The notes below the pieces were generated by a model that had not been told where the DNA came from, did no database searches, and saw only the letters and a list, made by a program, of their open reading frames with translations. A DNA stretch of 64,000 nucleotides from Nitratiruptor sp. SB155-2. GTDB lineage: Bacteria; Campylobacterota; Campylobacteria; Campylobacterales; Nitratiruptoraceae. The DNA lies in the NCBI RefSeq assembly GCF_000010325.1, contig NC_009662.1, positions 764,501 through 828,500 on the forward strand, written 5' to 3'. Both the position numbers and the translations under genes were made by a program. Within the stretch, counting starts at the first letter, position 1, and every line of letters begins with the position of its first letter. This document shows, in pieces, positions 1 to 64,000 of this stretch.

Positions 1-404
1 ATTACAGACTCATCAACGAATGGAATGTCAAGCGCAATGTGATGTTGCCACTGGTCATAGCTGGTTTTCCAAAAGAGGTTTGCGAAGAGCAGACAAAAAA
101 ACTTCTCAAACATGTGAAACTAAGCGGAAAAGAGTTTGCATATCCACTTGAACTGAGCGGTGGAGAACAGCAAAGGGTCGCCATGGCAAGAGCCCTTGCA
201 CACAATCCTTTCATCATTTTGGCCGATGAACCTACTGGCAATCTTGATGAGTACTCTTCCAAAGTGATTTGGGGGTTGCTGGAGGGGGCAAACGTACAGC
301 TAGGAACTACGGTAGTCGTCGTTACACATTCCATACCCAAATATCTTGGAGTTCATTTCAAACATTATCATATAGACAACGGGATAGTGCATGCGATCTC
401 TTAA
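1..404 (+). CDS. ftsE: Cell-division ABC transporter ATPase FtsE (5' truncated by window)
   Basis: Only the C-terminal 133 residues are present; the open frame enters at base 3 with no start, so roughly the first 85-90 residues (including Walker A) lie upstream, judging by the usual FtsE length of about 220. Visible are the ABC signature LSGGEQQRVAMARAL, Walker B with the D-loop (IILADEPTGNLD) and the H-loop histidine (VVTHS). FtsE hydrolyses ATP with the membrane partner FtsX at the septum and transmits the signal to periplasmic cell-wall hydrolase activators. The next gene overlaps by 14 bases and encodes an FtsX-like protein, which separates this from other small ABC ATPases such as LolD. 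Confidence 0.9.
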   Translation, partial: YRLINEWNVKRNVMLPLVIAGFPKEVCEEQTKKLLKHVKLSGKEFAYPLELSGGEQQRVAMARALAHNPFIILADEPTGNLDEYSSKVIWGLLEGANVQLGTTVVVVTHSIPKYLGVHFKHYHIDNGIVHAIS

Positions 405-1202
405 AAATCATCTCTCTTTGATTATTCCTCTTTTTGCAATCCTGTTTGCTGTAGAGTTTTATCTATTGATAGAGCGGGCAATTCACTCTTACGAAAAAAA
501 ATTGGCGCAAGACTATTCTATTATTCTTGTTGCAAAAAAACCGTTGGATACTAACAGTTTAAAAAAACAGTTTCCTCTTATTGCGAATGTTGAAAGTATC
601 GATCCTAAGCAAGTGATAAAGAGATTGAAAATGAGAGGAATTGAAGTCGATTTTCAATCCTTAGAAAATTTCTTGCCCTATTTTTACAAAATTACTTTAC
701 AAAAATTTCTTTCCAATGAAGAGATAGAAAAGATAAAAAAGAAGCTTTTGCACCTTTCTTCAGTAACAAGAGTAGAAATTTTCACTCAGACCCATCATAA
801 AATGTATCAATTTTTACTTTTTGTAAAGAACATTACCCAATTATTCTTGGCTATTATTGTGCTTACAAGTGGTATGTTGGTTTTCAAACAGATCGAGATA
901 TGGTTTTTGGAACACAAGGAGCGAATGTATATCATGTCACTATTTGGTGCCTCTTGGTGGATGCGCAATGCCGTTTTGTTTAAACTTGCAATAACAGATA
1001 CTATAGCGAGCGTTGTCTTGGTTGCAGGAGTGGTTTGGTATCTCCTTCATACCCATCTTTTTCAATCCTTTTTGGGGTTGGATCTTACATTCGATCCAAA
1101 TACCATCGTCTTCGAAGATGCCGGCTGGTTATTTTCGATAGGATTGATTGTGTCGTTTATCACGATTGTAATCATCTCTATGAAAGAGCCAAGTTCGGGT
1201 AG

Positions 1203-1206
<4 letters not shown>
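391..1206 (+). CDS. ftsX: Cell-division membrane protein FtsX
   Basis: A 271-residue inner-membrane protein with one N-terminal membrane segment (about residues 12-30), a periplasmic domain of some 110 residues, and three further membrane segments (about 150-172, 196-220, 244-263). That is the FtsX topology. The start overlaps the end of ftsE and the stop overlaps the ATG of the envC-like gene (ATGA), so the three genes are translationally coupled. Known role: FtsX relays ATP hydrolysis by FtsE across the membrane to a coiled-coil activator. Sequence similarity of FtsX is low between phyla, so the call rests on topology plus position between ftsE and envC. Confidence 0.88.
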
Positions 1207-3383
<2,177 letters not shown>

Positions 3384-3386
3384 TAG

Positions 3387-5528
3387 ATGAATGAGTTCTT
3401 AGAAAAAGTAAAGAGTATTCATGATGTAGAAGAAGCGCAAAAACTTCTACTTCAAATCGCTCCAACTTCTGATAAACTCCAAGAAGCGATTGAGTTTGCA
3501 AAAATGGCCCATGCGGGCCAAAAACGAAAAAGTGGTGAACCGTATGTTATCCATCCCCTGCTGGTAGCAGCTATTACAGCATTTGTAACAAACGATCCCG
3601 ACATGGTACTTGCCGCTTTGTTACATGATGTGGTAGAAGACACCCCGCACACGATCGAAGAGATCGAAGAGCAGTTTGGCAAGGATGTGGCTCATTTGGT
3701 TGAAGGGATGACAAAAATTGTTGCGATACGAAGTGAAGAGCTTTTACCCTCTACATCCAACGAAAAACTAATAACTTCGGCGCTCTCCTTTCGAAAGATG
3801 CTCATTGCTTCTATCAAGGATGTGAGGGTTTTGATCGTGAAACTGTGCGATCGTTTGCACAATATGCTCACTCTTGATGCTCTGCCAAAGAAGAAACAGC
3901 TCAGAATTGCTGAAGAGACCCTTGTAGTCTATGCACCGATTGCCCATAGGCTTGGAATCGCCTCACTGAAAAATGTTCTAGAAGATTTGAGTTTTTACTA
4001 TCTTTTCCCAAAAGAGTACGAAAAAATTGATCAGTTTATCAGTTCGCATAAAGTTGAGCTCCATATGAAACTCAACGAGTTTATCGATAAGGTAAAAAAA
4101 CTCCTTGTGAAAAATGGGTTTGCAAGCAACTCTTTTGAAGTGATAGGTCGTATAAAACACTACTACTCCATCTATCTTAAAATGCAAAGAAAAGGGATCT
4201 CGATCGAAGAGGTTTTGGATCTTTTGGCTATCAGGATACTTGTTCAGGACAAGCTGGACTGTTACAAAGTTTTAGGCATTATCCACACTCATTTCAAACC
4301 CCTCATTATGCGATTCAAAGACTATATAGCTGTTCCAAAAGAGAATGGCTATCAAACGATTCATACAACCGTTTTCGATCAAACCAGTATCTTTGAGGTA
4401 CAGATCCGTACCTTTGATATGCATCATACAGCCGAGTATGGCGTTGCGGCTCACTGGAAGTATAAAATCGGACATGTAGGTGTCAATCTTGCATGGCTGG
4501 AAAATCTCCAATACCAAAATGAAAATATCGAAGAGTTTTATGAACTTGTTAAAAATGATCTGTTTAGTGAAGATATATCGGTTTTTTCTCCAAAAGGGGA
4601 CATCTTTACTTTGCCAAGAGGGGCAGTGGCTCTTGATTTTGCCTATGCTGTCCATACCGATGTGGGAAATAGAGCAAAAGCAGCATACATCAACAAACAA
4701 AAAAGTACTTTGCTTACAGAATTGAAAAATGGAGATATCGTCCGCATAGAACTTGCAGAGGAACCAATTCTTCGCTGCAGCTGGATTGATGCAGTGAAGA
4801 CTTCCAAAGCAAAAGATCAGATGCGATTGCTGTGTCGCCATAAATATAAAGAGGTCAGTTCAAAGGCGGCGATCAATATTTTGGCTAGTGAATTGAAAGA
4901 GAATCCCAAAAAAATAGTTGCATGGCTCAAGGACCATGAGATTACTGCACTTCACAGAATTGCAACGGAAATCAACTATCTTCAAGAGATTAAAAATAGA
5001 TATTTAAGCGAATATCGCAAGAAAAAAGGGGTGCTCTATCTTCTGTCGCCCAAACAGATAAAGCTGGAAAAGAGAGTTGTCGACAATTTTGTATTTTATA
5101 CAAACTATTCAATAAACAGAGTGGAGTTTGATTACTGCTGTCATCCAAAAAGGGGTGATGAGATTGTTGCTTTTCGTATGGATCATCATGCTGTTGTCCA
5201 TCATAAAATGTGCCAAAAGGCGCAAAAACTTATTGAAGATGGAAAACCGATGCTCTATGTTGAGTGGAAAGAAGACACGTTGCCCCATTACAAGCTTATT
5301 GCCCTGCTTCCGGATAAAAAGGGGGCTTTGGCGGATTTTTTACAGTTTTTGTCAAAACTGGGCATCAATCTGGTTTCTATTGAGCTTGGAAAAAATGTGG
5401 AGCAGACGAACTTATGTGAGATGGAGATCGAAGCGCCTGTCTTTGATCTTGAGCAGTTAAGGAAAAAAATAGCTCAAAAGGTTAAAATTATAGAATTTAT
5501 TAAAACGAGCGATGCGTATAACAAATAG
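3387..5528 (+). CDS. spoT: Bifunctional (p)ppGpp synthetase/hydrolase SpoT/Rsh
   Basis: A 713-residue RelA/SpoT homologue. The N-terminal HD hydrolase domain has the conserved HAGQKRKSGEPYVIHP and LLHDVVEDT (His80-Asp81). The synthetase domain follows with RIKHYYSIYLKM, NGYQTIHTTV, EVQIRT and the H-AE-GVAAHW motif. A TGS domain (from about 390, with FTLPRGAVALDFAYAVH) and a C-terminal ACT domain (from about 640, LIALLPDKKGALADF) complete the long-RSH layout. Both catalytic halves look intact, so it should make and degrade (p)ppGpp; Campylobacterota usually carry a single such enzyme. It sits between rpoZ and tyrS in a same-strand run. Confidence 0.95.
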   Translation: MNEFLEKVKSIHDVEEAQKLLLQIAPTSDKLQEAIEFAKMAHAGQKRKSGEPYVIHPLLVAAITAFVTNDPDMVLAALLHDVVEDTPHTIEEIEEQFGKDVAHLVEGMTKIVAIRSEELLPSTSNEKLITSALSFRKMLIASIKDVRVLIVKLCDRLHNMLTLDALPKKKQLRIAEETLVVYAPIAHRLGIASLKNVLEDLSFYYLFPKEYEKIDQFISSHKVELHMKLNEFIDKVKKLLVKNGFASNSFEVIGRIKHYYSIYLKMQRKGISIEEVLDLLAIRILVQDKLDCYKVLGIIHTHFKPLIMRFKDYIAVPKENGYQTIHTTVFDQTSIFEVQIRTFDMHHTAEYGVAAHWKYKIGHVGVNLAWLENLQYQNENIEEFYELVKNDLFSEDISVFSPKGDIFTLPRGAVALDFAYAVHTDVGNRAKAAYINKQKSTLLTELKNGDIVRIELAEEPILRCSWIDAVKTSKAKDQMRLLCRHKYKEVSSKAAINILASELKENPKKIVAWLKDHEITALHRIATEINYLQEIKNRYLSEYRKKKGVLYLLSPKQIKLEKRVVDNFVFYTNYSINRVEFDYCCHPKRGDEIVAFRMDHHAVVHHKMCQKAQKLIEDGKPMLYVEWKEDTLPHYKLIALLPDKKGALADFLQFLSKLGINLVSIELGKNVEQTNLCEMEIEAPVFDLEQLRKKIAQKVKIIEFIKTSDAYNK

Positions 5529-5536
5529 GAGAGGGA

Positions 5537-6736
5537 ATGTTGAAAGAAGCTTTGGCTGAAATTTCAAGAGGTACAGCTGAAATAATTGATCAAGAAAGAA
5601 TAGAAACTCTTTTGAAAGAGTACATCGAACATGGTAAAAACTACTACGTGAAAGCTGGATTTGATCCTACAGCTCCCGATTTACACTTAGGTCATACGGT
5701 ACTTTTACAAAAATTGGCTACATTTCAAAAGTATGGAGGGATTGTTCAATTCATTATCGGTGACTTTACCGCTATGATAGGTGATCCTACCGGAAAAAGT
5801 GAAACACGAAAGAAACTGGACCGTGAAACTGTTTTGAAAAATGCACAAAGTTATAAAGATCAGGTTTTTAAAGTATTGAATCCTGCAAAAACAGAGGTCG
5901 TTTTCAACTCCTCTTGGCTTGATGCCTTGGGTGCAAGCGGACTGGTTGAGTTGACGACACTCTTCAGTGTTGCGAGAATGCTTGAAAGAGATGATTTTGA
6001 AAAGCGATATAAAGCGGGTCGTCCGATTGCAATTAGTGAATTTATCTATCCGCTTTTACAAGGCTATGATAGCGTCCATTTAAAGAGCGATATCGAAATA
6101 GGTGGAACAGATCAAAAGTTCAATCTTTTGATGGGAAGACATCTGCAACGAAGCTTCGGAATCGGTAAAGAACAGGCTGTATTGATGATGCCAATTCTCG
6201 AAGGACTCGACGGCGTTCAGAAAATGAGTAAATCTCTTGGAAACTATGTGGGTGTCACGGAAGAGCCAAACGAGATGTTCGCAAAGCTGATGAGTATCAG
6301 TGATGAACTGATGTGGCGATATTATGAACTATTGAGCAGCAAATCCCTTGAAGAGATCCAAACATTGAAAGAGGGTGTTGAAAAAGGAGAGATTCATCCA
6401 AAGTTTGTCAAAGAACTTCTTGCAATGGAGATAGTAGAACGCTATCATGATGCTGAGGCTGCAAAAGCAGCAAAAGAGGAGTTTGACAGGGTACACAAGA
6501 AAAACGATATTCCCACCGATATCAAAGAGGTGGAGATGCAAGGTCCTGTTTGGATAGCAAAAGCGCTTGTAGAAGCTGGGCTCGAGCCTTCAACCTCACA
6601 GGCAAGACGGGATATTCAAGCAGGTGCCGTTCGAGTGAATAAAGAGAAAATAACGGATAAAGATTTTCATCTGCAAACGGGTGAATATATTGTCCAAGTT
6701 GGGAAAAGAAAATTTGCTAAAGTAAAGGTAGGATGA
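5537..6736 (+). CDS. tyrS: Tyrosyl-tRNA synthetase
   Basis: A 399-residue class I synthetase that charges tRNA-Tyr. The HIGH-type motif is HLGH (residues 50-53, in PDLHLGHTVLLQKL), the KMSKS loop is intact in VQKMSKSLGNY near residue 230, and an S4 RNA-binding domain occupies the last 60 residues (from about 335). The GGTDQKFNLLMGR segment contributes to tyrosine and tRNA binding. The start is ATG 5537 with GGAGAGGG immediately upstream. It follows spoT by 8 bases and overlaps the next gene by 4. Confidence 0.97.
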   Translation: MLKEALAEISRGTAEIIDQERIETLLKEYIEHGKNYYVKAGFDPTAPDLHLGHTVLLQKLATFQKYGGIVQFIIGDFTAMIGDPTGKSETRKKLDRETVLKNAQSYKDQVFKVLNPAKTEVVFNSSWLDALGASGLVELTTLFSVARMLERDDFEKRYKAGRPIAISEFIYPLLQGYDSVHLKSDIEIGGTDQKFNLLMGRHLQRSFGIGKEQAVLMMPILEGLDGVQKMSKSLGNYVGVTEEPNEMFAKLMSISDELMWRYYELLSSKSLEEIQTLKEGVEKGEIHPKFVKELLAMEIVERYHDAEAAKAAKEEFDRVHKKNDIPTDIKEVEMQGPVWIAKALVEAGLEPSTSQARRDIQAGAVRVNKEKITDKDFHLQTGEYIVQVGKRKFAKVKVG

Positions 6737-7830
6737 TGGAAACCCTTCCACCACTCAAAATTGGAAAATACACGATTCCCTATCCAATTGTGCAAGGGGG
6801 TATGGGAGTAGGAATAAGTTGGGACAGGCTTGCCGGAAATGTCAGTAAAGAGGGAGGACTTGGAGTTATCAGTAGTGTCGGTACAGGATATTATGAAAAC
6901 AAAAAATATATCGAAAAGGAAGTCGCCGGACGTCCTTTAGAGACTGCGAACTTCTATTCGAAAAAGGCGCTTTTTAAAATCTTTGAAAATGCTAGGAAAA
7001 TCTGTGGTGACGCTCCGCTTGGTGCAAACGTATTGTATGCGATCAATGATTATGGAAGAGTTGTCCGAGATTCATGTGAGGCGGGTGCAAATATCATTAT
7101 CACTGGTGCAGGACTACCGACAAACATGCCGGAATTTACTAAAGATTTTCCAGATGTTGCACTTGTTCCGATTGTATCAAGTGCAAAAGCTTTAAAAATC
7201 ATCTGTAAACGTTGGAGTCAGCGATACAACAAAATTCCGGATGCCGTTATTGTGGAAGGGCCTTTGAGCGGAGGGCATCAAGGCTTTACCTATGAGCAGT
7301 GTTTCATGGAAGAGTTTCAGCTCGAAAACATCGTTCCGCAAGTGGTGGAAGAGGCAAAAAAATGGGGAGATATACCTATCATTGCAGCAGGCGGTATCTG
7401 GGATCATGAGGATATCAAAAAGTTTTTAGGTCTCGGAGCAAGTGGGGTACAAATTGGTACGAGATTTATCGGAACACATGAGTGTGATGCAAGTGACACA
7501 TTCAAAAAGATTTTGATCAATGCTAAAAAAGAGGATATCTTACTTTTAAAATCTCCAGTAGGGTATCCTGCACGTGGTATTCGAACCAATTTGATAGAAC
7601 TGGTAGAAAAACGTGAAGGGCCACCTATCAAATGTATCAGTAACTGTGTGGCTCCGTGTCACAGAGGCGTGGAAGCAAAGGCTGTCGGATACTGTATCGC
7701 CGATAGACTCAGTGATGCGTATGAGGGAAAAGCCGATACCGGCCTCTTTTTTAGTGGAGCCAACGGATATCGAGTCAATGAGATTATCAGTGTCAAAGAG
7801 TTGATGCAAAAACTGGTCTTTGGAGAGTAG
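6733..7830 (+). CDS. NAD(P)H-dependent flavin oxidoreductase (nitronate monooxygenase/FabK-like family)
   Basis: A 365-residue TIM-barrel flavoprotein of the family that includes nitronate monooxygenase (2-nitropropane dioxygenase) and FabK enoyl-ACP reductase. Visible family features are YPIVQGGMGVGIS at the N-terminus, PLSGGHQGFT near residue 178, and the FMN-phosphate loop AAGGIWDHEDIKKFL followed by GASGVQIGTRFI. A cluster of cysteines (CISNCVAPCHRG) near residue 300 is an addition not needed for flavin binding. The substrate cannot be told from sequence. The start ATG overlaps the tyrS stop; ATG 6736 is an alternative one codon later. Its stop lies 2 bases before the proposed ATT start of the amidase. 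Confidence 0.85.
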   Translation: MMETLPPLKIGKYTIPYPIVQGGMGVGISWDRLAGNVSKEGGLGVISSVGTGYYENKKYIEKEVAGRPLETANFYSKKALFKIFENARKICGDAPLGANVLYAINDYGRVVRDSCEAGANIIITGAGLPTNMPEFTKDFPDVALVPIVSSAKALKIICKRWSQRYNKIPDAVIVEGPLSGGHQGFTYEQCFMEEFQLENIVPQVVEEAKKWGDIPIIAAGGIWDHEDIKKFLGLGASGVQIGTRFIGTHECDASDTFKKILINAKKEDILLLKSPVGYPARGIRTNLIELVEKREGPPIKCISNCVAPCHRGVEAKAVGYCIADRLSDAYEGKADTGLFFSGANGYRVNEIISVKELMQKLVFGE

Positions 7831-7832
7831 TC

Positions 7833-9203
7833 ATTCGCTTTTTCATCATAATACTATTGACATCGATACTTTTTGCTAAAAATGTTCAGTTAGAGAAGGC
7901 AAAATATTATTGCCAACTCTCTTCCAAAAATGCTCAGCTCAAGGCTTATAATCTATATAAATCCGTTTATATAAAATCGTTGATTGACAACAACAAGAAA
8001 GAGAAGATTGAAGCTTTAAAAGGATTGATAGAGTGCTCTAAAAAACTCCATTTAAAAAGTGATGATTATGAACGGGAACTCTCCTATCTCATAGGCGGTA
8101 AAAAATCACTCTATAAACCTAAGCTGGCAAAAAACAAAACCACTACTCAACACAGCACTTTAACGAGCTATCGATTGAAATCGGGGTATGTACAATTTTT
8201 CTTTAATCGTCCTATCGATAAAAAAGATATTCGCCATTTTACGCTCAAAAGAGGAAGTATTTATAAAGATATCTACGATATCAAGGCTCGACTTGGATTT
8301 AAAAAGATTATAAAGAAATTGCATACTGTGGATAAAATGAAAATCGCACAGTATAAAAAAGATGTTGTTCGTATCGTTTTTGAGAACTCCTCTGCGATAC
8401 GTTCACGATTTAGTCTCAAAAATAGACTACTCAATATTTATTTGAAAAAAAATAGTTCCACATCTGTTTCTAAAAAATCTCCAGACACCATTCGAGTCAT
8501 TCCGCAGGTGATAAAAAATAGCAGTTACACTATTGTGATCGATCCTGGACACGGCGGCAAAGATAGTGGTGCCATAGGCTATAAAAGAAAAAAAGAGAAA
8601 GATATCGTTCTTTCCATTGCCAAAAAAGTGTATAAATCTTTAAAAAATGCAGGGTACAAAGTCTATCTTACAAGACGAGGTGACTATTTCATTAGCCTCC
8701 GCAATAGAACAAAATTCGCCAATAAGGTTCACGCTAATCTCTTTATCTCCATACATGCCAATGCCGCTCCAAAACGAAGTAGGTATCTGACGATGCATGG
8801 ATTGGAAACATTTTATCTCTCCCCCGCAAGAAGCTCAAGAGCAAAGAGGATAGCGGCTTTGGAAAACAGAGTGGATATGCAGGGTATGAACTATTACAGT
8901 AAAAACGTCTATCTCGATTTTTTAAATCGGGAAAAAACAATACTTTCAAATAAGCTGGCTATCGATATACAAAAAAACATCTTGTATCATCTAAGAAAAA
9001 GATACAAAGTAAAAGATGGCGGTGTGCGTCCCGGTCCTTTTTGGGTCCTTGTTGGTGCTCAAATGCCATCAATCTTGATTGAAGTAGGATATATCACCAA
9101 TCCAACAGAAGCAATGCGCTTGAGTAACCCTATCTATCAGAAATTGATTGCGAAAGGCGTTGTAGAAGGGGTGGAAAGCTATCTTAAAAACATTGAGAAA
9201 TGA
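7833..9203 (+). CDS. N-acetylmuramoyl-L-alanine amidase (AmiC-type, exported), ATT start proposed
   Basis: A zinc amidase that cuts the bond between MurNAc and the stem peptide. With the proposed ATT start the protein has 456 residues: a signal peptide (Met-Arg then hydrophobic to about residue 15), an AMIN-like region (about 110-205), and an Amidase_3 domain. The zinc-site motifs DPGHGG (about 237-242), the Glu in KEKD, FISIHAN, and the catalytic LIEVGY are all present, as is the long helical insert before the last motif that blocks the active site in EnvC-activated amidases. ATT 7833 has TGGAGAG at 7821-7827; the first standard start, TTG 7857, has no ribosome-binding site and would leave only seven residues of signal. 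The 3' end abuts the convergent Rrf2 gene. Confidence 0.9.
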   Translation: MRFFIIILLTSILFAKNVQLEKAKYYCQLSSKNAQLKAYNLYKSVYIKSLIDNNKKEKIEALKGLIECSKKLHLKSDDYERELSYLIGGKKSLYKPKLAKNKTTTQHSTLTSYRLKSGYVQFFFNRPIDKKDIRHFTLKRGSIYKDIYDIKARLGFKKIIKKLHTVDKMKIAQYKKDVVRIVFENSSAIRSRFSLKNRLLNIYLKKNSSTSVSKKSPDTIRVIPQVIKNSSYTIVIDPGHGGKDSGAIGYKRKKEKDIVLSIAKKVYKSLKNAGYKVYLTRRGDYFISLRNRTKFANKVHANLFISIHANAAPKRSRYLTMHGLETFYLSPARSSRAKRIAALENRVDMQGMNYYSKNVYLDFLNREKTILSNKLAIDIQKNILYHLRKRYKVKDGGVRPGPFWVLVGAQMPSILIEVGYITNPTEAMRLSNPIYQKLIAKGVVEGVESYLKNIEK

Positions 9204-9620
9204 TTAAATACAGTAATCTATATGTGATCTGGCTTTGAGTCTGTATTCGTCAAAGATAGTGATCGGCCTGGAAAGAAAATTCTGAATCGTTTTGTTAAAA
9301 TCGCTCCACAACGCTTCTAATACAGGGTTTTGGGTTCTACATATACCGGTACAGCACTCTGGTTCTACGCTATTGATTATATCGATTAAAAGAATCTCTT
9401 TGGGAGGTTTGGCTAAAATATATCCGCCTTTCGCTCCACGAATTGATTTGACGATACCACTTTTTTTCAGATCCAACAGGATCTGTTCCAAAAAATTTTT
9501 GGGGATAGAGCCAAGTTTGGCTATCAATTCTGTCTTCAGTGGCTTGTTTTCGTTGTAATGTTCATATAGGACAAAAATCGCTGCAATCGCATAGGATCCT
9601 TTTGCTGAAACAAGTGCCAT
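9204..9620 (-). CDS. Rrf2-family transcriptional regulator
   Basis: A 138-residue winged-helix protein of the Rrf2 family (relatives IscR, NsrR, CymR, RsrR). The family features are SAKGSYAIAAIFVL at the N-terminus, the recognition helix region IPKNFLEQILLDLKKSGIVKSIRGAKGGYIL, and a short cysteine segment with Cys89, Cys90 and Cys94. IscR and NsrR carry three spaced cysteines for an Fe-S cluster; here two are adjacent and only one follows, so cluster binding is uncertain. The ATG at 9620 has GGAG six bases upstream and overlaps the stop of the upstream DUF4395 gene by one base; an in-frame TTG one codon earlier is less likely. Likely autoregulator of this two-gene operon. Confidence 0.88.
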   Translation of the reverse strand: MALVSAKGSYAIAAIFVLYEHYNENKPLKTELIAKLGSIPKNFLEQILLDLKKSGIVKSIRGAKGGYILAKPPKEILLIDIINSVEPECCTGICRTQNPVLEALWSDFNKTIQNFLSRPITIFDEYRLKARSHIDYCI

Positions 9621-10045
9621 CAATTACTCCATTTTTGTATTTGTTGATACACAACACATCCTACACAAAATCCAAAAAGTGCTTCAAGCATTATACATAA
9701 AAGTAAAATGGAGGCAAACGTATATGAAACGACAGGAATCGTAGCACTCACTATGATACATATTGCAATAACAAGTCCCAGTTTCAATGCAAAATTTTTA
9801 GAAGCTCCATCCTCTAACTTCGGTCGTATCGCAAAGAGGTTTTGTATCAATTTGGCAGTATACAGGAAAGGAGCCAATCTTTTATCAAAAAGTCTCAAGA
9901 TCATCTCAAATACCACGGGAAGAAAAAAGAGAATATTTTGTGACAACAGATACAAAAGCGTAAAAAGAATGAAAAAAAGTCCACTGATGCGAAGTTGTAC
10001 TACATCGACTCTTTCTGATGAAATGGGGCAAGAATTGAAGTGCAT
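9620..10045 (-). CDS. DUF4395 membrane protein
   Basis: A 141-residue protein with the DUF4395 start (CPISSERVD at residues 6-14) followed by a hydrophobic pair (about 18-50) and a second pair (about 88-130), so probably four membrane segments. The function of the family is unknown; members often lie near thiol or sulfurtransferase genes, which is established context rather than something seen here. Cysteines occur at the N-terminus and in the last membrane region (FCVGCVVY). It is first in a two-gene operon with an Rrf2 regulator and has a near-consensus promoter. Role inferred at most as membrane-associated thiol or iron-sulfur stress related. Confidence 0.75.
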   Translation of the reverse strand: MHFNSCPISSERVDVVQLRISGLFFILFTLLYLLSQNILFFLPVVFEMILRLFDKRLAPFLYTAKLIQNLFAIRPKLEDGASKNFALKLGLVIAICIIVSATIPVVSYTFASILLLCIMLEALFGFCVGCVVYQQIQKWSN

Positions 10046-10067
10046 AAACCTCTCCTGATAAATTGTA

Positions 10068-10101
10068 CTGCCATTATAATGCAGAGAGGCAAAAATGTCA
10101 A
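10068..10101 (-). promoter_or_regulatory. Near-consensus promoter of the DUF4395-rrf2 operon with overlapping palindrome
   Basis: Reading the minus strand, a perfect -35 TTGACA (10096-10101) is followed after exactly 17 bases by a perfect -10 TATAAT (10073-10078), 27 bases from the start codon. Overlapping the -10 is a near palindrome, CTGC-ATTATAAT-GGCAG (10068-10084), suited to bind a dimeric repressor such as the Rrf2 protein encoded downstream. The promoter is directly visible; the operator assignment is inference. Confidence 0.8.
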
Positions 10102-10141
10102 GTAAATCAGTTGAAATAGTAGGGTATGAAGGGGAGAGGGC

Positions 10142-10660
10142 CTATTTATAGTTCTGTATGGCCTCTTCCAAAATCTTTTCAGCTTCCTCTTTCCCTTTAT
10201 ACTCTTTCACTTTTACCCATTTGTTCGGCTCAAGAATTTTATATGTTTCGAAAAAGTTCTTGATCTTATCGAGCGTGTGTTTCGGTAAATCCTCTATAGT
10301 TGTAATATGATCATATGTAGGGTCAACTTTTGAAACAGGTACGGCCAGTAATTTTTCATCCATGCCGCTCTCATCTTCCATGACAAGAACACCAATGAGC
10401 CTACATTTAATGACACTACCTGGTACGACAGGGTAATCGCACAATACCATAATATCGGCAGGATCTCCATCTGCAGCGAGCGTATTTGGTACAAAACCGT
10501 AATTTGCAGGATAAAACATCGCACTGTACATGACACGATCTACCCATATAGCGCCACTCTCTTTGTCCAGTTCATACTTTATGTTTGATCCGTAAGGAAT
10601 CTCGATGAGTGCGTGCACTTTATCTGGAGACTCCCCATGTCCAATTTTTTCTAGATTCAT
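10142..10660 (-). CDS. ppa: Inorganic pyrophosphatase (family I)
   Basis: A 172-residue soluble pyrophosphatase (E. coli enzyme 175). The metal-binding signature DGDPADIMVLCD is intact, as are the N-terminal EIPYGSNIKYELDKESG and the VDPTYDHI stretch. It hydrolyses PPi from biosynthesis and so pulls aminoacylation and polymerisation reactions forward. It lies 50 bases downstream of the DUF503 gene on the same strand, with a TATAAT-like -10 at 10687-10692 in the gap, so it may have its own promoter besides read-through. Confidence 0.97.
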   Translation of the reverse strand: MNLEKIGHGESPDKVHALIEIPYGSNIKYELDKESGAIWVDRVMYSAMFYPANYGFVPNTLAADGDPADIMVLCDYPVVPGSVIKCRLIGVLVMEDESGMDEKLLAVPVSKVDPTYDHITTIEDLPKHTLDKIKNFFETYKILEPNKWVKVKEYKGKEEAEKILEEAIQNYK

Positions 10661-10710
10661 ATGCTCTCCTCTTGATGGTTTTGCGTATTATATTGAAAAA
10701 TAGTTGTAAA

Positions 10711-10986
10711 TTAGATTAGTTCATATTGAAGGGATATTTCTAGGTCGGGGAAATGGGTTTCCAACATCTTTTCCAGATTTTCTATTTTTTCATTGGCATC
10801 TTGCGCACTGCTTGCAAAAAAGAGTAACTCTAGGTGGCCCTCTTTAGCATATTCTCCGCTGATGTCGGCAACGCACATATTTTTGTTTTTAAGCTTATCT
10901 TTGATTGAATGCAGAATTTTGCGCCGCCCTTTGAGAGATTGGACGAATGGAAGATCGATGGTTACAAAGACATGAACTATCTGCAA
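10711..10986 (-). CDS. DUF503 (YlxP-like) small protein
   Basis: A 91-residue protein matching DUF503: a hydrophobic beta-strand start ([12 protein letters not shown]), the conserved SLKGRRKILHSIKDKLKNK, then VADIS and a C-terminal beta segment with DLEISLQYEL. DUF503/YlxP proteins have a ferredoxin-like fold and in Firmicutes sit beside rbfA; function is not established. Here the gene overlaps the end of the cinA-like gene by 10 bases and precedes ppa. I infer only that it belongs to the aspS-feoA-adk-cinA operon. Confidence 0.75.
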   Translation of the reverse strand: MQIVHVFVTIDLPFVQSLKGRRKILHSIKDKLKNKNMCVADISGEYAKEGHLELLFFASSAQDANEKIENLEKMLETHFPDLEISLQYELI

Positions 10987-11726
10987 TTATCTACCTTGTA
11001 GGAAAATCCCCTTTTTTCAACTTCATGGATAATGTAATCAAACCACTCCTTTGCCATTTTCTTGTCATAAGAAGCGATGGAGAGTACATCCATATATTGT
11101 CCATTGTTCATAGAAGGCAGTGATGAAAACTCGATCTCTTTCGGAATTTTTTGCATGATATCTAAAAGATCGTTTTCGCTAGCATCAATACAGATGGAGT
11201 ATCGGAATTTTTCTCTATTTTTTGGAAAAAATAGATCGAGTGCCTGTCGGACCATAGGATGGGCCATTTCGGGGAAACCAGGAACAAAGAAGAATCTATT
11301 TTCAATATAAAACCCTGGCACATTGTTGACAGGGTTGTCCAAAAGCTTTGCCCCTTTTGGAAGCATCGCCATATTGATACGATAAGGATAGGCAGCCTCT
11401 TTGAATTGATCAATTATGCGCCTTTTTGCCTCTGGATGTTCATACAGCTTTCCATCTCCAAAAACTTTTGCTGCTACCATTCTTGTATGATCATCGGGGG
11501 TGGCTCCTATGCCACCAAAACTAAAAAGAACGCTATTTGGATCGCTTTTAATGAGTCTATAGAATGATTCCATTAAAGCGGGATCGTCTTCTATGATAGA
11601 GGATGCTTTGAGAGTGAAGCCGCGTTTGAGCAGTTCATCTCTCAAAAACGGGAAGTGTTTATCTACTCTTCGACCGTTCAGTATTTCCGTACCTATGATA
11701 ATGGCATAGAAATTAGGCGTTTTCAT
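10977..11726 (-). CDS. CinA N-terminal-type (MoaB/MogA fold) protein, COG1058
   Basis: A 249-residue protein with the molybdopterin-binding-like fold of the CinA N-terminal domain: [18 protein letters not shown] at the start, [14 protein letters not shown] near residue 89, and [22 protein letters not shown] near residue 150. In CinA this domain is an ADP-ribose pyrophosphatase-like unit joined to a nicotinamide-nucleotide deamidase; the deamidase half is absent, so the protein is the short stand-alone form. It overlaps adk by 14 bases and DUF503 by 10. Its precise substrate is unknown. Confidence 0.85.
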
Positions 11727-12297
11727 CGATTTTTTGCAAGATGAAACTTTCCATATCTGCTACGATCTCTTCAATGGTTCGTTCACCATCTATTTTTTTC
11801 AGTAGCCCTTTTTTTTCATAGAACTCTTCTATCTGATTGAGTGGTTCAAGATAGAGTTTCATTCGGTTGTTGAAAACCTCTACATTGTCATCGGCACCTC
11901 TTGCTCGACCGAGTACTCGTTCACGGGCTGTCTCTTCGCTTACAACCACTTCGATGACAGCTTCTAGTTTGATAGAAGGATTTTCTTGAAGCATCTTGTC
12001 CAAAGCTTCCATCTGCTCGACACTTCTTGGAAAACCGTCGATGATAATAACCTCTTTATCGCTGTTTAAGATAGCGTTTTTGATGGTATCCATGACGATT
12101 TCAAGAGGAACCAACTGTCCATTGTCTATAAAACTGGCAATTGTTGCTCCAAGTGGTGTTCCTTTTTTAACCTCTTCTCGTAAAAGATCGCCTGTAGAGT
12201 AGTGGGCAATCAAATCACTATGCTTTTTCGCAATGATTTCGGCATCTGTCGTTTTTCCACTTCCCGGTGCACCTATGATTAAAAACAGTTTTTTCAT
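11713..12297 (-). CDS. adk: Adenylate kinase
   Basis: A 194-residue nucleoside monophosphate kinase (ATP + AMP to 2 ADP). The P-loop GAPGSGKTT begins at residue 8; [10 protein letters not shown], the AMP-binding [13 protein letters not shown] and RARGADDN (start of the lid) are present. The lid is short, as in the short-form adenylate kinases. I start at ATG 12297, which has AGGAGA eight bases upstream; an in-frame ATG at 12348 would add 17 residues before the P-loop and has no clear ribosome-binding site. Lies 13 bases after feoA and overlaps the cinA-like gene. Confidence 0.95.
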
Positions 12298-12310
12298 ACT
12301 ATCGTCTCCT

Positions 12311-12535
12311 TTAGATATATTCGACTCTGATTTTGTCTGCCTGTCCACGGCATAAAGCGATTTTTGTCCCGTTGACTTCTATTTGAATAGGGCCAAAAAA
12401 ACTTTTATTCTGGACGTATACTACATCTCCTCGTCTAAGGCCCATCGATTCGAGTTTGCATTTGAACTCGTCACAATCTTTCTCAAAACCCAAAACTCGT
12501 ACCTGACTTCCTTGTCTGGCCTCACTGAGCTTCAT
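12311..12535 (-). CDS. FeoA-domain protein, separate from feoB
   Basis: A 74-residue SH3-like FeoA-family protein: [14 protein letters not shown], the [16 protein letters not shown] core and the C-terminal [23 protein letters not shown]. FeoA partners FeoB in ferrous iron uptake. This copy is not beside feoB; it overlaps the 3' end of aspS by 14 bases and precedes adk. A second feoA lies at 43924-44148 within the feoB operon. Co-transcription with housekeeping genes suggests constitutive expression. Whether it serves FeoB or another partner cannot be seen. Confidence 0.88.
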
Positions 12536-14309
12536 ACTTTTTCGGTTCTCTTATTCTAATATGGAGCTCTTTGAGTTGTTCCGGATCAACTTTACTTGGT
12601 GCCTGGGTCAACAGGCACTGCGCTTTTTGTGTTTTTGGAAAAGCGATCACGTCACGGATATTGTCCCGTTTTGTCAAAAGCATCACGAGTCTGTCAAATC
12701 CAAGTGCAAATCCTCCGTGAGGAGGCGCTCCAAATTTGAGTGCATCGAGTAAGAATCCGAACTTCTCTTTTGCCTCTTCATCGCCGATTCCCAAAATTTC
12801 AAAAATTTTCTTTTGGATTTCCGGCTTGTGGATACGGATACTTCCTCCGCCAAGCTCTACACCATTGAGTACGATATCGTATGCCTGGCTTGTCATGGCT
12901 TCGTAGTCTTCGGTATCGATATTTTTTGGCATGGTGAAAGGGTGGTGCAGGGCTTTTATCTTCACCTCTCCCTCTTCAATCTCAAACATTGGAAAATCGA
13001 CAATCCAGACAAATTCAAATCTGTCATGGTCAATGAGTCCAAGTTTTTTTGCCACTTCGTTTCTCAATCTTCCCATATAGTCAAGAACGATCTTTTTGGG
13101 GCCTGCACCAAAGAATATAAGATCGCCAGTTTCTACTGCACATCGATCGACTAGCGCTTTTTTCTCTTCATCGCTTAAAAATTTTACGATAGGACCTTGC
13201 AAGTCGCCATCTTCTTTCACTTTGACCCAAGCAAGGCCCTTTGCGCCAAATTTTGCTACGAAGCTGGTCAATGCATCGATATCTTTTCGCGTTAACGCAT
13301 CTGCTCCGCCTTTGACAGGAAGTGCTTTGATTCGGTTGAGCTTTTTGTACTGGGCGATATCTCGAAAAACTTTGAGTTCAGTGTTTTCAAAAATGTCGAT
13401 AACATCGACAAGTTCAAGACCAAACCGTAAATCCGGTTTATCGCTACCATACTTTTCCATGGCTTCTTTGTATGGCATTCGTCTAATTGGAGTTTTTACT
13501 TCTACGCCCGCAGCTTCGAAAATCGATTTGATAAGTCCTTCTGCAACTTCGATAACTTCATCTTCTGTGCAGAAACTCATCTCAACATCTATCTGGGTGA
13601 ATTCGGGTTGTCTATCGGCTCTGAGGTCTTCATCCCGGAAACATTTTGCAATCTGAAAGTAGCGATCAAATCCTGCAACCATCAAAAGCTGCTTGAAAAG
13701 CTGCGGTGATTGAGGCAAGGCATAAAATTCCCCAGGATAGAGTCTGCTTGGAACAAGATAGTCCCTTGCACCTTCCGGAGTCGATTTAGTCAAAATAGGC
13801 GTTTCTACTTCCAAGAAGCCGTTTTTATCCAAAAAGTTTCTGGCCGCAATAGCGACTTTGCTTCGAAGCTCAAAGGTGTTGAAAGCCTCTTTTGTCCGAA
13901 GATCGAGATACCGGTATTTGAGCCTAATCTCTTCATTCACGGTGTTGTCGCCAATCAAAAATGGCAGTGGTTCACTCTCGTTTTCTATTACAAGCTCATC
14001 GACAACGACTTCTATTTTTCCGGTTTTCAGTTTCGGGTTTTCAAGGCCTTCGCCTCTGAGGCGAACTTTTCCTTTTGCAATCAACACATACTCGTCCCGT
14101 ACACGTGTGGCGATTTTATGTGCCTCTTTACTGTCTGCCGGGTCACAGACGAGCTGTACAAGACCCGTTTTGTCTCTAAGGTCAATGAAGATGACCCCAC
14201 CATGATCTCTGTAGCTGTTGGCCCAGCCACAAAGTACCACCTCTTTGCCTATATCTTTTTCATTCAATTCTGCGCAATAGTCGGTTCTCAACCCTCTTCC
14301 TTTGAACAA
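12522..14309 (-). CDS. aspS: Aspartyl-tRNA synthetase
   Basis: A 595-residue class II synthetase of the long bacterial AspRS type: N-terminal OB-fold anticodon-binding domain (about 1-105), motif 2 in [18 protein letters not shown], the GAD insertion domain (about 285-420), and motif 3 in [14 protein letters not shown]. Campylobacterota usually lack asparaginyl-tRNA synthetase and rely on GatCAB, so this enzyme may be non-discriminating (charging tRNA-Asn as well); that is inference from the group. Begins the minus-strand operon aspS-feoA-adk-cinA-DUF503-ppa and is divergent from nadK across 75 bases. Confidence 0.97.
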
Positions 14310-14384
14310 TTTTGGGGCAATTATACAAAAAAACCTCTTATGTTAAAATACATATAGAAAATGTAATGATGGAAGTGAGAGAAT

Positions 14385-15227
14385 ATGAAACTCGATTGCG
14401 TAGGTGTAGTGATAAAACCAGGCGGATCCGATCTGAAGGGTGTTTATAAAAAGATTAAAAAGATTTTTGAAAAAGAGCATATTCGTGTGGAAATCGATAA
14501 AGCAAGTGCTCAGATCATCGGTGAAAAAGATGGGCATAGCTTTGATGAGCTGTGTAAAAAGTGTGATATGCTCCTTTCCCTTGGAGGTGATGGGACACTT
14601 ATTTCGGTAGCAAGAAGGAGTTATGCACACCACAAGCCTGTACTTGGAGTCAATGTTGGTACTTTGGGTTTTTTAACGGACATTCGACCAGATCAAGTGG
14701 AGGATTTTGTCAAAAAACTCAAAAAAGGTGAATACAGAATCGATGAGCGGATGATGATAGAGATATCGATATTGGGAAAACGGGAAAAAATTGTCGCTTT
14801 CAATGACGTTGTAGTCACGAGGCCTGCCGTTTCGAAAATGATCTATATCGATGCGGTGAGTAACGATGTACTGCTCAATAGCTACTATGGAGATGGTTTG
14901 ATCATTTCTACTCCTACCGGATCGACTGCGTATAATCTCTCTGCGGGAGGACCAGTCGTGTATCCGTTTACGGAAGCAATCGTTTTCACTCCGATATGTC
15001 CTCATTCACTCACCCAAAGACCTCTTGTCTTGCCAAGTGATTTTGAGATCAAAGTGACTACAAAAAGCAAATCGGCACTTTTGGTGATAGATGGTCAAGA
15101 TATGTATGAGTTTACGCCCGAAGATATTGTATTGGTCCGAAAAGCGCCTGTAGGGGCGAAGTTGATACATCGGGTGGAGAGAAACTACTTCAATGTCTTG
15201 AGAGAAAAATTGGGTTGGGGCATATAG
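14385..15227 (+). CDS. nadK: NAD kinase
   Basis: A 280-residue ATP-NAD kinase that makes NADP+. Motifs visible: LSLGGDGTLISVAR (GGDGT at about 65-70), NVGTLGFLTDI, and the dinucleotide-binding STPTGSTAYNLSAGGPVVYP near residue 180. The gene is the first of a 13-gene plus-strand run ending with mrdA; recN begins on the very next base after its stop. A TAAAAT -10-like sequence lies about 40 bases upstream in the gap to the divergent aspS gene. Confidence 0.96.
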   Translation: MKLDCVGVVIKPGGSDLKGVYKKIKKIFEKEHIRVEIDKASAQIIGEKDGHSFDELCKKCDMLLSLGGDGTLISVARRSYAHHKPVLGVNVGTLGFLTDIRPDQVEDFVKKLKKGEYRIDERMMIEISILGKREKIVAFNDVVVTRPAVSKMIYIDAVSNDVLLNSYYGDGLIISTPTGSTAYNLSAGGPVVYPFTEAIVFTPICPHSLTQRPLVLPSDFEIKVTTKSKSALLVIDGQDMYEFTPEDIVLVRKAPVGAKLIHRVERNYFNVLREKLGWGI

Positions 15228-16751
15228 GTGATAGAGCGTTTATACATTAAAAACTATCTTACCTTTGAAGAGGAGACGCTGGAGTTTTCTCAAGGTCTGA
15301 TGGTCTTCACGGGTCCCAGTGGGGCGGGAAAAAGTCTTATAATCAAAGCCTTGCTTTCTCTTTTTGGACTTGCTCCTTTGGAAGCAAAAGTTGCAGAGGC
15401 GGTTTTGGATACGGAGTTAGAGAGTGAAGCTCTGGATATCGATCCTGATGAGAATATCATCATACGAGGAATAAAGAAGGAGAAGATTCGTTTTTTTCTC
15501 AATGATCAAACGATATCGAAAAAAAGCCTACAGCATATTTTCCAACATTATATAGCCTATCTCAATCCGAAGGATTCCAATTTCTTCTCTAGTGCTCATG
15601 TCTTGCAGATGATAGATGATTATGTTCAAGAGCCAGACTTTTTGTCTTTGAAACAATCGCTTGCGCAGCAGGTAAAAGAGTTGTTTGATTTGAAAACGGA
15701 GCTCTCTTTGATTGAAGAGAATGAGAAAAAACGTGAAGAGCTCAAAGAGTTTTTAGAGTACGAGATACAAAAAATAGATTCTGTCGCTCCAGAACCCGGC
15801 GAGTATGAGCGACTGATGGAGATCAAAAAGGAACTTTCCAAAAAAGAGAAAATTACGGAAGCCATTCAAAAAGCGCAGCTCATTTTTGAATACGAAGGAT
15901 ATGTAAACGAGGCTTTGGAGCTGTTGGATGAAGAGAGCCAATTGTTTGACGAAGCGATGAATTGGCTCAAAGAGATCTTCGCTACAGCTCTGGAACATCT
16001 TGAAGAGTTGGACGAGCTTGATATCGAATCTATTTTGGAACGCATTGAAGCGCTTTCCTCACTGAAAAGACGATATGGGAGCATTGAAGAAGCGTTGAAT
16101 GTTCGCAAAGAGAAACAGAAAGAGCTCGAAAAGATAATGAACCTGGAGTTTGAAAAGGAGCATCTGGAGCAAAAGATTGTACAGCTGGATCAATCGTGTA
16201 TGCAACTAGCTCAAAAAATTTCGAAGATGAGAAAAGATGCCGCAAAAAGATTTACAGAAAAGATCAATGCATATCTTAAACCTTTAAAGCTTTCCAATGT
16301 TTCTATACGGTTTTTTGAAAAAGAGTTGGATAAAACTGGGATAGATAAAGTCGAGGTCACGCTTGAATCTGTACCTTTTGAAAAGATAAGTTCTGGGGAG
16401 TATAACAGGCTCAGACTTGCTTTTATGGCGGCTTGGAGTGATGTGAAATCCAAAAGTGGTGTTTTGGTTTTAGATGAGATCGATGCCAATGTAAGTGGCG
16501 AGGAGTCTATGGCCGTAGCAAAAATTTTAAAAAAACTTTCCAAAGATTATCAGATTTTTGCTATCAGTCACCAAGCCCAATTGGCCAGCCTGGCCGATAA
16601 GCACTTTTTAGTGACAAAAAGTGATAAAAGCAGTGTGAAAGAACTCAATGAAAATGAACGTATCCAAGAGATAGCAAGAATCATCAGCGGAGAGAAGATA
16701 ACGCCAGAAGCGATAGAGTTTGCAAAAAAGATGCGAAAGGAGAGTCGTTGA
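15228..16751 (+). CDS. recN: DNA repair ATPase RecN
   Basis: A 507-residue SMC-like ATPase: Walker A in TGPSGAGKS near residue 31, a long central coiled coil (about 130-355, rich in Glu/Lys), the signature SSGEYNRLRLA and Walker B VLVLDEIDANVSG near residue 410. It is somewhat shorter than E. coli RecN (553), mainly in the coiled coil. RecN promotes double-strand-break repair with RecA. The start is GTG 15228, directly after the nadK stop. Nad kinase followed by recN is a recurrent bacterial gene order. Confidence 0.94.
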   Translation: MIERLYIKNYLTFEEETLEFSQGLMVFTGPSGAGKSLIIKALLSLFGLAPLEAKVAEAVLDTELESEALDIDPDENIIIRGIKKEKIRFFLNDQTISKKSLQHIFQHYIAYLNPKDSNFFSSAHVLQMIDDYVQEPDFLSLKQSLAQQVKELFDLKTELSLIEENEKKREELKEFLEYEIQKIDSVAPEPGEYERLMEIKKELSKKEKITEAIQKAQLIFEYEGYVNEALELLDEESQLFDEAMNWLKEIFATALEHLEELDELDIESILERIEALSSLKRRYGSIEEALNVRKEKQKELEKIMNLEFEKEHLEQKIVQLDQSCMQLAQKISKMRKDAAKRFTEKINAYLKPLKLSNVSIRFFEKELDKTGIDKVEVTLESVPFEKISSGEYNRLRLAFMAAWSDVKSKSGVLVLDEIDANVSGEESMAVAKILKKLSKDYQIFAISHQAQLASLADKHFLVTKSDKSSVKELNENERIQEIARIISGEKITPEAIEFAKKMRKESR

Positions 16752-17518
16752 TTATCGATACACATACCCATCTGGACCATAAGATGTTCCAAGAAGATGT
16801 AGATGAAGTGATACAAAGAGCGAAAGAAGCGGGAGTGAAACGTTTCATCATTCCAGGAGCCGATCCCAAAGATTTGCCAAGAGCAGTGGAACTGGCTCAA
16901 AAATATGATGAGGTCTTTTTTGCAGTTGGTGTTCATCCATATGATATAGACTATTTTGATGAGTCTTTGTTTACAACCTATGCAAAACATGAGAAGTGTG
17001 TTGCGATTGGTGAGTGTGGTCTTGATTACTACAGACTTCCAAAAGATGTAGAAGAAAAAGAGGTTATAAAAAATCGGCAAAAAGAGATTTTTGAAAAACA
17101 GATTGAGATAGCGAATGAACTCGATCTTCCTTTGATTGTCCATATCCGTGAAGCGAGCAGTGACGCAAAAGAGATTTTGGAACGAAAAAGCGGTCCTCGA
17201 GGAGGTGTGCTTCACTGCTATAATGCAAGTCCGATTCTGTTGGAACTCAGTGATCGATTCTATTATGGAATCGGTGGAGTTGTGACTTTTAAAAATGCAA
17301 AAAAATTGGTACAGATTTTGCCTGAAATTCCTCTAAACAGAATTGTACTAGAGACAGATGCTCCCTATTTAACGCCAGAACCTTATCGTGGAAAGAGAAA
17401 TGAGCCTGCATATTTGCAGTACGTTGTACAAAAGATAGCGCAGATTCTTAACGCACAACCTAAAGAGATAGAAGAGATAACGACACATAATGCAAAAAAA
17501 CTTTTTCATATAGTATAA
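16748..17518 (+). CDS. tatD: TatD-family metal-dependent hydrolase
   Basis: A 256-residue TIM-barrel hydrolase of the TatD/YcfH family (metal-dependent DNase activity in characterised members). Metal ligands are seen in DTHTHLDH (residues 4-11), GECGLDYY, IVHIREAS, LHCYNAS and the closing ETDAPYLTPEPYRG. The start is TTG 16748, overlapping the recN stop as TTGA; no upstream alternative reads into the conserved N-terminus. Exact physiological substrate is not determined by sequence. Confidence 0.93.
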   Translation: MIIDTHTHLDHKMFQEDVDEVIQRAKEAGVKRFIIPGADPKDLPRAVELAQKYDEVFFAVGVHPYDIDYFDESLFTTYAKHEKCVAIGECGLDYYRLPKDVEEKEVIKNRQKEIFEKQIEIANELDLPLIVHIREASSDAKEILERKSGPRGGVLHCYNASPILLELSDRFYYGIGGVVTFKNAKKLVQILPEIPLNRIVLETDAPYLTPEPYRGKRNEPAYLQYVVQKIAQILNAQPKEIEEITTHNAKKLFHIV

Positions 17519-17537
17519 TAGCGCAAAAGGGAGAAGA

Positions 17538-18749
17538 ATGCGTTTTTTTTTCATACTTTTTTTTGTTGTCAATTTCAGCTTTGCTTCTTTGAGTTTCAAT
17601 AGAAATACAACCATTTACAATCACGTACTAAAAAGCCTCGATATACCTCAAAAATTTATCTATACGAGAAATTTTCACACAATCCAACAGGAGTTCAAAC
17701 GGTATCGCAAATCCCATTTTTTTGATGTTTCAAGAACAGAAACCTATTTTGTACCAGATCTCATAAAGATCATCAATGCCCAGAATATTCCAGATGTATT
17801 TTTATTTATGGCTCTGGCAGAATCAGGTTTTGCCATCCATGCAAAATCGAGAAAGAAAGCGATAGGGTTATGGCAGTTTATGCCTGCAACAGCTAAAAAA
17901 TTTGGACTCAGAGTCGATGAGTTTGTTGATGAGAGAAAAGATCCTTACAAATCCACGAATGCGGCCATCAAATATCTCAAACATCTCCATACGATATTTG
18001 GAAAATGGTATCTTGCTGCATTGGCATACAATTGTGGTGAAGGTCGGGTTTTAAAAGCGATAAAAAAGGCCGGGACGGATGATATTGTAACTTTGATCGA
18101 TCCGAAAAAGCGCTATCTTCCAAAAGAGAGCAGGCGCTATATCTACAAAATAGTCATGTTGGCCTTAATGGCAAACGATGCGAGATATCAGCTCAATGCA
18201 GATTTGGCCTATATTTTGCTTCGAGGCGAAGAGTATGATGTGATTCCCGTACAAGTAAAAGGTGCAGAACTTCTTGGATATATCAGCGATTCCATACGAC
18301 TCAATTACAACTACCTTAAAGAGCTCAACCCTCATCTTAAAAGAGCCTTTACACCACCCGATGTTCAAAAATACACTATTTACATCCCACGAATGAAATA
18401 TAACGATTTCAAGCGTTTTTACAAACCTTCCAATTTTGCTGAGGGATTTCTTACACATCGCGTGAAAAAAGGGGAATCGCTCTATAAAATTGCAAGAAAA
18501 TATGGGGTGAAAGTATCGATGTTGAAGCGCTTTAACAATTTAAACCGAAGTATGATTCGTATCGGACAAAAACTGATAGTGCCTATTCCAAAGAAAATCA
18601 TCAAAAAAAGAGTGTACAGAGTCAAAAAGGGCGATACGCTGACGTTCATTGCAAAAAAATTTGGTGTAACTGCGCATAAAATAAAGCAGTGGAATAAAAA
18701 AAGAGATAGCAGACTTCGCATAGGAGAGGCACTTGTTATCTACAATTAA
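17538..18749 (+). CDS. mltD: Membrane-bound lytic murein transglycosylase (MltD-like) with two LysM repeats
   Basis: A 403-residue exported enzyme that cleaves glycan strands to 1,6-anhydro-MurNAc. Signal peptide at residues 1-16 (no lipobox cysteine seen), a lysozyme-like SLT domain with the catalytic Glu95 in ALAESGF followed by GLWQFMPATAKKFGL and ALAYNCGEGRV, and two C-terminal LysM domains (about 305-348 and 358-401, each starting RVKKGE/DSLYKIA or TLTFIA) for peptidoglycan binding. E. coli MltD has the same layout and a lipobox; here anchoring may be lost. It overlaps the rlpA start by 17 bases, a pairing of two glycan-strand enzymes. Confidence 0.92.
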   Translation: MRFFFILFFVVNFSFASLSFNRNTTIYNHVLKSLDIPQKFIYTRNFHTIQQEFKRYRKSHFFDVSRTETYFVPDLIKIINAQNIPDVFLFMALAESGFAIHAKSRKKAIGLWQFMPATAKKFGLRVDEFVDERKDPYKSTNAAIKYLKHLHTIFGKWYLAALAYNCGEGRVLKAIKKAGTDDIVTLIDPKKRYLPKESRRYIYKIVMLALMANDARYQLNADLAYILLRGEEYDVIPVQVKGAELLGYISDSIRLNYNYLKELNPHLKRAFTPPDVQKYTIYIPRMKYNDFKRFYKPSNFAEGFLTHRVKKGESLYKIARKYGVKVSMLKRFNNLNRSMIRIGQKLIVPIPKKIIKKRVYRVKKGDTLTFIAKKFGVTAHKIKQWNKKRDSRLRIGEALVIYN

Positions 18750-19515
18750 ATATGTCGTTTTTTTCCTCATCGCACTTGTTTTTGCAGGATGCGGTGCGAG
18801 TGTTTCCACTCTATCCTATTCGATGCATCAAGGAAGTTACGGAGAAATCAACGACTCTCCTGCAGTCCATAGAGCTACAATGCGTCCCTATGTCGTCAAT
18901 GGTGTGCGGTACTATCCTACCGTTGTAGAAGTAGGGACGAAATATAGAGGAATTGCAAGTTGGTATGGCCCAAATTTTCATGGAAAAAAAACGAGTAATG
19001 GCGAGACTTACAACATGTATGATTATACAGCGGCCCATAAAACCCTTCCTATGAATACAATGGTACGAGTGACAAATCTCAATAACGGGAAGAGTACGGT
19101 GGTACGCATCAACGATAGAGGGCCATTTGTTGGCAATAGAATCATCGATCTTTCCTACAGTGCGGCGAAAAAAATAGGTATGGTCAAAACTGGAACGGCT
19201 CCAGTTGAACTTGAAGTTCTTGGATTTGGTGGAAAGGTGGAAAACCTGCCAGGTGTACCCAAACGAAGTGTCGTTTTAAGCAATTTTGCTGTACAGATTG
19301 GATCATTTAGGCGATACCAAGGGGCAAAAATCACAAGGAATCGCAATATGTTGGTACAAGGCAGATACAAAGCGGTTATCAAAAAATTCTATGTGAATGG
19401 CTTGCCTTTATACCGTGTATGGCTTACAGGCTTTCGTAGCGAAAAAGAGGCCCGGGATTTCATTGCGCAAGGATTGTATCCTGGAGCATTCATCATAAGG
19501 AACAGCAATGATTAA
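18733..19515 (+). CDS. rlpA: RlpA-like septal lytic transglycosylase lipoprotein
   Basis: A 260-residue lipoprotein: signal ending in the lipobox LVFAGC (Cys20), a double-psi beta-barrel domain (about 72-160; GIASWYGPNFHGKKTSNGE, AAHKTLP, RINDRGPF and the following DLS) and a C-terminal SPOR domain (about 185-258) that binds denuded glycan at the division site. The catalytic Asp of the DRGPF motif is present. Known RlpA cleaves denuded septal glycans. The TTG start at 18733 lies inside the end of mltD. Confidence 0.92.
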   Translation: MLSTIKYVVFFLIALVFAGCGASVSTLSYSMHQGSYGEINDSPAVHRATMRPYVVNGVRYYPTVVEVGTKYRGIASWYGPNFHGKKTSNGETYNMYDYTAAHKTLPMNTMVRVTNLNNGKSTVVRINDRGPFVGNRIIDLSYSAAKKIGMVKTGTAPVELEVLGFGGKVENLPGVPKRSVVLSNFAVQIGSFRRYQGAKITRNRNMLVQGRYKAVIKKFYVNGLPLYRVWLTGFRSEKEARDFIAQGLYPGAFIIRNSND

Positions 19516-20080
19516 AATAGAGAGACAAACAAAAGAGACAGATATCGTCGTTGAATTGAATGTTGATGGAAAAGGAAAATCAGATATTGATACCGGTATC
19601 GGTTTTTTTGATCATATGCTCGAATCCTTTGCAAAACATGCACGTTTTGATGTTAAAGTCGTTTGCAAAGGGGATATCCACGTCGATTTCCACCACAGCG
19701 TGGAAGATGTGGGAATCGTTTTGGGGCAAGCTTTCTACCAGTCAGTATTTCCGGTTCACAACAAAGAGCGTTTTGGCGATGCGGTGATCGTTATGGATGA
19801 GAGTGCGGTAGAGTGTGCAATAGATCTTTCCAACAGACCTTTTTTGGTTTATGAGGTGGATATTGACGGTACAATTGGCCAGTTTGATGCGGAACTCATT
19901 GAAGAGTTTTTCCGAGCTTTTGTTTTCAATGCTAGGATCACTGCCCATATCATTCAAAAAAGAGGCAAAAATAGACACCATCTTGCCGAAGCATCTTTCA
20001 AAGCATTAGCTGTTGCTCTAAGACGTGCTCTTGCAGAAGACAAAAGAGCGGGAATGCCAAGTACAAAAGGCGTTTTATGA
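19508..20080 (+). CDS. hisB: Imidazoleglycerol-phosphate dehydratase
   Basis: A 190-residue monofunctional HisB (step 6 of histidine biosynthesis). Metal-binding histidine motifs occur as GIGFFDHMLESFAKHA, DFHHSVEDVGI and HIIQKRGKNRHHLAEASFKALA. It lacks the phosphatase half of the E. coli bifunctional protein. It is embedded in an envelope operon between rlpA and kdsC, overlapping both (8 and 4 bases), so histidine synthesis is transcribed apart from the rest of the pathway, which is not in this window. Confidence 0.97.
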   Translation: MIKIERQTKETDIVVELNVDGKGKSDIDTGIGFFDHMLESFAKHARFDVKVVCKGDIHVDFHHSVEDVGIVLGQAFYQSVFPVHNKERFGDAVIVMDESAVECAIDLSNRPFLVYEVDIDGTIGQFDAELIEEFFRAFVFNARITAHIIQKRGKNRHHLAEASFKALAVALRRALAEDKRAGMPSTKGVL

Positions 20081-20577
20081 TTGAGCTTTTGGTACTCGAT
20101 GTAGATGGTTGTATGACAGATGGCTCGATTACGTATACGAATTCTTTAGATGAAGCGAAAAGCTTTAACATTAAAGATGGTTTTGCAATCGTCCAATGGT
20201 TGAGATTGGGGAAAAAAGTCGCAATTATTACAGGAAGAACATCGAAAATAGTTGAATACAGAGCAAAGGAACTGGGTATAGAGTACCTATATCAGAGAGT
20301 AAAGCGTAAAGAAGAGAAACTTTTTGAACTGTGCCAAAAACTTTCTATCCCTCTTGAGAATGTCGCTGCAATAGGGGATGATCTGAATGACTATAGATTG
20401 CTAAAACATGTTGGGCTCTCTTTTGCACCTGCAGATGCGGTCGATTTTATCAAAAAGCATGTGGATATTGTTCTTGCCAAAGGCGGTGGCAAAGGAGCTG
20501 TGCGGGAAATGATCGAGTATCTTCTTCGGCAAGACGGATTATATGAAGAGTATCTTTCGTTCTGGATAGGGGAGTGA
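20077..20577 (+). CDS. kdsC: 3-deoxy-D-manno-octulosonate-8-phosphate phosphatase KdsC
   Basis: A 166-residue HAD phosphatase of the cap-less C0 type: nucleophile Asp8 and Asp10 in LVLDVDGCMTDG, Thr in ITGRTSK, Lys around RVKRKEEK and acidic motif GDDLNDYRLL. It releases phosphate from KDO-8-phosphate for the lipopolysaccharide core. The adjoining lptC and lptA (the same order as E. coli kdsC-lptC-lptA) make the assignment firm. Confidence 0.95.
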   Translation: MIELLVLDVDGCMTDGSITYTNSLDEAKSFNIKDGFAIVQWLRLGKKVAIITGRTSKIVEYRAKELGIEYLYQRVKRKEEKLFELCQKLSIPLENVAAIGDDLNDYRLLKHVGLSFAPADAVDFIKKHVDIVLAKGGGKGAVREMIEYLLRQDGLYEEYLSFWIGE

Positions 20578-21078
20578 TTGCGATACTTTCTCTTTTTAGG
20601 TCTTATCGTATGCTATCTTCTTGTCTGGTTCATTTTCTTTAAACCTTTCAAATATGAAGTACGTCCGAGTGTTCAAGAGAGTGTAGTTTTTTACGATTTT
20701 TTATATCGTTCTTTTGCAATTGACGGCAGTTCATTTGTCCTACAAGGTAAAAAAGGAGTTAAAAGGTCAAAAGAGATAGAGGTCATACAGCCCATAGCAT
20801 ATCGAAATGGTGAGAAAATAACAGCTCAAAAGGGTATATTTCATCAAGATAAAAACAGTATCGACCTTTTTGATAAAATCGTTTATCTGGGAAAAGAGTA
20901 CACTTTGAAGAGCTCAAAAGCACATTATGATATAAGCAGTGAGATTTTGAGCATTGATTCACCGTTTGTAATAGAGTCGGATAGATATACGATTTTTGGT
21001 AAAGAGCTCAAAGTTAATAAAAAACTTGGTAGAATTTGGTCAAAAAAAGTGAAAGCAATCATAAAGAGTGAAGAATGA
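20578..21078 (+). CDS. lptC: LPS export protein LptC
   Basis: A 166-residue protein with one N-terminal membrane anchor (about residues 3-20) and a periplasmic beta-rich domain, the LptC layout. LptC links the LptBFG ABC transporter in the inner membrane to the periplasmic LptA bridge. Sequence identity in this family is weak; the call leans on size, topology and placement between kdsC and lptA. The start is TTG 20578 with GGGGAG just upstream, directly following the kdsC stop. Confidence 0.85.
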   Translation: MRYFLFLGLIVCYLLVWFIFFKPFKYEVRPSVQESVVFYDFLYRSFAIDGSSFVLQGKKGVKRSKEIEVIQPIAYRNGEKITAQKGIFHQDKNSIDLFDKIVYLGKEYTLKSSKAHYDISSEILSIDSPFVIESDRYTIFGKELKVNKKLGRIWSKKVKAIIKSEE

Positions 21079-21533
21079 AAAAAATAATATTTTTACTGTC
21101 CATATCTTTTATACTGTTCGCTCAAGAGATAGAGATAACTTCACAAAAGTTTGAAGCAAGCGAAAAAGAGCTTATTTCTAAATTTTTTGGGAATGTGTTC
21201 GTTAAAAGAGGGACGAATCGCTTATGGGCCGACAAACTTTTTGTCTATTTCAATAAACAGAAAAAACCTATAAAATTCATCGCAACAGGCAATGTACGAT
21301 TTGACCTTTTTGATCAAAAAAATAAAGAATATAAAGGGAAGTGTAACAAACTGGTCTACTTTCCGAATAAAAAAGTGTATCAACTCTTTGAGGATGTGCA
21401 TATAGTGACATATCCAGATAAAAAAGAGGTGTATGGTGACAAAATATATCTTGATCTTATTGCATCAAAAGTAAATGTGGCAGGAACGAAAAAGAGACCT
21501 GTGAAGATGATACTGAATATCGAGGAAAAATGA
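21075..21533 (+). CDS. lptA: LPS transport periplasmic protein LptA
   Basis: A 152-residue periplasmic protein with a signal peptide (MKKIIFLLSISFILFA, cut before QEI) and an OstA-like beta-jellyroll: repeated strands such as ANKLFVYFNK-type and IKFIATGNVRFDL, then KNKEYKGKCNKLVYFPNKK. LptA polymers carry LPS across the periplasm from LptC to LptD. ATGA overlap with lptC and another with engB show tight coupling. Confidence 0.9.
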   Translation: MKKIIFLLSISFILFAQEIEITSQKFEASEKELISKFFGNVFVKRGTNRLWADKLFVYFNKQKKPIKFIATGNVRFDLFDQKNKEYKGKCNKLVYFPNKKVYQLFEDVHIVTYPDKKEVYGDKIYLDLIASKVNVAGTKKRPVKMILNIEEK

Positions 21534-22138
21534 TTCGTCCCGTTGCTTCCAAATTTGTAACTTCTGCGCCAACAATCAAGCAGGCCCCACCTGCCAGTAT
21601 GAGTGAGGTGGCATTTCTTGGAAGAAGCAATGTAGGGAAAAGTTCTTTACTGAACGCTCTTACAGATAGAAAAAATCTTGCGAAAAGTTCTGCCACTCCA
21701 GGGAAAACGAAGTTGATCAACTTTTTTGATGTAGAATACAAAATAGGCGATAAACGATTTCCTCTTCGTTTTGTGGATCTTCCAGGATATGGTTATGCAA
21801 AAGCGAGTAAAACTTTGAAAAACGAGTGGCAAAAACATCTTACACAGTTTCTGGCCAACAGGGATGCAATTCGAGTTTTTGTGCATTTAATTGATGCGAG
21901 ACATCCATACATGATGATCGACGAGCAAACGAGATCATTTTTACAAAGTATCAAAAAGAAAGATCAAATTGTCATTGAAGTTTTTACAAAAGCAGATAAA
22001 TTGAAGCAAAAAGAGTTAGCTGCCTTGAAAAAGCGATATCCCAATGCACTGCTGATTTCAAATATGACAAAAAGAGGAATCGAGGAGCTGAAACACAAGA
22101 TTTTGGAGCATGTTTTTGGAAAAGATTCGCTACTGTAA
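21530..22138 (+). CDS. engB: Ribosome biogenesis GTPase EngB/YihA
   Basis: A 202-residue TRAFAC GTPase: G1 GRSNVGKSSLLNAL (about 32-45), G2 threonine in the STPGKTKLINFF stretch, G3 DLPGYGYAKA, G4 TKADKLKQ and G5 around LISNMTKRG. EngB/YihA is an essential factor for 50S subunit assembly in characterised bacteria. It follows lptA with a 4-base overlap; the downstream acetyltransferase starts 29 bases before its stop. Confidence 0.95.
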   Translation: MIRPVASKFVTSAPTIKQAPPASMSEVAFLGRSNVGKSSLLNALTDRKNLAKSSATPGKTKLINFFDVEYKIGDKRFPLRFVDLPGYGYAKASKTLKNEWQKHLTQFLANRDAIRVFVHLIDARHPYMMIDEQTRSFLQSIKKKDQIVIEVFTKADKLKQKELAALKKRYPNALLISNMTKRGIEELKHKILEHVFGKDSLL

Positions 22139-22583
22139 ACCAACCCTTTTAGATATCGATCAGATGCAGGATCTCGTGGCACCCTATGTGAAAGAGGGGA
22201 TTATTCTTCCAAGAAGCGATGATGAGATAGCTACGAATATCCGATCGTATATTATTGCTCAGTATGAAAACCAGATAGTAGGATACGTTGCTTTACATAT
22301 TCATAGTAAAACTTTAGCAGAGATCAGGAGCTTAGTGGTTGCACAGGAGTATCAAGGCAAGGGCATTGGAAAAACGCTGGTCGAAAAAGCGATTCAAGAG
22401 GGAGAGAGTTTAAGGGTTAGAAAAATTCTTGCGCTCACGTACAATAAAGAGTTTTTTCAAAAGAAGGGTTTTTATGAAATTAACAAAGAGGATGTTCCAG
22501 AACATAAAATATGGCAAGATTGTATAAAATGCAAACATTTTCCTATATGCAACGAAGTGGCAATGATGATCGATCTTGGTTGA
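22110..22583 (+). CDS. ArgA-like GNAT N-acetyltransferase with C-terminal cysteine motif
   Basis: A 157-residue GNAT-fold protein: acetyl-CoA loop VVAQEYQGKGIGKTLVEKA (about 76-93) and IRSLVV before it. The C-terminal DCIKCKHFPICNEVAM (Cys138, Cys141, Cys147) resembles short stand-alone N-acetylglutamate synthases used for arginine biosynthesis in bacteria without the classic long ArgA. Role inferred: acetyl-CoA + glutamate to N-acetylglutamate. The ATG overlaps the end of engB; the ribosome-binding site is weak (GGAG only one base away), so a start at TTG 22116 is possible. Confidence 0.75.
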   Translation: MFLEKIRYCKPTLLDIDQMQDLVAPYVKEGIILPRSDDEIATNIRSYIIAQYENQIVGYVALHIHSKTLAEIRSLVVAQEYQGKGIGKTLVEKAIQEGESLRVRKILALTYNKEFFQKKGFYEINKEDVPEHKIWQDCIKCKHFPICNEVAMMIDLG

Positions 22584-22999
22584 TACATCTTGGCGTTTCA
22601 TTTTTATTTCTCCTTTTATATGAACCTTTTACGACAATCTATGTCTACCTTCCTCCTTTTCTTGCGTTAGCGTTTTGGAAAATATATAGTTCCAAAAAGA
22701 GTTTGGAACGATGGTTATGGGCCATATATATCTATATTTTTGAAATAGATCACGCTTTGCCTGTTCTGAGCCTTTTTGTGATCTTTTTTACCATCTATTT
22801 CATATTGCATTTTATTTCGAAATTCATTTTGTGTCACATTTGTCAAAAAGTTTTGGCAACCTCTCTTTTATATGGAGCAATATTTCTTATGCTCCATTTT
22901 ATGCATACACCTTTGCATCTGTATGATGCCATGTTTCCAAATATAATCGTCTACTACTATCTCGTGGATTTGATACTGGTGGTTTTGTATGAGGATTAA
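22580..22999 (+). CDS. Small integral membrane protein upstream of PBP2, MreD-like position
   Basis: About 139 residues from TTG 22580, which overlaps the preceding stop as TTGA; an upstream in-frame ATG at 22511 would overlap the acetyltransferase by 73 bases and is less likely. Four to five hydrophobic segments cover almost the whole length (starting LIHLGVSFLFLLLYEP), with a conserved-looking cysteine pair CHIC. It has no clear sequence match that I recognise, but its size, topology and position directly before mrdA are those of MreD, the elongasome membrane protein. Function therefore inferred; 11 bases overlap with mrdA. Confidence 0.6.
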   Translation: MIHLGVSFLFLLLYEPFTTIYVYLPPFLALAFWKIYSSKKSLERWLWAIYIYIFEIDHALPVLSLFVIFFTIYFILHFISKFILCHICQKVLATSLLYGAIFLMLHFMHTPLHLYDAMFPNIIVYYYLVDLILVVLYED

Positions 23000-24776
23000 A
23001 ATCGTTCTTTTGCTCTTTTTTTCTGTCATTATTCTTTTGTTGATTCGTGTCTACTATCTAGCCATCAAATCGAATAGCTATTATGAAACTTTGGCAAAAC
23101 AGAATATGATTAAAACGGAGTGGATTTTGCCAATTCGCGGTGAAATATATGACCGTAACGGCATTCCTCTTGCTATCAATAAAATAGGTTTTAAAATCCT
23201 TCTCGATCCGCATTTGAGCAGAGTCGAAAGAGCAAAACTGATGCAAAATATTGCCCATTTTTTTCCTGATATCGATCCAAAAAAGATGGAGAAAAGATAC
23301 CAAAGATATAATTCTGCGTACAATCATGATCCTATTACCGTCGTTCCTTTCATTGAGTATCAAAGAATGCTTCCTTTTTTTACAAAACTGTCCTTTTATG
23401 AACATATTTTGATCAAACCCTCGTTTCAGCGATACTATCCATTAAAAAGTGTGGCCTCCCATATCGTTGGATATGTTTCAAGAACCAATACAATGGAAGC
23501 AAAAAAAGATCGTGTTGCGAAAATGACCGGTATCATCGGAAAAAGTGGCATTGAACGGTACTACAATGACTACCTTGAAGGTGAACTTGGATACAAAAAG
23601 CTTAAAGTGACTGCATTCAACGAAGAGATTGCGGTTTTAGAGGAGAAAAAGCCGGTTCAAAATAGGAATCTCTATCTCAGTATCGATATTCGTTTACAAA
23701 AATATATTCAAAAGATTTTTAAAGGCAAAGCTGGTGCAGTGGTGGTTATGACCACGGATGGAGAGATACTGGCAGCAGGGAGCTATCCAGAATATGATCT
23801 CAATCTTTTTGTCAATGGTATCAGCAAGAAGGCTTGGCGCGATCTCATAACAGATCTCAATCACCCCTTTACGAACAAATTGATAAACGGTTTATATCCT
23901 CCCGGTTCAACAATCAAGATGGGTGTGGCCCTTTCGTTTTTGGATACGGGAAAAATTTCACCCTATACACCCTTTTATTGTAGCGGTGCTATTGAACTTG
24001 GCAAAAGACAGTTTCGATGCTGGAAATTGAAGGGACATGGGGAAGTTCGCCTGATAGATGCCATACGGGAAAGCTGCGATGTATACTTTTATGAAGGAAG
24101 TTTGAGAGTTGGAATCAACAAGATAGCAAAAGATTTAAGAAATATGGGATTTTCAAAAAAGACTGGGATCGATTTGCCCAATGAATTTATCGGAGTCATT
24201 CCCGATAAAGATTGGAAAAAGAGAAAATATCATCTGCCTTGGTACATGGGAGAGACCGTTGTCTCTGCGATTGGACAAGGTTACGATCTCGTTACTCCTA
24301 TGCAGATTGCCAGATATACCGCTTTACTGGCTACATCCAAACTACCCACACCCTATCTTGGAAAAAAATTTCTTGATCACTTGACGAAACCAAAAAGCAA
24401 AGATGTATTGACAAAAAGGCAAAAAAGGCTTTTGCCATATGTACAAAGAGGAATGTATGAAGTATGCAATGCCCCACACGGAACGGCATATCATGCATTG
24501 AAAACCAAGGTGACTGTCGCAGGTAAAACGGGTACAGCTCAAATCGTTTCCATTCCTCAGGATGAAAAAAAGAGGATGAAAGAGGAAGAACTCAAATACT
24601 ATTCCAGATCCCATGCCTGGTTGACGACTTATGCACCGTACAAACATCCAAAAATTGTCGTGACAGTACTTGTGGAACATGGCGGACACGGAGGTTCCGC
24701 TGCAGGTCCGATCGTTTCGAAAATTTATGATAAGTTGATAGAGCTTGGTTATCTCAAGGCAGATGGGCGACGATAA
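22989..24776 (+). CDS. mrdA: Penicillin-binding protein 2 (elongation transpeptidase)
   Basis: A 595-residue class B PBP with one N-terminal membrane segment (about 4-22), the dimerisation/pedestal domain (about 40-210, with the RGEIYDRNGIPLA segment) and a transpeptidase domain. Active-site motifs are GSTIKMG (nucleophile Ser in STIK), SCDVYFYEG (SxD/N box), and KTGTAQ. Length and motif spacing fit PBP2 of the Rod system, which cross-links lateral-wall peptidoglycan. Last gene in the nadK-to-mrdA run; its 3' end overlaps the convergent exchanger gene by 23 bases. Confidence 0.94.
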   Translation: MRIKIVLLLFFSVIILLLIRVYYLAIKSNSYYETLAKQNMIKTEWILPIRGEIYDRNGIPLAINKIGFKILLDPHLSRVERAKLMQNIAHFFPDIDPKKMEKRYQRYNSAYNHDPITVVPFIEYQRMLPFFTKLSFYEHILIKPSFQRYYPLKSVASHIVGYVSRTNTMEAKKDRVAKMTGIIGKSGIERYYNDYLEGELGYKKLKVTAFNEEIAVLEEKKPVQNRNLYLSIDIRLQKYIQKIFKGKAGAVVVMTTDGEILAAGSYPEYDLNLFVNGISKKAWRDLITDLNHPFTNKLINGLYPPGSTIKMGVALSFLDTGKISPYTPFYCSGAIELGKRQFRCWKLKGHGEVRLIDAIRESCDVYFYEGSLRVGINKIAKDLRNMGFSKKTGIDLPNEFIGVIPDKDWKKRKYHLPWYMGETVVSAIGQGYDLVTPMQIARYTALLATSKLPTPYLGKKFLDHLTKPKSKDVLTKRQKRLLPYVQRGMYEVCNAPHGTAYHALKTKVTVAGKTGTAQIVSIPQDEKKRMKEEELKYYSRSHAWLTTYAPYKHPKIVVTVLVEHGGHGGSAAGPIVSKIYDKLIELGYLKADGRR

Positions 24777-25680
24777 ATACTCCGAGTGTAGCTAAAAGAA
24801 CTATACCGGCAGATTTGTTGTACAGTCTCGTAGCGGTAATGAAAATGAGCATGACAGAGGCGATGATGGCAGTGAGAATATCAAAAGCGTAGGTATGCAT
24901 ATTGACATGAAGTGGATTTACCAGTGCAGCACTTCCAAGAACCACGCTAAAGTTTGCTACATTCGATCCTATTATATTTCCGATACTCATATCGGCTTTA
25001 TCGTTCATGGCTGCCACAATGCTTACAACCAGTTCGGGTAAGCTCGTTCCAAAAGCGATTAAAAACAGCCCTATAAGCCACTCTGAAACACCTAGTGACC
25101 TTGCGATATGACTTGCGCTTTCCACTGCAAAATCTGCGCCATATACAACCATGACAAATCCAACGAGAAGTAGAATCAGTGTAGGTATCCAGGCAAATTT
25201 CTCTTTGACAATATCTTCGTCTATCTCTTCTACCACCAAAGAGGGTTCACGAGACAAGAAGAGGAGATAACCTCCCATCAATATAAGGAAAAAAACTCCT
25301 TCGACAAATGTGATCGTGCCGTCAAAAGAGACCATTAAGAACATCAAAAGCGGGAAAAGCGCCCAGGCGCTATCTTTTTGGAATATGTCCCGTTTCGGTG
25401 TTACTTTTTTTGAAAAAAGAAAAACGATACCTAAAACGAGAGTAATATTGATAATAACGCTTCCTATGACATTTGAGATAGCAAGATCGCTTTTATGATT
25501 GTAACTGGCCGCTATGCTTGCAGCCATTTCGGGAAGACTTGTACCTAAAGCGACGAGTGTGGCACCAATGACAAATTCCGAGATGTCAAAATGCAGGGCA
25601 ATCTTTTCAGATTCTTTGATGATAAAATCGGCCCCCTTGATCAAGGCAGCCATGGAGAGGATGAAGATAAGATAATCCAA
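24754..25680 (-). CDS. Na+/Ca2+ exchanger-family antiporter (YrbG-like)
   Basis: A 308-residue CaCA-family membrane protein with the internal duplication typical of the family: alpha-1 repeat GATLVALGTSLPEMAA (near 42-57) and alpha-2 repeat FGTSLPELVVSI (near 209-220), each followed by a GN/SNVIGS-type motif. About ten membrane segments. It exchanges Ca2+ for Na+ or H+ across the inner membrane; ion specificity is not visible. It lies 10 bases downstream of ybeY on the same strand. A second cation antiporter of another branch is at 32283-33431. Confidence 0.92.
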   Translation of the reverse strand: MDYLIFILSMAALIKGADFIIKESEKIALHFDISEFVIGATLVALGTSLPEMAASIAASYNHKSDLAISNVIGSVIINITLVLGIVFLFSKKVTPKRDIFQKDSAWALFPLLMFLMVSFDGTITFVEGVFFLILMGGYLLFLSREPSLVVEEIDEDIVKEKFAWIPTLILLLVGFVMVVYGADFAVESASHIARSLGVSEWLIGLFLIAFGTSLPELVVSIVAAMNDKADMSIGNIIGSNVANFSVVLGSAALVNPLHVNMHTYAFDILTAIIASVMLIFITATRLYNKSAGIVLLATLGVFIVAHLP

Positions 25681-25690
25681 AGAGACTCCT

Positions 25691-26125
25691 TTATTCGTAC
25701 GTTCTAATAATTAAACTTTTGGGAAGATTATACTCAATGATCAGTTTTTCTTCCATTGCACGCATCTCTCCGTTGTCGGATTCATGATCATAACCAAGCA
25801 GATGGAGTAGTCCGTGGATATATAAAAGAGCAAATTCATCTTTTGCAGAGTGTCCAAGTTCCTTTGCTGTGTGCAAAACTTTGTCCGCATTGATAACAAT
25901 AGATCCAAGCGGCGCATTGGGAATCTCTTGCATAGGAAAGCTGAGTACATCCGTTGTTTTATCTATATCTCTATATGTTTTGTTCAACGTTCGCATCCGT
26001 TCATCATCGACAATCATCAATTCAACCGGTCTGTCTGTCAGTTGTGAAGTAATAGATTCCATCAGTTCGATATCGAACTGATCAAAATCTGTTTCATTGA
26101 AAATCTCTATAAGCCGGTTTTGCAT
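25691..26125 (-). CDS. ybeY: Endoribonuclease YbeY (rRNA maturation)
   Basis: A 144-residue UPF0054 protein with the zinc-binding signature HGLLHLLGYDHE (three histidines) near residue 107 and TDVLSFPMQE upstream of it. YbeY matures 16S rRNA 3' ends and acts in ribosome quality control. A TATAAT sequence on the minus strand (26163-26168) lies 38 bases before the start, in the gap shared with the divergent chemoreceptor gene. The exchanger gene follows 10 bases later. Confidence 0.96.
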   Translation of the reverse strand: MQNRLIEIFNETDFDQFDIELMESITSQLTDRPVELMIVDDERMRTLNKTYRDIDKTTDVLSFPMQEIPNAPLGSIVINADKVLHTAKELGHSAKDEFALLYIHGLLHLLGYDHESDNGEMRAMEEKLIIEYNLPKSLIIRTYE

Positions 26126-26207
26126 AATTTTGTATCCTTTAACATGTAATTAACTTTAACTATTATAGAATAATTACCATACCAAAATGTTTAAGAAAGA
26201 GGACAAT

Positions 26208-28205
26208 ATGGGTTTTCTGAACAAATTTACAATCAAAACAAAGATCATTATTTTAATTATTACGTCCATAATCGCCGTTGTCTTATTTGCATCCAATTTG
26301 ATTGTGAAAGATTATGAAAAGTTGACACAAAACAGACTGCTTTCAAGAGATGTGGTGTTGGCGATCAATATAAGTAACCTCGTGCATGAACTGCAAAAAG
26401 AGCGGGGTATGACTGCCGGTTATATTGGATCAAATGGTACGAAATTTATGAAAATGCTTCCAAAACAGCGAAAATTGACTGATGAAAGAAAACAAGTACT
26501 CCTTCGAAAACTAGCATCCATGCAAGCAGAACTTTCAAAACAGAATGACATTCAAAAGAATCTACAAAAAGCCTCTGCAATGCTAAAAAAACTCTCTACA
26601 ATACGGGCTAAGGTAGACAAGTTGCAAATACCTCTACAAAAAGCGATTGCATTTTATACAACTCTCAATGGGACTTTGTTAGACACTATTGCCATGCTTG
26701 CAAAAAAATCGGATGATGCGACGATTGCAAAAAAACTTATTTCCTATGTGAACTTTTTGTATGCAAAAGAGCGTATGGGTATTGAGCGAGCTGTTCTATC
26801 TGCTGTATTTGCGAAAAACTATTTTACAGATGCATTGTATGAAAAATTTTTGAGGCTTATTAGTGAACAGCACGCTTTTTTGAAAACATTTTCCGTAACA
26901 GTAGATACAAATCTTTTGCACACATTTCATCAGCTCATGGAAAACTCAGCCGTAAAAGAAGTGAACAATCTTGAAGAATTGGCAATGAACAAGGCGAAAG
27001 AGGGGGGATTTGGAGTCGATCCTACCTATTGGTTTTCTATGATGACAAAAAAGATCAATTTGATGAAACAGTTTGAAAAAGTTTTACAAAAAGATTTGAT
27101 AAACAGTATCCAATATCTCATTGCACATGCAAAATCTGTAGTAGTGTATTCTGCACTCTTTTCTGTATTGGTTGTAACATTCCAAATGATTTTTGGACTT
27201 CTCATTAGCAGAAATATTATGAAAGAGATACGAACAATTACATCGAGACTGCAATATGCGGCAAAAACGAAAGATATGACGCAACTTATTGAAATAGAGA
27301 GCGAAGATGAAATAGGGGTTATCGTTCAAAGTGTCAATGAACTCATTCGTGCATCCAAAGAGGCGATAGATAGGGCAAAAAAAGCAACTCAAGAAAATGC
27401 TTCGATTGCCGCCGAACTAAACTCTACTGTTATGGAGATAGGAAAACGGGTAGAAGATGAGGCGCAAATTGTTGCCAATACTACTGGAAAAGCAAGCAGT
27501 ATCCAAAAGCCTCTTGCGGAATCTGTCGAAAATCTCGAAAATTCTCAAGAAGAACTGCAAAATGCCAATAAAAAGCTTGAAGATGCTAAAGAAAGTATAG
27601 AAAACCTTTTGGATACATTGAAAAACAGTGCAGAAAATGAGAAAAAGGTTGTTGCAGAACTGCACGCTTTGGTTAATGCGACAGATGAAGCCAAAGAGGT
27701 ATTGAATTTGATTGAAGATATTGCGAGTCAAACCAACCTTCTTGCACTCAATGCGGCTATAGAAGCAGCAAGGGCTGGAGAACAGGGTAAAGGTTTCGCG
27801 GTTGTTGCAGACGAAGTTCGAAATTTAGCAGAAAAATCACGAAAATATGTGGAAGAGATTCATGGCACAATAGGAAATCTTATCGATGTCATTAGAGGCA
27901 TTTCGGATAAAATTGCCAAAAATGTTGAAGATGTAAGTAGATTGGCTCAAACATCAGTAGAAGTTGAAAATAGTGTGGAAGAGGTTACGGATGCCATGGA
28001 AGCAAGTGTGGTAAAATCAAACCAATCTTCCGAAAAAATGAAGGCAATCGTTCAGGAAATAGAAAACATTATCGATGAGATTAAAAAAATTAACAATATA
28101 TCTTCATCAAATGCAAGAAGCGTAGAAGAGATTGCTACCGCAACGGAACATCTTTATAAACAGATCGAAGATTTGACACAGATATTAGGTGAGTTTAAAA
28201 CCTGA
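26208..28205 (+). CDS. Methyl-accepting chemotaxis protein with periplasmic NIT sensor domain
   Basis: A 665-residue chemoreceptor from ATG 26208 (AAGAAAGAGGA directly upstream; an ATG at 26187 precedes the ribosome-binding site and is rejected). Order: membrane segment 1 (about 12-30), a helical periplasmic NIT domain (about 45-300) marked by [20 protein letters not shown], membrane segment 2 (about 310-335), HAMP (about 335-390), and the cytoplasmic signalling hairpin with [24 protein letters not shown] split around residue 515-540. NIT domains are associated with nitrate/nitrite sensing. No CheR/CheB pentapeptide at the C-terminus. The following gene is cheR. Confidence 0.92.
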
Positions 28206-28206
28206 C

Positions 28207-28965
28207 ATGGATTGTTACGAGGAAATAAAAAGATATTTTTATAAAGTAACAGGTATCCGGTTCGATTCAAAAATAGATATCGTAAATGAGAAAATAGAAC
28301 GTGCGATCCGTTTGCTAGGATATGATGAGTGCAGTTCATTTATTCATGATGTTAAGAACGATTCTGATGTGCTACAGAAGCTCATCGATCTACTCACTGT
28401 ATCTATGAGCTATTTCTATAGGGAAATAGAACATTTTGAATTTATCGAGAAAGAACTGTGTGCAAAACAAAATAAAATATTTTCTATACCGTGTGCAATG
28501 GGTGAAGAGCCCTATTCACTTGCTATCTATCTGTTGGAACACGGGAAAGCAGAATTTTTTATCGATGCATCCGATATAAGTGCCCAAGCCATTCAAGAGG
28601 CAAACGAAGGCTGTTATCTTCATACGAAATTTCGATATATGCCCGAAAAGCTTTTTAAAAAGTATTTCCGGCAAAAGGGGAACCGATTCTGTATTGATGA
28701 ACAGATAAAGAAGTATATTTCCTTTTCTGTAAAAAACCTTTTCAATTTGGAAAGAGAATCTTCAAAATATGATTTTATTTTGTGTCGAAATCTTTTTATC
28801 TATTTTGATCAAAAGAAAAAACTTGAGGCTTTACAGATTTTGAGTGAACGATTGCTCACTGGAGGCTATCTCATTGTTGGAAAAGCAGACCATATAGATA
28901 AAGATATTGCAAACTTGAAAAAAATAGGATATAAACATTTAAAAATTTTTCGAAAAGAGGCGTAA
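28207..28965 (+). CDS. cheR: Chemotaxis protein methyltransferase CheR
   Basis: About 252 residues from ATG 28207; an in-frame GTG at 28189 overlapping the receptor gene is an alternative, as neither has an obvious ribosome-binding site. N-terminal CheR_N helices (through [13 protein letters not shown]) and an S-adenosylmethionine-binding domain with [28 protein letters not shown] and [11 protein letters not shown]. It methylates receptor glutamates with SAM. Somewhat divergent in the first SAM loop (CAMGEE in place of the common CSTGEE). Placement right after the receptor suggests dedicated adaptation. Confidence 0.92.
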
Positions 28966-29627
28966 TGAAAGCGGTTGTGATACTGAGTGGAGGAATGGAT
29001 AGTAGCATCACGGCGTATATGGCAAAAAAAGACGGGTATGAGATCATCGCTGTTCATTTCAATTATGGACAGAGAACAGAGCAAAAGGAGCTGGAAGCTT
29101 TTCGAGCTATTGCCGGCGAACTCAATGCTAAAACATATGAGATAGATCTTCCCTTCTTTGAGCAAATAGGAGCTTCGGCTTTGATAGATACCAATATAGC
29201 TATTCCAAAGCAGGGGATTGAACCTGGTATCCCTGTTACCTATGTCCCTTTTAGGAATGGAATTTTTTTGAGTGTTGCTGCCGCCATCGCTGAGAAAGAA
29301 GGGGCTGATTCTATTTATATAGGCGTTGTTGAAGAGGATAGTAGCGGATATCCAGATTGTCGTGAGGATTTTATCCAAAAAATGGAATCTGCCATTAATG
29401 CTGGAACGAAGCCCGAAACCGATATAAAGATCAAAACGCCTCTTATTCATCTGAGAAAAGAGGATATTGTGCAACTCGGTCTTTCTCTTGGGGTTCCTTT
29501 GGAGAAAACATGGAGCTGTTATGAAAGTGAAGATGAAGCGTGCGGAGAGTGTGACAGCTGTCGACTTCGGCTGAAAGGATTTGAAAAAGCCGGTGCCAAA
29601 GATAAAATTCCATACAAATCTACATGA
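28965..29627 (+). CDS. queC: 7-cyano-7-deazaguanine synthase QueC
   Basis: A 220-residue PP-loop ATPase that turns 7-carboxy-7-deazaguanine into preQ0 in the queuosine tRNA modification pathway. The PP-loop [12 protein letters not shown] begins at residue 5, and four cysteines that bind zinc occur in [18 protein letters not shown] near residue 186-201. The ATG overlaps the cheR stop by one base. The 3' end overlaps the convergent permease by 8 bases. Other queuosine genes are not in the window. Confidence 0.97.
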
Positions 29628-31191
29628 TTCTTACTGCATCTTGTGGAATTTTCTCTTTATTGTTTTGCATGCGGATGTGAACAAATTTTTCACTGTTGTG
29701 TTTTAACTCGTTATTTAGTTTTTTGTAAAACTCTTTTTTTATTGCATTATGATCACCATTGCTCACAAAGAGAAGGTTGATTTGAGAGGTACCTTCGGGA
29801 AGTTTGTATATATGCAAATCTTGAAATGTATGTTTCATTTGCTTAAAAATAGGCAAAAGATAGTTCATATGCGATCGCAAAAATGCAACTCTTTTTTCCA
29901 ATTTGGGATCAATGAACGTTTGTAACCGCACTTTCGTCAATGATCTATAAATGAGTTCAAAGAGGAATGTGGCTATCAAGACAAGAGTAGAGGATTTGAG
30001 ATTGTCCGGATTGTGTTGATAGTTGTATCCTATCAAAACAGATATGGAAACTATGCTTAAAAGAAAACCGAGAAAACTTATCCAGCGGTTTGAGTTCGTT
30101 TCGCGGTATAGTTTGAAATTGACATAATTGACACATGCAAAAATGATCAAAAACCCAAGACTTCCTGCTATCGAGATGTTTTCAAGGTTGAAAAAGGTTG
30201 CAAAAACAATGGAAAGAAGTGCTAATATTAGAAGCCCTTCACTACCATTTTTCCATACTTTTTTTGTCAGTTCCTTAGGCAGGCCTCCTGTTTTGGCTAT
30301 CAGGTAGCTCACTCTTGCACCGCCGTAAAGTGTCGCATTGATAGCTGAAGAGGTAGAAAGAAGCGCTGCAATACCGATAAGGACAAAACCGAGTTCTCCC
30401 AAAAAAGGTTTTGCCGCTACCGCAAGGGCAAAATCGCTATATTTTTGGACTTCTTCATAGGTAAGGTTTGCGACTGCTACGGTAGCCACAAGAATGTAGA
30501 TAAAGATGGTGGTAATAACAGAAGCATAGAAGGCTTTTGGCAGATTTTTTTCCGGCTCTTCAATATCGGCAGCTGTATTAGCGATAAGTTCAAATCCTTC
30601 ATAGGCCAAAAAGATGATCAATCCACCGGTTAAAATTTTGAAAATACTCTCGTAATGTTCAGGCGAAAGTTTGGAAAAATCACCGCTAAAAAAACCAAAA
30701 ACACTGAAAAAAAGCAAAATGCCAACTTTTAAAAAAACCATTACGTCTTCTGTCTTTCCGCTCACATAGGCACCAAGGAAGTTTAAAAAAGTAAACAGAG
30801 CGATAACGAAAACGATAAACAGTTTTTTATAGAGTGCTATTTCGTGTCCAAAAAAGAGAGCATTTGCGTAACTCCCGAAAGCATAGGAGTAGAGTGCTAA
30901 CATAATGATATAGCTTGCAAGGAGCAAGGTGTTAAGATAGGCACTAAAAAGAGTATTGCCAAATCCTTGAACAAGGAACTCGACCGTTCCTCCCTCGCTA
31001 GGGAATTTGATGGAGAGTTTAGCATAGGAGTATGAGGTTATGAGAGCAATGATTCCGGCAAATAAAAAAGAGATTGGCGCAGCACCTTTTGCCAAAAGGA
31101 TCGTGAGCCCGAGAACGGCGAATATTCCACCGCCGATCATACCCCCTACGCCGATGGAGTAGGCTTCCCAAAAGCCAATTTTTTTATCCAT
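29620..31191 (-). CDS. APC-family amino acid permease with cytoplasmic C-terminal extension
   Basis: A 523-residue transporter: about twelve membrane segments covering residues 10-410, with the APC signature near the start ([15 protein letters not shown]) and [23 protein letters not shown] cut near residue 200. A soluble tail of about 100 residues follows. APC proteins move amino acids or polyamines with protons or by exchange; the substrate is not evident. It is the last gene of the mobB-to-permease minus-strand run and overlaps the TRAP binding protein gene by 8 bases. Confidence 0.88.
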
Positions 31192-32272
31192 CTCTCATTT
31201 CCAGGTATCGTTTGAGTCCCAAACTTGTCCAATCTCTATTTTGCATCCAGTACGGTTCTATATCCTTCCATACCCTTTGGAAATCTTCACTTTTTTGTGA
31301 CTGTTCATGTATGACCAGCATCAGCGCTTTTTTGGCAGCATCGACAATCTCTTGTGGCCAACTCTTCAATTCCACACCAAGAGATTTGAGTTTTGTAAGA
31401 GCTTTAGCATTTTCATGCTGAAATCTGTAAATCATTTTCGCATTGAGTTCTTGCGCAAGTGAATCGATGAGATGATGGATATCCTTTGGTAAAGATTCCC
31501 AAAATTTTTTGTTAAATGTGAGTTCAAGTACACTGCCAGGCTCATGAAAACCGCTGTAGTAATATTTTGCGACTTTATAAAAGCCCATTTTCATGTCAAG
31601 CGCTGGACCTACCCATTCTGTTGCATCGATGGTACCACGATCGAGGGCTGTGAAGATTTCTCCGGCGGGCAATAATATAGGATTGATACCGAGTTTTGCC
31701 ATCACTTCTCCACCAAGTCCAGGAATACGCATTTTAAGACCTTTAAGATCTTTGAGGGTATGAATCTCTTTTCGAAACCATCCTCCCATCTGTACATCGG
31801 TATTGCCGCCAAGAAGTGGGTAGAGATTGTATTTTGCATAGAGTTCCCGCCACAGATGTAAACCGTTTCCGTAATTCATCCATGCATTCATCTCCGTAGA
31901 GGTAAATCCGAAGGGAAAACCGCCAAAAAGACTGAAGGCGCTGTTTTTACCCTTCCAGTAGTAGGGACCAGAATGGAAAGCCTCAATCTGCCCGGCACTG
32001 CATGCATCAAATACTTGTAAAGCGGGAACTAAAAGATTTTTGGCAAAGACTTTAATCTGGACTTCACCATCACTGGCCTGTTCGACTCTTTTTGCAAACT
32101 CCTCTACACCTTCACCCATAATGGGAAAATGTGCAGGCCAGCTTGTTGCGAGTTTTATTGTTATCTTCCTTTTTTTTGCAATAGCAAACTCTTTTACCTC
32201 TTCACGTTTGCATCCGCTCATCATTGCAGCGGTTGTCACTGCCCCAGCAAGAAGGAATGATCTTCTTTTCAT
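31184..32272 (-). CDS. TRAP-transporter substrate-binding protein, DctP family, Tat signal and lipobox
   Basis: A 362-residue periplasmic solute-binding protein. The start is ATG 32272 with AAGGAT upstream; an earlier in-frame ATG (32299) would precede the twin-arginine motif by nine residues. Signal: KRRSFLLAGA (Tat) then MMSGCK with a lipobox cysteine. Binding-fold features: LKMRIPGLGGEVMAKLG with the conserved Arg, and the segment EIFTALDRGTIDATEWVGP, which resembles TakP/lactate-binding members. No membrane subunits (DctQ, DctM) are encoded here; neighbours are chaA-like and APC permease genes. Ligand is inferred only as an organic acid. Confidence 0.88.
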   Translation of the reverse strand: MKRRSFLLAGAVTTAAMMSGCKREEVKEFAIAKKRKITIKLATSWPAHFPIMGEGVEEFAKRVEQASDGEVQIKVFAKNLLVPALQVFDACSAGQIEAFHSGPYYWKGKNSAFSLFGGFPFGFTSTEMNAWMNYGNGLHLWRELYAKYNLYPLLGGNTDVQMGGWFRKEIHTLKDLKGLKMRIPGLGGEVMAKLGINPILLPAGEIFTALDRGTIDATEWVGPALDMKMGFYKVAKYYYSGFHEPGSVLELTFNKKFWESLPKDIHHLIDSLAQELNAKMIYRFQHENAKALTKLKSLGVELKSWPQEIVDAAKKALMLVIHEQSQKSEDFQRVWKDIEPYWMQNRDWTSLGLKRYLEMRDG

Positions 32273-32282
32273 ACGTATCCTT

Positions 32283-33431
32283 TTAATACATAGCTGCAAT
32301 CACTGCAAAACAGGCAAAAAACATGAGATGGGAAACGCCTTCTATGTAGTTCGTTTCACCGTTGTCCGTCGTTTTCCAAGCCAGTATAACCGTCAACAGC
32401 AAAGCGCCGATTTGCAATGCGTTGAAGTTGAGGGTAAAAGGGATACCTTTGATATAGGCTAGACCCATCAGTATCGGTACCGTCAATAGAATGGATACAG
32501 TAGATGCACCCATGGCGATATTGACAACTCTTTGTATCTGATCGTTTTTTGCTGCTTTGATAGCGGTAATGAGTTCCGGAGAAACACTGATGATAGCTAT
32601 GATGAGACCGGCAAGTCCTGCATTGATCCCCAAACTTTGAAAAACGTGGGAAGAGTCGTGGGCAAAGATCTCAGCCATTATACCTACGGCGAATATTAAG
32701 GAAAAAATCACAATGAGATTTGCCCAGTTGGGAAGTTTTTCGAAGATATAATCATCTTCATGCTCTTCGTTTTCCTGGATCTTTTTCCTTTTTTTCAGAC
32801 GTAAAATTCTGCTTCTTGCGGTAGATTTGAAAAAGTGCGAATGGGTCTTAGTCTGAAACACGTAAATGATGATGTAGTAGGTAAAAAGCATTATTGAAAT
32901 GATGATACTTGCTTTGAGAAGTTTCTGTTCCCCATGTGGCGTGTAGACCAAAAGGCTAGGGACTAAAAGTGCGATGGAAGAGATGAACAGAATCGTCGTA
33001 TATGTACTGGAAGTGTCTTCATTGTGTTCTTGCTCTGCAAAAGCGAGTCCCCCGATAAAAACGGCAAGCCCAAGTAAAACGTTCATATCCACGATTACGG
33101 CTGAGATGATCCCACTTTTGACAGTTTCGAGTGCTCTTGTGCTATTGTCGGCAGTGAGTATCATGAAAAGAAGGATGATCTCCACGGCAACCGCACTAAA
33201 TGTGAGAACAAAACTGCCGTAGGGTTCTCCTAGCCGTTCCGCTAAAATCTCAGCGACCTCGCTAACGGTAACGGAGAGCGCAACGATGGAAAGAGCGGAT
33301 ACAAAAGCGGAAAGAACGTCATGATGATGTATATGTAAGAAGTAGGCAAGAATACCAAAGAGGATTCCAAATGCAATATCCCAATAATCCTCCACAAAAT
33401 CCCAAAATTCCGATGAACTGTCACTTTGCAA
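32283..33431 (-). CDS. Calcium/proton antiporter, ChaA-like (CaCA family)
   Basis: A 382-residue membrane protein with about eleven membrane segments and the CaCA alpha repeats: VSEVAEILAERLGEPYG with AVAVEIILLFMIL in the first half, and SVSPELITAIKAAKNDQIQRVVN in the second. A highly charged central loop (about residues 207-230, KKRKKIQENEEHEDD) separates the halves as in ChaA. It probably exports Ca2+ (or K+/Na+) in exchange for H+. The start is TTG 33431, with AAGGAG upstream. It lies between the Mur-like gene and the TRAP binding protein. Confidence 0.87.
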   Translation of the reverse strand: MQSDSSSEFWDFVEDYWDIAFGILFGILAYFLHIHHHDVLSAFVSALSIVALSVTVSEVAEILAERLGEPYGSFVLTFSAVAVEIILLFMILTADNSTRALETVKSGIISAVIVDMNVLLGLAVFIGGLAFAEQEHNEDTSSTYTTILFISSIALLVPSLLVYTPHGEQKLLKASIIISIMLFTYYIIIYVFQTKTHSHFFKSTARSRILRLKKRKKIQENEEHEDDYIFEKLPNWANLIVIFSLIFAVGIMAEIFAHDSSHVFQSLGINAGLAGLIIAIISVSPELITAIKAAKNDQIQRVVNIAMGASTVSILLTVPILMGLAYIKGIPFTLNFNALQIGALLLTVILAWKTTDNGETNYIEGVSHLMFFACFAVIAAMY

Positions 33432-33442
33432 TCAAATACTCC

Positions 33443-34402
33443 TTAAAAAAGTGTTGCAGCTCGAGGACTGCGATGTAGTCTGTCGATTTCGAATTCTTCG
33501 GCTTGAACAAGTGCGATATGATAGAAGCAATTATACAAAATCTTTTTTGCTTCATCAAATGAATTGACATGTTTGCATGGTTCAATGTTTTTTTGGCAAA
33601 GGAACAGTTTTGTACTCCATGGAGCTTTTTTTTGTAGATAATCCCAAAAAGCCGATGCGACAGTACAAGAAGTTTCATGTACTATAACACGTTCACTTTT
33701 TCCAAACTCCACCTCTTGGAATGTGTGATTAACAAAATAGGGTCTGCATCTTTGAAATTGCTCAGTTTTTGAAAAGTCGACATTGAGAAGGTACTCTGCT
33801 GCCACAGAGAGGATGAACTCCAACTCTTTTTGAAAAAACGGAGAGATCCGAACTCTTTCATAAAATCTGTTTTCAAAAATAAAACTGGTCTCAAAAAGAT
33901 ACTCCTGAACAATTTTGAAGTCTTCATTCTTTGCGATTTTGATCATATCCAAAGCAAGTTTTTTGGCTAAATTTTCGGGAAGTAGTACAATTTTGACTTT
34001 TTCGTTTTGAATATCTCGTAAAAGTGTACGAAAATTTTTGGTGATGATTGCATCTTTGTCTTGGATGATGATATTTGCAAGTTCAAAGGATATCTCGTCA
34101 CAGGATAAGAGATCAACGCTTTTTTGTATCATGAAAAAGCGAACAAGTTTGATCATAGTGTCATCCAAATTATCTACTCGTATCCAAGCCGTTTCACTAT
34201 CGCTTATTTGTATAGGCCCTTCGTGTAAAATGCCGTATGCTCCTTTTTGAATCGCATCATCAACATCTTTCTTTGAAAAGGCTACAAAAAGATCACCTCT
34301 TTTTAACTCTTCCAAAGAGGTAGATATCGAGTAGAACTTCGCTATGGAAGGCGAATTGAGAAGTTTTCCACCAGTGAGGCTGAGGATGCTTTGCAGCCTC
34401 AT
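33443..34402 (-). CDS. Mur-ligase-like protein lacking the ATP-binding loop
   Basis: A 319-residue protein whose first 60 residues resemble the N-terminal UDP-binding domain of MurE/MurF ligases (LLNSPSIAKF, then STSLEELKRGDLFVAFSKKDVDDAIQKGAYGIL cut here for length at residue 30-62). In true ligases this is followed by the P-loop GTNGKT; here that part reads DKDAIITKNFRTLL and no P-loop is seen. The C-terminal half has no match that I recognise. Its ATG overlaps the metG stop. I cannot assign a function: it may be a decayed MurF paralogue or a binding protein that kept only the first domain. Confidence 0.55.
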   Translation of the reverse strand: MRLQSILSLTGGKLLNSPSIAKFYSISTSLEELKRGDLFVAFSKKDVDDAIQKGAYGILHEGPIQISDSETAWIRVDNLDDTMIKLVRFFMIQKSVDLLSCDEISFELANIIIQDKDAIITKNFRTLLRDIQNEKVKIVLLPENLAKKLALDMIKIAKNEDFKIVQEYLFETSFIFENRFYERVRISPFFQKELEFILSVAAEYLLNVDFSKTEQFQRCRPYFVNHTFQEVEFGKSERVIVHETSCTVASAFWDYLQKKAPWSTKLFLCQKNIEPCKHVNSFDEAKKILYNCFYHIALVQAEEFEIDRLHRSPRAATLF

Positions 34403-36297
34403 TTCACAGGTGTTCCCTCTTTTTTGGGAGCGTTTGGTGCTACAAGAGTCAAACCACTTTCATCTTTTGCGGCCAATATCATTCCTTCGCTTATGTGACC
34501 CATAAGTTTTGCCGGTTTGAGATTGGCTACTACACATACCTGTTTCCCTACCAACTCTTGAGGAGTATAGTACTCTTTGATACCTGCAATAATCTGTCTT
34601 GGTCTCTCTTCACCAAGATCGACGAGGAGTTTAAGAAGCTTTTTGCTTTTTGGTAGATCTTCAGCTTCAATGATAGTACCTACTTTGATGGAAACTTTGA
34701 AAAAGTCCTCTATTGTGATATATTCCTCACTCTTTTGAGGAGCTTTTTCTTTTTTCTCCTCTTTCATCAAAGGCTCTTCGATCTTTGGAAAGAGAGGAGG
34801 GATTTTTTGGATAGTGAATGTATCAAGAAGATTGGATTGATGGATAAATGTGTCAAAGCTCGATTGATCAATTGTAAAACCAAGTGCTTCGGCAATCTTT
34901 TGAGTCGTTTTTGGCATAACTGGATGCAAAAGAAGCGCCACTTTTGCAAGGATATTGCTGACAAGTGCAACGAGCGCCATCGCTTCATCTGCTTTGCCCT
35001 CTTTCATTTTAGCCCATGGAGCATAGGTATCGATCGCTTTATTGGCAATATGGAGCATCTTCCAGATCTCTTCAAGATATCTATTCCATTTCATCTCATC
35101 GACAAGCGAATCCAGGTTCGCTATGATGGATTGGATCTCTTGCAACTCTTTTTGGTGGAACTTCTGGACATCTTTACTGTCAACAGTGAAATCGAAATAT
35201 TTTCCACTCATTCCGATGATTCGATTAAGGAGATTGCCAAGATCGTTTCCTAGATCGTTATTGATTCTGTCAATCAACGCTTTTTGGCTAAAATCTCCAT
35301 CTTGTCCAAAGGGGACTTCACGAAGTAAAAAATATCGAAAATTCTCAAGCCCATAGGCATCGGCCACTTTTTTAGGGTCGATGACGTTGCCTTTGGACTT
35401 GCTCATTTTTTCGCCATTTCTCGTCCACCACCCATGAGTTGCGATGTGATGTGGTTGCGGTAGATCAAGACTCATTAAAAAGGCTGGCCAATACACCGCA
35501 TGAAAGCGAAGAATATCTTTTCCGACAAGATGGAAATCTGCTGGCCAGTAGTACATCAGTTTCTCATCGCTCCCGTATCCCAGGGCTGTAATATAATTCA
35601 AGAGTGCATCAAGCCATACATACATGACATGTTTTGGATCGTTGATCGATTTTGGGAGTTTAATTCCCCAGTCAAAACTGGTACGGGTGATGGAGAGATC
35701 CTGCAAGCCACTTTCAACAAAGCGGATCACTTCGTTCTTCTTGTTTTTAGGGAGGACAAAAGCATCGTTGGTTCGATAGAGTTCCAACAGCTTATCTTGA
35801 TATTTAGAGAGTTTGAAAAAGTAGCTCTCTTCTTTGACGATGCTCGTTTGCTTCCCGCAATCGGGACAAAACTCTTCATCGATAAGCTGTGATTCGGGAA
35901 AGAACGCTTCACAGCTGATACAGTAGTGCCCCTCGTATTCACCTTTGTAGATATCACCTTTTTCATACATCTTTTCAAAAGCTTTTTGGACACCTATGAT
36001 ATGTTCTGGGTTTGTCGTTCGTATAAATTTATCGTAACTGATTTCAAACTCATCCCACAACGCTTTGAATTTGGCGCTGATTTCATCGGCATACTCTTGT
36101 GGTGTCTTCCCCCTTTTTTTTGCGGCTTCTTCTATCTTTTGTCCATGTTCGTCGGTTCCCGTGAGAAAAAAGGTGTCATATCCGTTGAGACGAAAATATC
36201 TTGCCGCGCTATCTGCAATGATCGTCGTATAGGCATGGCCGATATGCGGCACATCATTGACATAATAGATCGGTGTAGTAATATAGCGTTTTTTCAT
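34399..36297 (-). CDS. metG: Methionyl-tRNA synthetase with C-terminal tRNA-binding domain
   Basis: A 632-residue class I enzyme that charges initiator and elongator tRNA-Met. HIGH motif is HIGH in YVNDVPHIGHAYTT (about 11-24), a zinc knuckle CISC...CPDC lies at about 128-147, and KMSKSKGN near residue 298. The C-terminal 110 residues form a Trbp111/OB-fold tRNA-binding domain (FKVSIKVGTIIEAEDLPKSKK). Length is that of the type with a fused tail. Ten bases downstream of the small Cys protein and overlapping the next gene by 4. Confidence 0.97.
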   Translation of the reverse strand: MKKRYITTPIYYVNDVPHIGHAYTTIIADSAARYFRLNGYDTFFLTGTDEHGQKIEEAAKKRGKTPQEYADEISAKFKALWDEFEISYDKFIRTTNPEHIIGVQKAFEKMYEKGDIYKGEYEGHYCISCEAFFPESQLIDEEFCPDCGKQTSIVKEESYFFKLSKYQDKLLELYRTNDAFVLPKNKKNEVIRFVESGLQDLSITRTSFDWGIKLPKSINDPKHVMYVWLDALLNYITALGYGSDEKLMYYWPADFHLVGKDILRFHAVYWPAFLMSLDLPQPHHIATHGWWTRNGEKMSKSKGNVIDPKKVADAYGLENFRYFLLREVPFGQDGDFSQKALIDRINNDLGNDLGNLLNRIIGMSGKYFDFTVDSKDVQKFHQKELQEIQSIIANLDSLVDEMKWNRYLEEIWKMLHIANKAIDTYAPWAKMKEGKADEAMALVALVSNILAKVALLLHPVMPKTTQKIAEALGFTIDQSSFDTFIHQSNLLDTFTIQKIPPLFPKIEEPLMKEEKKEKAPQKSEEYITIEDFFKVSIKVGTIIEAEDLPKSKKLLKLLVDLGEERPRQIIAGIKEYYTPQELVGKQVCVVANLKPAKLMGHISEGMILAAKDESGLTLVAPNAPKKEGTPVK

Positions 36298-36306
36298 TGA
36301 CTCTCC

Positions 36307-36504
36307 TTAAAATTCAAATCCTCCGCCTTTTCCTTTATTCATACTTTCATAGACCGCCTGGACATATCTGTTGCGTATAGTGCAACCGATAATCTCTTTA
36401 CATGCGAGACAGCTTGAGAGTTTTTTTTCCTTATGGCACTTTTTGAGCTCTTTCATAGCTTCTTGTAAAGCCAATTCGTATCGGTCTAACTCTCTATTTT
36501 CCAT
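36307..36504 (-). CDS. Small conserved-type cysteine-rich protein
   Basis: A 65-residue, mostly helical and charged protein with four cysteines: Cys23, Cys32, Cys35 and Cys41 (pattern C-x8-C-x2-C-x5-C), with His24 beside the first, followed by a glycine-rich tail ending GGGFEF. The cysteine spacing could bind zinc or an Fe-S cluster. It begins 11 bases inside the end of fbp and ends 10 bases before metG, so it is certainly co-transcribed. I do not recognise a family with an assigned function. Confidence 0.7.
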
Positions 36505-37333
36505 AAAATTCTCTTACTTTATTGATTTCATATAGCGAACCGAAAAAGCAGGGGGTCGTATCATGGATCTCTTCAGCTTTGAGGTCTAGCAGGCGATTTC
36601 CCTCATCATTGATCGCTTCACCGCCAGCCTTTTCATAAACATGTGCGAAAGGGAACACTTCAAATACTTTTCTCAGTTTCCCTCGCGGTTTGTCCTTTGT
36701 TCCAGGATAGCTAAAAAGCCCTCCTTTTTTCACTAAAATCTGATGCAGGTCTGGAACCATTCCTCCTGAATATCGGAGGCGATATCCTTGGGAAAAGAGA
36801 TCTTCTACAAGTGCTTTGTGATGTGGATACCAGTATTGTTGGGTGCCACCTGGAGCATTCAGCTTTCCTTTTTCACCAAGTTGTAGCTCTTCCATGAAAA
36901 GAAATTTCCCGTTTTGCAAAATAAATCGTTCCGCTTTGATTGTGGATATAACCATCTCCACCCTTGGACCATATACAACGTATACGGCTGCTTTCAAACT
37001 GTTTCCATGAAAATCGTTTTCATAGATTCCAAAAATTGATCCTACACTCAGGTTGACATCCACAAGACTGCTGCCGTCGAGGGGGTCGTACCCTACGAGA
37101 TATTTTCCGCGTTCATTGATAGTTATAGGTTCGCTTTTTTCTTCACTTGCAAGTACCCGAACCGAACTTGTCTTGCTCAGCTCCTCTTCAATGATAAGAT
37201 CGCTTTGGACATCCAGTTTGAGCTGTTGGTCACCGGACTCGTTTGCACTGTCACTATATCCGAAGTCTGTTGTTTGGATCGTTTTGGCGATCCGTTTTGC
37301 ACTCTCTTTTATCGCTTCGATGATTTCTGTCAT
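36494..37333 (-). CDS. fbp: Fructose-1,6-bisphosphatase class I
   Basis: A 279-residue phosphatase of gluconeogenesis. The metal-binding motif [18 protein letters not shown] cut to DPLDGSS is centred near residue 88, EEKSEP supplies an earlier acidic ligand, and [18 protein letters not shown] forms the substrate pocket. The start is ATG 37333 with AAGAGGT upstream; the frame stays open to 37432 but those residues overlap mobB and are not family-like. Shorter than the 332-residue E. coli enzyme. Consistent with hexose made from small carbon units. Confidence 0.93.
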
Positions 37334-37334
37334 A

Positions 37335-37820
37335 CTATACCTCTTGTGCGTTTTTAAAAATCCACTGTATGATCTGATCTGTATCATTGAGATCCAAAAT
37401 ATCCAAATGTTCAGGGACTTGGGATTTGTCAATGGTATGGTCTATTGCAACCGCTTTAATAAAGCCGAAATAGGATGGATCGAGCTCTCCCCGAAAAACA
37501 CCTATTCTAGGAAGGGGGAGATATTTGAGTCCTTCCACAAGTAAAATATCGAAGTCATGAATCATATCTATGATTTCATCGATACTTTTTCGTCTGTGGG
37601 AAAAGTAGGTTGTTCTCGTTGGAGATGTTACCACGACCTCTGCACCAGTTTGAAAAAAACGGTAGCTATCTTTACCTTCTGTATCGAACTGCGCTTTGTC
37701 CTTTGGATCGTTTTTGACAATGGCCACTTTATATGTATTGATCAGCTTTTGTGCCACTTTTTCTATTATGGTTGTTTTACCGCTATTGGAAGGACCTGTA
37801 AAGGCGACTGCTACCCTCAA
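37335..37820 (-). CDS. mobB: Molybdopterin-guanine dinucleotide biosynthesis protein MobB
   Basis: A 161-residue P-loop GTPase/ATPase: P-loop [16 protein letters not shown] near residue 7, [20 protein letters not shown] (switch region), and [19 protein letters not shown]. MobB assists MobA in adding GMP to molybdopterin, needed by nitrate and formate oxidoreductases. The start is TTG 37820 with AAAGGTAG upstream; an ATG at 37853 without a ribosome-binding site is the alternative. First gene of a minus-strand run; the fbp start is one base after its stop. Confidence 0.9.
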
Positions 37821-37871
37821 TACACTACCTTTTTTTGTTGATATTTTATCCAATGAAAAGTTAAGCTAAGA

Positions 37872-37877
37872 TATAAT
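37872..37877 (+). promoter_or_regulatory. -10 element of the lipoprotein gene
   Basis: A perfect TATAAT lies 21 bases upstream of the ATG at 37899, in the gap to the divergent mobB gene. No good -35 hexamer sits 16-18 bases upstream, as is common in Campylobacterota. An AAGAGG ribosome-binding site follows. Confidence 0.5.
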
Positions 37878-37898
37878 TGAAAGAAAAAAGAGGTTTTC

Positions 37899-38393
37899 AT
37901 GAAAATCAAAAAGCTGATTTTTGGATTTGTAGTTATGCTATCATTTATTGGCTGTGGTAATACACTGCCTTCTATCATCTCAAAAGATACACAATATACC
38001 GAAGCATTACGATATACGAAAAAAACGACTTTTGATATTTCATTGGAAGAGAAAGCTCTTTTTATCGCAACATATCTCAATCCTTTGGAGAAAAAAGGAG
38101 ATGGAGAATATTTCTTTGTCCGTACATTCATAGACAACGATTTTGAAGAGGCTGAGAAAGCTGGACTACACCATCCGGGAGTCAAGATAACCCTTAACGG
38201 GAAACCCCCTGTACAGATACGAGAATTGAAAAAAGAGGATATTTTAGTAAAACAGATGCCTTTCACTCAGCAGTGGTATAGGTATTATTTGGTTCGTTTC
38301 CCAAAACAGAAACAGAGCCAACTGAAATTTACTATCTCTTTTGATGATTACGGACAAAAAGTGCTGCTTTTTTTAAAGCCGATAGAACAGTAG
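37899..38393 (+). CDS. Putative lipoprotein of unknown function
   Basis: A 164-residue protein with a lipoprotein signal (positively charged MKIKK, hydrophobic core, lipobox SFIGC with Cys19). The mature part has alternating short beta-like stretches (VKITLNGKPPVQI, LKFTISFDDYG) and an LVRFP motif; no family I recognise. It stands alone between divergent mobB and convergent slt; the last 62 bases overlap the 3' end of slt on the other strand. Probably anchored in the outer or inner membrane facing the periplasm. Confidence 0.75.
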   Translation: MKIKKLIFGFVVMLSFIGCGNTLPSIISKDTQYTEALRYTKKTTFDISLEEKALFIATYLNPLEKKGDGEYFFVRTFIDNDFEEAEKAGLHHPGVKITLNGKPPVQIRELKKEDILVKQMPFTQQWYRYYLVRFPKQKQSQLKFTISFDDYGQKVLLFLKPIEQ

Positions 38394-39918
38394 TCGGTTT
38401 GTGCAGCAAATATCGATAGACGTAGTAGTTCGCTAATACTTTTTTCCCATACTCTTTGGTCTCTTCATAACTCACTAGTTCCATTGCCAGCATTGCGTCA
38501 TATTTTCGAAAAAGTGGAAATATCTTTCTTTTTGTGTATCCATATCCTCCATTGTAAGCATATGCAATGAGTAATGGATTCCTCTCGAGCCATCTTTGCA
38601 AGTAGCGAATATGGTCAAGTGCGAAAGGCACGGCAACTTTTTCATCAAACATCATATCAAGGTCGAAATTTTTTATCTGCAGTTTTTTGGCTGTTGCCTT
38701 CGCCAAAAAAGGCATAAACTGCAACGGCCCCAAAGCAAAAGACCTGGAGACGCTTCCTGGATAGAATTTGCTTTCTTGTTTTGCGAGAGCATAGAGCAGT
38801 GCTTTCGTATTTGTGTCTGTGTTTTGCAAAAGATCTTCATAGGGCATCACGAAAGGATGGATTTTATAGTGCCTCTCCTTTTCGATAATATTTGCATATA
38901 TGAAATCGGTATTGTCGCATTGAAACATCTTTTTCAATTTTGTGAGATTGCCTTCTTTTAATCTTTTGTCTACTTGCAATCCGACAAAAGGATCGCTTGT
39001 ATTTATGTCGCATGTCGTTCCGAATTTTTTGACGGTACAAAAATCTCTGTACAACTTGTGAGTTGTCTCATATGTAAGAATAGTATAGATATTCAGATCC
39101 CAGGAGTTGAGTAGATGATCCAGGTAGGTTCTTTTTTTTGTGATCCTATAGAGCCAATAGGCCGCTCTATCCTTATGAGATTGATAGTAGGCCATATTCA
39201 GAGCCTTTTGCAGGTAAGGAATTGCAAAAGAGTTCCGATGATATTTGAGTGCGATGAGCGCTACTTTGAAACTGTCAGAAGCGTTGAGATATTTTGGGGA
39301 AAGTTTTAATAGGGAGAGTTCGATATTTTTAAGATCATCTGTAAGAGCCAAACGAATAAATGTTGAAAATTCTTTTTCCAAGGAGAGCTTTTGTAAAAAA
39401 ATTTTTGGAAGCCAGAAATTGAAATGCTCTTTTCTGTAGCGTGAACCGCAACGATTGAACAGCCAAAGATATTTTCTTGGTTCTTTCATTGAAAGGGCTA
39501 CAGGGTGTTTTGAGAGTAAAAATCGATACTCTTTTTCTATTTTGGGAAACTTTTTCAATTTTTTGTAAAGCTCTCTTTGTTCATCGCTGGGTAGTTGCAA
39601 AAATTTATAGGGTGAGATAGAGGCTGCAATACAGGAGGATTCTTGTTTACAAAGCTTTTTTGCATCCATGGCTAGACACTGTGCAATTCGTTCAATGTGA
39701 GGATTCTTGATCTTTTTTGCATACCGGAAAAAGATCTTTCTATTGACAAAACTGGCTTGCTCCAAAGCTTTTTGCGCATCCAAGGCAGTTACATTTTGAT
39801 CAAGAAAGCGCCAGATATAGTAATCTTTCGGAATGGATCGGGGCTTGGAAACGAGATAGTCTAGTGTGATCTCCTTGGAAAAAAGCAAACAAGGCAAGAA
39901 AAAGAGAAGCTTTTTCAA
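38332..39918 (-). CDS. slt: Soluble lytic murein transglycosylase (Slt70-like)
   Basis: A 528-residue exported enzyme. Start TTG 39918 overlaps the yggT stop as TTGA and yields a signal peptide (KKLLFFLPCLLF); the frame remains open another 44 codons inside yggT, which is rejected. The first 350 residues are a helical, repeat-like U domain as in Slt70; the C-terminal catalytic domain (about 375-500) has the Glu of LAKQESKFYPG, GPLQFMPFLAKATAKKL and AYAYNGG. It degrades glycan strands in the periplasm. Third gene in gltX-yggT-slt. Confidence 0.92.
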   Translation of the reverse strand: MKKLLFFLPCLLFSKEITLDYLVSKPRSIPKDYYIWRFLDQNVTALDAQKALEQASFVNRKIFFRYAKKIKNPHIERIAQCLAMDAKKLCKQESSCIAASISPYKFLQLPSDEQRELYKKLKKFPKIEKEYRFLLSKHPVALSMKEPRKYLWLFNRCGSRYRKEHFNFWLPKIFLQKLSLEKEFSTFIRLALTDDLKNIELSLLKLSPKYLNASDSFKVALIALKYHRNSFAIPYLQKALNMAYYQSHKDRAAYWLYRITKKRTYLDHLLNSWDLNIYTILTYETTHKLYRDFCTVKKFGTTCDINTSDPFVGLQVDKRLKEGNLTKLKKMFQCDNTDFIYANIIEKERHYKIHPFVMPYEDLLQNTDTNTKALLYALAKQESKFYPGSVSRSFALGPLQFMPFLAKATAKKLQIKNFDLDMMFDEKVAVPFALDHIRYLQRWLERNPLLIAYAYNGGYGYTKRKIFPLFRKYDAMLAMELVSYEETKEYGKKVLANYYVYRYLLHKPTTVLSALKKAALFVRNHQKR

Positions 39919-40217
39919 GCCCCAAGCCTCATAGAAATCTGCATAAGCAGTCGTACGAAAAAGAGATCGATAAACTGTAGTGCTATGATAACGATAAGCG
40001 GAGCCAGATCGATACCACCTATGACAGTAGGGATATACCGTCTGATCCATGCATAGACTGGTTCGGTGAGTCTATAGAGTGTCTGTACGATTGGGTTGTA
40101 TGGATCGGGACGAACCCAGCTGATGAGTGCAGCAATGATAACAACCCAGATATAGATGTTGATCACCATATGCAATATTTGAGCCAAAGCCTGTAACAGT
40201 GTTCCTATTACGATCAT
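39915..40217 (-). CDS. YggT-family membrane protein
   Basis: A 100-residue protein with two hydrophobic segments (about 5-33 and 68-92) and the YggT core VVIIAALISWVRPDPYNPIV followed by LYRLTEPVYAWIRRYIP. YggT proteins are implicated in osmotic tolerance and, through a link to cell-division genes, chloroplast/plasmid nucleoid distribution, but a biochemical role is not settled. It overlaps gltX by 4 bases and slt by 4. Confidence 0.9.
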   Translation of the reverse strand: MIVIGTLLQALAQILHMVINIYIWVVIIAALISWVRPDPYNPIVQTLYRLTEPVYAWIRRYIPTVIGGIDLAPLIVIIALQFIDLFFVRLLMQISMRLGA

Positions 40218-41509
40218 TGTATCACCTCTTTTATACGGTTTTTTATTGCCGGATAGAGTTCGGAAAGCTCCGGACCATGCTCCGAGCCTGTAAGGAGTAT
40301 ACGCAAAGGTTTGAAAAACTTCTTCCCTTTGAGGCCACTCTTTTGCATAAGCTCTTTTTTGAATTCGTCAAAACTTTCAGGTAGTTCCATGGATTTTAGG
40401 AGGTTTCGCAATGTTTCGATCTCCTCCCGGAATGTTTCGTTTTCTCTTTTTCCGTGTAAAACCAAATCGATTTTAGTGTTGAGCTCTTTTAATGTGCTAG
40501 CCTCTTCTAGATAGATTTTCGCCAAAGCTCCAAGACCCTCATCAACTCCAAGCGCTTTTTCAAGCTCTTCTTCACTCATCATCTGGAGATGTGCTCTGTT
40601 GATAAATCGGAGTTTCTCGATATCAAATTTCGCCGGTGCTTTTGAGATATTTTTCAGATCGAACCATGCAATCGCTTCATCCAACGTAAAGATCTCTTTT
40701 GGTGTTTTGTTCCCGAGTAAAATGAGGTAGTTTGCAATCGCTTCAGGTAAAAATCCCTCTTCCAAAAGCCATTTGACACTGGATGCTTTGTCTCGTTTGC
40801 TCATCTTCTTTCCCTCTTCATTGAGGATGATGGGCAGATGGGCGTATTCTATTTTTTTATCGTATCCAAGCAGATTTCGTATATGGATCTGCTTTGGCGT
40901 ATTGCTTACATGATCTTCACCTCGGATGACGAGGGTGATATCATACAGCATATCGTCTACAGCGCAAGCAAAATTGTATGTAGGTCTTGCATCTGCTCGT
41001 AAAATGACAAAGCTATCCACTTCATTTGGTTCGAAAGCCAAATGCCCTTTGATAATATCATCGAACTCTATCGTACCGGTAGGTTTTTTGATACGCACAA
41101 CAAATGGTTCACCTCTTTGACTCGCTTCATCCAATGTGATATTTTCGCATTTTCCACTGTATCTATAGGCTCTTTTTTCCTTTTTTGCCTGCTCTCTCTC
41201 TTTTTCAAGCTCTTGTGGAGTACAAAAGCAGGCAAAGGCTTTGCCCTCGTTGAGCAGTTTATATGCAAAATTTTGATGAAAAGAGAAGTTTTTGCTTTGA
41301 TAAACCACATCGTCGTACTGAAGTCCGAAAGTATCAAGTATTTGCAAAATCTCTTGATCTTTTCCTTCGATATTTCTTTCGATATCGGTATCTTCGATAC
41401 GTATCAAAAATCGTTCATTGCGTTTTTTCGCTTCGATATAGTTAAAAATGGCAACACGAAGATTGCCTATATGCATATCTCCTGTAGGGCTTGGAGCAAA
41501 GCGTATCAT
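40214..41509 (-). CDS. gltX: Glutamyl-tRNA synthetase
   Basis: A 431-residue class I enzyme: HIGN (variant HIGH) in PSPTGDMHIGNLRVA at residues 7-21, and KMSKRDKASSV near residue 230. The start is ATG 41509 with AAGGAG upstream; the frame is open to 41584 without conserved sequence. Many Campylobacterota have two GluRS, one charging tRNA-Gln for amidation; which this is cannot be decided from the window. First gene of gltX-yggT-slt and divergent from psd. Confidence 0.95.
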   Translation of the reverse strand: MIRFAPSPTGDMHIGNLRVAIFNYIEAKKRNERFLIRIEDTDIERNIEGKDQEILQILDTFGLQYDDVVYQSKNFSFHQNFAYKLLNEGKAFACFCTPQELEKEREQAKKEKRAYRYSGKCENITLDEASQRGEPFVVRIKKPTGTIEFDDIIKGHLAFEPNEVDSFVILRADARPTYNFACAVDDMLYDITLVIRGEDHVSNTPKQIHIRNLLGYDKKIEYAHLPIILNEEGKKMSKRDKASSVKWLLEEGFLPEAIANYLILLGNKTPKEIFTLDEAIAWFDLKNISKAPAKFDIEKLRFINRAHLQMMSEEELEKALGVDEGLGALAKIYLEEASTLKELNTKIDLVLHGKRENETFREEIETLRNLLKSMELPESFDEFKKELMQKSGLKGKKFFKPLRILLTGSEHGPELSELYPAIKNRIKEVIQ

Positions 41510-41583
41510 ACTACTCCTTACGTAGGTAAATTTTGCCAAAGTATATACGAATTTTGTTAAAATTCCAAATAAAAAGGGCCACA

Positions 41584-42387
41584 TTGAAAAAGAGGGTCGT
41601 TACGAACATTGTATCACGGGGTTTTGGTAAATTTGCCAGCCACAAATTCCACCCGGTCATCCAAAAATATATCAATCGTGCCTATGTGCGTTTTCTTCGC
41701 CTTGATATGAGGGAGTTCCGGTCTCCAGAGTCGTATGAAAGTCTCAATGCTCTATTTACGAGAAAACTTGAAAATAAAAGATCCATCCAAAATGGTGTTA
41801 TCTCTCCTACGGATTCACTCATTACCGAATGTGGTAGGCTCGAAAAAGACAAAGCGTTACAAATAAAAGGTATGAGTTATAGTGTCAAAGAGCTTTTGCA
41901 GGAGTGCGATACCACAAAAATATTGGATGGCAACTATATCAATCTCTATCTTTCACCACGGGATTATCATAGATACCATATGCCTTATGATTTACAGATA
42001 AAAAGAGTTGTGCACATACCGGGGAAACTGTACCCTGTCAATCTTCGATATCTTCGAAAAAAAATCGATCTTTTTATTGAAAATGAGCGTGTTGTTTTGG
42101 AGTGCTATACAAGAAGCGATATACAAATCTTTATTGTTTTGGTGGGCGCTTTGAATGTTGGCAAGATGACTCTCACCTTTGAAAAAAGAGTCGAAACAAA
42201 CAAACCAAGGGAGATACAGATATTTGAGTATGAAGACCTGTGGCTAAAAAAAGGGGAGCTGCTTGGCTATTTTAAAATGGGCTCAACCGTTTTGCTCTTT
42301 TTTCAAAAAGAAAGAAGTGAGCTTTTGGTACAATCGGGAGAGTATGTACGGTTTGGTCAACAAATAGCAAAATTAAAGGAAAAGTGA
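41584..42387 (+). CDS. psd: Phosphatidylserine decarboxylase
   Basis: A 267-residue proenzyme that makes phosphatidylethanolamine at the inner membrane. The self-cleavage site is MGST in FKMGSTVLLFF near residue 237 (LGST in most relatives), generating the pyruvoyl group; NLYLSPRDYHRYHMP carries the conserved His. The start is TTG 41584 behind AAAAAGGG; the frame is open back to 41533 but lacks a better site. A TAAAAT -10-like element lies about 30 bases upstream. The next gene starts on the stop codon. Confidence 0.93.
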   Translation: MKKRVVTNIVSRGFGKFASHKFHPVIQKYINRAYVRFLRLDMREFRSPESYESLNALFTRKLENKRSIQNGVISPTDSLITECGRLEKDKALQIKGMSYSVKELLQECDTTKILDGNYINLYLSPRDYHRYHMPYDLQIKRVVHIPGKLYPVNLRYLRKKIDLFIENERVVLECYTRSDIQIFIVLVGALNVGKMTLTFEKRVETNKPREIQIFEYEDLWLKKGELLGYFKMGSTVLLFFQKERSELLVQSGEYVRFGQQIAKLKEK

Positions 42388-42674
42388 TGGAAAATGTGAA
42401 CCCAGAAGATGTTTTGATTGTGGAAGCGGAGATTGTACCTGATGGGATGGGAGGATGGATGATACGTTGTCTCAATACCGAGACCAACGAGGAACGCTAC
42501 TGTAAAACGATAGAAGAGTACAGCGCTTTTTTGAACGAGTGTGTCTATACAACTTCCAAAGAGAATTTCCAAGCAATATGGCTGGAGTCTCCAAAAGCGA
42601 CACCTGCAATGATTGCGGATGTTCGTAAAAAACTGATGGATTTTTACAAAGAGATGGAAAATAGAGTGGTGTAA
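42387..42674 (+). CDS. Small hypothetical protein downstream of psd
   Basis: A 95-residue acidic protein from ATG 42387, which shares a base with the psd stop; GTG 42384 one codon earlier is possible. Predicted beta-strand start (VLIVEAEIVPDGMGGWMIRC) and a helical tail with PAMIADVRKKLMDFYKEME. Two cysteines (CLNTE and NECVY). No family recognised. Co-transcribed with psd; may be a cytosolic accessory, but nothing in the sequence states a role. Confidence 0.7.
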   Translation: MENVNPEDVLIVEAEIVPDGMGGWMIRCLNTETNEERYCKTIEEYSAFLNECVYTTSKENFQAIWLESPKATPAMIADVRKKLMDFYKEMENRVV

Positions 42675-42693
42675 GCTATTCAGCCACCATTCG

Positions 42694-42715
42694 GTAATCA
42701 TGAAAATGATTATCA
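42694..42715 (+). promoter_or_regulatory. Fur-box-like palindrome upstream of porin-feoA-feoB
   Basis: A perfect 7-base inverted repeat, TAATCAT (42695-42701) and ATGATTA (42706-42712) with a 4-base AT-rich spacer, flanked by TATC, matches the Fur consensus of repeated GATAAT half-sites in its reverse complement. It lies about 70 bases before the porin ATG and the operon carries feoA/feoB, so iron repression by Fur is the natural reading. Binding itself is inference. Confidence 0.7.
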
Positions 42716-42782
42716 AAATTAAGTGTAGTTTAAGGTCCGTTCTTTTATCATTGCATTGTTCAAATAGATAAAGGACGACCGA

Positions 42783-43922
42783 ATGAAAAAGTTTTTTGCG
42801 TCTATCTTGTTTATCGCTTCTTTGTATGCAGATGTCTCACTGAGAGAGAAATTGGGTGAGCACTCTCCTTTTGATCATATCAATGGAGAGGTTCGTGCAG
42901 GCTATATAGACGCTACGGGATTTGATCCGACTTTTGCGATTGGCGGCCATCTTCACTTGGATACGAAATATTACAACGGATTTCGTGCGGGGTTGGCCGT
43001 TTATACATTGCAAGATTTGGGTTTGAACGGTAATAATCCAAATAGTGAATTTTTCGGCTCTTCACAAAAGCAGTTCACATTTCTCTCGCAAGCTTATATC
43101 AACTATAGATACCGAAACTTTTCTCTTTGTTATGGAAGATTTTCACTGGATACACCCCATATGGATAGTGATGACATACGCATGGTGCCAAACTATTTTG
43201 AAGGTTTCAAAGGAGAGTGGAAAAAGGATGCATTCAAAATTCAAGCTGGCTATATTACGAAAATGGCTGGTTGGGAAAATGGAGGAAAAATCGAAAATTT
43301 CGAGCCACTTTCTCAGGTTATAGGCCTTGCAAACGATAAAGATATGGCTTTTATTGGCTTTTCGCTATCAACTGATACATATTATGCGGATATATGGACA
43401 TATCATATGCAAGATATAGCGTCTATCGTCTATAGTGAAATAGGAACGGAGTTTGCCATAGATAAAATACAATACCATCTTGCTATACAATGGGATAGAG
43501 CCTGGGATAGTGCAGATGCTTTGGTCGGTCCGATTGATTCTTCTACTCTTGGGTTCCTTGTTGATGTGGGTTGGAAGGAGTGGACTTTACATGGTGCCTA
43601 TAATAAAGAGTTGGGAACAACTGCTTCAATGTGGAGTTTTGGAGGAGGGCCATTTTTTACGTCGATGGAATTTATGACGATCGATGCATTGACAGGGGCA
43701 CATCCTGATAGTTATATGACAGGCATCTCTTATACAACGGAAAATGTAGATATAGGGATTATGCATGCAAATTTTGAAGACAATATTGATGATATTGAGG
43801 AAAACGACATATATTGTATCTGGCAGCTGCCTTATGAAATCGAGTGTGAAGCAGTGGCTGCTTTCATAAACGATACAGATAACAATACAATATTTCGATT
43901 ACGCATACGGAAAGGTTTTTAA
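42783..43922 (+). CDS. Outer-membrane porin-like beta-barrel protein in iron operon
   Basis: A 379-residue protein with a signal peptide (MKKFFASILFIASLYA, cleaved before DVS), amphipathic beta strands throughout (for example KQFTFLSQAYINYRYRNFSLCYGRF cut at residue 98-122), acidic loops, and a C-terminal phenylalanine (RIRKGF), as in outer-membrane porins of the OprD/alginate-type set seen in Campylobacterota. No TonB box or plug is visible, so passive diffusion is likely. First gene of a Fur-box operon with feoA and feoB, suggesting that it lets Fe2+ or a ligand reach the periplasm. RBS AAAGGACG. Confidence 0.8.
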   Translation: MKKFFASILFIASLYADVSLREKLGEHSPFDHINGEVRAGYIDATGFDPTFAIGGHLHLDTKYYNGFRAGLAVYTLQDLGLNGNNPNSEFFGSSQKQFTFLSQAYINYRYRNFSLCYGRFSLDTPHMDSDDIRMVPNYFEGFKGEWKKDAFKIQAGYITKMAGWENGGKIENFEPLSQVIGLANDKDMAFIGFSLSTDTYYADIWTYHMQDIASIVYSEIGTEFAIDKIQYHLAIQWDRAWDSADALVGPIDSSTLGFLVDVGWKEWTLHGAYNKELGTTASMWSFGGGPFFTSMEFMTIDALTGAHPDSYMTGISYTTENVDIGIMHANFEDNIDDIEENDIYCIWQLPYEIECEAVAAFINDTDNNTIFRLRIRKGF

Positions 43923-43923
43923 A

Positions 43924-44148
43924 ATGAAATTGACTGATATGAAAATATCTCAAGAAGGCATTATCAAAAAAGTAACGGCACAGGAGCCTATACGAGGACG
44001 TCTCTTTGCCATGGGTATCACAAAGGGCAATCGTATAAAACTTCTTGACCATACACTGAAAAAACAGACATGGGAAGTAGAAGTTGAAGGTACAAGAGTA
44101 GCTTTGAGAGACGAAGAAGCAAAAGCTATAGAGGTGGAAAATGAATAA
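43924..44148 (+). CDS. feoA: FeoA, ferrous iron transport protein A
   Basis: A 74-residue SH3-like FeoA: GIIKKVTAQEPIRGRLFAMGITKGNRIKLLDHTL cut to the RLFAMGITKGNRIKL core, then EVEVEGTRVALRDEEAKAIEV. FeoA associates with FeoB in the cytoplasm and is required for Fe2+ uptake in E. coli. It starts 1 base after the porin stop and overlaps feoB by 8 bases. A second, distinct FeoA-domain protein occurs at 12311-12535. Confidence 0.95.
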   Translation: MKLTDMKISQEGIIKKVTAQEPIRGRLFAMGITKGNRIKLLDHTLKKQTWEVEVEGTRVALRDEEAKAIEVENE

Positions 44149-46237
44149 AATACGCGCAATTATGGTTGGTCAACCTAACGTTGGTAAATCTTCTATAATC
44201 AATGCCATATCCAATGCCAGATTGCATGTAGGAAATTTTGCAGGCGTGACGGTGGAAAAGAAAGAGGTTTTGATCAAAAAAGATGATTACGAGATTGATA
44301 TCGTCGATCTGCCGGGAATCTATTCATTGCATGCCTACACTCCAGAAGAGCATGTTACGAAAAAATATCTTTTAAACGAATCATATGATGTGATTGTCAA
44401 TGTTGTCGATGCAAACGTGTTGCAAAGAAACCTTGTTTTTACGCTGCAGCTTCTGGATATGCGTAAAAAAACTATCCTTGTTGTCAATATGATCGATGAG
44501 GTTGAAGAGAAGGGTGGCTCTATCGATGCGGATAAACTTTCCAAACTTCTTGGCATACCAGTCATTCTGACCAGTGCCAAACAAAAAAGAGGTGTTGAAT
44601 CTATTTCGCAAAAGATCATAGAAGTTTTTGAATCCAATCGATGCGATTGCAAGATCTATTACAATGAAAAAATTGAAGAAGAGATTGAAAAACTCTCTAA
44701 AATATTGCTCAAATCTCCTCATTGTCAAACCCCGGATTTAGCGAGATTTTATACGATCAGACTCTTGGAAAAAGATGAAGATATTTACAAGATCATTCAT
44801 GATCTTCCTATTTTTTTAGAACTGCATGAAGCGCTTGGTGAGTCGATGAGGCGGTTGGAAATAGAGTTTGATGTAGATGATGTACGCGACCTTTTTGCTC
44901 AGGAAAGGAACTCTTTGGCAAAAAGTATTGTCATGCAGGTAATGCAGTTTCCGCAAAAAGAGACGCTTACAGATAAAATCGACAAACTCTTGATCCATCC
45001 CGTTTTTGGATTGCCAATATTTCTCTTTTTCATGTGGGCACTTTTTCAGCTCACCTTTGAGATCGGCTCCATACCGATCGACTACATTGATCAAACAGTG
45101 ACCAATTTTGCAGACTGGCTCAAGGGAATTTTACCGCCGGGGGATCTCAATTCCGTTATTACCGACGGTGTTATTCCAGCAGTTGGTGCGATTATTATGT
45201 TTTTGCCAAATATCTTGATTCTGTTTTTAGGGATCAATCTGCTTGAACAGACAGGTTACATGTCAAGGGCTGCCTTTTTGCTTGATGGATTTTTGAAAAA
45301 GTTTGGATTGCAAGGGAAAGCTTTTATACCGCTAGTCAGTGGTTTTGGATGTAGTGTTCCAGCTTATATGGCAGCTAGGACATTAAAAAATCCAAAAGAT
45401 AGACTCATAACGATGCTTATCATTGGATTTATGAATTGTAGTGCAAGATTGCCTGTTTATGTGCTTTTCATCGCTGCATTTTTCCCGACCCACAGTGCTG
45501 GAAATGTGCTTTTTACCATCTACATTTTAGGTGCAATTTTTGGTCTCATTGTTGCAAAGATTTTACGTACACTCCTGTTTAAAGGAGAGCCTGAACCTTT
45601 CGTTATGGAGATGCCTCCTTATAGATTCCCATCACTGAAAGCTTTGGCAATGGAGCTTTGGATCAAAACGAAACTTTTTGTGAAAAAAGCGGGAACTTTT
45701 ATTGCCGGAACTGCAATGATCATCTGGTTTTTAAGCAGTTATCCAGTAGATCAGCATTTGGTACAGACCTATGAACAGAAGATCGAACAAGCACAAAGTG
45801 AACAAGAAAAGGCTACATTGCAGAACGAACTCGCTTCAAAGAGTTTGGAAAATAGCTATCTAGGACAGTTTGGCAAGGCGATTGAACCTATATTCGCACC
45901 ACTTGGATTTGATTGGAGACTCAGTGTTGCGACAATTAGTGGTTTGGCAGCCAAAGAGGTTGTGGTTTCGACACTCGCGACACTCTATGCGGTAGGTGAA
46001 GCAGATGAAAACAATACGACCTTCATCCAAAAACTGAGAGAAAACATCGATTTCAAAGCCGCTGTCGCATTGATTGTAATTATTATGATGTACAGCCCTT
46101 GTGTAGCGGCCATGAGTACATTTTATGCTGAAGTGCCCCAATGGGCATGGAGAACGTTTTATACTATCTACCCAAATGTTTTGGCTTGGATAATGGCCTT
46201 TTTGACATACAATCTTTTATCCTTTATGGGCATGTAA
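44141..46237 (+). CDS. feoB: Ferrous iron transporter FeoB
   Basis: A 698-residue Fe2+ permease: N-terminal G domain (GQPNVGKSSIINAI at 8-21, DLPGIYSLH, NMIDEVEE), then a guanine-dissociation-inhibitor-like linker, and a membrane part with two gate repeats including FGCSVPAYMAARTL and the final AAKEVVVSTLATLYA. Typical length is 700-770. It moves Fe2+ across the inner membrane. Last gene of the Fur-box operon porin-feoA-feoB. Iron acquisition would suit anoxic or micro-oxic growth. Confidence 0.96.
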   Translation: MNKIRAIMVGQPNVGKSSIINAISNARLHVGNFAGVTVEKKEVLIKKDDYEIDIVDLPGIYSLHAYTPEEHVTKKYLLNESYDVIVNVVDANVLQRNLVFTLQLLDMRKKTILVVNMIDEVEEKGGSIDADKLSKLLGIPVILTSAKQKRGVESISQKIIEVFESNRCDCKIYYNEKIEEEIEKLSKILLKSPHCQTPDLARFYTIRLLEKDEDIYKIIHDLPIFLELHEALGESMRRLEIEFDVDDVRDLFAQERNSLAKSIVMQVMQFPQKETLTDKIDKLLIHPVFGLPIFLFFMWALFQLTFEIGSIPIDYIDQTVTNFADWLKGILPPGDLNSVITDGVIPAVGAIIMFLPNILILFLGINLLEQTGYMSRAAFLLDGFLKKFGLQGKAFIPLVSGFGCSVPAYMAARTLKNPKDRLITMLIIGFMNCSARLPVYVLFIAAFFPTHSAGNVLFTIYILGAIFGLIVAKILRTLLFKGEPEPFVMEMPPYRFPSLKALAMELWIKTKLFVKKAGTFIAGTAMIIWFLSSYPVDQHLVQTYEQKIEQAQSEQEKATLQNELASKSLENSYLGQFGKAIEPIFAPLGFDWRLSVATISGLAAKEVVVSTLATLYAVGEADENNTTFIQKLRENIDFKAAVALIVIIMMYSPCVAAMSTFYAEVPQWAWRTFYTIYPNVLAWIMAFLTYNLLSFMGM

Positions 46238-46263
46238 TTACTACTGATCCTATTCGATCCTAA

Positions 46264-46295
46264 GGTAAAGTTTGGTAAAATCGGGCAACTTTACC
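46264..46295 (+). promoter_or_regulatory. 9-bp inverted repeat flanking a -10-like element before the yccU-like gene
   Basis: GGTAAAGTT (46264-46272) and AACTTTACC (46287-46295) are perfect inverted repeats with a 14-base loop that holds TAAAAT (46276-46281), a -10-like hexamer. Upstream is a direct repeat GATCCTA (46246-46252 and 46256-46262) with a 10-base period. It lies between feoB and the CoA-binding protein gene. No run of T follows, so a terminator is unlikely; an operator or 5'-leader hairpin is possible. Confidence 0.45.
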
Positions 46296-46307
46296 GAAAG
46301 GATCGCC

Positions 46308-46739
46308 ATGGATTGTGAATTTCCTTCCATCAATTCCAATACTCAAGAGATAAAACAGATTTTTGAAGAGGTCCGAACTATAGCGATTGTCGGACTCTCA
46401 CCAAATCCCGAAAAAGATAGTCACAAAGTGGCAAAATATCTTCAAAGTGTTGGATACAAAATCGTTCCTATCTATCCGAAAGAGGAGACGATTCTTGGAG
46501 AGAAGGTATATCGTTCTTTACAAGATGTTCCTTTTGCAATCGATATGATCGATGTTTTTAGAAAACCAGCCGCAGTTACTCCTATCGTCGATGCAGCACT
46601 TCAAAGAGGTGATGTGAAAGTGGTATGGCTGCAAAAGGGGATAGTGAACAATGAAGCAGCCCAGAAGGCGAAAGAGGCTGGGTTGAAAGTGGTACAAAAC
46701 AGATGTACCATGGTCGATCATAGAGCAATTTTTGGATAA
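46308..46739 (+). CDS. CoA-binding domain protein (YccU-like)
   Basis: A 143-residue Rossmann-like protein of the CoA_binding_2 family: EVRTIAIVGLSPNPEKDSHKVAKYLQ cut to IAIVGLSPNPEKDS near residue 26, YKIVPIYPKEETILGEK, and VVWLQKGIVN, then the C-terminal CTMVDH. The family binds CoA; the function is unknown. Start ATG 46308 with AAAGGAT upstream (frame open from 46272 without a ribosome-binding site). Starts the ilvA-ppx-ilvB-ilvH-lpxD run. Confidence 0.85.
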   Translation: MDCEFPSINSNTQEIKQIFEEVRTIAIVGLSPNPEKDSHKVAKYLQSVGYKIVPIYPKEETILGEKVYRSLQDVPFAIDMIDVFRKPAAVTPIVDAALQRGDVKVVWLQKGIVNNEAAQKAKEAGLKVVQNRCTMVDHRAIFG

Positions 46740-46742
46740 GCG

Positions 46743-47948
46743 ATGATTGAACTTAAAAAAATAGAAGAGGCAAGAAAACGGATAGAGCCTGTCATCAGCC
46801 GTACTCCGTATGCATACGCTCCGATACTGAGCAAGCGAAGTGGAAAAAATGTCTATCTGAAAAAAGAGAATCTACAGGTTACGGGAGCTTTCAAACTCAG
46901 AGGTGCATTCAATAAAATTGCCTCATTAGAGAATAAAGAGATAGGTGTAGTGGCGGCAAGTGCAGGCAACCATGCGCAAGGCGTTGCCTTTAGTGCGAAC
47001 TACTTCAATATTCCAGCAACAATTGTTATGCCGGAAAACACTCCCCTAACAAAAGTGAATGGTGTCAAGGCCTATGGTGCCCAAGTTATTTTACGAGGTT
47101 CCAATTATGACGAGGCATATCTTTTTGCAGTAGAATATGCAAAACAAAAAGAAAAGATCTTTGTCCATCCATTTGCCGATTATGAAGTGATGGCCGGGCA
47201 GGGGACGATTGCATTGGAGATTTTAGAGGAGGCCCACAAGCTCGATGCTATTGTTGTGCCCATAGGCGGAGGTGGCTTGATTGCGGGTATTGCAAGTGCG
47301 GTTAAACAGATCAATCCTTCCATTCAGATTATCGGTGTCACAGCTGCTGGAGCTCCAGCAATGCGAACTTCCTACCAGCTTGGAAAGCCTGTCGATTCTA
47401 CGGAGGTAAAAACGATAGCAGACGGCATTGCGGTCCGAGACACATCAAAAATGACCCTCGATATCATTTTGGAAACAGTCGACGATGTCGTCGAAGTAGA
47501 CGATGAAGAGATAGCCGATGCTATTTTACTGCTCTTGGAAAAACAGAAACTTCTTGTCGAGGGTGCCGGAGCTGTGGGAGTGGCTGCACTGTTGTACGAC
47601 AAGGTGGATTTACCGGAAGGTGCAAATGTTGCGGTGCTTTTGAGTGGAGGCAATATTGATGTAACGATGCTCAATGTCATTATAGAAAAAGGTTTGATCA
47701 AATCCTATAGAAAAATGAAGCTCATTGTTACGCTCGTTGATAAACCTGGATCTTTGATGAAGCTCACTGAATTACTGGCAAAAGCCAATGCAAATATTGT
47801 TCAGATCGGGTATGACAGGACCTCTGCAAAGCTCGCTTTTGGTGATGCGAATGTCTCCATAGGCTTGGAAACAAAAGGAAAAGAGCATCAAGAAGAGATT
47901 CGTTCACTACTTACTGAGCATGGATACCGTTTTTATGAGGAGCGATAA
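46743..47948 (+). CDS. ilvA: Threonine ammonia-lyase (threonine dehydratase)
   Basis: A 401-residue PLP enzyme: KKENLQVTGAFKLRGA (PLP lysine in the GAFKLRGA motif near residue 47), SAGNHAQG, and the phosphate loop IGGGGLIAGIA. A C-terminal ACT-like domain of about 75 residues (LIVTLVDKPGSLMKLTELL) can serve allosteric control. This is the shorter two-domain type (TdcB/IlvA-like), 401 rather than the 514 of E. coli IlvA. It makes 2-oxobutanoate for isoleucine, fitting the ilvB-ilvH genes downstream. Confidence 0.93.
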   Translation: MIELKKIEEARKRIEPVISRTPYAYAPILSKRSGKNVYLKKENLQVTGAFKLRGAFNKIASLENKEIGVVAASAGNHAQGVAFSANYFNIPATIVMPENTPLTKVNGVKAYGAQVILRGSNYDEAYLFAVEYAKQKEKIFVHPFADYEVMAGQGTIALEILEEAHKLDAIVVPIGGGGLIAGIASAVKQINPSIQIIGVTAAGAPAMRTSYQLGKPVDSTEVKTIADGIAVRDTSKMTLDIILETVDDVVEVDDEEIADAILLLLEKQKLLVEGAGAVGVAALLYDKVDLPEGANVAVLLSGGNIDVTMLNVIIEKGLIKSYRKMKLIVTLVDKPGSLMKLTELLAKANANIVQIGYDRTSAKLAFGDANVSIGLETKGKEHQEEIRSLLTEHGYRFYEER

Positions 47949-48850
47949 TGGCCGTTGGAATTGATATAGGCTCCAACTCTTTACGAATGATCCAGATAGA
48001 TTGTGCTACATTAAGGAAAATAGATTCTTTTGAAAGGGTTGTTCGTACAGCGGAAGAGTTGGAATCAACAGGTCTTATCTCTGAAGCTGCACAGCGAAGA
48101 ATCATAGAGGCTCTTCTAGAAATTAAAGAAACAATTGGAAATGATAGTTATAAAGCAGTGGCAACTGCAGCATTCCGAAAAGCGAAAAATGCACAAGAGG
48201 TTTGTAAAAAGATTTTTGTTCAAACAGGTATCGAGGTAGAAATTATCGATGCTTCCCAAGAATCGCTCTACAGTGTCAAAGGGGTAGAGTACGGGTTGCA
48301 GCTTCGAAAAATCCCTTCCCAGAAATTTTTAATGGTCGATATTGGAGGCGGTTCCACTGAAATCATTTTAAAAAACAAAAGGGATCTCATTTTTGAAAGC
48401 TTTGGTATAGGGATTTTGACTACAATACAAAAATATCACACCAAAGAGGAGATTCTTTTTGGTATCAAAAAAAAGATGCAAGAAGTCAAACTCTTTTTGC
48501 ACGATGTATTCGAGCATTTTGGGAAGCCAAAGATCTTTGTAGGCACCGGCGGCACGCCAACGACTGTCGCAGCATTGAAAGCGGGAATGAATTACGAGAC
48601 ATTCGATGCCGAGAAGATAAGTGGAAGTGCCATAGAAATCAAAGATATCGAAGAGGCCTATAAGCGTTTGATCAAGCTCCCTCCAAAAGAGCGAGCAAAA
48701 CTGGTTGGAACTGGGAGGGAAGATGCGATCATTGCAGGGCTTGTGATATTGGAAGAGATTATGAAACAAGTTGGATTGCGGTCTATGATCGTAAGTGACG
48801 AAGGGGTTCGCGAAGGCGTGGCCCTTTGGCTTTGTGAAATGAAACGATAA
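47948..48850 (+). CDS. Ppx/GppA-family phosphatase
   Basis: A 300-residue ASKHA-fold enzyme with VGIDIGSNSLRMIQID at the start, LMVDIGGGSTEIIL near residue 126 and VGTGGTPTTVAALKAG near residue 200. This is the short (about 300-residue) Ppx/GppA form that cleaves polyphosphate or pppGpp. Its relation to the SpoT gene earlier in the window is a hypothesis only. ATG overlaps the ilvA stop (TAATG) with GAGGAGC upstream. Confidence 0.92.
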   Translation: MAVGIDIGSNSLRMIQIDCATLRKIDSFERVVRTAEELESTGLISEAAQRRIIEALLEIKETIGNDSYKAVATAAFRKAKNAQEVCKKIFVQTGIEVEIIDASQESLYSVKGVEYGLQLRKIPSQKFLMVDIGGGSTEIILKNKRDLIFESFGIGILTTIQKYHTKEEILFGIKKKMQEVKLFLHDVFEHFGKPKIFVGTGGTPTTVAALKAGMNYETFDAEKISGSAIEIKDIEEAYKRLIKLPPKERAKLVGTGREDAIIAGLVILEEIMKQVGLRSMIVSDEGVREGVALWLCEMKR

Positions 48851-48889
48851 TTGGATACAATAACAAAAAATATGAGCTTAGGAGATACA

Positions 48890-50584
48890 ATGGCGAAGAT
48901 GACCGGCGCTCAGATGGTTGTAGAAGCAATGCGAGAAGAGGGAGTCGAAGTAGTTTTTGGCTACCCTGGCGGCGCCATAATGAATGTGTATGACGAAATT
49001 TACAAACACAGATATTTTCAACATATTCTTACAAGGCATGAACAGGCTGCAGTTCATGCGGCAGATGGGTACGCAAGAGCGACCGGGAAAGTCGGGGTTG
49101 CTTTTGTGACGAGTGGACCGGGATTTACCAATGCTGTAACGGGTTTGGCGACAGCTTATATGGACTCTATCCCAATGGTCGTGGTAAGTGGTCAGGTACC
49201 CCTTAGCATGATAGGAACGGATGCTTTTCAAGAAATTGATGCAGTAGGTATCAGCAGACCTTGTACGAAACATAACTTCCTTGTCAAAAGTGCCGAAGAG
49301 TTGCCAGAGATTTTAGCTGAGGCATTCTATATCGCCCGATCCGGTCGACCAGGGCCAGTACATGTGGATATACCAAAAGATGTGACTGCGCAGGTAGCGG
49401 AATTTAATTATCCAAAAGAGGTGAAATTAGAAACATACAAACCTACGATTAAGGGGAATGCTAGGCAGATAAAGAAAGCGGTCGAGGCGATAGCGAATGC
49501 CAAAAAGCCGGTCTTCTATCTTGGTGGAGGGATCATCCATTCAAATAGCGCTGAGCTTGTGCGAGATCTAGTAGCTGCCACTCAGATTCCAGCAGTTGAG
49601 ACATTGATGGCACGAGGGACTCTTCGATATGATGACCCTATGCTTTTAGGGATGGTCGGCATGCATGGCACCTATGCAGCCAACATGGCGATGAGTGAGG
49701 CTGATCTGCTCATAGCTCTTGGACCGAGATTTGATGACAGGGTGACAGGAAAGCTTTCTGAATTTGCAAAATATGCGAAAATCATCCATGTCGATATCGA
49801 TCCTAGCAGTATCGGAAAACTTGTGCATGTGGATTATCCTATCGTAGGGGATCTCAAAGCGGTTTTACAAGAGCTTGTGCCACAAGCGAAGGAGAAAGTG
49901 GATCCAAGCAGGTATGAGGCATGGCGAGAGATCCTAAACCGATATAACGAGCTCCATCCACTTACCTATGAAGATAGTGATGAAGTGTTGAAGCCAGAGT
50001 GGGTCATCCAAAGAGTTGGAGAGAAGCTCAAAGGCAAAGCGAGAATCTCCACTGATGTTGGTCAGCATCAGATGTGGGCTGCGCAGTACTATCCGTTTAC
50101 AAGACCAAGAGAGTTTATTACAAGCGGGGGCCTTGGAACGATGGGGTTTGGATTTCCTGCGGCCATGGGAGTAAAACGGGGAGTGCCTGATGAGATCAGT
50201 ATCAATATCAGTGGAGATGGATCGATTTTGATGAATATTCAAGAGCTCATGACTGCCGTAGAGTATCGACTTCCCGTCATCAATATCATTTTAAACAACA
50301 ACTATCTTGGCATGGTGCGCCAATGGCAAACATTTTTTTACGATAAACGCTATGCCGAAACGGATCTGTCGATGCAGCCAGATTTCGTAAGACTTGCTGA
50401 GAGCTTTGGCGGTGTTGGATATCGAGTGAAGACGAAAGAGGAGTTTGATAAAGCTTTGGATGATGCGATCAGCAAAGGCGTCGTCGCTCTTATTGATGTT
50501 GTCATCGACCGATATGAAAACGTTCTTCCAATGGTTCCTGCTGGTGGAAGTCTTTACAATATGCTTTTGGAATATAAGGATTGA
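48890..50584 (+). CDS. ilvB: Acetolactate synthase large subunit
   Basis: A 564-residue ThDP enzyme of valine/isoleucine synthesis. Motifs: VFGYPGGAIMNVYDE with the ThDP glutamate near RHEQAAVHAADGYARA, FQEIDAVGISRPCTKH, ISGDGSILMNIQELMTA (ThDP/Mg loop GDG...NN: GDGSILM to NIILNNNYLGMVRQWQ). Start ATG 48890 with GGAGATACA upstream; the frame is open from TTG 48851 but that would add 13 non-conserved residues. ilvH begins at the stop. Confidence 0.96.
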   Translation: MAKMTGAQMVVEAMREEGVEVVFGYPGGAIMNVYDEIYKHRYFQHILTRHEQAAVHAADGYARATGKVGVAFVTSGPGFTNAVTGLATAYMDSIPMVVVSGQVPLSMIGTDAFQEIDAVGISRPCTKHNFLVKSAEELPEILAEAFYIARSGRPGPVHVDIPKDVTAQVAEFNYPKEVKLETYKPTIKGNARQIKKAVEAIANAKKPVFYLGGGIIHSNSAELVRDLVAATQIPAVETLMARGTLRYDDPMLLGMVGMHGTYAANMAMSEADLLIALGPRFDDRVTGKLSEFAKYAKIIHVDIDPSSIGKLVHVDYPIVGDLKAVLQELVPQAKEKVDPSRYEAWREILNRYNELHPLTYEDSDEVLKPEWVIQRVGEKLKGKARISTDVGQHQMWAAQYYPFTRPREFITSGGLGTMGFGFPAAMGVKRGVPDEISINISGDGSILMNIQELMTAVEYRLPVINIILNNNYLGMVRQWQTFFYDKRYAETDLSMQPDFVRLAESFGGVGYRVKTKEEFDKALDDAISKGVVALIDVVIDRYENVLPMVPAGGSLYNMLLEYKD

Positions 50585-50586
50585 TC

Positions 50587-51054
50587 ATGATTGAAAGAAG
50601 AGTAATATCAGTTATCGTTTTGAACGAGCATGGCGTATTGACGAGAATAACCGGACTCTTTGCAGCCAGAGGGTACAATATCGAATCACTTACCGTTGCA
50701 CCCATACCAGGGAGCAAATATTCTCGATTGACCATCGTAACCAGTGGGAGTCTGAGAGTAATCGAACAGATTATCAAACAGTTGCATAAATTGATTCCTG
50801 TATACAAAGTCATCGAACATAGCGATTTGATTGAAAAAGAGATGGTAATGGCAAAAATTCCACTCGAAGAGCGTCTTGCTGATGTGGAAGCTTTATGTAG
50901 AGCTTACAATGGAAACATCGTCAATATCGGTCAAGATAGTGCCATCATCATGGCTGCAGATGAGCCAAGCAGAATAGCAAATTTTGTATCGGCTTTGAAA
51001 CGCTTTAATCCTAAAGAGATTGTACGAAGCGGGGTTGTTGCTATTGAACGCTAA
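50587..51054 (+). CDS. ilvH: Acetolactate synthase regulatory small subunit
   Basis: A 155-residue protein with an N-terminal ACT domain (RVISVIVLNEHGVLTRITGLFAARGYNIESLTVAPI cut to VLNEHGVLTRITGLFA) and the C-terminal domain (LADVEALCRAYNGNIVNIGQDSAIIM). It binds IlvB and confers valine feedback. ATG 50587 follows AAGGA; two residues earlier a TTG is in frame. It ends 11 bases after the lpxD start. Confidence 0.95.
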   Translation: MIERRVISVIVLNEHGVLTRITGLFAARGYNIESLTVAPIPGSKYSRLTIVTSGSLRVIEQIIKQLHKLIPVYKVIEHSDLIEKEMVMAKIPLEERLADVEALCRAYNGNIVNIGQDSAIIMAADEPSRIANFVSALKRFNPKEIVRSGVVAIER

Positions 51055-52015
51055 AATTGATCTTCAATCCATAGCCGATCGATTCGGCTTTGAGTTGGTC
51101 GGAGAAAATAAAACGATAACGAGACTCCAATCTTTGGATAAAGCACGAGAGGATGAACTCTCTTTCTTGGAAAATAAAAAATATATTCATGAACTTCAAA
51201 AAACGAAAGCCGGAGCCATTATTCTAAAAAAAGAGCACCTCTCTTACCTGCCGACTGGCGTTAGTGCTCTTTTAAGTGATGAGCCCTACCTGGCTCTTGC
51301 TTTCGTTTCAAGACTTTTTGCCAAACCACCCATGCAAACAAGCGGTAAACCTCCAAAAATTGGGGAAAACTGTCAAATAGCCCAAAATGTGTCCATTGGA
51401 TACGACAGTGTTATCGGTGACAATGTTACATTGATGCCGGGCGTTGTCATAGGTGATAACGTTACTATAGGTTCCAATACGATTTTATATCCAAATGTAA
51501 CGGTGTATCGAGACTGTGTAATAGGAAACAACTGCATTATCCATGCAGGAACCGTCATAGGGAGTGACGGATACGGATTTGCCCATACAAAAGAGGGCAA
51601 ACATGTAAAAATCTATCAAAATGGCAATGTCATCATCGAAGATGATGTGGAGATTGGCGCAAACTGTACGATTGATCGAGCCGTTTTTGATAGTACTGTT
51701 ATCAAATCTGGAACGAAACTGGATAACCTTATCCAAATAGCCCACAATTGTGAAATCGGTGAAAACGTTCTCATGGCTTCGCAAGTTGGCATATCCGGCT
51801 CTTCCAAGCTTGGTAGAAACGTTGTGATGGGAGGTCAAAGTGCAACGGCCGGGCATCTCGAAATTGGTGATTTTGCAGTCATTGCCGCTCGTGGGGGAGT
51901 GACGAAATCCATACCGGGTGGACAGACCTACGCCGGATTTCCTTTGATGCTCCATAAAGAATGGCTCAAATTGCAAGCTCTTCTGGCCAGACTTGTCAAA
52001 AAAGGAAAACTTTAG
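51044..52015 (+). CDS. lpxD: UDP-3-O-acylglucosamine N-acyltransferase LpxD
   Basis: A 323-residue left-handed beta-helix acyltransferase in lipid A biosynthesis. N-terminal uridine-binding domain (ITRLQSLDKAREDELSFLENKKY cut to SLDKAREDELSFLENKKY), then many hexapeptide repeats (from about residue 100) with the catalytic His in the DNLIQIAHNCEIGE segment. Start TTG 51044 overlaps the ilvH stop by 11 bases with no strong ribosome-binding site; GTG 51020 is an alternative with eight extra residues. Confidence 0.94.
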   Translation: MNAKIDLQSIADRFGFELVGENKTITRLQSLDKAREDELSFLENKKYIHELQKTKAGAIILKKEHLSYLPTGVSALLSDEPYLALAFVSRLFAKPPMQTSGKPPKIGENCQIAQNVSIGYDSVIGDNVTLMPGVVIGDNVTIGSNTILYPNVTVYRDCVIGNNCIIHAGTVIGSDGYGFAHTKEGKHVKIYQNGNVIIEDDVEIGANCTIDRAVFDSTVIKSGTKLDNLIQIAHNCEIGENVLMASQVGISGSSKLGRNVVMGGQSATAGHLEIGDFAVIAARGGVTKSIPGGQTYAGFPLMLHKEWLKLQALLARLVKKGKL

Positions 52016-52050
52016 CAATAAAAGTAGCAAATAACTTTTTCCTCCTATGT

Positions 52051-52056
52051 TATAAT
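52051..52056 (+). promoter_or_regulatory. -10 element before the small acidic protein gene
   Basis: A perfect TATAAT sits 29 bases upstream of ATG 52086 after lpxD. No clear -35. An unusually strong ribosome-binding site, AAGAAGGAGG, lies six bases before the ATG. Confidence 0.45.
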
Positions 52057-52085
52057 CTTTCTAAATAGCAAGAAGGAGGCTGCAA

Positions 52086-52382
52086 ATGGCAAAAACGCAT
52101 AGTGAAATCAAACTGTTTAATCTTTACGGAACAAAAGAGGGTATTGTAAGTGTTGCACACATTACTGAACCTTATGGTCCAGAGAGTGAACCGGTTGTGA
52201 GTATTGGAATCTCGCTCAAAGGGAATGCTCTTAATCCAGAGTGGAAAGTTCATATCCCTTATGAAAATATCGACGATCTGATTGAAGCTCTGGAATTAGC
52301 GAAAAAAGAATTCGGAAAAGACTACATTCCAGATGAATCGGCAAAACCACTTGATCACGACGAAAGTATAGGCGGGGATTAA
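52086..52382 (+). CDS. Small acidic protein of unknown function
   Basis: A 98-residue cytosolic protein, no signal peptide: [30 protein letters not shown], then a helix ([19 protein letters not shown]) and an acidic end (DHDESIGGD). Single-gene unit with its own -10 box and a strong ribosome-binding site, pointing to high expression. It ends convergently with the ribonucleotide reductase gene, overlapping by 4 bases. No family recognised; possibly a lineage-specific conserved protein. Confidence 0.75.
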
Positions 52383-54331
52383 TCGATTTGACAACTCTGG
52401 GTGCTGCAAAAGCGCTCAGAGTCAGCATGATGTCCGCTCAATGTATTCCACTCAACTTTAGGTAACTGTGTCACTCTCTTTTCAAATTCTTCTTTTTTTA
52501 TTGATTCAAAGGGCATTTGCGGATATATAGTTTCTTTTTCCGGCAAAAGCGTTAATGACTTGATCATCGGCAAAAAATGTTTGACAATTTGACTGAGATC
52601 TTTTGCGTCATATCGGGTTGGATCGAATTGAATGGTATTCGAGACCATATTGTCCGCCCATTCTCTTTGTAGCATAGTGAGTACCAGCATCTGTTCATAG
52701 ATATCTACTTCTTTTATCGATCGAGGATTGTCGTAATGGATAGGAAATGCAAAAACGTATGAGTTCTTATCATAAATATCCTCTTCAAACGAAAGTCCAG
52801 AATCTATCAAAAGTTTTGCCAGTTTTGATGTTTTACCGATTCTAATACGTCTAAGAGCATATGTGGCGAGAGGATAGTGCATTCCAGGACTTGTTCCAGC
52901 CAGTATACTGATTGTACCTGACGGTTTTACGCATGTAACTTTCAGCGATACTGGGATGCCAGCTTCTTTTGCCAATCTTTCATTCACTGTGCGTACCTTT
53001 TCATATCCTTTGCGTAACCATTTGATGATAGTTTCCAGTCCAAATTTTTCGATGGCATCCGCTACTCCGGAAACGCTTACGCCTATTCTTCTGTTTCTTG
53101 CTATGATCTCATTTGTTTCTGGTCTATGGGTTGGTAAAAGATTGACTGTTGAAGCATAAAATGTCGCATATTCAATGAGTTTTTGAAAATCCTCTTCATT
53201 TGAACATTTGGAGATGAAGATTTCGCTCAAATTACATAGCTCATAGCTTTCCAAAGCTATCTCGCCACAGGGGTTGCTCAGCCATGCTCTATCTGGTACG
53301 ATCTCTCCAAACCGTCCATATTTTTGCATATTTTCAAGATGCAAAACGCCTGGTTCACCATTGCTTGCGATCAATGACGTTATTGCATCGATATAGTGGA
53401 AATCATCAAGATTTTCAATGACCACAGAGTTATTGGAAATCCAACCATACTCTTTTCTCTCCGGAAATTTTTCATAATCTTTGAGATGTAAAAAAGTTTT
53501 ATCCCCCGGTCTACCGATAGCTATTTCGGCAGATCGCCTTATATTTCCAGAAACGACGCAAAGACCGATATTGTTAAACAGATCGACAACACATCTGGTT
53601 TTGTCAATTTTTTTATCCAGATAATCATCAAGAATCTGTTCTATCTTTTTATGTAGCCTTTTCAGAGGTTCGGGACCTGGTGCAATCCCTCCAAAAGTTT
53701 TCAAAGGAGATCCGGCAGGACGGATCTTGGAATAATCAAATCTGTAAAACGGACCATTATCGGTATAGCTCTGTATCAACAATCGGACCGACTTGACCCA
53801 TCCCTCTTTGCTGTCATCTATTACATAGATTTTGGGATGTTTTTTATCGGGTTTGGTCGCTTTGCCACTCCATGCTGTATTGAATCCAACTCCGGCTCCT
53901 ACCATCAACATATCCATGGCCCATTCTGCTGCATGTGCCAGATTGCTTGTATCGACGGCGGCACAATTGTAAAGTCCTGCACTACCTCTTTCATACATAT
54001 AGCGAGTACCCATCATCCATAAGCCTCGTCCTGGAGGAAGCCATCTGAGCTGAAGCATACTCAAGGCAAACTCTTTGGCAAATATCTGGGCTTGCTCTTC
54101 ATCCCATGGAAGATGGTAATTGAGTGCATGATTTTTACGGATAGAAAAGATGCCTTCCGTTACACGTATGACCGTATCAGGCCAATGTTCATTGGTGCCA
54201 TCTTCTTTGAGTCGGCTGTAGCTTCTATAAAACGTAACTTCACTGAGCAATCCAAATCCAAATCGGTAAGGAGTGTTTTGCAGAAGTTCTTTTGTTTGGG
54301 AGGGGAGCTTGAAAAAATGCTCTACATACAT
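52379..54331 (-). CDS. Adenosylcobalamin-dependent ribonucleotide reductase (class II, monomeric RTPR type)
   Basis: A 650-residue reductase making deoxyribonucleotides with vitamin B12. Diagnostic features: [12 protein letters not shown] near residue 97, the redox cysteine in YNCAAVD, the active-site loop [21 protein letters not shown] cut to [15 protein letters not shown] (Cys, Glu, second Cys), [16 protein letters not shown] and the C-terminal reducing pair CSTQSC at the end. This resembles the Lactobacillus leichmannii RTPR rather than the dimeric NrdJ or class I NrdA, and is shorter than 739. No riboswitch is seen in the 28-base gap to aspC. Last gene of the ubiX-to-RNR run. Confidence 0.88.
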
Positions 54332-54344
54332 GGTTGGCCTTTAC

Positions 54345-54360
54345 AAGGGCCAGAGCCCTT
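54345..54360 (-). other. Short hairpin between aspC and the ribonucleotide reductase gene
   Basis: On the minus strand AAGGGC-TCTG-GCCCTT (perfect 6-bp stem, 4-base loop) overlaps the aspC stop and precedes the reductase gene by 13 bases. There is no U-run after it, so it is not a strong terminator; it may affect mRNA processing or translation of the reductase. Low confidence as a functional site. Confidence 0.3.
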
Positions 54361-55526
54361 TAATAGTTAGAGATGAAACGTCTAATGCGTTTGATTCCTT
54401 CCCGAATTGTATCGATATCAGTTGCGAAGCTGAATCGAAAATATCCTTCGCTTCCAAAGCCAATACCAGGTACTACAGCGACTCCCTCTTTTTCAAGAAG
54501 CTCTTTGGCAAATTTCATACTATCTTGTTCTATTGCACTGTGGTTGACAAAAAGATAAAAGGCACCCTGCGGTTTTAACACGGATATGCCTTCTATTTCA
54601 TTGAGGAGTTGTACCGCTTCGTCTCTCCTTTGCTCAAACGCTCTTCGCATCATCTCTATATCTTCATCAATCGTTCCATCAAGTCCGGGAATTGCTGCTT
54701 TTTGTGTAATGGAGCAGATATTGGATGTGCTTTGGCTTTGCAGTTTTTTCATCGCTCTGACAAGCTCCGTATTGCTCGAAGCGAGGTAGCCAAATCTCCA
54801 GCCAGTCATTGCTGCTGACTTACTGAGGCCATTGATCGTTATCGTTCTTTTGTGCATATCTTCACTAATTGATGCCGCACTTGTAAATACAAGATTATCG
54901 TATACGAGCTTTTCATACATTTCGTCACTTGCGACATAAACATTCGTTCCTTCAAGTACTTTTGCAAGGGCTTCTAGTTCCTCTTTTGAGTAGACCGCTC
55001 CGGTTGGATTGGATGGAGTCGTTAGTATGAGAAGCTTGGTTTTGGATGTAATTGCTTCTTTGAGCTGTTCCGGGGTTATTTTAAAACCTGTATTTTCATC
55101 AGTTTCGATGATCACAGGTTTCCCTCCGGCATATTTGACAAGTTCTGGATACGTTACCCAATAGGGTGAAGGAATGATGACTTCGTCGCCTTCGTCGATA
55201 AGAGCCTGAGTGAGATTGAAAAGGCTCTGCTTCGCACCGTTACTTACGATGATGTGTTCTGGTTTATAGGTAAGATCATTGTCCCTTTTGAGTTTATCAA
55301 CGATAGCGGCTTTGAGCTCAGGAATGCCGTCTACGGCAGTATACTTGGTAAAACCCTCTTCGATGGCTTTGATTGCCGCATCTTTGATTGCCTTTGGAGT
55401 GTCAAAATCGGGTTCTCCCGCCGAGAAGCTCAAAACATCTTTTCCACTTGCCTTGAGTTCCTTTGCCAAGGCTGTTATGGCCATAGTGAGAGATTCTGAA
55501 AGTTGATTGATTCTATGGGATAACAT
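54360..55526 (-). CDS. aspC: Aspartate aminotransferase
   Basis: A 388-residue PLP aminotransferase of class I, subgroup gamma: SAGEPDFDTPKAIKDAA near residue 36, LTTPSNPTGAVY and the PLP-lysine in GLSKSAAMTGWRFGYLA near residue 232. It converts aspartate and 2-oxoglutarate to oxaloacetate and glutamate. Length is normal. It precedes the ribonucleotide reductase gene by 28 bases and lies just 1 base after cysE. Confidence 0.93.
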   Translation of the reverse strand: MLSHRINQLSESLTMAITALAKELKASGKDVLSFSAGEPDFDTPKAIKDAAIKAIEEGFTKYTAVDGIPELKAAIVDKLKRDNDLTYKPEHIIVSNGAKQSLFNLTQALIDEGDEVIIPSPYWVTYPELVKYAGGKPVIIETDENTGFKITPEQLKEAITSKTKLLILTTPSNPTGAVYSKEELEALAKVLEGTNVYVASDEMYEKLVYDNLVFTSAASISEDMHKRTITINGLSKSAAMTGWRFGYLASSNTELVRAMKKLQSQSTSNICSITQKAAIPGLDGTIDEDIEMMRRAFEQRRDEAVQLLNEIEGISVLKPQGAFYLFVNHSAIEQDSMKFAKELLEKEGVAVVPGIGFGSEGYFRFSFATDIDTIREGIKRIRRFISNY

Positions 55527-55527
55527 T

Positions 55528-56244
55528 TTAATCCTTTAGCTTCATAGATTTCAAAAATTCTTGGTATATTGTATCCAATTCTTCCTCTTTTTTGAGCAGA
55601 TTCTTATCACCACTCATGTAGGCGTGTTCCAAAAGTGCAAAACGTTTCAAAAGGTACTCAAAGAGCTCCTTGTCAATATCTGGGAGTTTGTTGTGCGATA
55701 GCTTTCCTTTATCGAGTCCTTTGCTGACCACACGTGCCGGGATTCCAACGGCGGTGGATTCAGCCGGAACATCCTTGACAACTACGGAGTTGGCTCCTAT
55801 TTTGGCGTTTTTTCCTATGGTTATGTTACCTAAGACTTTTGCCCCGGCACCTATAACGACACCATCTTCAATGGTTGGGTGGCGTTTACCGTGACTGAGG
55901 CTTACGCCCCCTAATGTGACTTGCTGGTAGATAAGAACATCGTTCCCAATCTCTGTGGTTTCTCCTATGACCACTCCTATACCGTGGTCGATAAAGACCC
56001 GTCTGCCGATTTTTGCTGCGGGGTGGATATCGATTCCTGTAAAAATTTGGTTGATACCCATGATCATGCGGGCAAAGAGTTTCCAACCATTTTTATAGAG
56101 TCGATGTGCGATGCGATACCAAAAGATACTCCAAACGCCCGGATAGTTTGTAAAGAGTTCAAACTTGGAATGGATCGCGGGGTCTCGCTCCCATACGATA
56201 GAAAAATCCTCTTTGATCTGTTCAAAGAGAGAGAGTTTACGCAT
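55528..56244 (-). CDS. cysE: Serine O-acetyltransferase
   Basis: A 238-residue CysE with an N-terminal helical region ([22 protein letters not shown] cut to [13 protein letters not shown]) and the left-handed beta-helix [56 protein letters not shown] cut here. Catalytic His occurs in [12 protein letters not shown]. It makes O-acetylserine for cysteine. It overlaps speA by 8 bases. Confidence 0.95.
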
Positions 56245-58075
56245 CGCTTTCCTTTTTTTGAGAAATTTTCAGATAATTGTTTTCATGCAAAAGAATACTC
56301 AAAATCTCTAGCAGTTTCTCTTTATTCTCACAATTACTTTGTGCTATAAGCTGTTTGAGATTGGATTGGATTTCGTTGATGTCGTAGTCTAGGTCATACA
56401 GGATATCGAGAATGCTTTGGGCTTCTACCATATTTTCTAAACTATACCCATTATGATCAAAACGAACGGTTACTTCTGTAGGATGGGTGAAAAGATTATG
56501 TTTCATACCTAAAATCTCTTGGTAGGCACCAACAAGGAAAAAGGCCAAAAAGTACTCCTCTTGGGAGAGATCCACATCATGCAAGAAAAGAGGGTAGTCC
56601 ACATTGAAATCGATTTCTCCGTCACTATCGCAGGTGATATCCCACAGTGATGCACTTCGTGTAGGGGTTTGGTCAAGTTTATTCAAAGGCATAACCGGAA
56701 AGCGCTGTCCCAAACCCCAAAAGTCTGGTAGGGACTGGAATAGGGAGAAATTGAGCAGATATCGCTCTTGGACCCTGTCCTGTATTCGTTTGAGTTCATA
56801 GCGATCTTTGTCTTTTGTCAGCTCTATCGCCTTTTTGATGATGAGATGCACCAGGATTTCAGTATTGCTTCTATCTTGCAAATCGATATAGCCAAGATCA
56901 AATAGTGTCAGGAGCGATTCCATATGATCGAGGCTGTCGTGAAAATATTCGATAGCATTGGACGGATTGATGGAGGTATACAGGTCATAAAGTTCTTGTA
57001 CCAAAGGCGGGTTTTTCTCTTTGAGTCGTAGCCCTTTTTCTGTATATTCTTGGCTAAAGAGCTCAAGAACCGGTGCGATGAGTACAGCATGACTCGCTGC
57101 AATGAATCGGCCAGATTCGGTGAAGATGTTTGGCTCTTCAACACCTTTTTGCTGGGCTATCTCTTTGAGAAGGAAAACGACGTCGTTGGTAAACTCTGTC
57201 AAGGTATAGTTTCTTTGATGGACATTTTCGTGCTGGGAGTATTCAACAGCAAGACCTCCGCCAAGGTTGATGTTTCTGAGATTCATGGCCCCCATCTTTT
57301 TGAGTTCAGCATAGATGTTTCCCGCTTCTCGCAAAGCTTTTTTGACAGGATTGATCTCGCCAATCTGGCTGCCGATATGAAAATGAATCATGGTAAACTT
57401 TTCCAAAAGATCGTTTCTCTTTAAAAGCTCCATCGCTTCTAAAAGCTCCGTTGCAGTAAGACCAAACTTTGAGTTGATACCTCCGCTTTTGGCCCAAATG
57501 CCGATGCCTGAACTGTGCAAACGGATACGAAGACCGATATTTGGAATCGGGTCTTTATACTCTTTTGCCGCTTCGATAATGTTTTCCAGTTCACCAAGCC
57601 CCTCGATTGTAAGCGTTGTATCATACCCCATCTTTGCAGCCAAAAAACCCAGAGTGATCATCCCTTTGTCTTTGAAGCCATTGACGGTAATAGGCGCATT
57701 TTTATTGTTGTACGCCATTGCGATGATGAGTTCCGCTTTGCTTCCAGCTTCCAACCCATAGTTGTACTCTTTTGCTATTTCTACCAAAGAAGAGACAAAA
57801 TTTGGAAACTGATTGACTTTCAAAGGAAAAACGGCGTTGAAATTACCTTTGTAGTTGAATTGGTCGATCGATTTTTGAAACTCTTTGAAAAGATTGTCGA
57901 TCTGTTTTTTGATTAAGTGAGGAAAACGAAGAAGAACGGGGCCTCGGATACCGGTATCCCTGATCTGTTTTGTAATCTCATACAAAGAGGGTCTGTTTGC
58001 ATAATTGACTTTGACGACACCATCTTCGATGATAAAATCTCCATTGGACCATAGGTGGATGCCATAATTTTTCAT
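56237..58075 (-). CDS. speA: Biosynthetic arginine decarboxylase
   Basis: A 612-residue PLP decarboxylase that makes agmatine for polyamines. The N-terminal barrel has [12 protein letters not shown] (PLP lysine) near residue 83, [22 protein letters not shown] and [11 protein letters not shown]; the C-terminal beta domain and a helical extension follow as in SpeA. Slightly shorter than the 658-residue E. coli enzyme. The ATG shares a base with the hisS stop (58075). Confidence 0.95.
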
Positions 58076-59295
58076 TAACGCTCCATAAAGTTTTGTATAT
58101 CGACTCTCTTTTCCTCTTTTCGTTCAAGGTCTTTGATCCAGACAAGACCTTCATTGTACTCATCTTCCCCAATTATCAGGGCATACTTTGCATTATTTCT
58201 ATCTGCACCTTTGAGCAGTGCTTTGAGGCTTTTTGGTTTGTATTCCATAATGACCCGATTGCTTTGACGAAGCTTAGTTGCAATGTCAAATGCGATATTG
58301 AGCGCTTCAGGGAGCATAACACCGATAAAGTACCCTTCTCTTTGGACTGGTTTGTCTTTGATAAGATCTAAAATTCTCTCAATTCCTATGGCAAAACCGA
58401 CTGCGGGTGTAGGTTTTCCGCCGAGCATTTCCACAAGGTTGTCGTACCGACCTCCACCTGCCACGGCATTTTGGGCCCCAAGAGCATTGCTAACAAACTC
58501 AAAGGCAGTTCTCGTATAGTAGTCGAGTCCCCTGACCAGGTTTTCATCTACTTCGTAGATTATACCTTCGTTATCCAAAAGATTCTTGAGGGTTTGAAAC
58601 TCTTGGTTGCACTCCTCACACAAGTTGTTTATAAGCTTAGGAGCATTTTCATAGATTTGTTGGCACTGTTCGTTTTTACAATCAAGAACACGGATAGGGT
58701 TGAGTTTGCGTCTTCGTTTACAATCGTCACATATATGTTCCTGATCTTCTAAAAATTTTATGAGTTCTTCTCGATAGGGTTTGAGACATACCGGACAACC
58801 AAGTGAATTTATTTTGAGGGTATAATCGATTTCGAAGTGGTCCAAAATAGCTTTTGCCAAAGTAATAATGGCTGCATCTTCATACACACTAGGCTCTCCA
58901 AAACTCTCAACTCCGAACTGATGAAACTGACGAAATCGTCCCTTTTGAGGGCGTTCGTATCGGAACATAGAACCGTAGTAAAAAAATCGATGCGTCCCAC
59001 CTTGACGGTCCAGTTTGTGTTCGATGAAACTACGAACGACGCCAGCGGTTCCTTCTGGACGAAGTACTATGTCATTGCCCCCTTTATCAATGAACTGATA
59101 CATCTCTTTGCCAACGATATCGCTCGACTCTCCGACACTCCTTTTAAAAAGAGCAGTCTCTTCCAATAAGGGAGTCTCGATGTAGGAAAAACCGTAGTTA
59201 TGTGCATAGTGTGAAGCGGTTTGTAAAAAGTTCAAGTATTTTTCACTGAGTGGCGGTAAGATATCTTTCATTCCACGTAACGCTTTTATCGCCAT
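58075..59295 (-). CDS. hisS: Histidyl-tRNA synthetase
   Basis: A 406-residue class II enzyme: RGMKDILPP at the start, motif 2 YERPQKGRFRQFHQFGVE, HisA motif LVRGLDYYTRTAFEF, GGRYDNLVEMLGG, and a C-terminal anticodon-binding domain. It contains a cysteine-rich insertion CDDCKRRRKLNPIRVLDCKNEQC cut at about residues 193-211 that could bind zinc, a feature seen in other HisRS of this group. It lies 1 base after tmk. Confidence 0.96.
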   Translation of the reverse strand: MAIKALRGMKDILPPLSEKYLNFLQTASHYAHNYGFSYIETPLLEETALFKRSVGESSDIVGKEMYQFIDKGGNDIVLRPEGTAGVVRSFIEHKLDRQGGTHRFFYYGSMFRYERPQKGRFRQFHQFGVESFGEPSVYEDAAIITLAKAILDHFEIDYTLKINSLGCPVCLKPYREELIKFLEDQEHICDDCKRRRKLNPIRVLDCKNEQCQQIYENAPKLINNLCEECNQEFQTLKNLLDNEGIIYEVDENLVRGLDYYTRTAFEFVSNALGAQNAVAGGGRYDNLVEMLGGKPTPAVGFAIGIERILDLIKDKPVQREGYFIGVMLPEALNIAFDIATKLRQSNRVIMEYKPKSLKALLKGADRNNAKYALIIGEDEYNEGLVWIKDLERKEEKRVDIQNFMER

Positions 59296-59296
59296 G

Positions 59297-59872
59297 TCAT
59301 TCCTTTATAAAAGTTAAAATTGTTTGAAAAATAACCTCTTCATCCAAAGAGGCATCGAGGATAAGAGAAGGTATCGGTTCGCTTTGGATGACCTTTTTCA
59401 TAATCGATTGGACTTGCATAAGGTACTCTATTCCTCTTTGTTCAATGGAATCCAGCGGTAATGCATCCATCCTTTTGCGAAGCTCGTTTTCACTCAGCTC
59501 CAAAAAAACGATTTTATCAGGATAGACATTTTTCATTGCAATTGCATTGAGGTTTCGCAGTGTAGGCAGATCCAATTCTGTTTTAATCGCAGCGTACGCA
59601 ATCCCTGAAATGTATCCTCTATCACTGATTATAGTTTTTTTTAGATTGGGCAGTATCACTTTTTCAATATGTTCGGCTCTGTCAGCCAAAAAAAGAAAGA
59701 GTTCCGCCAAAGAGGATGGGTTTTGCGTATGAAGAACCATATCTCGAATCTTATTTCCAAGAGGTGTACAACCTGGCTCTTTTGTAAACAGGGCATCAGG
59801 GAAAAGAGTTTTGAGTTTTTCTATCTGAGTACTTTTTCCGGCACGGTCGATTCCTTCAATAAGAATATACAC
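59297..59872 (-). CDS. tmk: Thymidylate kinase
   Basis: A 191-residue kinase (dTMP to dTDP). P-loop EGIDRAGKSTQIEKL at residues 6-20 (GIDRAGKS type), TKEPGCTPLGNKIR for the DR/E motif, and DRGYISGIAY. It starts on the base after the coaD stop and ends one base before hisS. Confidence 0.96.
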   Translation of the reverse strand: MYILIEGIDRAGKSTQIEKLKTLFPDALFTKEPGCTPLGNKIRDMVLHTQNPSSLAELFLFLADRAEHIEKVILPNLKKTIISDRGYISGIAYAAIKTELDLPTLRNLNAIAMKNVYPDKIVFLELSENELRKRMDALPLDSIEQRGIEYLMQVQSIMKKVIQSEPIPSLILDASLDEEVIFQTILTFIKE

Positions 59873-60343
59873 TTAACGGCTCTCCAGATAAGGAATAATA
59901 GATTGTGGTACCAGATGTGAGACGTTTCCTTTGTATTTGAGAATCGTCCGTACCACGCTTGAACTGATGAACGCATTTTGCAAGCTCGGCATGAGATAGA
60001 GTGTTTCGATATCTTTATCCAAAGATCGATTGGCATATCCCATTTGTAGTTCATATTCAAAATCACTCACAGCCCTAAGACCTCGTATGATAATAAAGGC
60101 ATCTTCTTGCTTACAAAAATTGACCAAGAGTGTATCAAACTCTTTGATAGTGACATTCGGCATATCGGATGTGGCAATATGAGCCATTTTCACCCTAGTC
60201 GTTATATCGAACATCGGTTTTTTCTCTTGCGAGCGAGCTACGGCTACTATGACGTGGTCAAAAATAGTGCTTGCTCTTTTTATGATATCCAGATGTCCAT
60301 TTGTGATAGGGTCAAAAGTACCGGGATAGATGACTTTACGCAT
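59873..60343 (-). CDS. coaD: Phosphopantetheine adenylyltransferase
   Basis: A 156-residue nucleotidyltransferase of CoA synthesis (4'-phosphopantetheine + ATP). Motif YPGTFDPITNGHLDII near residue 5 (HxGH) and the C-terminal AFISSSVVRTILKYKG. It overlaps ubiX by 8 bases. Confidence 0.97.
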   Translation of the reverse strand: MRKVIYPGTFDPITNGHLDIIKRASTIFDHVIVAVARSQEKKPMFDITTRVKMAHIATSDMPNVTIKEFDTLLVNFCKQEDAFIIIRGLRAVSDFEYELQMGYANRSLDKDIETLYLMPSLQNAFISSSVVRTILKYKGNVSHLVPQSIIPYLESR

Positions 60344-60860
60344 TGCTCCATCTTTTATAAAGATTATGTTCGATTCCTAATAGATCGAACCACTTTCCGA
60401 TGATGAAATTCTCCATCGAATCAAGTGTTTGCTGATTGCTGTAATATGCCATGATAGGCGGTGCAATTATAACATTTAATCTGGAGAGCTTGAGCATATT
60501 TTCCAGTGCAATCGGGCTAAGTGGCAACTCTCTTGGGGCCAATAGGAGTTTTTTTTGTTCTTTGATCATAACACTTGCTGCCCTTGTTGTAAGGTTGTCA
60601 GCTATCCCCACGGCTATCTTTGCCAATGTATTCATGGAACATGGAGCAACAATCAAAGCATCCAGCCCAAAACTGCCACTCGCTGGCCCCTCCCAAATGG
60701 CATTGTCATCCAGTATAGTATACTCACTCTCTTTTTCTAAAACCGTTTTTGCGTTTTGAGTACATATGAGATATTTTTCTATGGAATCTGGAAGGAGTTT
60801 ATACGTTTTTATTCCCAGTTGAGCCCCGCTGGCTCCGCTTACTGCTACGGCTACTTTCAA
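60336..60860 (-). CDS. ubiX: Flavin prenyltransferase UbiX
   Basis: A 174-residue UbiX: VAVSGASGAQLGIK near residue 4, LIVAPCSMNTLAKIAVGIADN, and ARELPLSP-type LLLAPRELPLSPIALENMLKLS cut here. It prenylates FMN to the cofactor of UbiD-type decarboxylases. In Campylobacterota these serve the futalosine menaquinone route; that is group knowledge, not visible here. First gene of an eight-gene minus-strand run to the ribonucleotide reductase. Confidence 0.95.
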   Translation of the reverse strand: MKVAVAVSGASGAQLGIKTYKLLPDSIEKYLICTQNAKTVLEKESEYTILDDNAIWEGPASGSFGLDALIVAPCSMNTLAKIAVGIADNLTTRAASVMIKEQKKLLLAPRELPLSPIALENMLKLSRLNVIIAPPIMAYYSNQQTLDSMENFIIGKWFDLLGIEHNLYKRWSNA

Positions 60861-60886
60861 TTTATCACTTTTTCAATATTTTTTCA

Positions 60887-60896
60887 TATAATTATA
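60887..60896. promoter_or_regulatory. Palindromic bidirectional -10 element (ubiX / minC)
   Basis: TATAATTATA is a perfect palindrome centred in the divergent gap between ubiX and minC, giving a TATAAT on each strand (60887-60892 plus; 60891-60896 minus). One element thus appears able to serve both operons. No consensus -35 is seen on either side. Confidence 0.5.
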
Positions 60897-60921
60897 CAAC
60901 ATTGTTTATTGGGAGGCACTA

Positions 60922-61449
60922 TTGCAAATTAACCAGTACAACGTATCTGTTATGGAGATAGAGATAAAGAACGAAGAGGAGTTTTTGCAGTTTATAAAAC
61001 CGAAAATTCCTCTATTAAAAGACTACCTGCTCCATCTCAAAGGAGATGTGACGAGAAAGATCGAAAATTTTCTCGATATGAATAGAGTACAGTACGTCAA
61101 AAATCTCGATTTGCATAGGCTTAAGCGGGTAAAGAAGCAAGAGCTTCCAATCGGCGTCGATGTATGCGACCGTGTAGTGAGAAGTGGTGAAGAGATCGTG
61201 ACACGAAATACTGTTTTGTGTCTGAAAAGAGTCAATGATGGTGCATTGATCAAGACATCCGGTAATTTTATAGCACTAGATAGTATGGATGGGACCGCAG
61301 AGTGCAGTGGCAATTTTATGCTTTTCAAAAAGGGTCCAAAATCAAAAATCATTTTCCACAATCATGTATTGGACAATTTTATCGATGGGCATCTATATAA
61401 AGTAAGCCTCGATGAAGAGGGTATAGTAATAGAAAAAATAAAGGAATGA
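60922..61449 (+). CDS. minC: MinC-like septum site-determining protein (divergent, short)
   Basis: A 175-residue protein whose C-terminal half matches the MinC beta-helix domain: [18 protein letters not shown] near residue 83, [30 protein letters not shown] cut to [10 protein letters not shown], and a final [11 protein letters not shown]. The N-terminal domain is short and diverged (175 residues against 231 in E. coli). It is followed by minD and minE, which fixes the identity. MinC blocks FtsZ rings away from midcell. Start TTG 60922 with GGGAGGC upstream; ATG 60952 is an alternative. Confidence 0.8.
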
Positions 61450-61450
61450 A

Positions 61451-62266
61451 ATGGGCATAATATTTTCTGTTATTAGCGGAAAAGGTGGTGTTGGAAAAAC
61501 TACGACATCTGCAAATTTGGCTATTGGGACAGCACTTCAGGGGAAGAAAACAGTGGTGGTTGACTTCGATATCGGCCAAAGAAACCTTGATATGATTTTA
61601 GGGCTGGAAAATAGGGTGGTGTATGATATCACCCATGTAATGGATGAAGATGTGAAATTGAATCAAGCATTAATCCCTTTTAAAAAAAGCAAAAACCTCT
61701 CTTTTTTGGCAGCTTCCCAAACAAAAGACAAGACGGTACTTTCCAAAGAGAAAGTTCAAAAACTGCTTGAAGAGCTGAAAAAAGAGTTCGACTATATCTT
61801 CATTGATGCACCGGCTGGGATTGAGAGTGGTTTTGAGCATGCTGTCCATTTTGCCGATGCGGTAATTGTTGTTGTTAATCCAGAAGTCTCTTCTATACGG
61901 GATTCAGACAGAGCAATTGGTATAGTGGACGCGAAAAGCAAGAAGGCACAGGAAGGAAAAGAGGTACCAAAATATCTTGTGATCAATAGGATCAATCCAG
62001 AACTCGTTCAAAAGGGTGAAATGTTATCTAGTGAAGACATTTTAGATATTTTGGAGATCGATTTAATAGGAAAAGTACCAGAGGACCAATATATTATAGA
62101 AGCTTCCAATACAGGACATCCTGTCATTTTGAACAGCGAAAGTGAAGCAGGTAGAGCCTTTGATAGGATAAGCAGAAGGCTATGTGGGGAGGAAGTAGCG
62201 TTTGAAGATGTAGAAACTCCTAAAAAAGGCGGTCTTTTGAAATCATTGAAAAAGATTTTCTCATGA
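61451..62266 (+). CDS. minD: Septum site-determining ATPase MinD
   Basis: A 271-residue ParA/Mrp-like ATPase: deviant Walker [18 protein letters not shown] near residue 8, [32 protein letters not shown], and an amphipathic C-terminal membrane-targeting helix ([12 protein letters not shown]). It recruits MinC and oscillates under MinE. It starts 1 base after minC and overlaps minE by 4. Confidence 0.97.
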
Positions 62267-62502
62267 GTTTGTTCGATTTTTTCAAGAAAAAAAAGAGTGC
62301 TCAAAAAGCAAAAGACCGCCTTAGTGTAGCGATAGCTCTGGATCGCGACAGCAATATCTATCCCCACCTTGATCAGATGAAGCAAGAGATTATGGAAGTT
62401 GTCAAAAAATATAGCCAAATCAAAGATGTCAATATCACCAAAGACAAAGTAGGTGATCAAGATATACTCGATATTGAAATCGTTTTGGAAGAGGGTCGAT
62501 AG
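62263..62502 (+). CDS. minE: Cell-division topological specificity factor MinE
   Basis: A 79-residue protein with the N-terminal membrane helix [19 protein letters not shown] and the dimerisation domain [21 protein letters not shown] cut to the middle of the family, then [12 protein letters not shown] and [11 protein letters not shown]. It stimulates MinD ATPase and excludes MinCD from midcell. Last gene of minCDE; length is the usual 80-90. Confidence 0.94.
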
Positions 62503-62583
62503 GGGATTCTCTTCTACTGCTTCTTTGCAGATGTATATTTCATATTGAGAACTGCTTGATGTTGCAATGAGAGGAATTGTTAA

Positions 62584-62659
<76 letters not shown>

Positions 62660-62661
62660 AA

Positions 62662-62748
62662 TGGTGCCGGGGGTGGGACTCGAACCCACACGGGCAAATG
62701 CCCACGAGATTTTGAGTCTCGCGTGTCTACCAGTTTCACCACCCCGGC
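62662..62748 (-). tRNA. tRNA-Leu (CAA anticodon), CCA encoded
   Basis: Minus-strand class II tRNA of 87 bases with a long variable arm (TGGGCATTTGCCCG), acceptor GCCGGGG/CCCCGGC, anticodon stem CGAGA/TCTCG and loop CTCAAAA so anticodon CAA (reads UUG), T arm GTGGGTTCGAGTCCCAC. The CCA end is encoded. Located between the HU terminator and tRNA-Gly. Confidence 0.96.
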
Positions 62749-62795
62749 AACCATTTGGACTGAAATAATAGCGAAATAAATCTTACATTAAATTT

Positions 62796-62820
62796 AAACT
62801 TGGGGACACTCCCCAAGTTT
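62796..62820 (-). terminator. Hairpin terminator of the HU gene
   Basis: An 11-bp perfect stem, AAACTTGGGGA and TCCCCAAGTTT with a 3-base loop, starts 2 bases after the HU stop. On the minus strand it is followed by an AT-rich AAATTTAATG stretch; on the plus strand by TATTATCC, so it could act in either direction. It separates HU from the two tRNA genes. Confidence 0.7.
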
Positions 62821-62822
62821 TA

Positions 62823-63098
62823 TTATCCAGCTACTGCTTCTTTGAGTTTTTTACCAACTTTAAATTTTACAACTCTTGTTGCTGGAACTTTTACAACTCT
62901 ATCAGTACCAGGAACTTTAGCTTCTCTAGCAGCTCTTTGTGCCGTAGTAAATGTGCCAAAACCGATAAATGCTACTTCGTCACCATTTTTCAAAGCATCA
63001 GTAATGACTTCCAATGCTGCGTCGATCACTTTTTGCGTATCTTTTTTGGAAAGGCCAGCTTTTTCAGCTACGATCTGAACGAATTCCGCTTTTTTCAT
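62823..63098 (-). CDS. hup: DNA-binding protein HU
   Basis: A 91-residue nucleoid protein (HU/IHF family): MKKAEFVQIVAEKAGLSKKDTQKVIDA at the N-terminus (cut here at KKDT), DEVAFIGFGTFTTAQRAAREA, then VPATRVVKFKVGKKLKEAV with the DNA-binding arm proline. Start ATG 63098 behind AAGGAAGAGCG; an in-frame ATG 63125 lies before the ribosome-binding site and is rejected. Single HU-type gene; binds DNA non-specifically and bends it. Confidence 0.97.
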   Translation of the reverse strand: MKKAEFVQIVAEKAGLSKKDTQKVIDAALEVITDALKNGDEVAFIGFGTFTTAQRAAREAKVPGTDRVVKVPATRVVKFKVGKKLKEAVAG

Positions 63099-63134
63099 CG
63101 CTCTTCCTTTAGTATAATTTTTCATTACACTACA

Positions 63135-63163
63135 ATTCTACAAATATTTTTTAAAAATTTCAA
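63135..63163 (-). promoter_or_regulatory. Promoter of the HU gene
   Basis: On the minus strand a -35 TTGAAA (63158-63163), a 17-base spacer and a -10 TAGAAT (63135-63140) lie 36 bases before the ATG. Both hexamers are one base off the sigma-70 consensus. Confidence 0.75.
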
Positions 63164-63297
63164 GGAAAATGAATCAATTTTTATGATACTTGTTACATTT
63201 CACGGCAAAACGTTTAATTGAACGATTTAAGTTATGATATTTTTTCTGTTTCGATTATAATTTCATAATCCGTTAATATAGAAAATAAAGGATATGT

Positions 63298-64000
63298 GTG
63301 AAGCAGATTCTCTTTCTTGTTGTTGCTGTATTATTTGTCTATTTAGGTATTTCTACTGTTTTCAATGATTTTCATTTTGTAGGCAAACTGGGTTCTACAT
63401 TTGGGAAATATAATAGATACTATTTCGGACTTCTCTCTTATGTTTACCCTTTTGCGCTGCTATTGCCATTGTGGAGTATCTACAGGCAAAAAACTTTTGA
63501 TAGGAAAAACGTTTCTTACATAATCATGGGCTCTTTCATTCTCTTCTTTTCGTTGGTGATATTGCAAGCTCTTTTGTTGCCAATGGCATATAAGGGTGCA
63601 TTTGGACGCGCAATCATAGACACCCTCACTCCTTATATCGGTAGCGTTGGCGTGTGGCTTTTATTGATTATATTCCTTGCTATCGCTTATATTGCTTTGT
63701 TCAAAGACTCTTTTGAAGGTTTTATCACTGAAAAATTGCAGAGGGATAAAGTTGAAGAAACAGCAAAAGAGAAAATTGAGAAGAAAAAAGTGACGAAAAG
63801 TCAAAAAAGATCTGAAGAGAAAAAGGAAGAAAAAGCTCATAATGAGACACAATCCAAAGAACCTAAACAAAAGAGTAAGATTGTCAAAAAAGAAGAGAAT
63901 AAAGAGAACACAACAGATTGCAATGTTAAGATTGTGCAGGAGCTAGAGGAGAATAAAAAACTACTAGAAGATATTGAACTTGGCAACGGTGTTGAAAAAC
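63298..64000 (+). CDS. ftsK: DNA translocase FtsK, 5' part (runs off window)
   Basis: Open from GTG 63298 (AAAGGA five bases upstream) to the window end, 234 residues without a stop. Four membrane segments fall at about residues 4-20, 46-66, 78-100 and 117-140, then a Lys/Glu-rich linker (from about 150, many KK/EE) begins, as in the FtsK N-terminal domain that anchors the septal translocase before its motor domain. The motor lies beyond the window, so the name is inferred from topology and linker. A TATAAT (63256-63261) lies 37 bases upstream. Confidence 0.8.
   Translation, partial: MKQILFLVVAVLFVYLGISTVFNDFHFVGKLGSTFGKYNRYYFGLLSYVYPFALLLPLWSIYRQKTFDRKNVSYIIMGSFILFFSLVILQALLLPMAYKGAFGRAIIDTLTPYIGSVGVWLLLIIFLAIAYIALFKDSFEGFITEKLQRDKVEETAKEKIEKKKVTKSQKRSEEKKEEKAHNETQSKEPKQKSKIVKKEENKENTTDCNVKIVQELEENKKLLEDIELGNGVEK

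Follow-up and report, generated by a model that had tools for sequence, protein, structure and literature searches.

The route by which Fe2+ crosses the outer membrane on its way to the Feo system is usually left to unspecified porins, and the present locus raises the question whether a porin encoded directly ahead of feoA and feoB, behind a Fur-like inverted repeat, provides such a route. The locus (42783-46237) belongs to Nitratiruptor sp. SB155-2 and lies in a window of 64,000 nucleotides, by which we mean the whole stretch of DNA analysed, itself part of a single contig of 1,877,931 bases. Its features are as follows.

42695..42712, no strand: perfect 7-base inverted repeat TAATCAT-GAAA-ATGATTA, overlapping the Fur box
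42701..42715, no strand: Fur box TGAAAATGATTATCA, matching TGATAATNATTATCA at 13 of 14 positions and lying 82 to 68 bases ahead of the porin start
42783..43922, + strand: OprD/Occ-type porin gene, 379 aa with an N-terminal signal-like region; Pfam OprD
43924..44148, + strand: feoA, 74 aa; Pfam FeoA (PF04023), 73.3 bits
44141..46237, + strand: feoB, ferrous iron transporter, 698 aa; TIGR00437

The three genes form a tight operon, in which the feoA start follows the porin stop after a gap of 1 base and feoA overlaps feoB by 8 bases; a promoter region of 108 bases is left after the end of the preceding gene at 42674. FeoB has the GTPase, Gate and FeoB_C domains and matches TIGR00437 at 620 bits (cut-off 315.65), FeoA is encoded as a separate small gene, and the identities of the Feo genes are unambiguous. 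Pfam and NCBIfam matches give the identities of the three genes, and the porin and feoAB operon claimed by the initial annotation is supported by the conserved linkage and boxes described below. A sigma-70 promoter scan of 42500-46400 gave 12 matches with 11.1 expected, none of them in the porin promoter region. We consider it quite likely that the locus is an iron-starvation operon repressed through the Fur box, whose porin would feed iron to the periplasm for FeoB and FeoA to pass onward. Established by the analysis are the gene identities, the tight layout, the fold as predicted, and the conservation of both box and linkage; Fur binding and repression, co-transcription, and iron as the solute, in the form of Fe2+ and not of a complex, are inferred.

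The perfect 7-base inverted repeat that had been pointed out before the porin is present, and its sequence has a single exact occurrence in the 1.88 Mb genome. Merely as an inverted repeat, the 7-4-7 palindrome is not remarkable: 108 perfect 7-base inverted repeats with spacers of 0-10 are found in the window as compared to 58-79 in 5 simulated sequences. On the other register, TGAAAATGATTATCA is the sole site in the window with at most one mismatch to TGATAATNATTATCA, which we take to be the classical 7-1-7 form of the Fur box, and 0.04 such sites are expected; genome-wide there are 3 of them, and sites with at most two mismatches number 30 as against 8 for the reversed pattern. When both registers were scored in the relatives described below, the 7-1-7 form reached at least 12 of 14 positions in 31 of 34 porin-first operons and 18 of 19 feoB-first operons, the 7-4-7 form in only 8 of the 34 (own locus included) and in none of the 19. 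The palindrome was therefore rejected as the operator, its register not being conserved among relatives and its type of repeat not rare. The conserved element, as predicted from these counts, is the 7-1-7 Fur box that overlaps the palindrome and not the palindrome itself. Of the Fur-like half-sites noted earlier, the Fur-type box (13/14) thus stands, whereas the spacing of the 7-4-7 form is not the conserved one. Absence of the palindrome from relatives had been put forward as what would refute the initial annotation, and this check favours the annotation when the box is read as 7-1-7.

Porin relatives were sought at E up to 1e-10 in 397 genomes drawn from the phylum and were found in 84, all within the porin's own order, and feoB was found in 83 of these. 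Linkage was counted among the 150 matches listed, which cover 82 genomes (G224 and G304 of the 84 are without listed rows and were left out). Among these matches, 58 of the 150, from 57 of the 82 genomes, have porin and feoB no more than 2.5 kb apart on one strand, and all 11 matching genomes of the own family are linked, the own genome included. Among the matches listed, 46 have the porin ahead of feoB and 12 have feoB ahead of the porin, the latter order being confined to family f4. The porin-relative loci include Nitratiruptor loci, and 47 of the 80 named loci have a same-strand feoB in the locus, 24 with the porin first and 23 with feoB first, 19 of these 23 being from Sulfurovum; several of the other 33 end near the porin at contig ends. 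Because two gene orders are seen, the linkage must have outlived rearrangement, and it also survived a change of FeoB type, since in locus L026 the porin adjoins a divergent FeoB of 32-35% identity and the box scores 14/14. In 25 of the 82 genomes the best porin relative among the matches listed lies away from feoB, which weighs against the iron-operon reading; some part of these cases is due to draft contigs.

For the box, the best match to TGATAATNATTATCA was scored in the 250 bases that precede the leading gene of a locus. The count rests on 87 of 110 loci, as 12 were dropped for having less than 150 bases upstream and 11 for an upstream region identical to one already counted, making 23 in all. 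Any fetched locus in which feoB was matched on the strand of the porin was taken as linked, at whatever distance, the gap in L106 being about 3.6 kb. The 31 porin-feoA-feoB operons with at least 12/14 include 27 that score 13 or 14, and the 18 feoB-feoA-porin operons include 8 that score 13, while among control genes (other genes of the same loci) only 2 of 192 reach at least 12/14 and none reaches 13. Where the order is feoB-feoA-porin, box-like matches also occur directly before the porin (TGATAATGAGTATTA); they may reflect stop/start context and were excluded from the counts. Of the 34 porins without feoB in view, 19 carry a box of at least 12/14 (16 of the 23 on short stretches and 3 of the 11 with full flanks). 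The low share among unlinked porins with full flanks speaks against the iron-operon reading.

The feoB regions were examined in 13 of the 25 genomes in which the best porin match and feoB are not neighbours. A box of at least 12/14 precedes the feo genes at short distance in 12 of the 13, the exception being L154. The region upstream of the porin is visible in 5 of the 13, with 13/14 boxes in G144 (L022), G124 (L017) and G185 (L032, L154); the porins away from feoB in G294 (L033) and G307 (L155) have no box of 12/14 in the upstream region, which again counts against the iron-operon reading. Overall, iron-type control appears to accompany a porin located apart from feo often, not always. In L154 the porin has two 13/14 boxes and lies about 10 kb from feoAB, all within a 14-kb stretch that also holds an FTR1/EfeU-like permease (above the Pfam and below the NCBIfam cut-off), a multihaem-cytochrome-like gene and a Dps/ferritin-like gene. 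In the own genome, the two OprD paralogues have no box within 250 bases upstream (best 8/14), nor has the second feoAB, whose FeoB is 33% identical; a 12/14 match is seen about 1 kb upstream of the latter, inside apparent coding sequence. Conserved linkage and conserved boxes, including those on a good part of the porins not beside feo, support the link of the operon to iron that had been proposed. That the operon is real, conserved and carries a Fur-type box is well supported by these comparisons, and its regulation by Fur is probable.

Two FUR-family proteins are encoded by the own genome, one matching best with Fur (171 bits, model cut-off 200) and the other with PerR models. PerR boxes are similar to Fur boxes, and the PerR-like member could bind the box so that the operon would answer to peroxide and not to iron. 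We hold this to be highly improbable, as the conserved form of the box has the TGA/TCA ends of the Fur consensus and feoAB is commonly predicted to be under Fur, for instance in the delta-proteobacteria covered by the passages concerned of PMC545781. Under the reading as an iron-starvation operon, Fe2+-loaded Fur would occupy the box at 42701-42715 and block transcription when there is enough iron, and on iron shortage porin, feoA and feoB would be made from one message. The 18-strand Occ-type channel would then raise the flow of iron across the outer membrane into the periplasm. The most simple solute would be hydrated Fe2+, as is to be expected in reducing vent fluid, and FeoB with FeoA would carry the periplasmic iron into the cytoplasm. 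An outer-membrane pore and a ferrous importer in one putatively iron-controlled unit, in many relatives, suggest that the pore lets iron through for the importer.

The porin matches Pfam OprD (PF03573) at 42.8 bits against a gathering cut-off of 25, and this is the sole family matched in a Pfam search at E up to 1, with no OprB (PF04966) and no SLH domain. A single-sequence search with the porin gives only OpdP (0.0088), and a profile of 70 porin relatives finds OpdC at 3.4e-19. The structure model (70 sequences; pLDDT 90.9, pTM 0.86) has 18 strands and among solved folds comes closest to Occ channels, first of all to the Pseudomonas channel OpdK/OccK1 (PDB 2y2x; Z 38.0, rmsd 2.1 A over 338 residues), the Campylobacter jejuni major porin being lower among the fold matches (Z 28.8). 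The fold is thus the same as that of OpdK, but at 16% identity, and the Pseudomonas Occ channels are named for carboxylates or amino acids. By profile and model, the porin is a predicted 18-strand barrel of the OprD/Occ family.

Occ channels typically pass carboxylates. The loop between strands 5 and 6, presumably the constriction loop in these channels, is acidic in our porin (residues 121-137, SLDTPHMDSDDIRMVPN; 4 acids, 1 base) and reads DTPHxDSDDIRM. Its acids are kept among the 70 aligned relatives at D130 in 70, D131 in 69, D128 in 66 and D123 in 61, and H56 and H58 of strand 2 occur together with H126 in 40 of the 70. In the OpdC and OpdL alignments obtained, non-acidic residues stand opposite D123 and D128. 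The own-genome paralogues have acids at three of the four loop places in L001 and at two in L002. The acidic loop fits a cation-friendly pore, without proving one. It is possible, if doubtful, that the porin is a true Fe2+-selective channel derived from the Occ type, with an acid/histidine site formed by D123-T-P-H126-x-D128-S-D130-D131 together with H56 and H58, which would make it the outer-membrane half of Feo, kept under Fur in several families and in part even where porin and feo lie apart. Unlinked relatives have most of the same acids, and this weighs on the notion of an Fe2+-selective site.

Net negative charge of the lumen was also considered as a marker of feo-linked porins and was not upheld. 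For a lumen set deduced from strand alternation without coordinates, and for the 59 of 70 rows with a recorded linkage and box state, the mean excess of acids is 7.6 in linked porins, 6.1 in unlinked porins with a box and 5.9 in unlinked porins without one; the corresponding values for two loops are 2.9, 3.0 and 2.7, and 3.7, 4.3 and 4.0, so that the groups hardly differ. That unlinked relatives without a box have an almost equally acidic lumen goes against the iron-operon reading.

Three arginines, candidates for the basic ladder of Occ channels, are nearly invariant in the 70 aligned relatives (R38 in 69, R119 in 69 and R133 in 66), and in an Occ-type porin whose family typically carries carboxylates they too count against the iron-operon reading. 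They would suit a porin that passes small iron-carboxylate or other iron complexes and not bare Fe2+, with release or reduction in the periplasm preceding FeoB; so would the Occ channels OpdK (vanillate) and OpdC as closest solved relatives, and the multihaem-cytochrome-like gene and FTR1/EfeU-like permease that accompany the porin of L154. However, the operon consists of porin, feoA and feoB alone without any chelate-uptake gene, the strand 5-6 loop is net acidic, and the partner FeoB is a ferrous transporter, so that passage of such complexes seems unlikely. On the genes, the porin most likely supplies FeoB with iron, and we infer that the pore would be a dedicated entry for ferrous iron in a family known for small carboxylates.

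A further point against the iron-operon reading comes from Sulfurovum indicum, for which the passages concerned of PMC10045233 describe OprD-like porins that rise on elemental sulfur and propose them for sulfur uptake. In E. coli, moreover, Fe2+ entry is served by general porins according to the relevant part of PMC7315122. The Nitratiruptor porin might on such grounds be a general or sulfur-related channel that merely rides in the feo operon and serves overall permeability at low iron. This we regard as very unlikely, as linkage in two gene orders and boxes on 19 of the 34 porins without feoB in view argue for selection on the iron control of the porin itself. Our results also call for caution in taking every OprD porin of the Campylobacterota as a sulfur or carboxylate channel.

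Among known systems, OmpC and OmpF of E. coli are general porins under EnvZ/OmpR control that are encoded apart from feo, and OmpW is a small 8-strand barrel. The passages concerned of PMC7315122 place OmpC and FeoB in one Fe2+ pathway, a precedent for the iron-operon reading, and report a laboratory tonB background of E. coli in which deletion of both ompC and ompF could not be achieved. A like pairing of porin and FeoB is proposed for Nitratiruptor from the genes. OmpW of Acinetobacter baumannii, from a different family, is described as a porin under iron regulation through which Fe2+ enters ahead of Feo, an operon with feo being unmentioned in the passage concerned (PMC10483418). Slr1908 of Synechocystis is described, in the relevant parts of PMC11126600 and PMC8707739, as an iron-selective porin with experimental evidence for a role in iron uptake. 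The Nitratiruptor porin is likewise a predicted outer-membrane porin with a link to iron, but it has an OprD domain and a Fur-type box where Slr1908 has SLH/OprB domains and PhoB control (PMC11126600, PMC8707739), and feoB is unmentioned in the passages concerned of PMC11126600. For Geobacter sulfurreducens, an operon of Fur box, porin, feoA, feoA and feoB was predicted in 2004 and a role of the porin in ferrous iron transport proposed by the authors (Rodionov et al., PMC545781, passages concerned). Here too the porin follows a predicted Fur box and directly precedes feoAB; unlike the Geobacter porin, which is of the OprB family (PF04966), that of Nitratiruptor matches OprD (PF03573) only, and the Geobacter operon was then found in that species only according to the same passages, whereas the Nitratiruptor type occurs in several families of its order.

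The idea of a porin with feoAB behind a Fur box is therefore already known from Geobacter since 2004, as are porins that feed iron uptake in cyanobacteria and E. coli. What is new, as far as the literature was searched, is the porin family, its occurrence in several families of the order and the conservation of the control. No description of an Occ-type porin-feo operon of Campylobacterota was found in that search, which is weak evidence as subscription literature lay mostly outside it. With a Fur-type box common to porin and feoAB, and with porin and feoB close together in 57 of 82 genomes among the matches listed, there is a defined gene pair for study. On a quick tree with a weak root and long branches, the linked and box-bearing porins are scattered.

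A second feoAB is found in the Nitratiruptor genome at C1:85828-87837, its FeoB being 33% identical to that of the window; no porin match was found in the 5-kb locus that holds it, and a Fur box looked for within 250 bases of the pair was not found. Two Fur-like boxes, matching 12 and 13 of the 14 consensus positions, are seen in the same genome at C1:1605052-1605118, flanked by a DUF2325 gene and the gene of a Phenol_MetA_deg-type outer-membrane protein, the latter followed by a secreted-looking gene that has no Pfam match and is cut by the locus end. This stretch is perhaps a further iron-controlled transport operon.

In the window, a CoA_binding_2 gene (46272-46739) lies close behind feoB and may be part of the feo unit. 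On comparison by eye, a protein resembling its product (MECEFPT...) is likewise present 3′ of feoB in two other loci (L143 and L144), in neither of which a porin adjoins feo.

Among the porin relatives, those of L061 and L107 have a Fur box with no feoB in view and lie immediately 3′ of an ABC transporter operon, which by eye looks like one for molybdate uptake; its solute-binding protein in L061 is SBP_bac_11. In L154, a locus of genome G185, the Fur-boxed porin is one member of an iron island.

Features of the iron island (L154, 252-14234)
Fur-boxed porin
681-aa protein
1133-aa beta-propeller and multihaem-cytochrome-like protein
FTR1/EfeU-like permease
FAD oxidoreductase
feoAB
Dps/ferritin-like gene

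It may also be noted that the 15-mer TGAAAATCATTATGA or its complement occurs at six sites in the Nitratiruptor genome (C1:198903, 247841, 473179, 654194, 731222 and 1144861) and probably belongs to a dispersed repeat.

Follow-up and report, generated by a model that had tools for sequence, protein, structure and literature searches.

A monomeric-type, B12-dependent ribonucleotide reductase of Nitratiruptor sp. SB155-2 as a likely conditional backup beside class Ia and class III enzymes

The gene nrdJ of the vent bacterium Nitratiruptor sp. SB155-2 is located at 52379..54331 on the minus strand of the window, which is the whole 64,000-nucleotide stretch of DNA that was analyzed. It starts with ATG and encodes a 650-aa protein, annotated as a monomeric-type adenosylcobalamin-dependent ribonucleoside-triphosphate reductase (RTPR; NrdJm). 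We consider it very likely that the product of nrdJ is a working monomeric ribonucleotide reductase (RNR) of class II, that the gene was acquired horizontally as a short-insert NrdJm, and that it acts as a conditional, B12-salvage-dependent backup. Its sequence, catalytic residues, predicted fold, genomic surroundings, distribution, and place in a tree were established here, whereas its cofactor use, substrate level, physiological role, and direction of transfer are inferred. The importance of nrdJ is modest and lies in showing that Campylobacterota have a clade of B12-dependent reductases with a short insert and viral kin. In the present host, B12 is apparently salvaged, and the idea of NrdJ as the main reductase is not supported.

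The earlier note had read this gene as a class II RNR of the Lactobacillus type, and the ORF, the motifs NPCGE and LPPGRGLW (residues 98–105), and the C-terminal CxxxxC were all confirmed. The Pfam search of the 650-aa protein showed matches to RNR_Alpha (84.5 bits), the RNR barrel (53.8 bits), and the B12-dependent insertion domain PF21995 (37.1 bits against a cut-off of 27), all above their cut-offs; PF17975 also matched above its cut-off. The best NCBIfam model was TIGR02505 (RTPR), with 329.9 bits and 2.8e-98. This score is 3% below the curated cut-off of 340.05 bits, so NrdJ is not filed under that equivalog by rule, and the NrdJm assignment is carried by the biochemical features predicted from the protein rather than by the TIGR02505 rule. 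The best sequence match in the PDB was the RTPR of Lactobacillus leichmannii (1l1l, 3.6e-74). The fold of NrdJ was modelled from 39 sequences (mean pLDDT 86.8, pTM 0.89), which superseded a poor earlier model from 5 sequences (pLDDT 51). The predicted fold aligned with 1l1l over 613 residues (rmsd 2.6 Å, Z 43.6) and covered residues 6–634, while Z was ~33 for dimeric class II structures and at most 35 for class I. Judged from sequence and predicted fold, NrdJ is a Lactobacillus-type RTPR, that is, a class II RNR, and a chance likeness is far excluded.

The residues C123, N353, C355, E357, C366, C642, and C647 were invariant in the alignment of Campylobacterota, phage, and Lactobacillus-type enzymes. 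NPCGE (residues 353–357; 53261..53275, minus strand) would provide the substrate Asn, the thiyl-radical Cys355, and Glu357. The predicted active-site redox cysteines are C123 (53963..53965, minus strand), which aligns with the N-C of Lactobacillus-type RTPR, and C366 (53234..53236, minus strand). The C-terminal shuttle pair C642-x4-C647 (FCSTQSC; 52391..52408, minus strand) is present, and its two residues are putative turnover cysteines linked to thioredoxin. The triphosphate-substrate motif of the RNR loop has been published as P-x-G-R (PMC8365446). PPGR at residues 99–102 (54026..54037, minus strand) aligns as this apical phosphate-binding loop and predicts ribonucleoside triphosphates as substrates.

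The alignment also showed a shortened insertion from GRGLW to DSKEGW (residues 106–172; 53816..54016, minus strand). It has 67 aa compared with 123 aa (GRxLW to REGW) in Lactobacillus-type enzymes, indicating that part of the insert has been trimmed. The insertion extends into the beginning of the insertion domain that mimics a dimer (PF21995 match at 164–234), and the PF21995 model is unmatched over its first 31 positions, unlike in the L. leichmannii RTPR. The two enzymes share the catalytic cysteines, NPCGE, the C-terminal CxxxxC, P-x-G-R, and the fold, but they have only ~31% identity and 650 and 739 aa, respectively. NrdJ would probably still be monomeric despite its trimmed insert.

A full or nearly full NrdJ was found in 19 of 397 Campylobacterota genomes. 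Two genomes carried two copies: in G359 they lie on the same strand ~1.4 kb apart (L118:5822-7837 and 9226-11217), and in G190 they are on L111 and L112. The phylogenetic tree, built only from NrdJm rows other than eukaryotic ones, placed 22 Campylobacterota sequences in one clade (support 100/98). The viral contigs L119 and L120 stood next to this clade, followed by phages and further viral contigs, and the whole short-insert NrdJm group was apart from the Lactobacillus type. This result was unchanged when either long viral row was omitted. Like NrdJ, the enzymes of the Actinobacteria phages Nebkiss and DSL-LC01 and of the IMG/VR contigs L119 and L120 have the short insert and the same tail, with 38–48% identity; these relatives are phage-borne, whereas the Campylobacterota nrdJ is chromosomal and forms its own clade. 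An alignment query retrieved 595 viral relatives, while the viral scan with the single NrdJ protein as the query gave 0 matches. Because the sampling was heavy for viruses and light for bacteria, the viral kinship inferred from these sequences can be called firm, and a viral donor cannot. The transfer suggested by the earlier note is supported by the patchy distribution and by the viral nature of the nearest sampled relatives. nrdJ was most likely acquired from elsewhere, and the short-insert subtype, which is common in phages, would have reached Campylobacterota through horizontal transfer.

nrdJ is already known from a published family tree. Lundin et al. (2010; PMC3019208) grouped a class II NrdJ of Nitratiruptor with the monomeric enzymes of eukaryotes and considered horizontal transfer, and that protein is very probably the present NrdJ or its orthologue. 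That study named one epsilonproteobacterial sequence, whereas a 22-sequence clade with viral sisters was obtained here. The NrdJm of Thermus virus P74-26 is monomeric and B12-dependent, reduces GTP, and uses host thioredoxin (PMC6459318). It is of the monomeric class II type like NrdJ, but it belongs to a different NrdJm branch close to Firmicutes, and the related Thermus phage enzyme in our tree was outside the short-insert clade.

The aspartate-aminotransferase-like gene aspC (54360..55526, minus strand) is located 28 bp upstream of nrdJ on the same strand, and the two are presumably co-transcribed. A convergent 98-aa ORF (52086..52382, plus strand) overlaps the nrdJ stop by 4 nt and is the conserved downstream neighbour. 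Every nrdJ found in the family stands between aspC and this ORF, with the end of aspC marking the conserved insertion point; two MAGs titled Nitratiruptor have the same locus. In some relatives, the region between aspC and nrdJ encodes an STT3/PglB-like protein that carries WWDYG as a motif (L105:2439-6211, L106:7955-10090, L008:2907-4961), and a second large membrane protein is also inserted there in L105. Outside the family, the nrdJ neighbourhoods differ among most genera. The G+C content of nrdJ is 40.7%, compared with 39.8% for the window, and no compositional foreignness was seen. With a dN/dS of ~0.06 against its closest relative (G029), nrdJ is evidently under purifying selection. The low dN/dS and the ordinary composition suggest that the gene is in use and that its acquisition is not very recent.

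The absence of B12 synthesis and uptake genes, which the earlier note had named as contrary evidence, applies by half. CbiD and CobS were absent in searches of the own genome, indicating that there is no standard de novo B12 synthesis, while candidate genes for salvage were present. The genome encodes BtuR, with metH a few genes before btuR and a TonB receptor resembling BtuB directly after it (272.5 bits against a cut-off of 599.7). BtuR, MetH, and the BtuB-like receptor point to a cell that salvages corrinoid, and the presence of BtuR is consistent with adenosylcobalamin dependence of NrdJ. A cobalamin riboswitch was sought and none was found. Directly after btuR and the receptor gene lies a gene for a 183-aa membrane-like protein (L014:10231-10782, plus strand), which had no match in Pfam or NCBIfam and is possibly an inner-membrane corrinoid transporter.

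A clear BtuR was detected in 11 of the 397 genomes. BtuR and NrdJ occurred together in 8 of 397, more than expected (Fisher p 8e-10, uncorrected for relatedness). There were 11 NrdJ-bearing Campylobacterota genomes without a recognisable ATP:corrinoid adenosyltransferase of either the BtuR or the PduO/EutT type (G057, G190, G218, G237, G287, G304, G359, G364, G371, G378, and G396). The PduO/EutT-type family PF01923 gave 0 matches above its curated cut-off in the 397 genomes and one weak match below it, and no neighbour that might explain the adenosylcobalamin supply was common to the nrdJ genomes lacking BtuR. The adenosylcobalamin supply across the NrdJ clade is thus only partly explained, which counts against a functional backup, as do the lack of a riboswitch hit and the narrow shortfall of the TIGR02505 score.

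The genome is complete in a single contig of 1,877,931 bases (1.88 Mb). A search for nrdAB and nrdDG, as the earlier note had proposed, found both sets: class Ia with NrdA (789 aa) and NrdB (341 aa), located elsewhere than nrdJ, and class III with NrdD (707 aa) and NrdG (227 aa; NrdG2 model above its cut-off). NrdJ is therefore not the sole reductase. All three RNR classes occur together in fewer than 8% of bacteria, according to an RNR database figure cited in PMC2864759. In the proposed mechanism, homolysis of adenosylcobalamin would turn C355 into a thiyl radical, the cysteines C123 and C366 would reduce the 2′-OH of the ribonucleoside triphosphate, and the C642/C647 tail would bring electrons from thioredoxin. 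Such an enzyme would tolerate oxygen without requiring it, and would stand as a third RNR next to the oxygen-dependent class Ia and the oxygen-sensitive class III. NrdJ most likely would serve as a conditional backup that depends on B12 salvage, for example during oxic–anoxic shifts. Ralstonia eutropha H16 without the class III genes of its megaplasmid regains denitrifying growth when cobalamin is supplied, most likely via NrdJ (PMC2864759). By analogy, this rescue may be regarded as the nearest model for the proposed role.

Three other explanations were weighed. The barrel domain PF02867 is common to NrdJ, class I, and dimeric class II enzymes, and on this ground the RTPR-type reading might be wrong, with the protein being either a dimeric class II enzyme or the alpha chain of a class I RNR. 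We regard this as practically negligible. The class I model for NrdA/NrdE (TIGR02506) gave 28.7 bits against a cut-off of 341, and no nrdB is nearby; the dimeric class II model for NrdJd/NrdJ_Z (TIGR02504) gave 67.7 bits against a cut-off of 400, and the loop is PPGR instead of P-N-S-P. Both scores are far below that of TIGR02505, 1l1l is the best fold by a wide margin, and NrdJ has both the CxxxxC tail and the insertion domain PF21995. Instead of the grouping with class I that the earlier note had named as contrary evidence, the HMM scores and the fold ranking point to NrdJm. It is also very unlikely that nrdJ is a passenger recently derived from a phage and of little use to the cell. Many phages carry NrdJm, and phages and viral contigs are the nearest sampled outside relatives; however, the synteny is conserved over the family among ordinary chromosomal genes, and neither the dN/dS nor the G+C content of nrdJ fits such a passenger.

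The earlier note had further raised the case of NrdJ as the main growth reductase, with DNA synthesis dependent on adenosylcobalamin and independent of oxygen. The gene is intact, under purifying selection, and held at one locus throughout the family, where it comes 28 bp after aspC in the same orientation, preceded by a series of housekeeping genes. These features would suit a main enzyme. Against it, the class Ia and class III sets of the genome are both intact, B12 is not synthesised de novo, and nrdJ is missing from several close relatives. In addition, the class III NrdD is up with N2O in Nitrosophilus labii, a related thermophile from vents (PMC11539149). NrdJ is probably not the main reductase of this strain, and we hold that role to be unlikely compared with the conditional backup.

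The class III reductase of this genome appears to be split, which is relevant here because it bears on which enzyme works without oxygen. NrdD ends after CPKHGY...CPKC, that is, past three cysteines of a putative zinc site. The glycyl-radical segment KRTKCMVYTRVMGYHRPVESFN (RVMGY) is encoded by a separate 56-aa gene (L015:7945-8115, minus strand) between nrdD (L015:8112-10235) and nrdG (L015:7280-7963). This gene has its own start codon, an ATGA overlap, and the Shine-Dalgarno sequence AAGGAGG, and nrdG is next. Its product covers the final 33 positions of the NRDD profile, and its dN/dS against G029 is ~0.015. Counterparts were found at L038-L059, L095-L103, and L199-L202, and the spacing of the two parts in relatives ranged from -4 bp (or shorter, by the start chosen) to 832 bp. 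NrdD was present in 207 of the 397 Campylobacterota genomes. Among the matches listed, at least ~21 were fused without a stop, at least 37 had the parts in one frame but separated by stop codons, and most others ended near profile position 530. NCBI annotates both pieces in Sulfuricurvum, Bradyrhizobium, and Aquabacterium plasmids. As far as these sequences indicate, the split class III reductase is widespread in Campylobacterota and also occurs on some Proteobacteria plasmids. No description of a split NrdD was found in the literature searched.

We give an even chance to a natively split NrdD with a replaceable, zinc-docked radical subunit as its oxygen-sensitive part, in the manner of YfiD, with NrdJ as a second, oxygen-tolerant safety net. 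YfiD is a spare part of pyruvate formate-lyase, and such spare parts have been validated for that enzyme only, according to the YfiD literature (PMC8683613); the 56-aa protein would be a built-in equivalent. If true, the split enzyme, widespread in a largely microaerophilic phylum, would be a natural system in which to ask whether cells replace that portion of a radical enzyme which oxygen has damaged. We judge it more important and more surprising than nrdJ, and it deserves a separate study. The fused enzyme L093 has CPxC in the first zinc motif and no Cys before VYTRVMGY, whereas enzymes with CxxH in that motif, fused or split (L094, L097, and the split forms), have this Cys. The pattern suggests that the 56-aa glycyl-radical protein may carry the fourth zinc ligand of NrdD. 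In G364, a NifU/IscU-like ORF (L047:3231-4063) lies between the two nrdD halves, indicating that the halves are separate genes.
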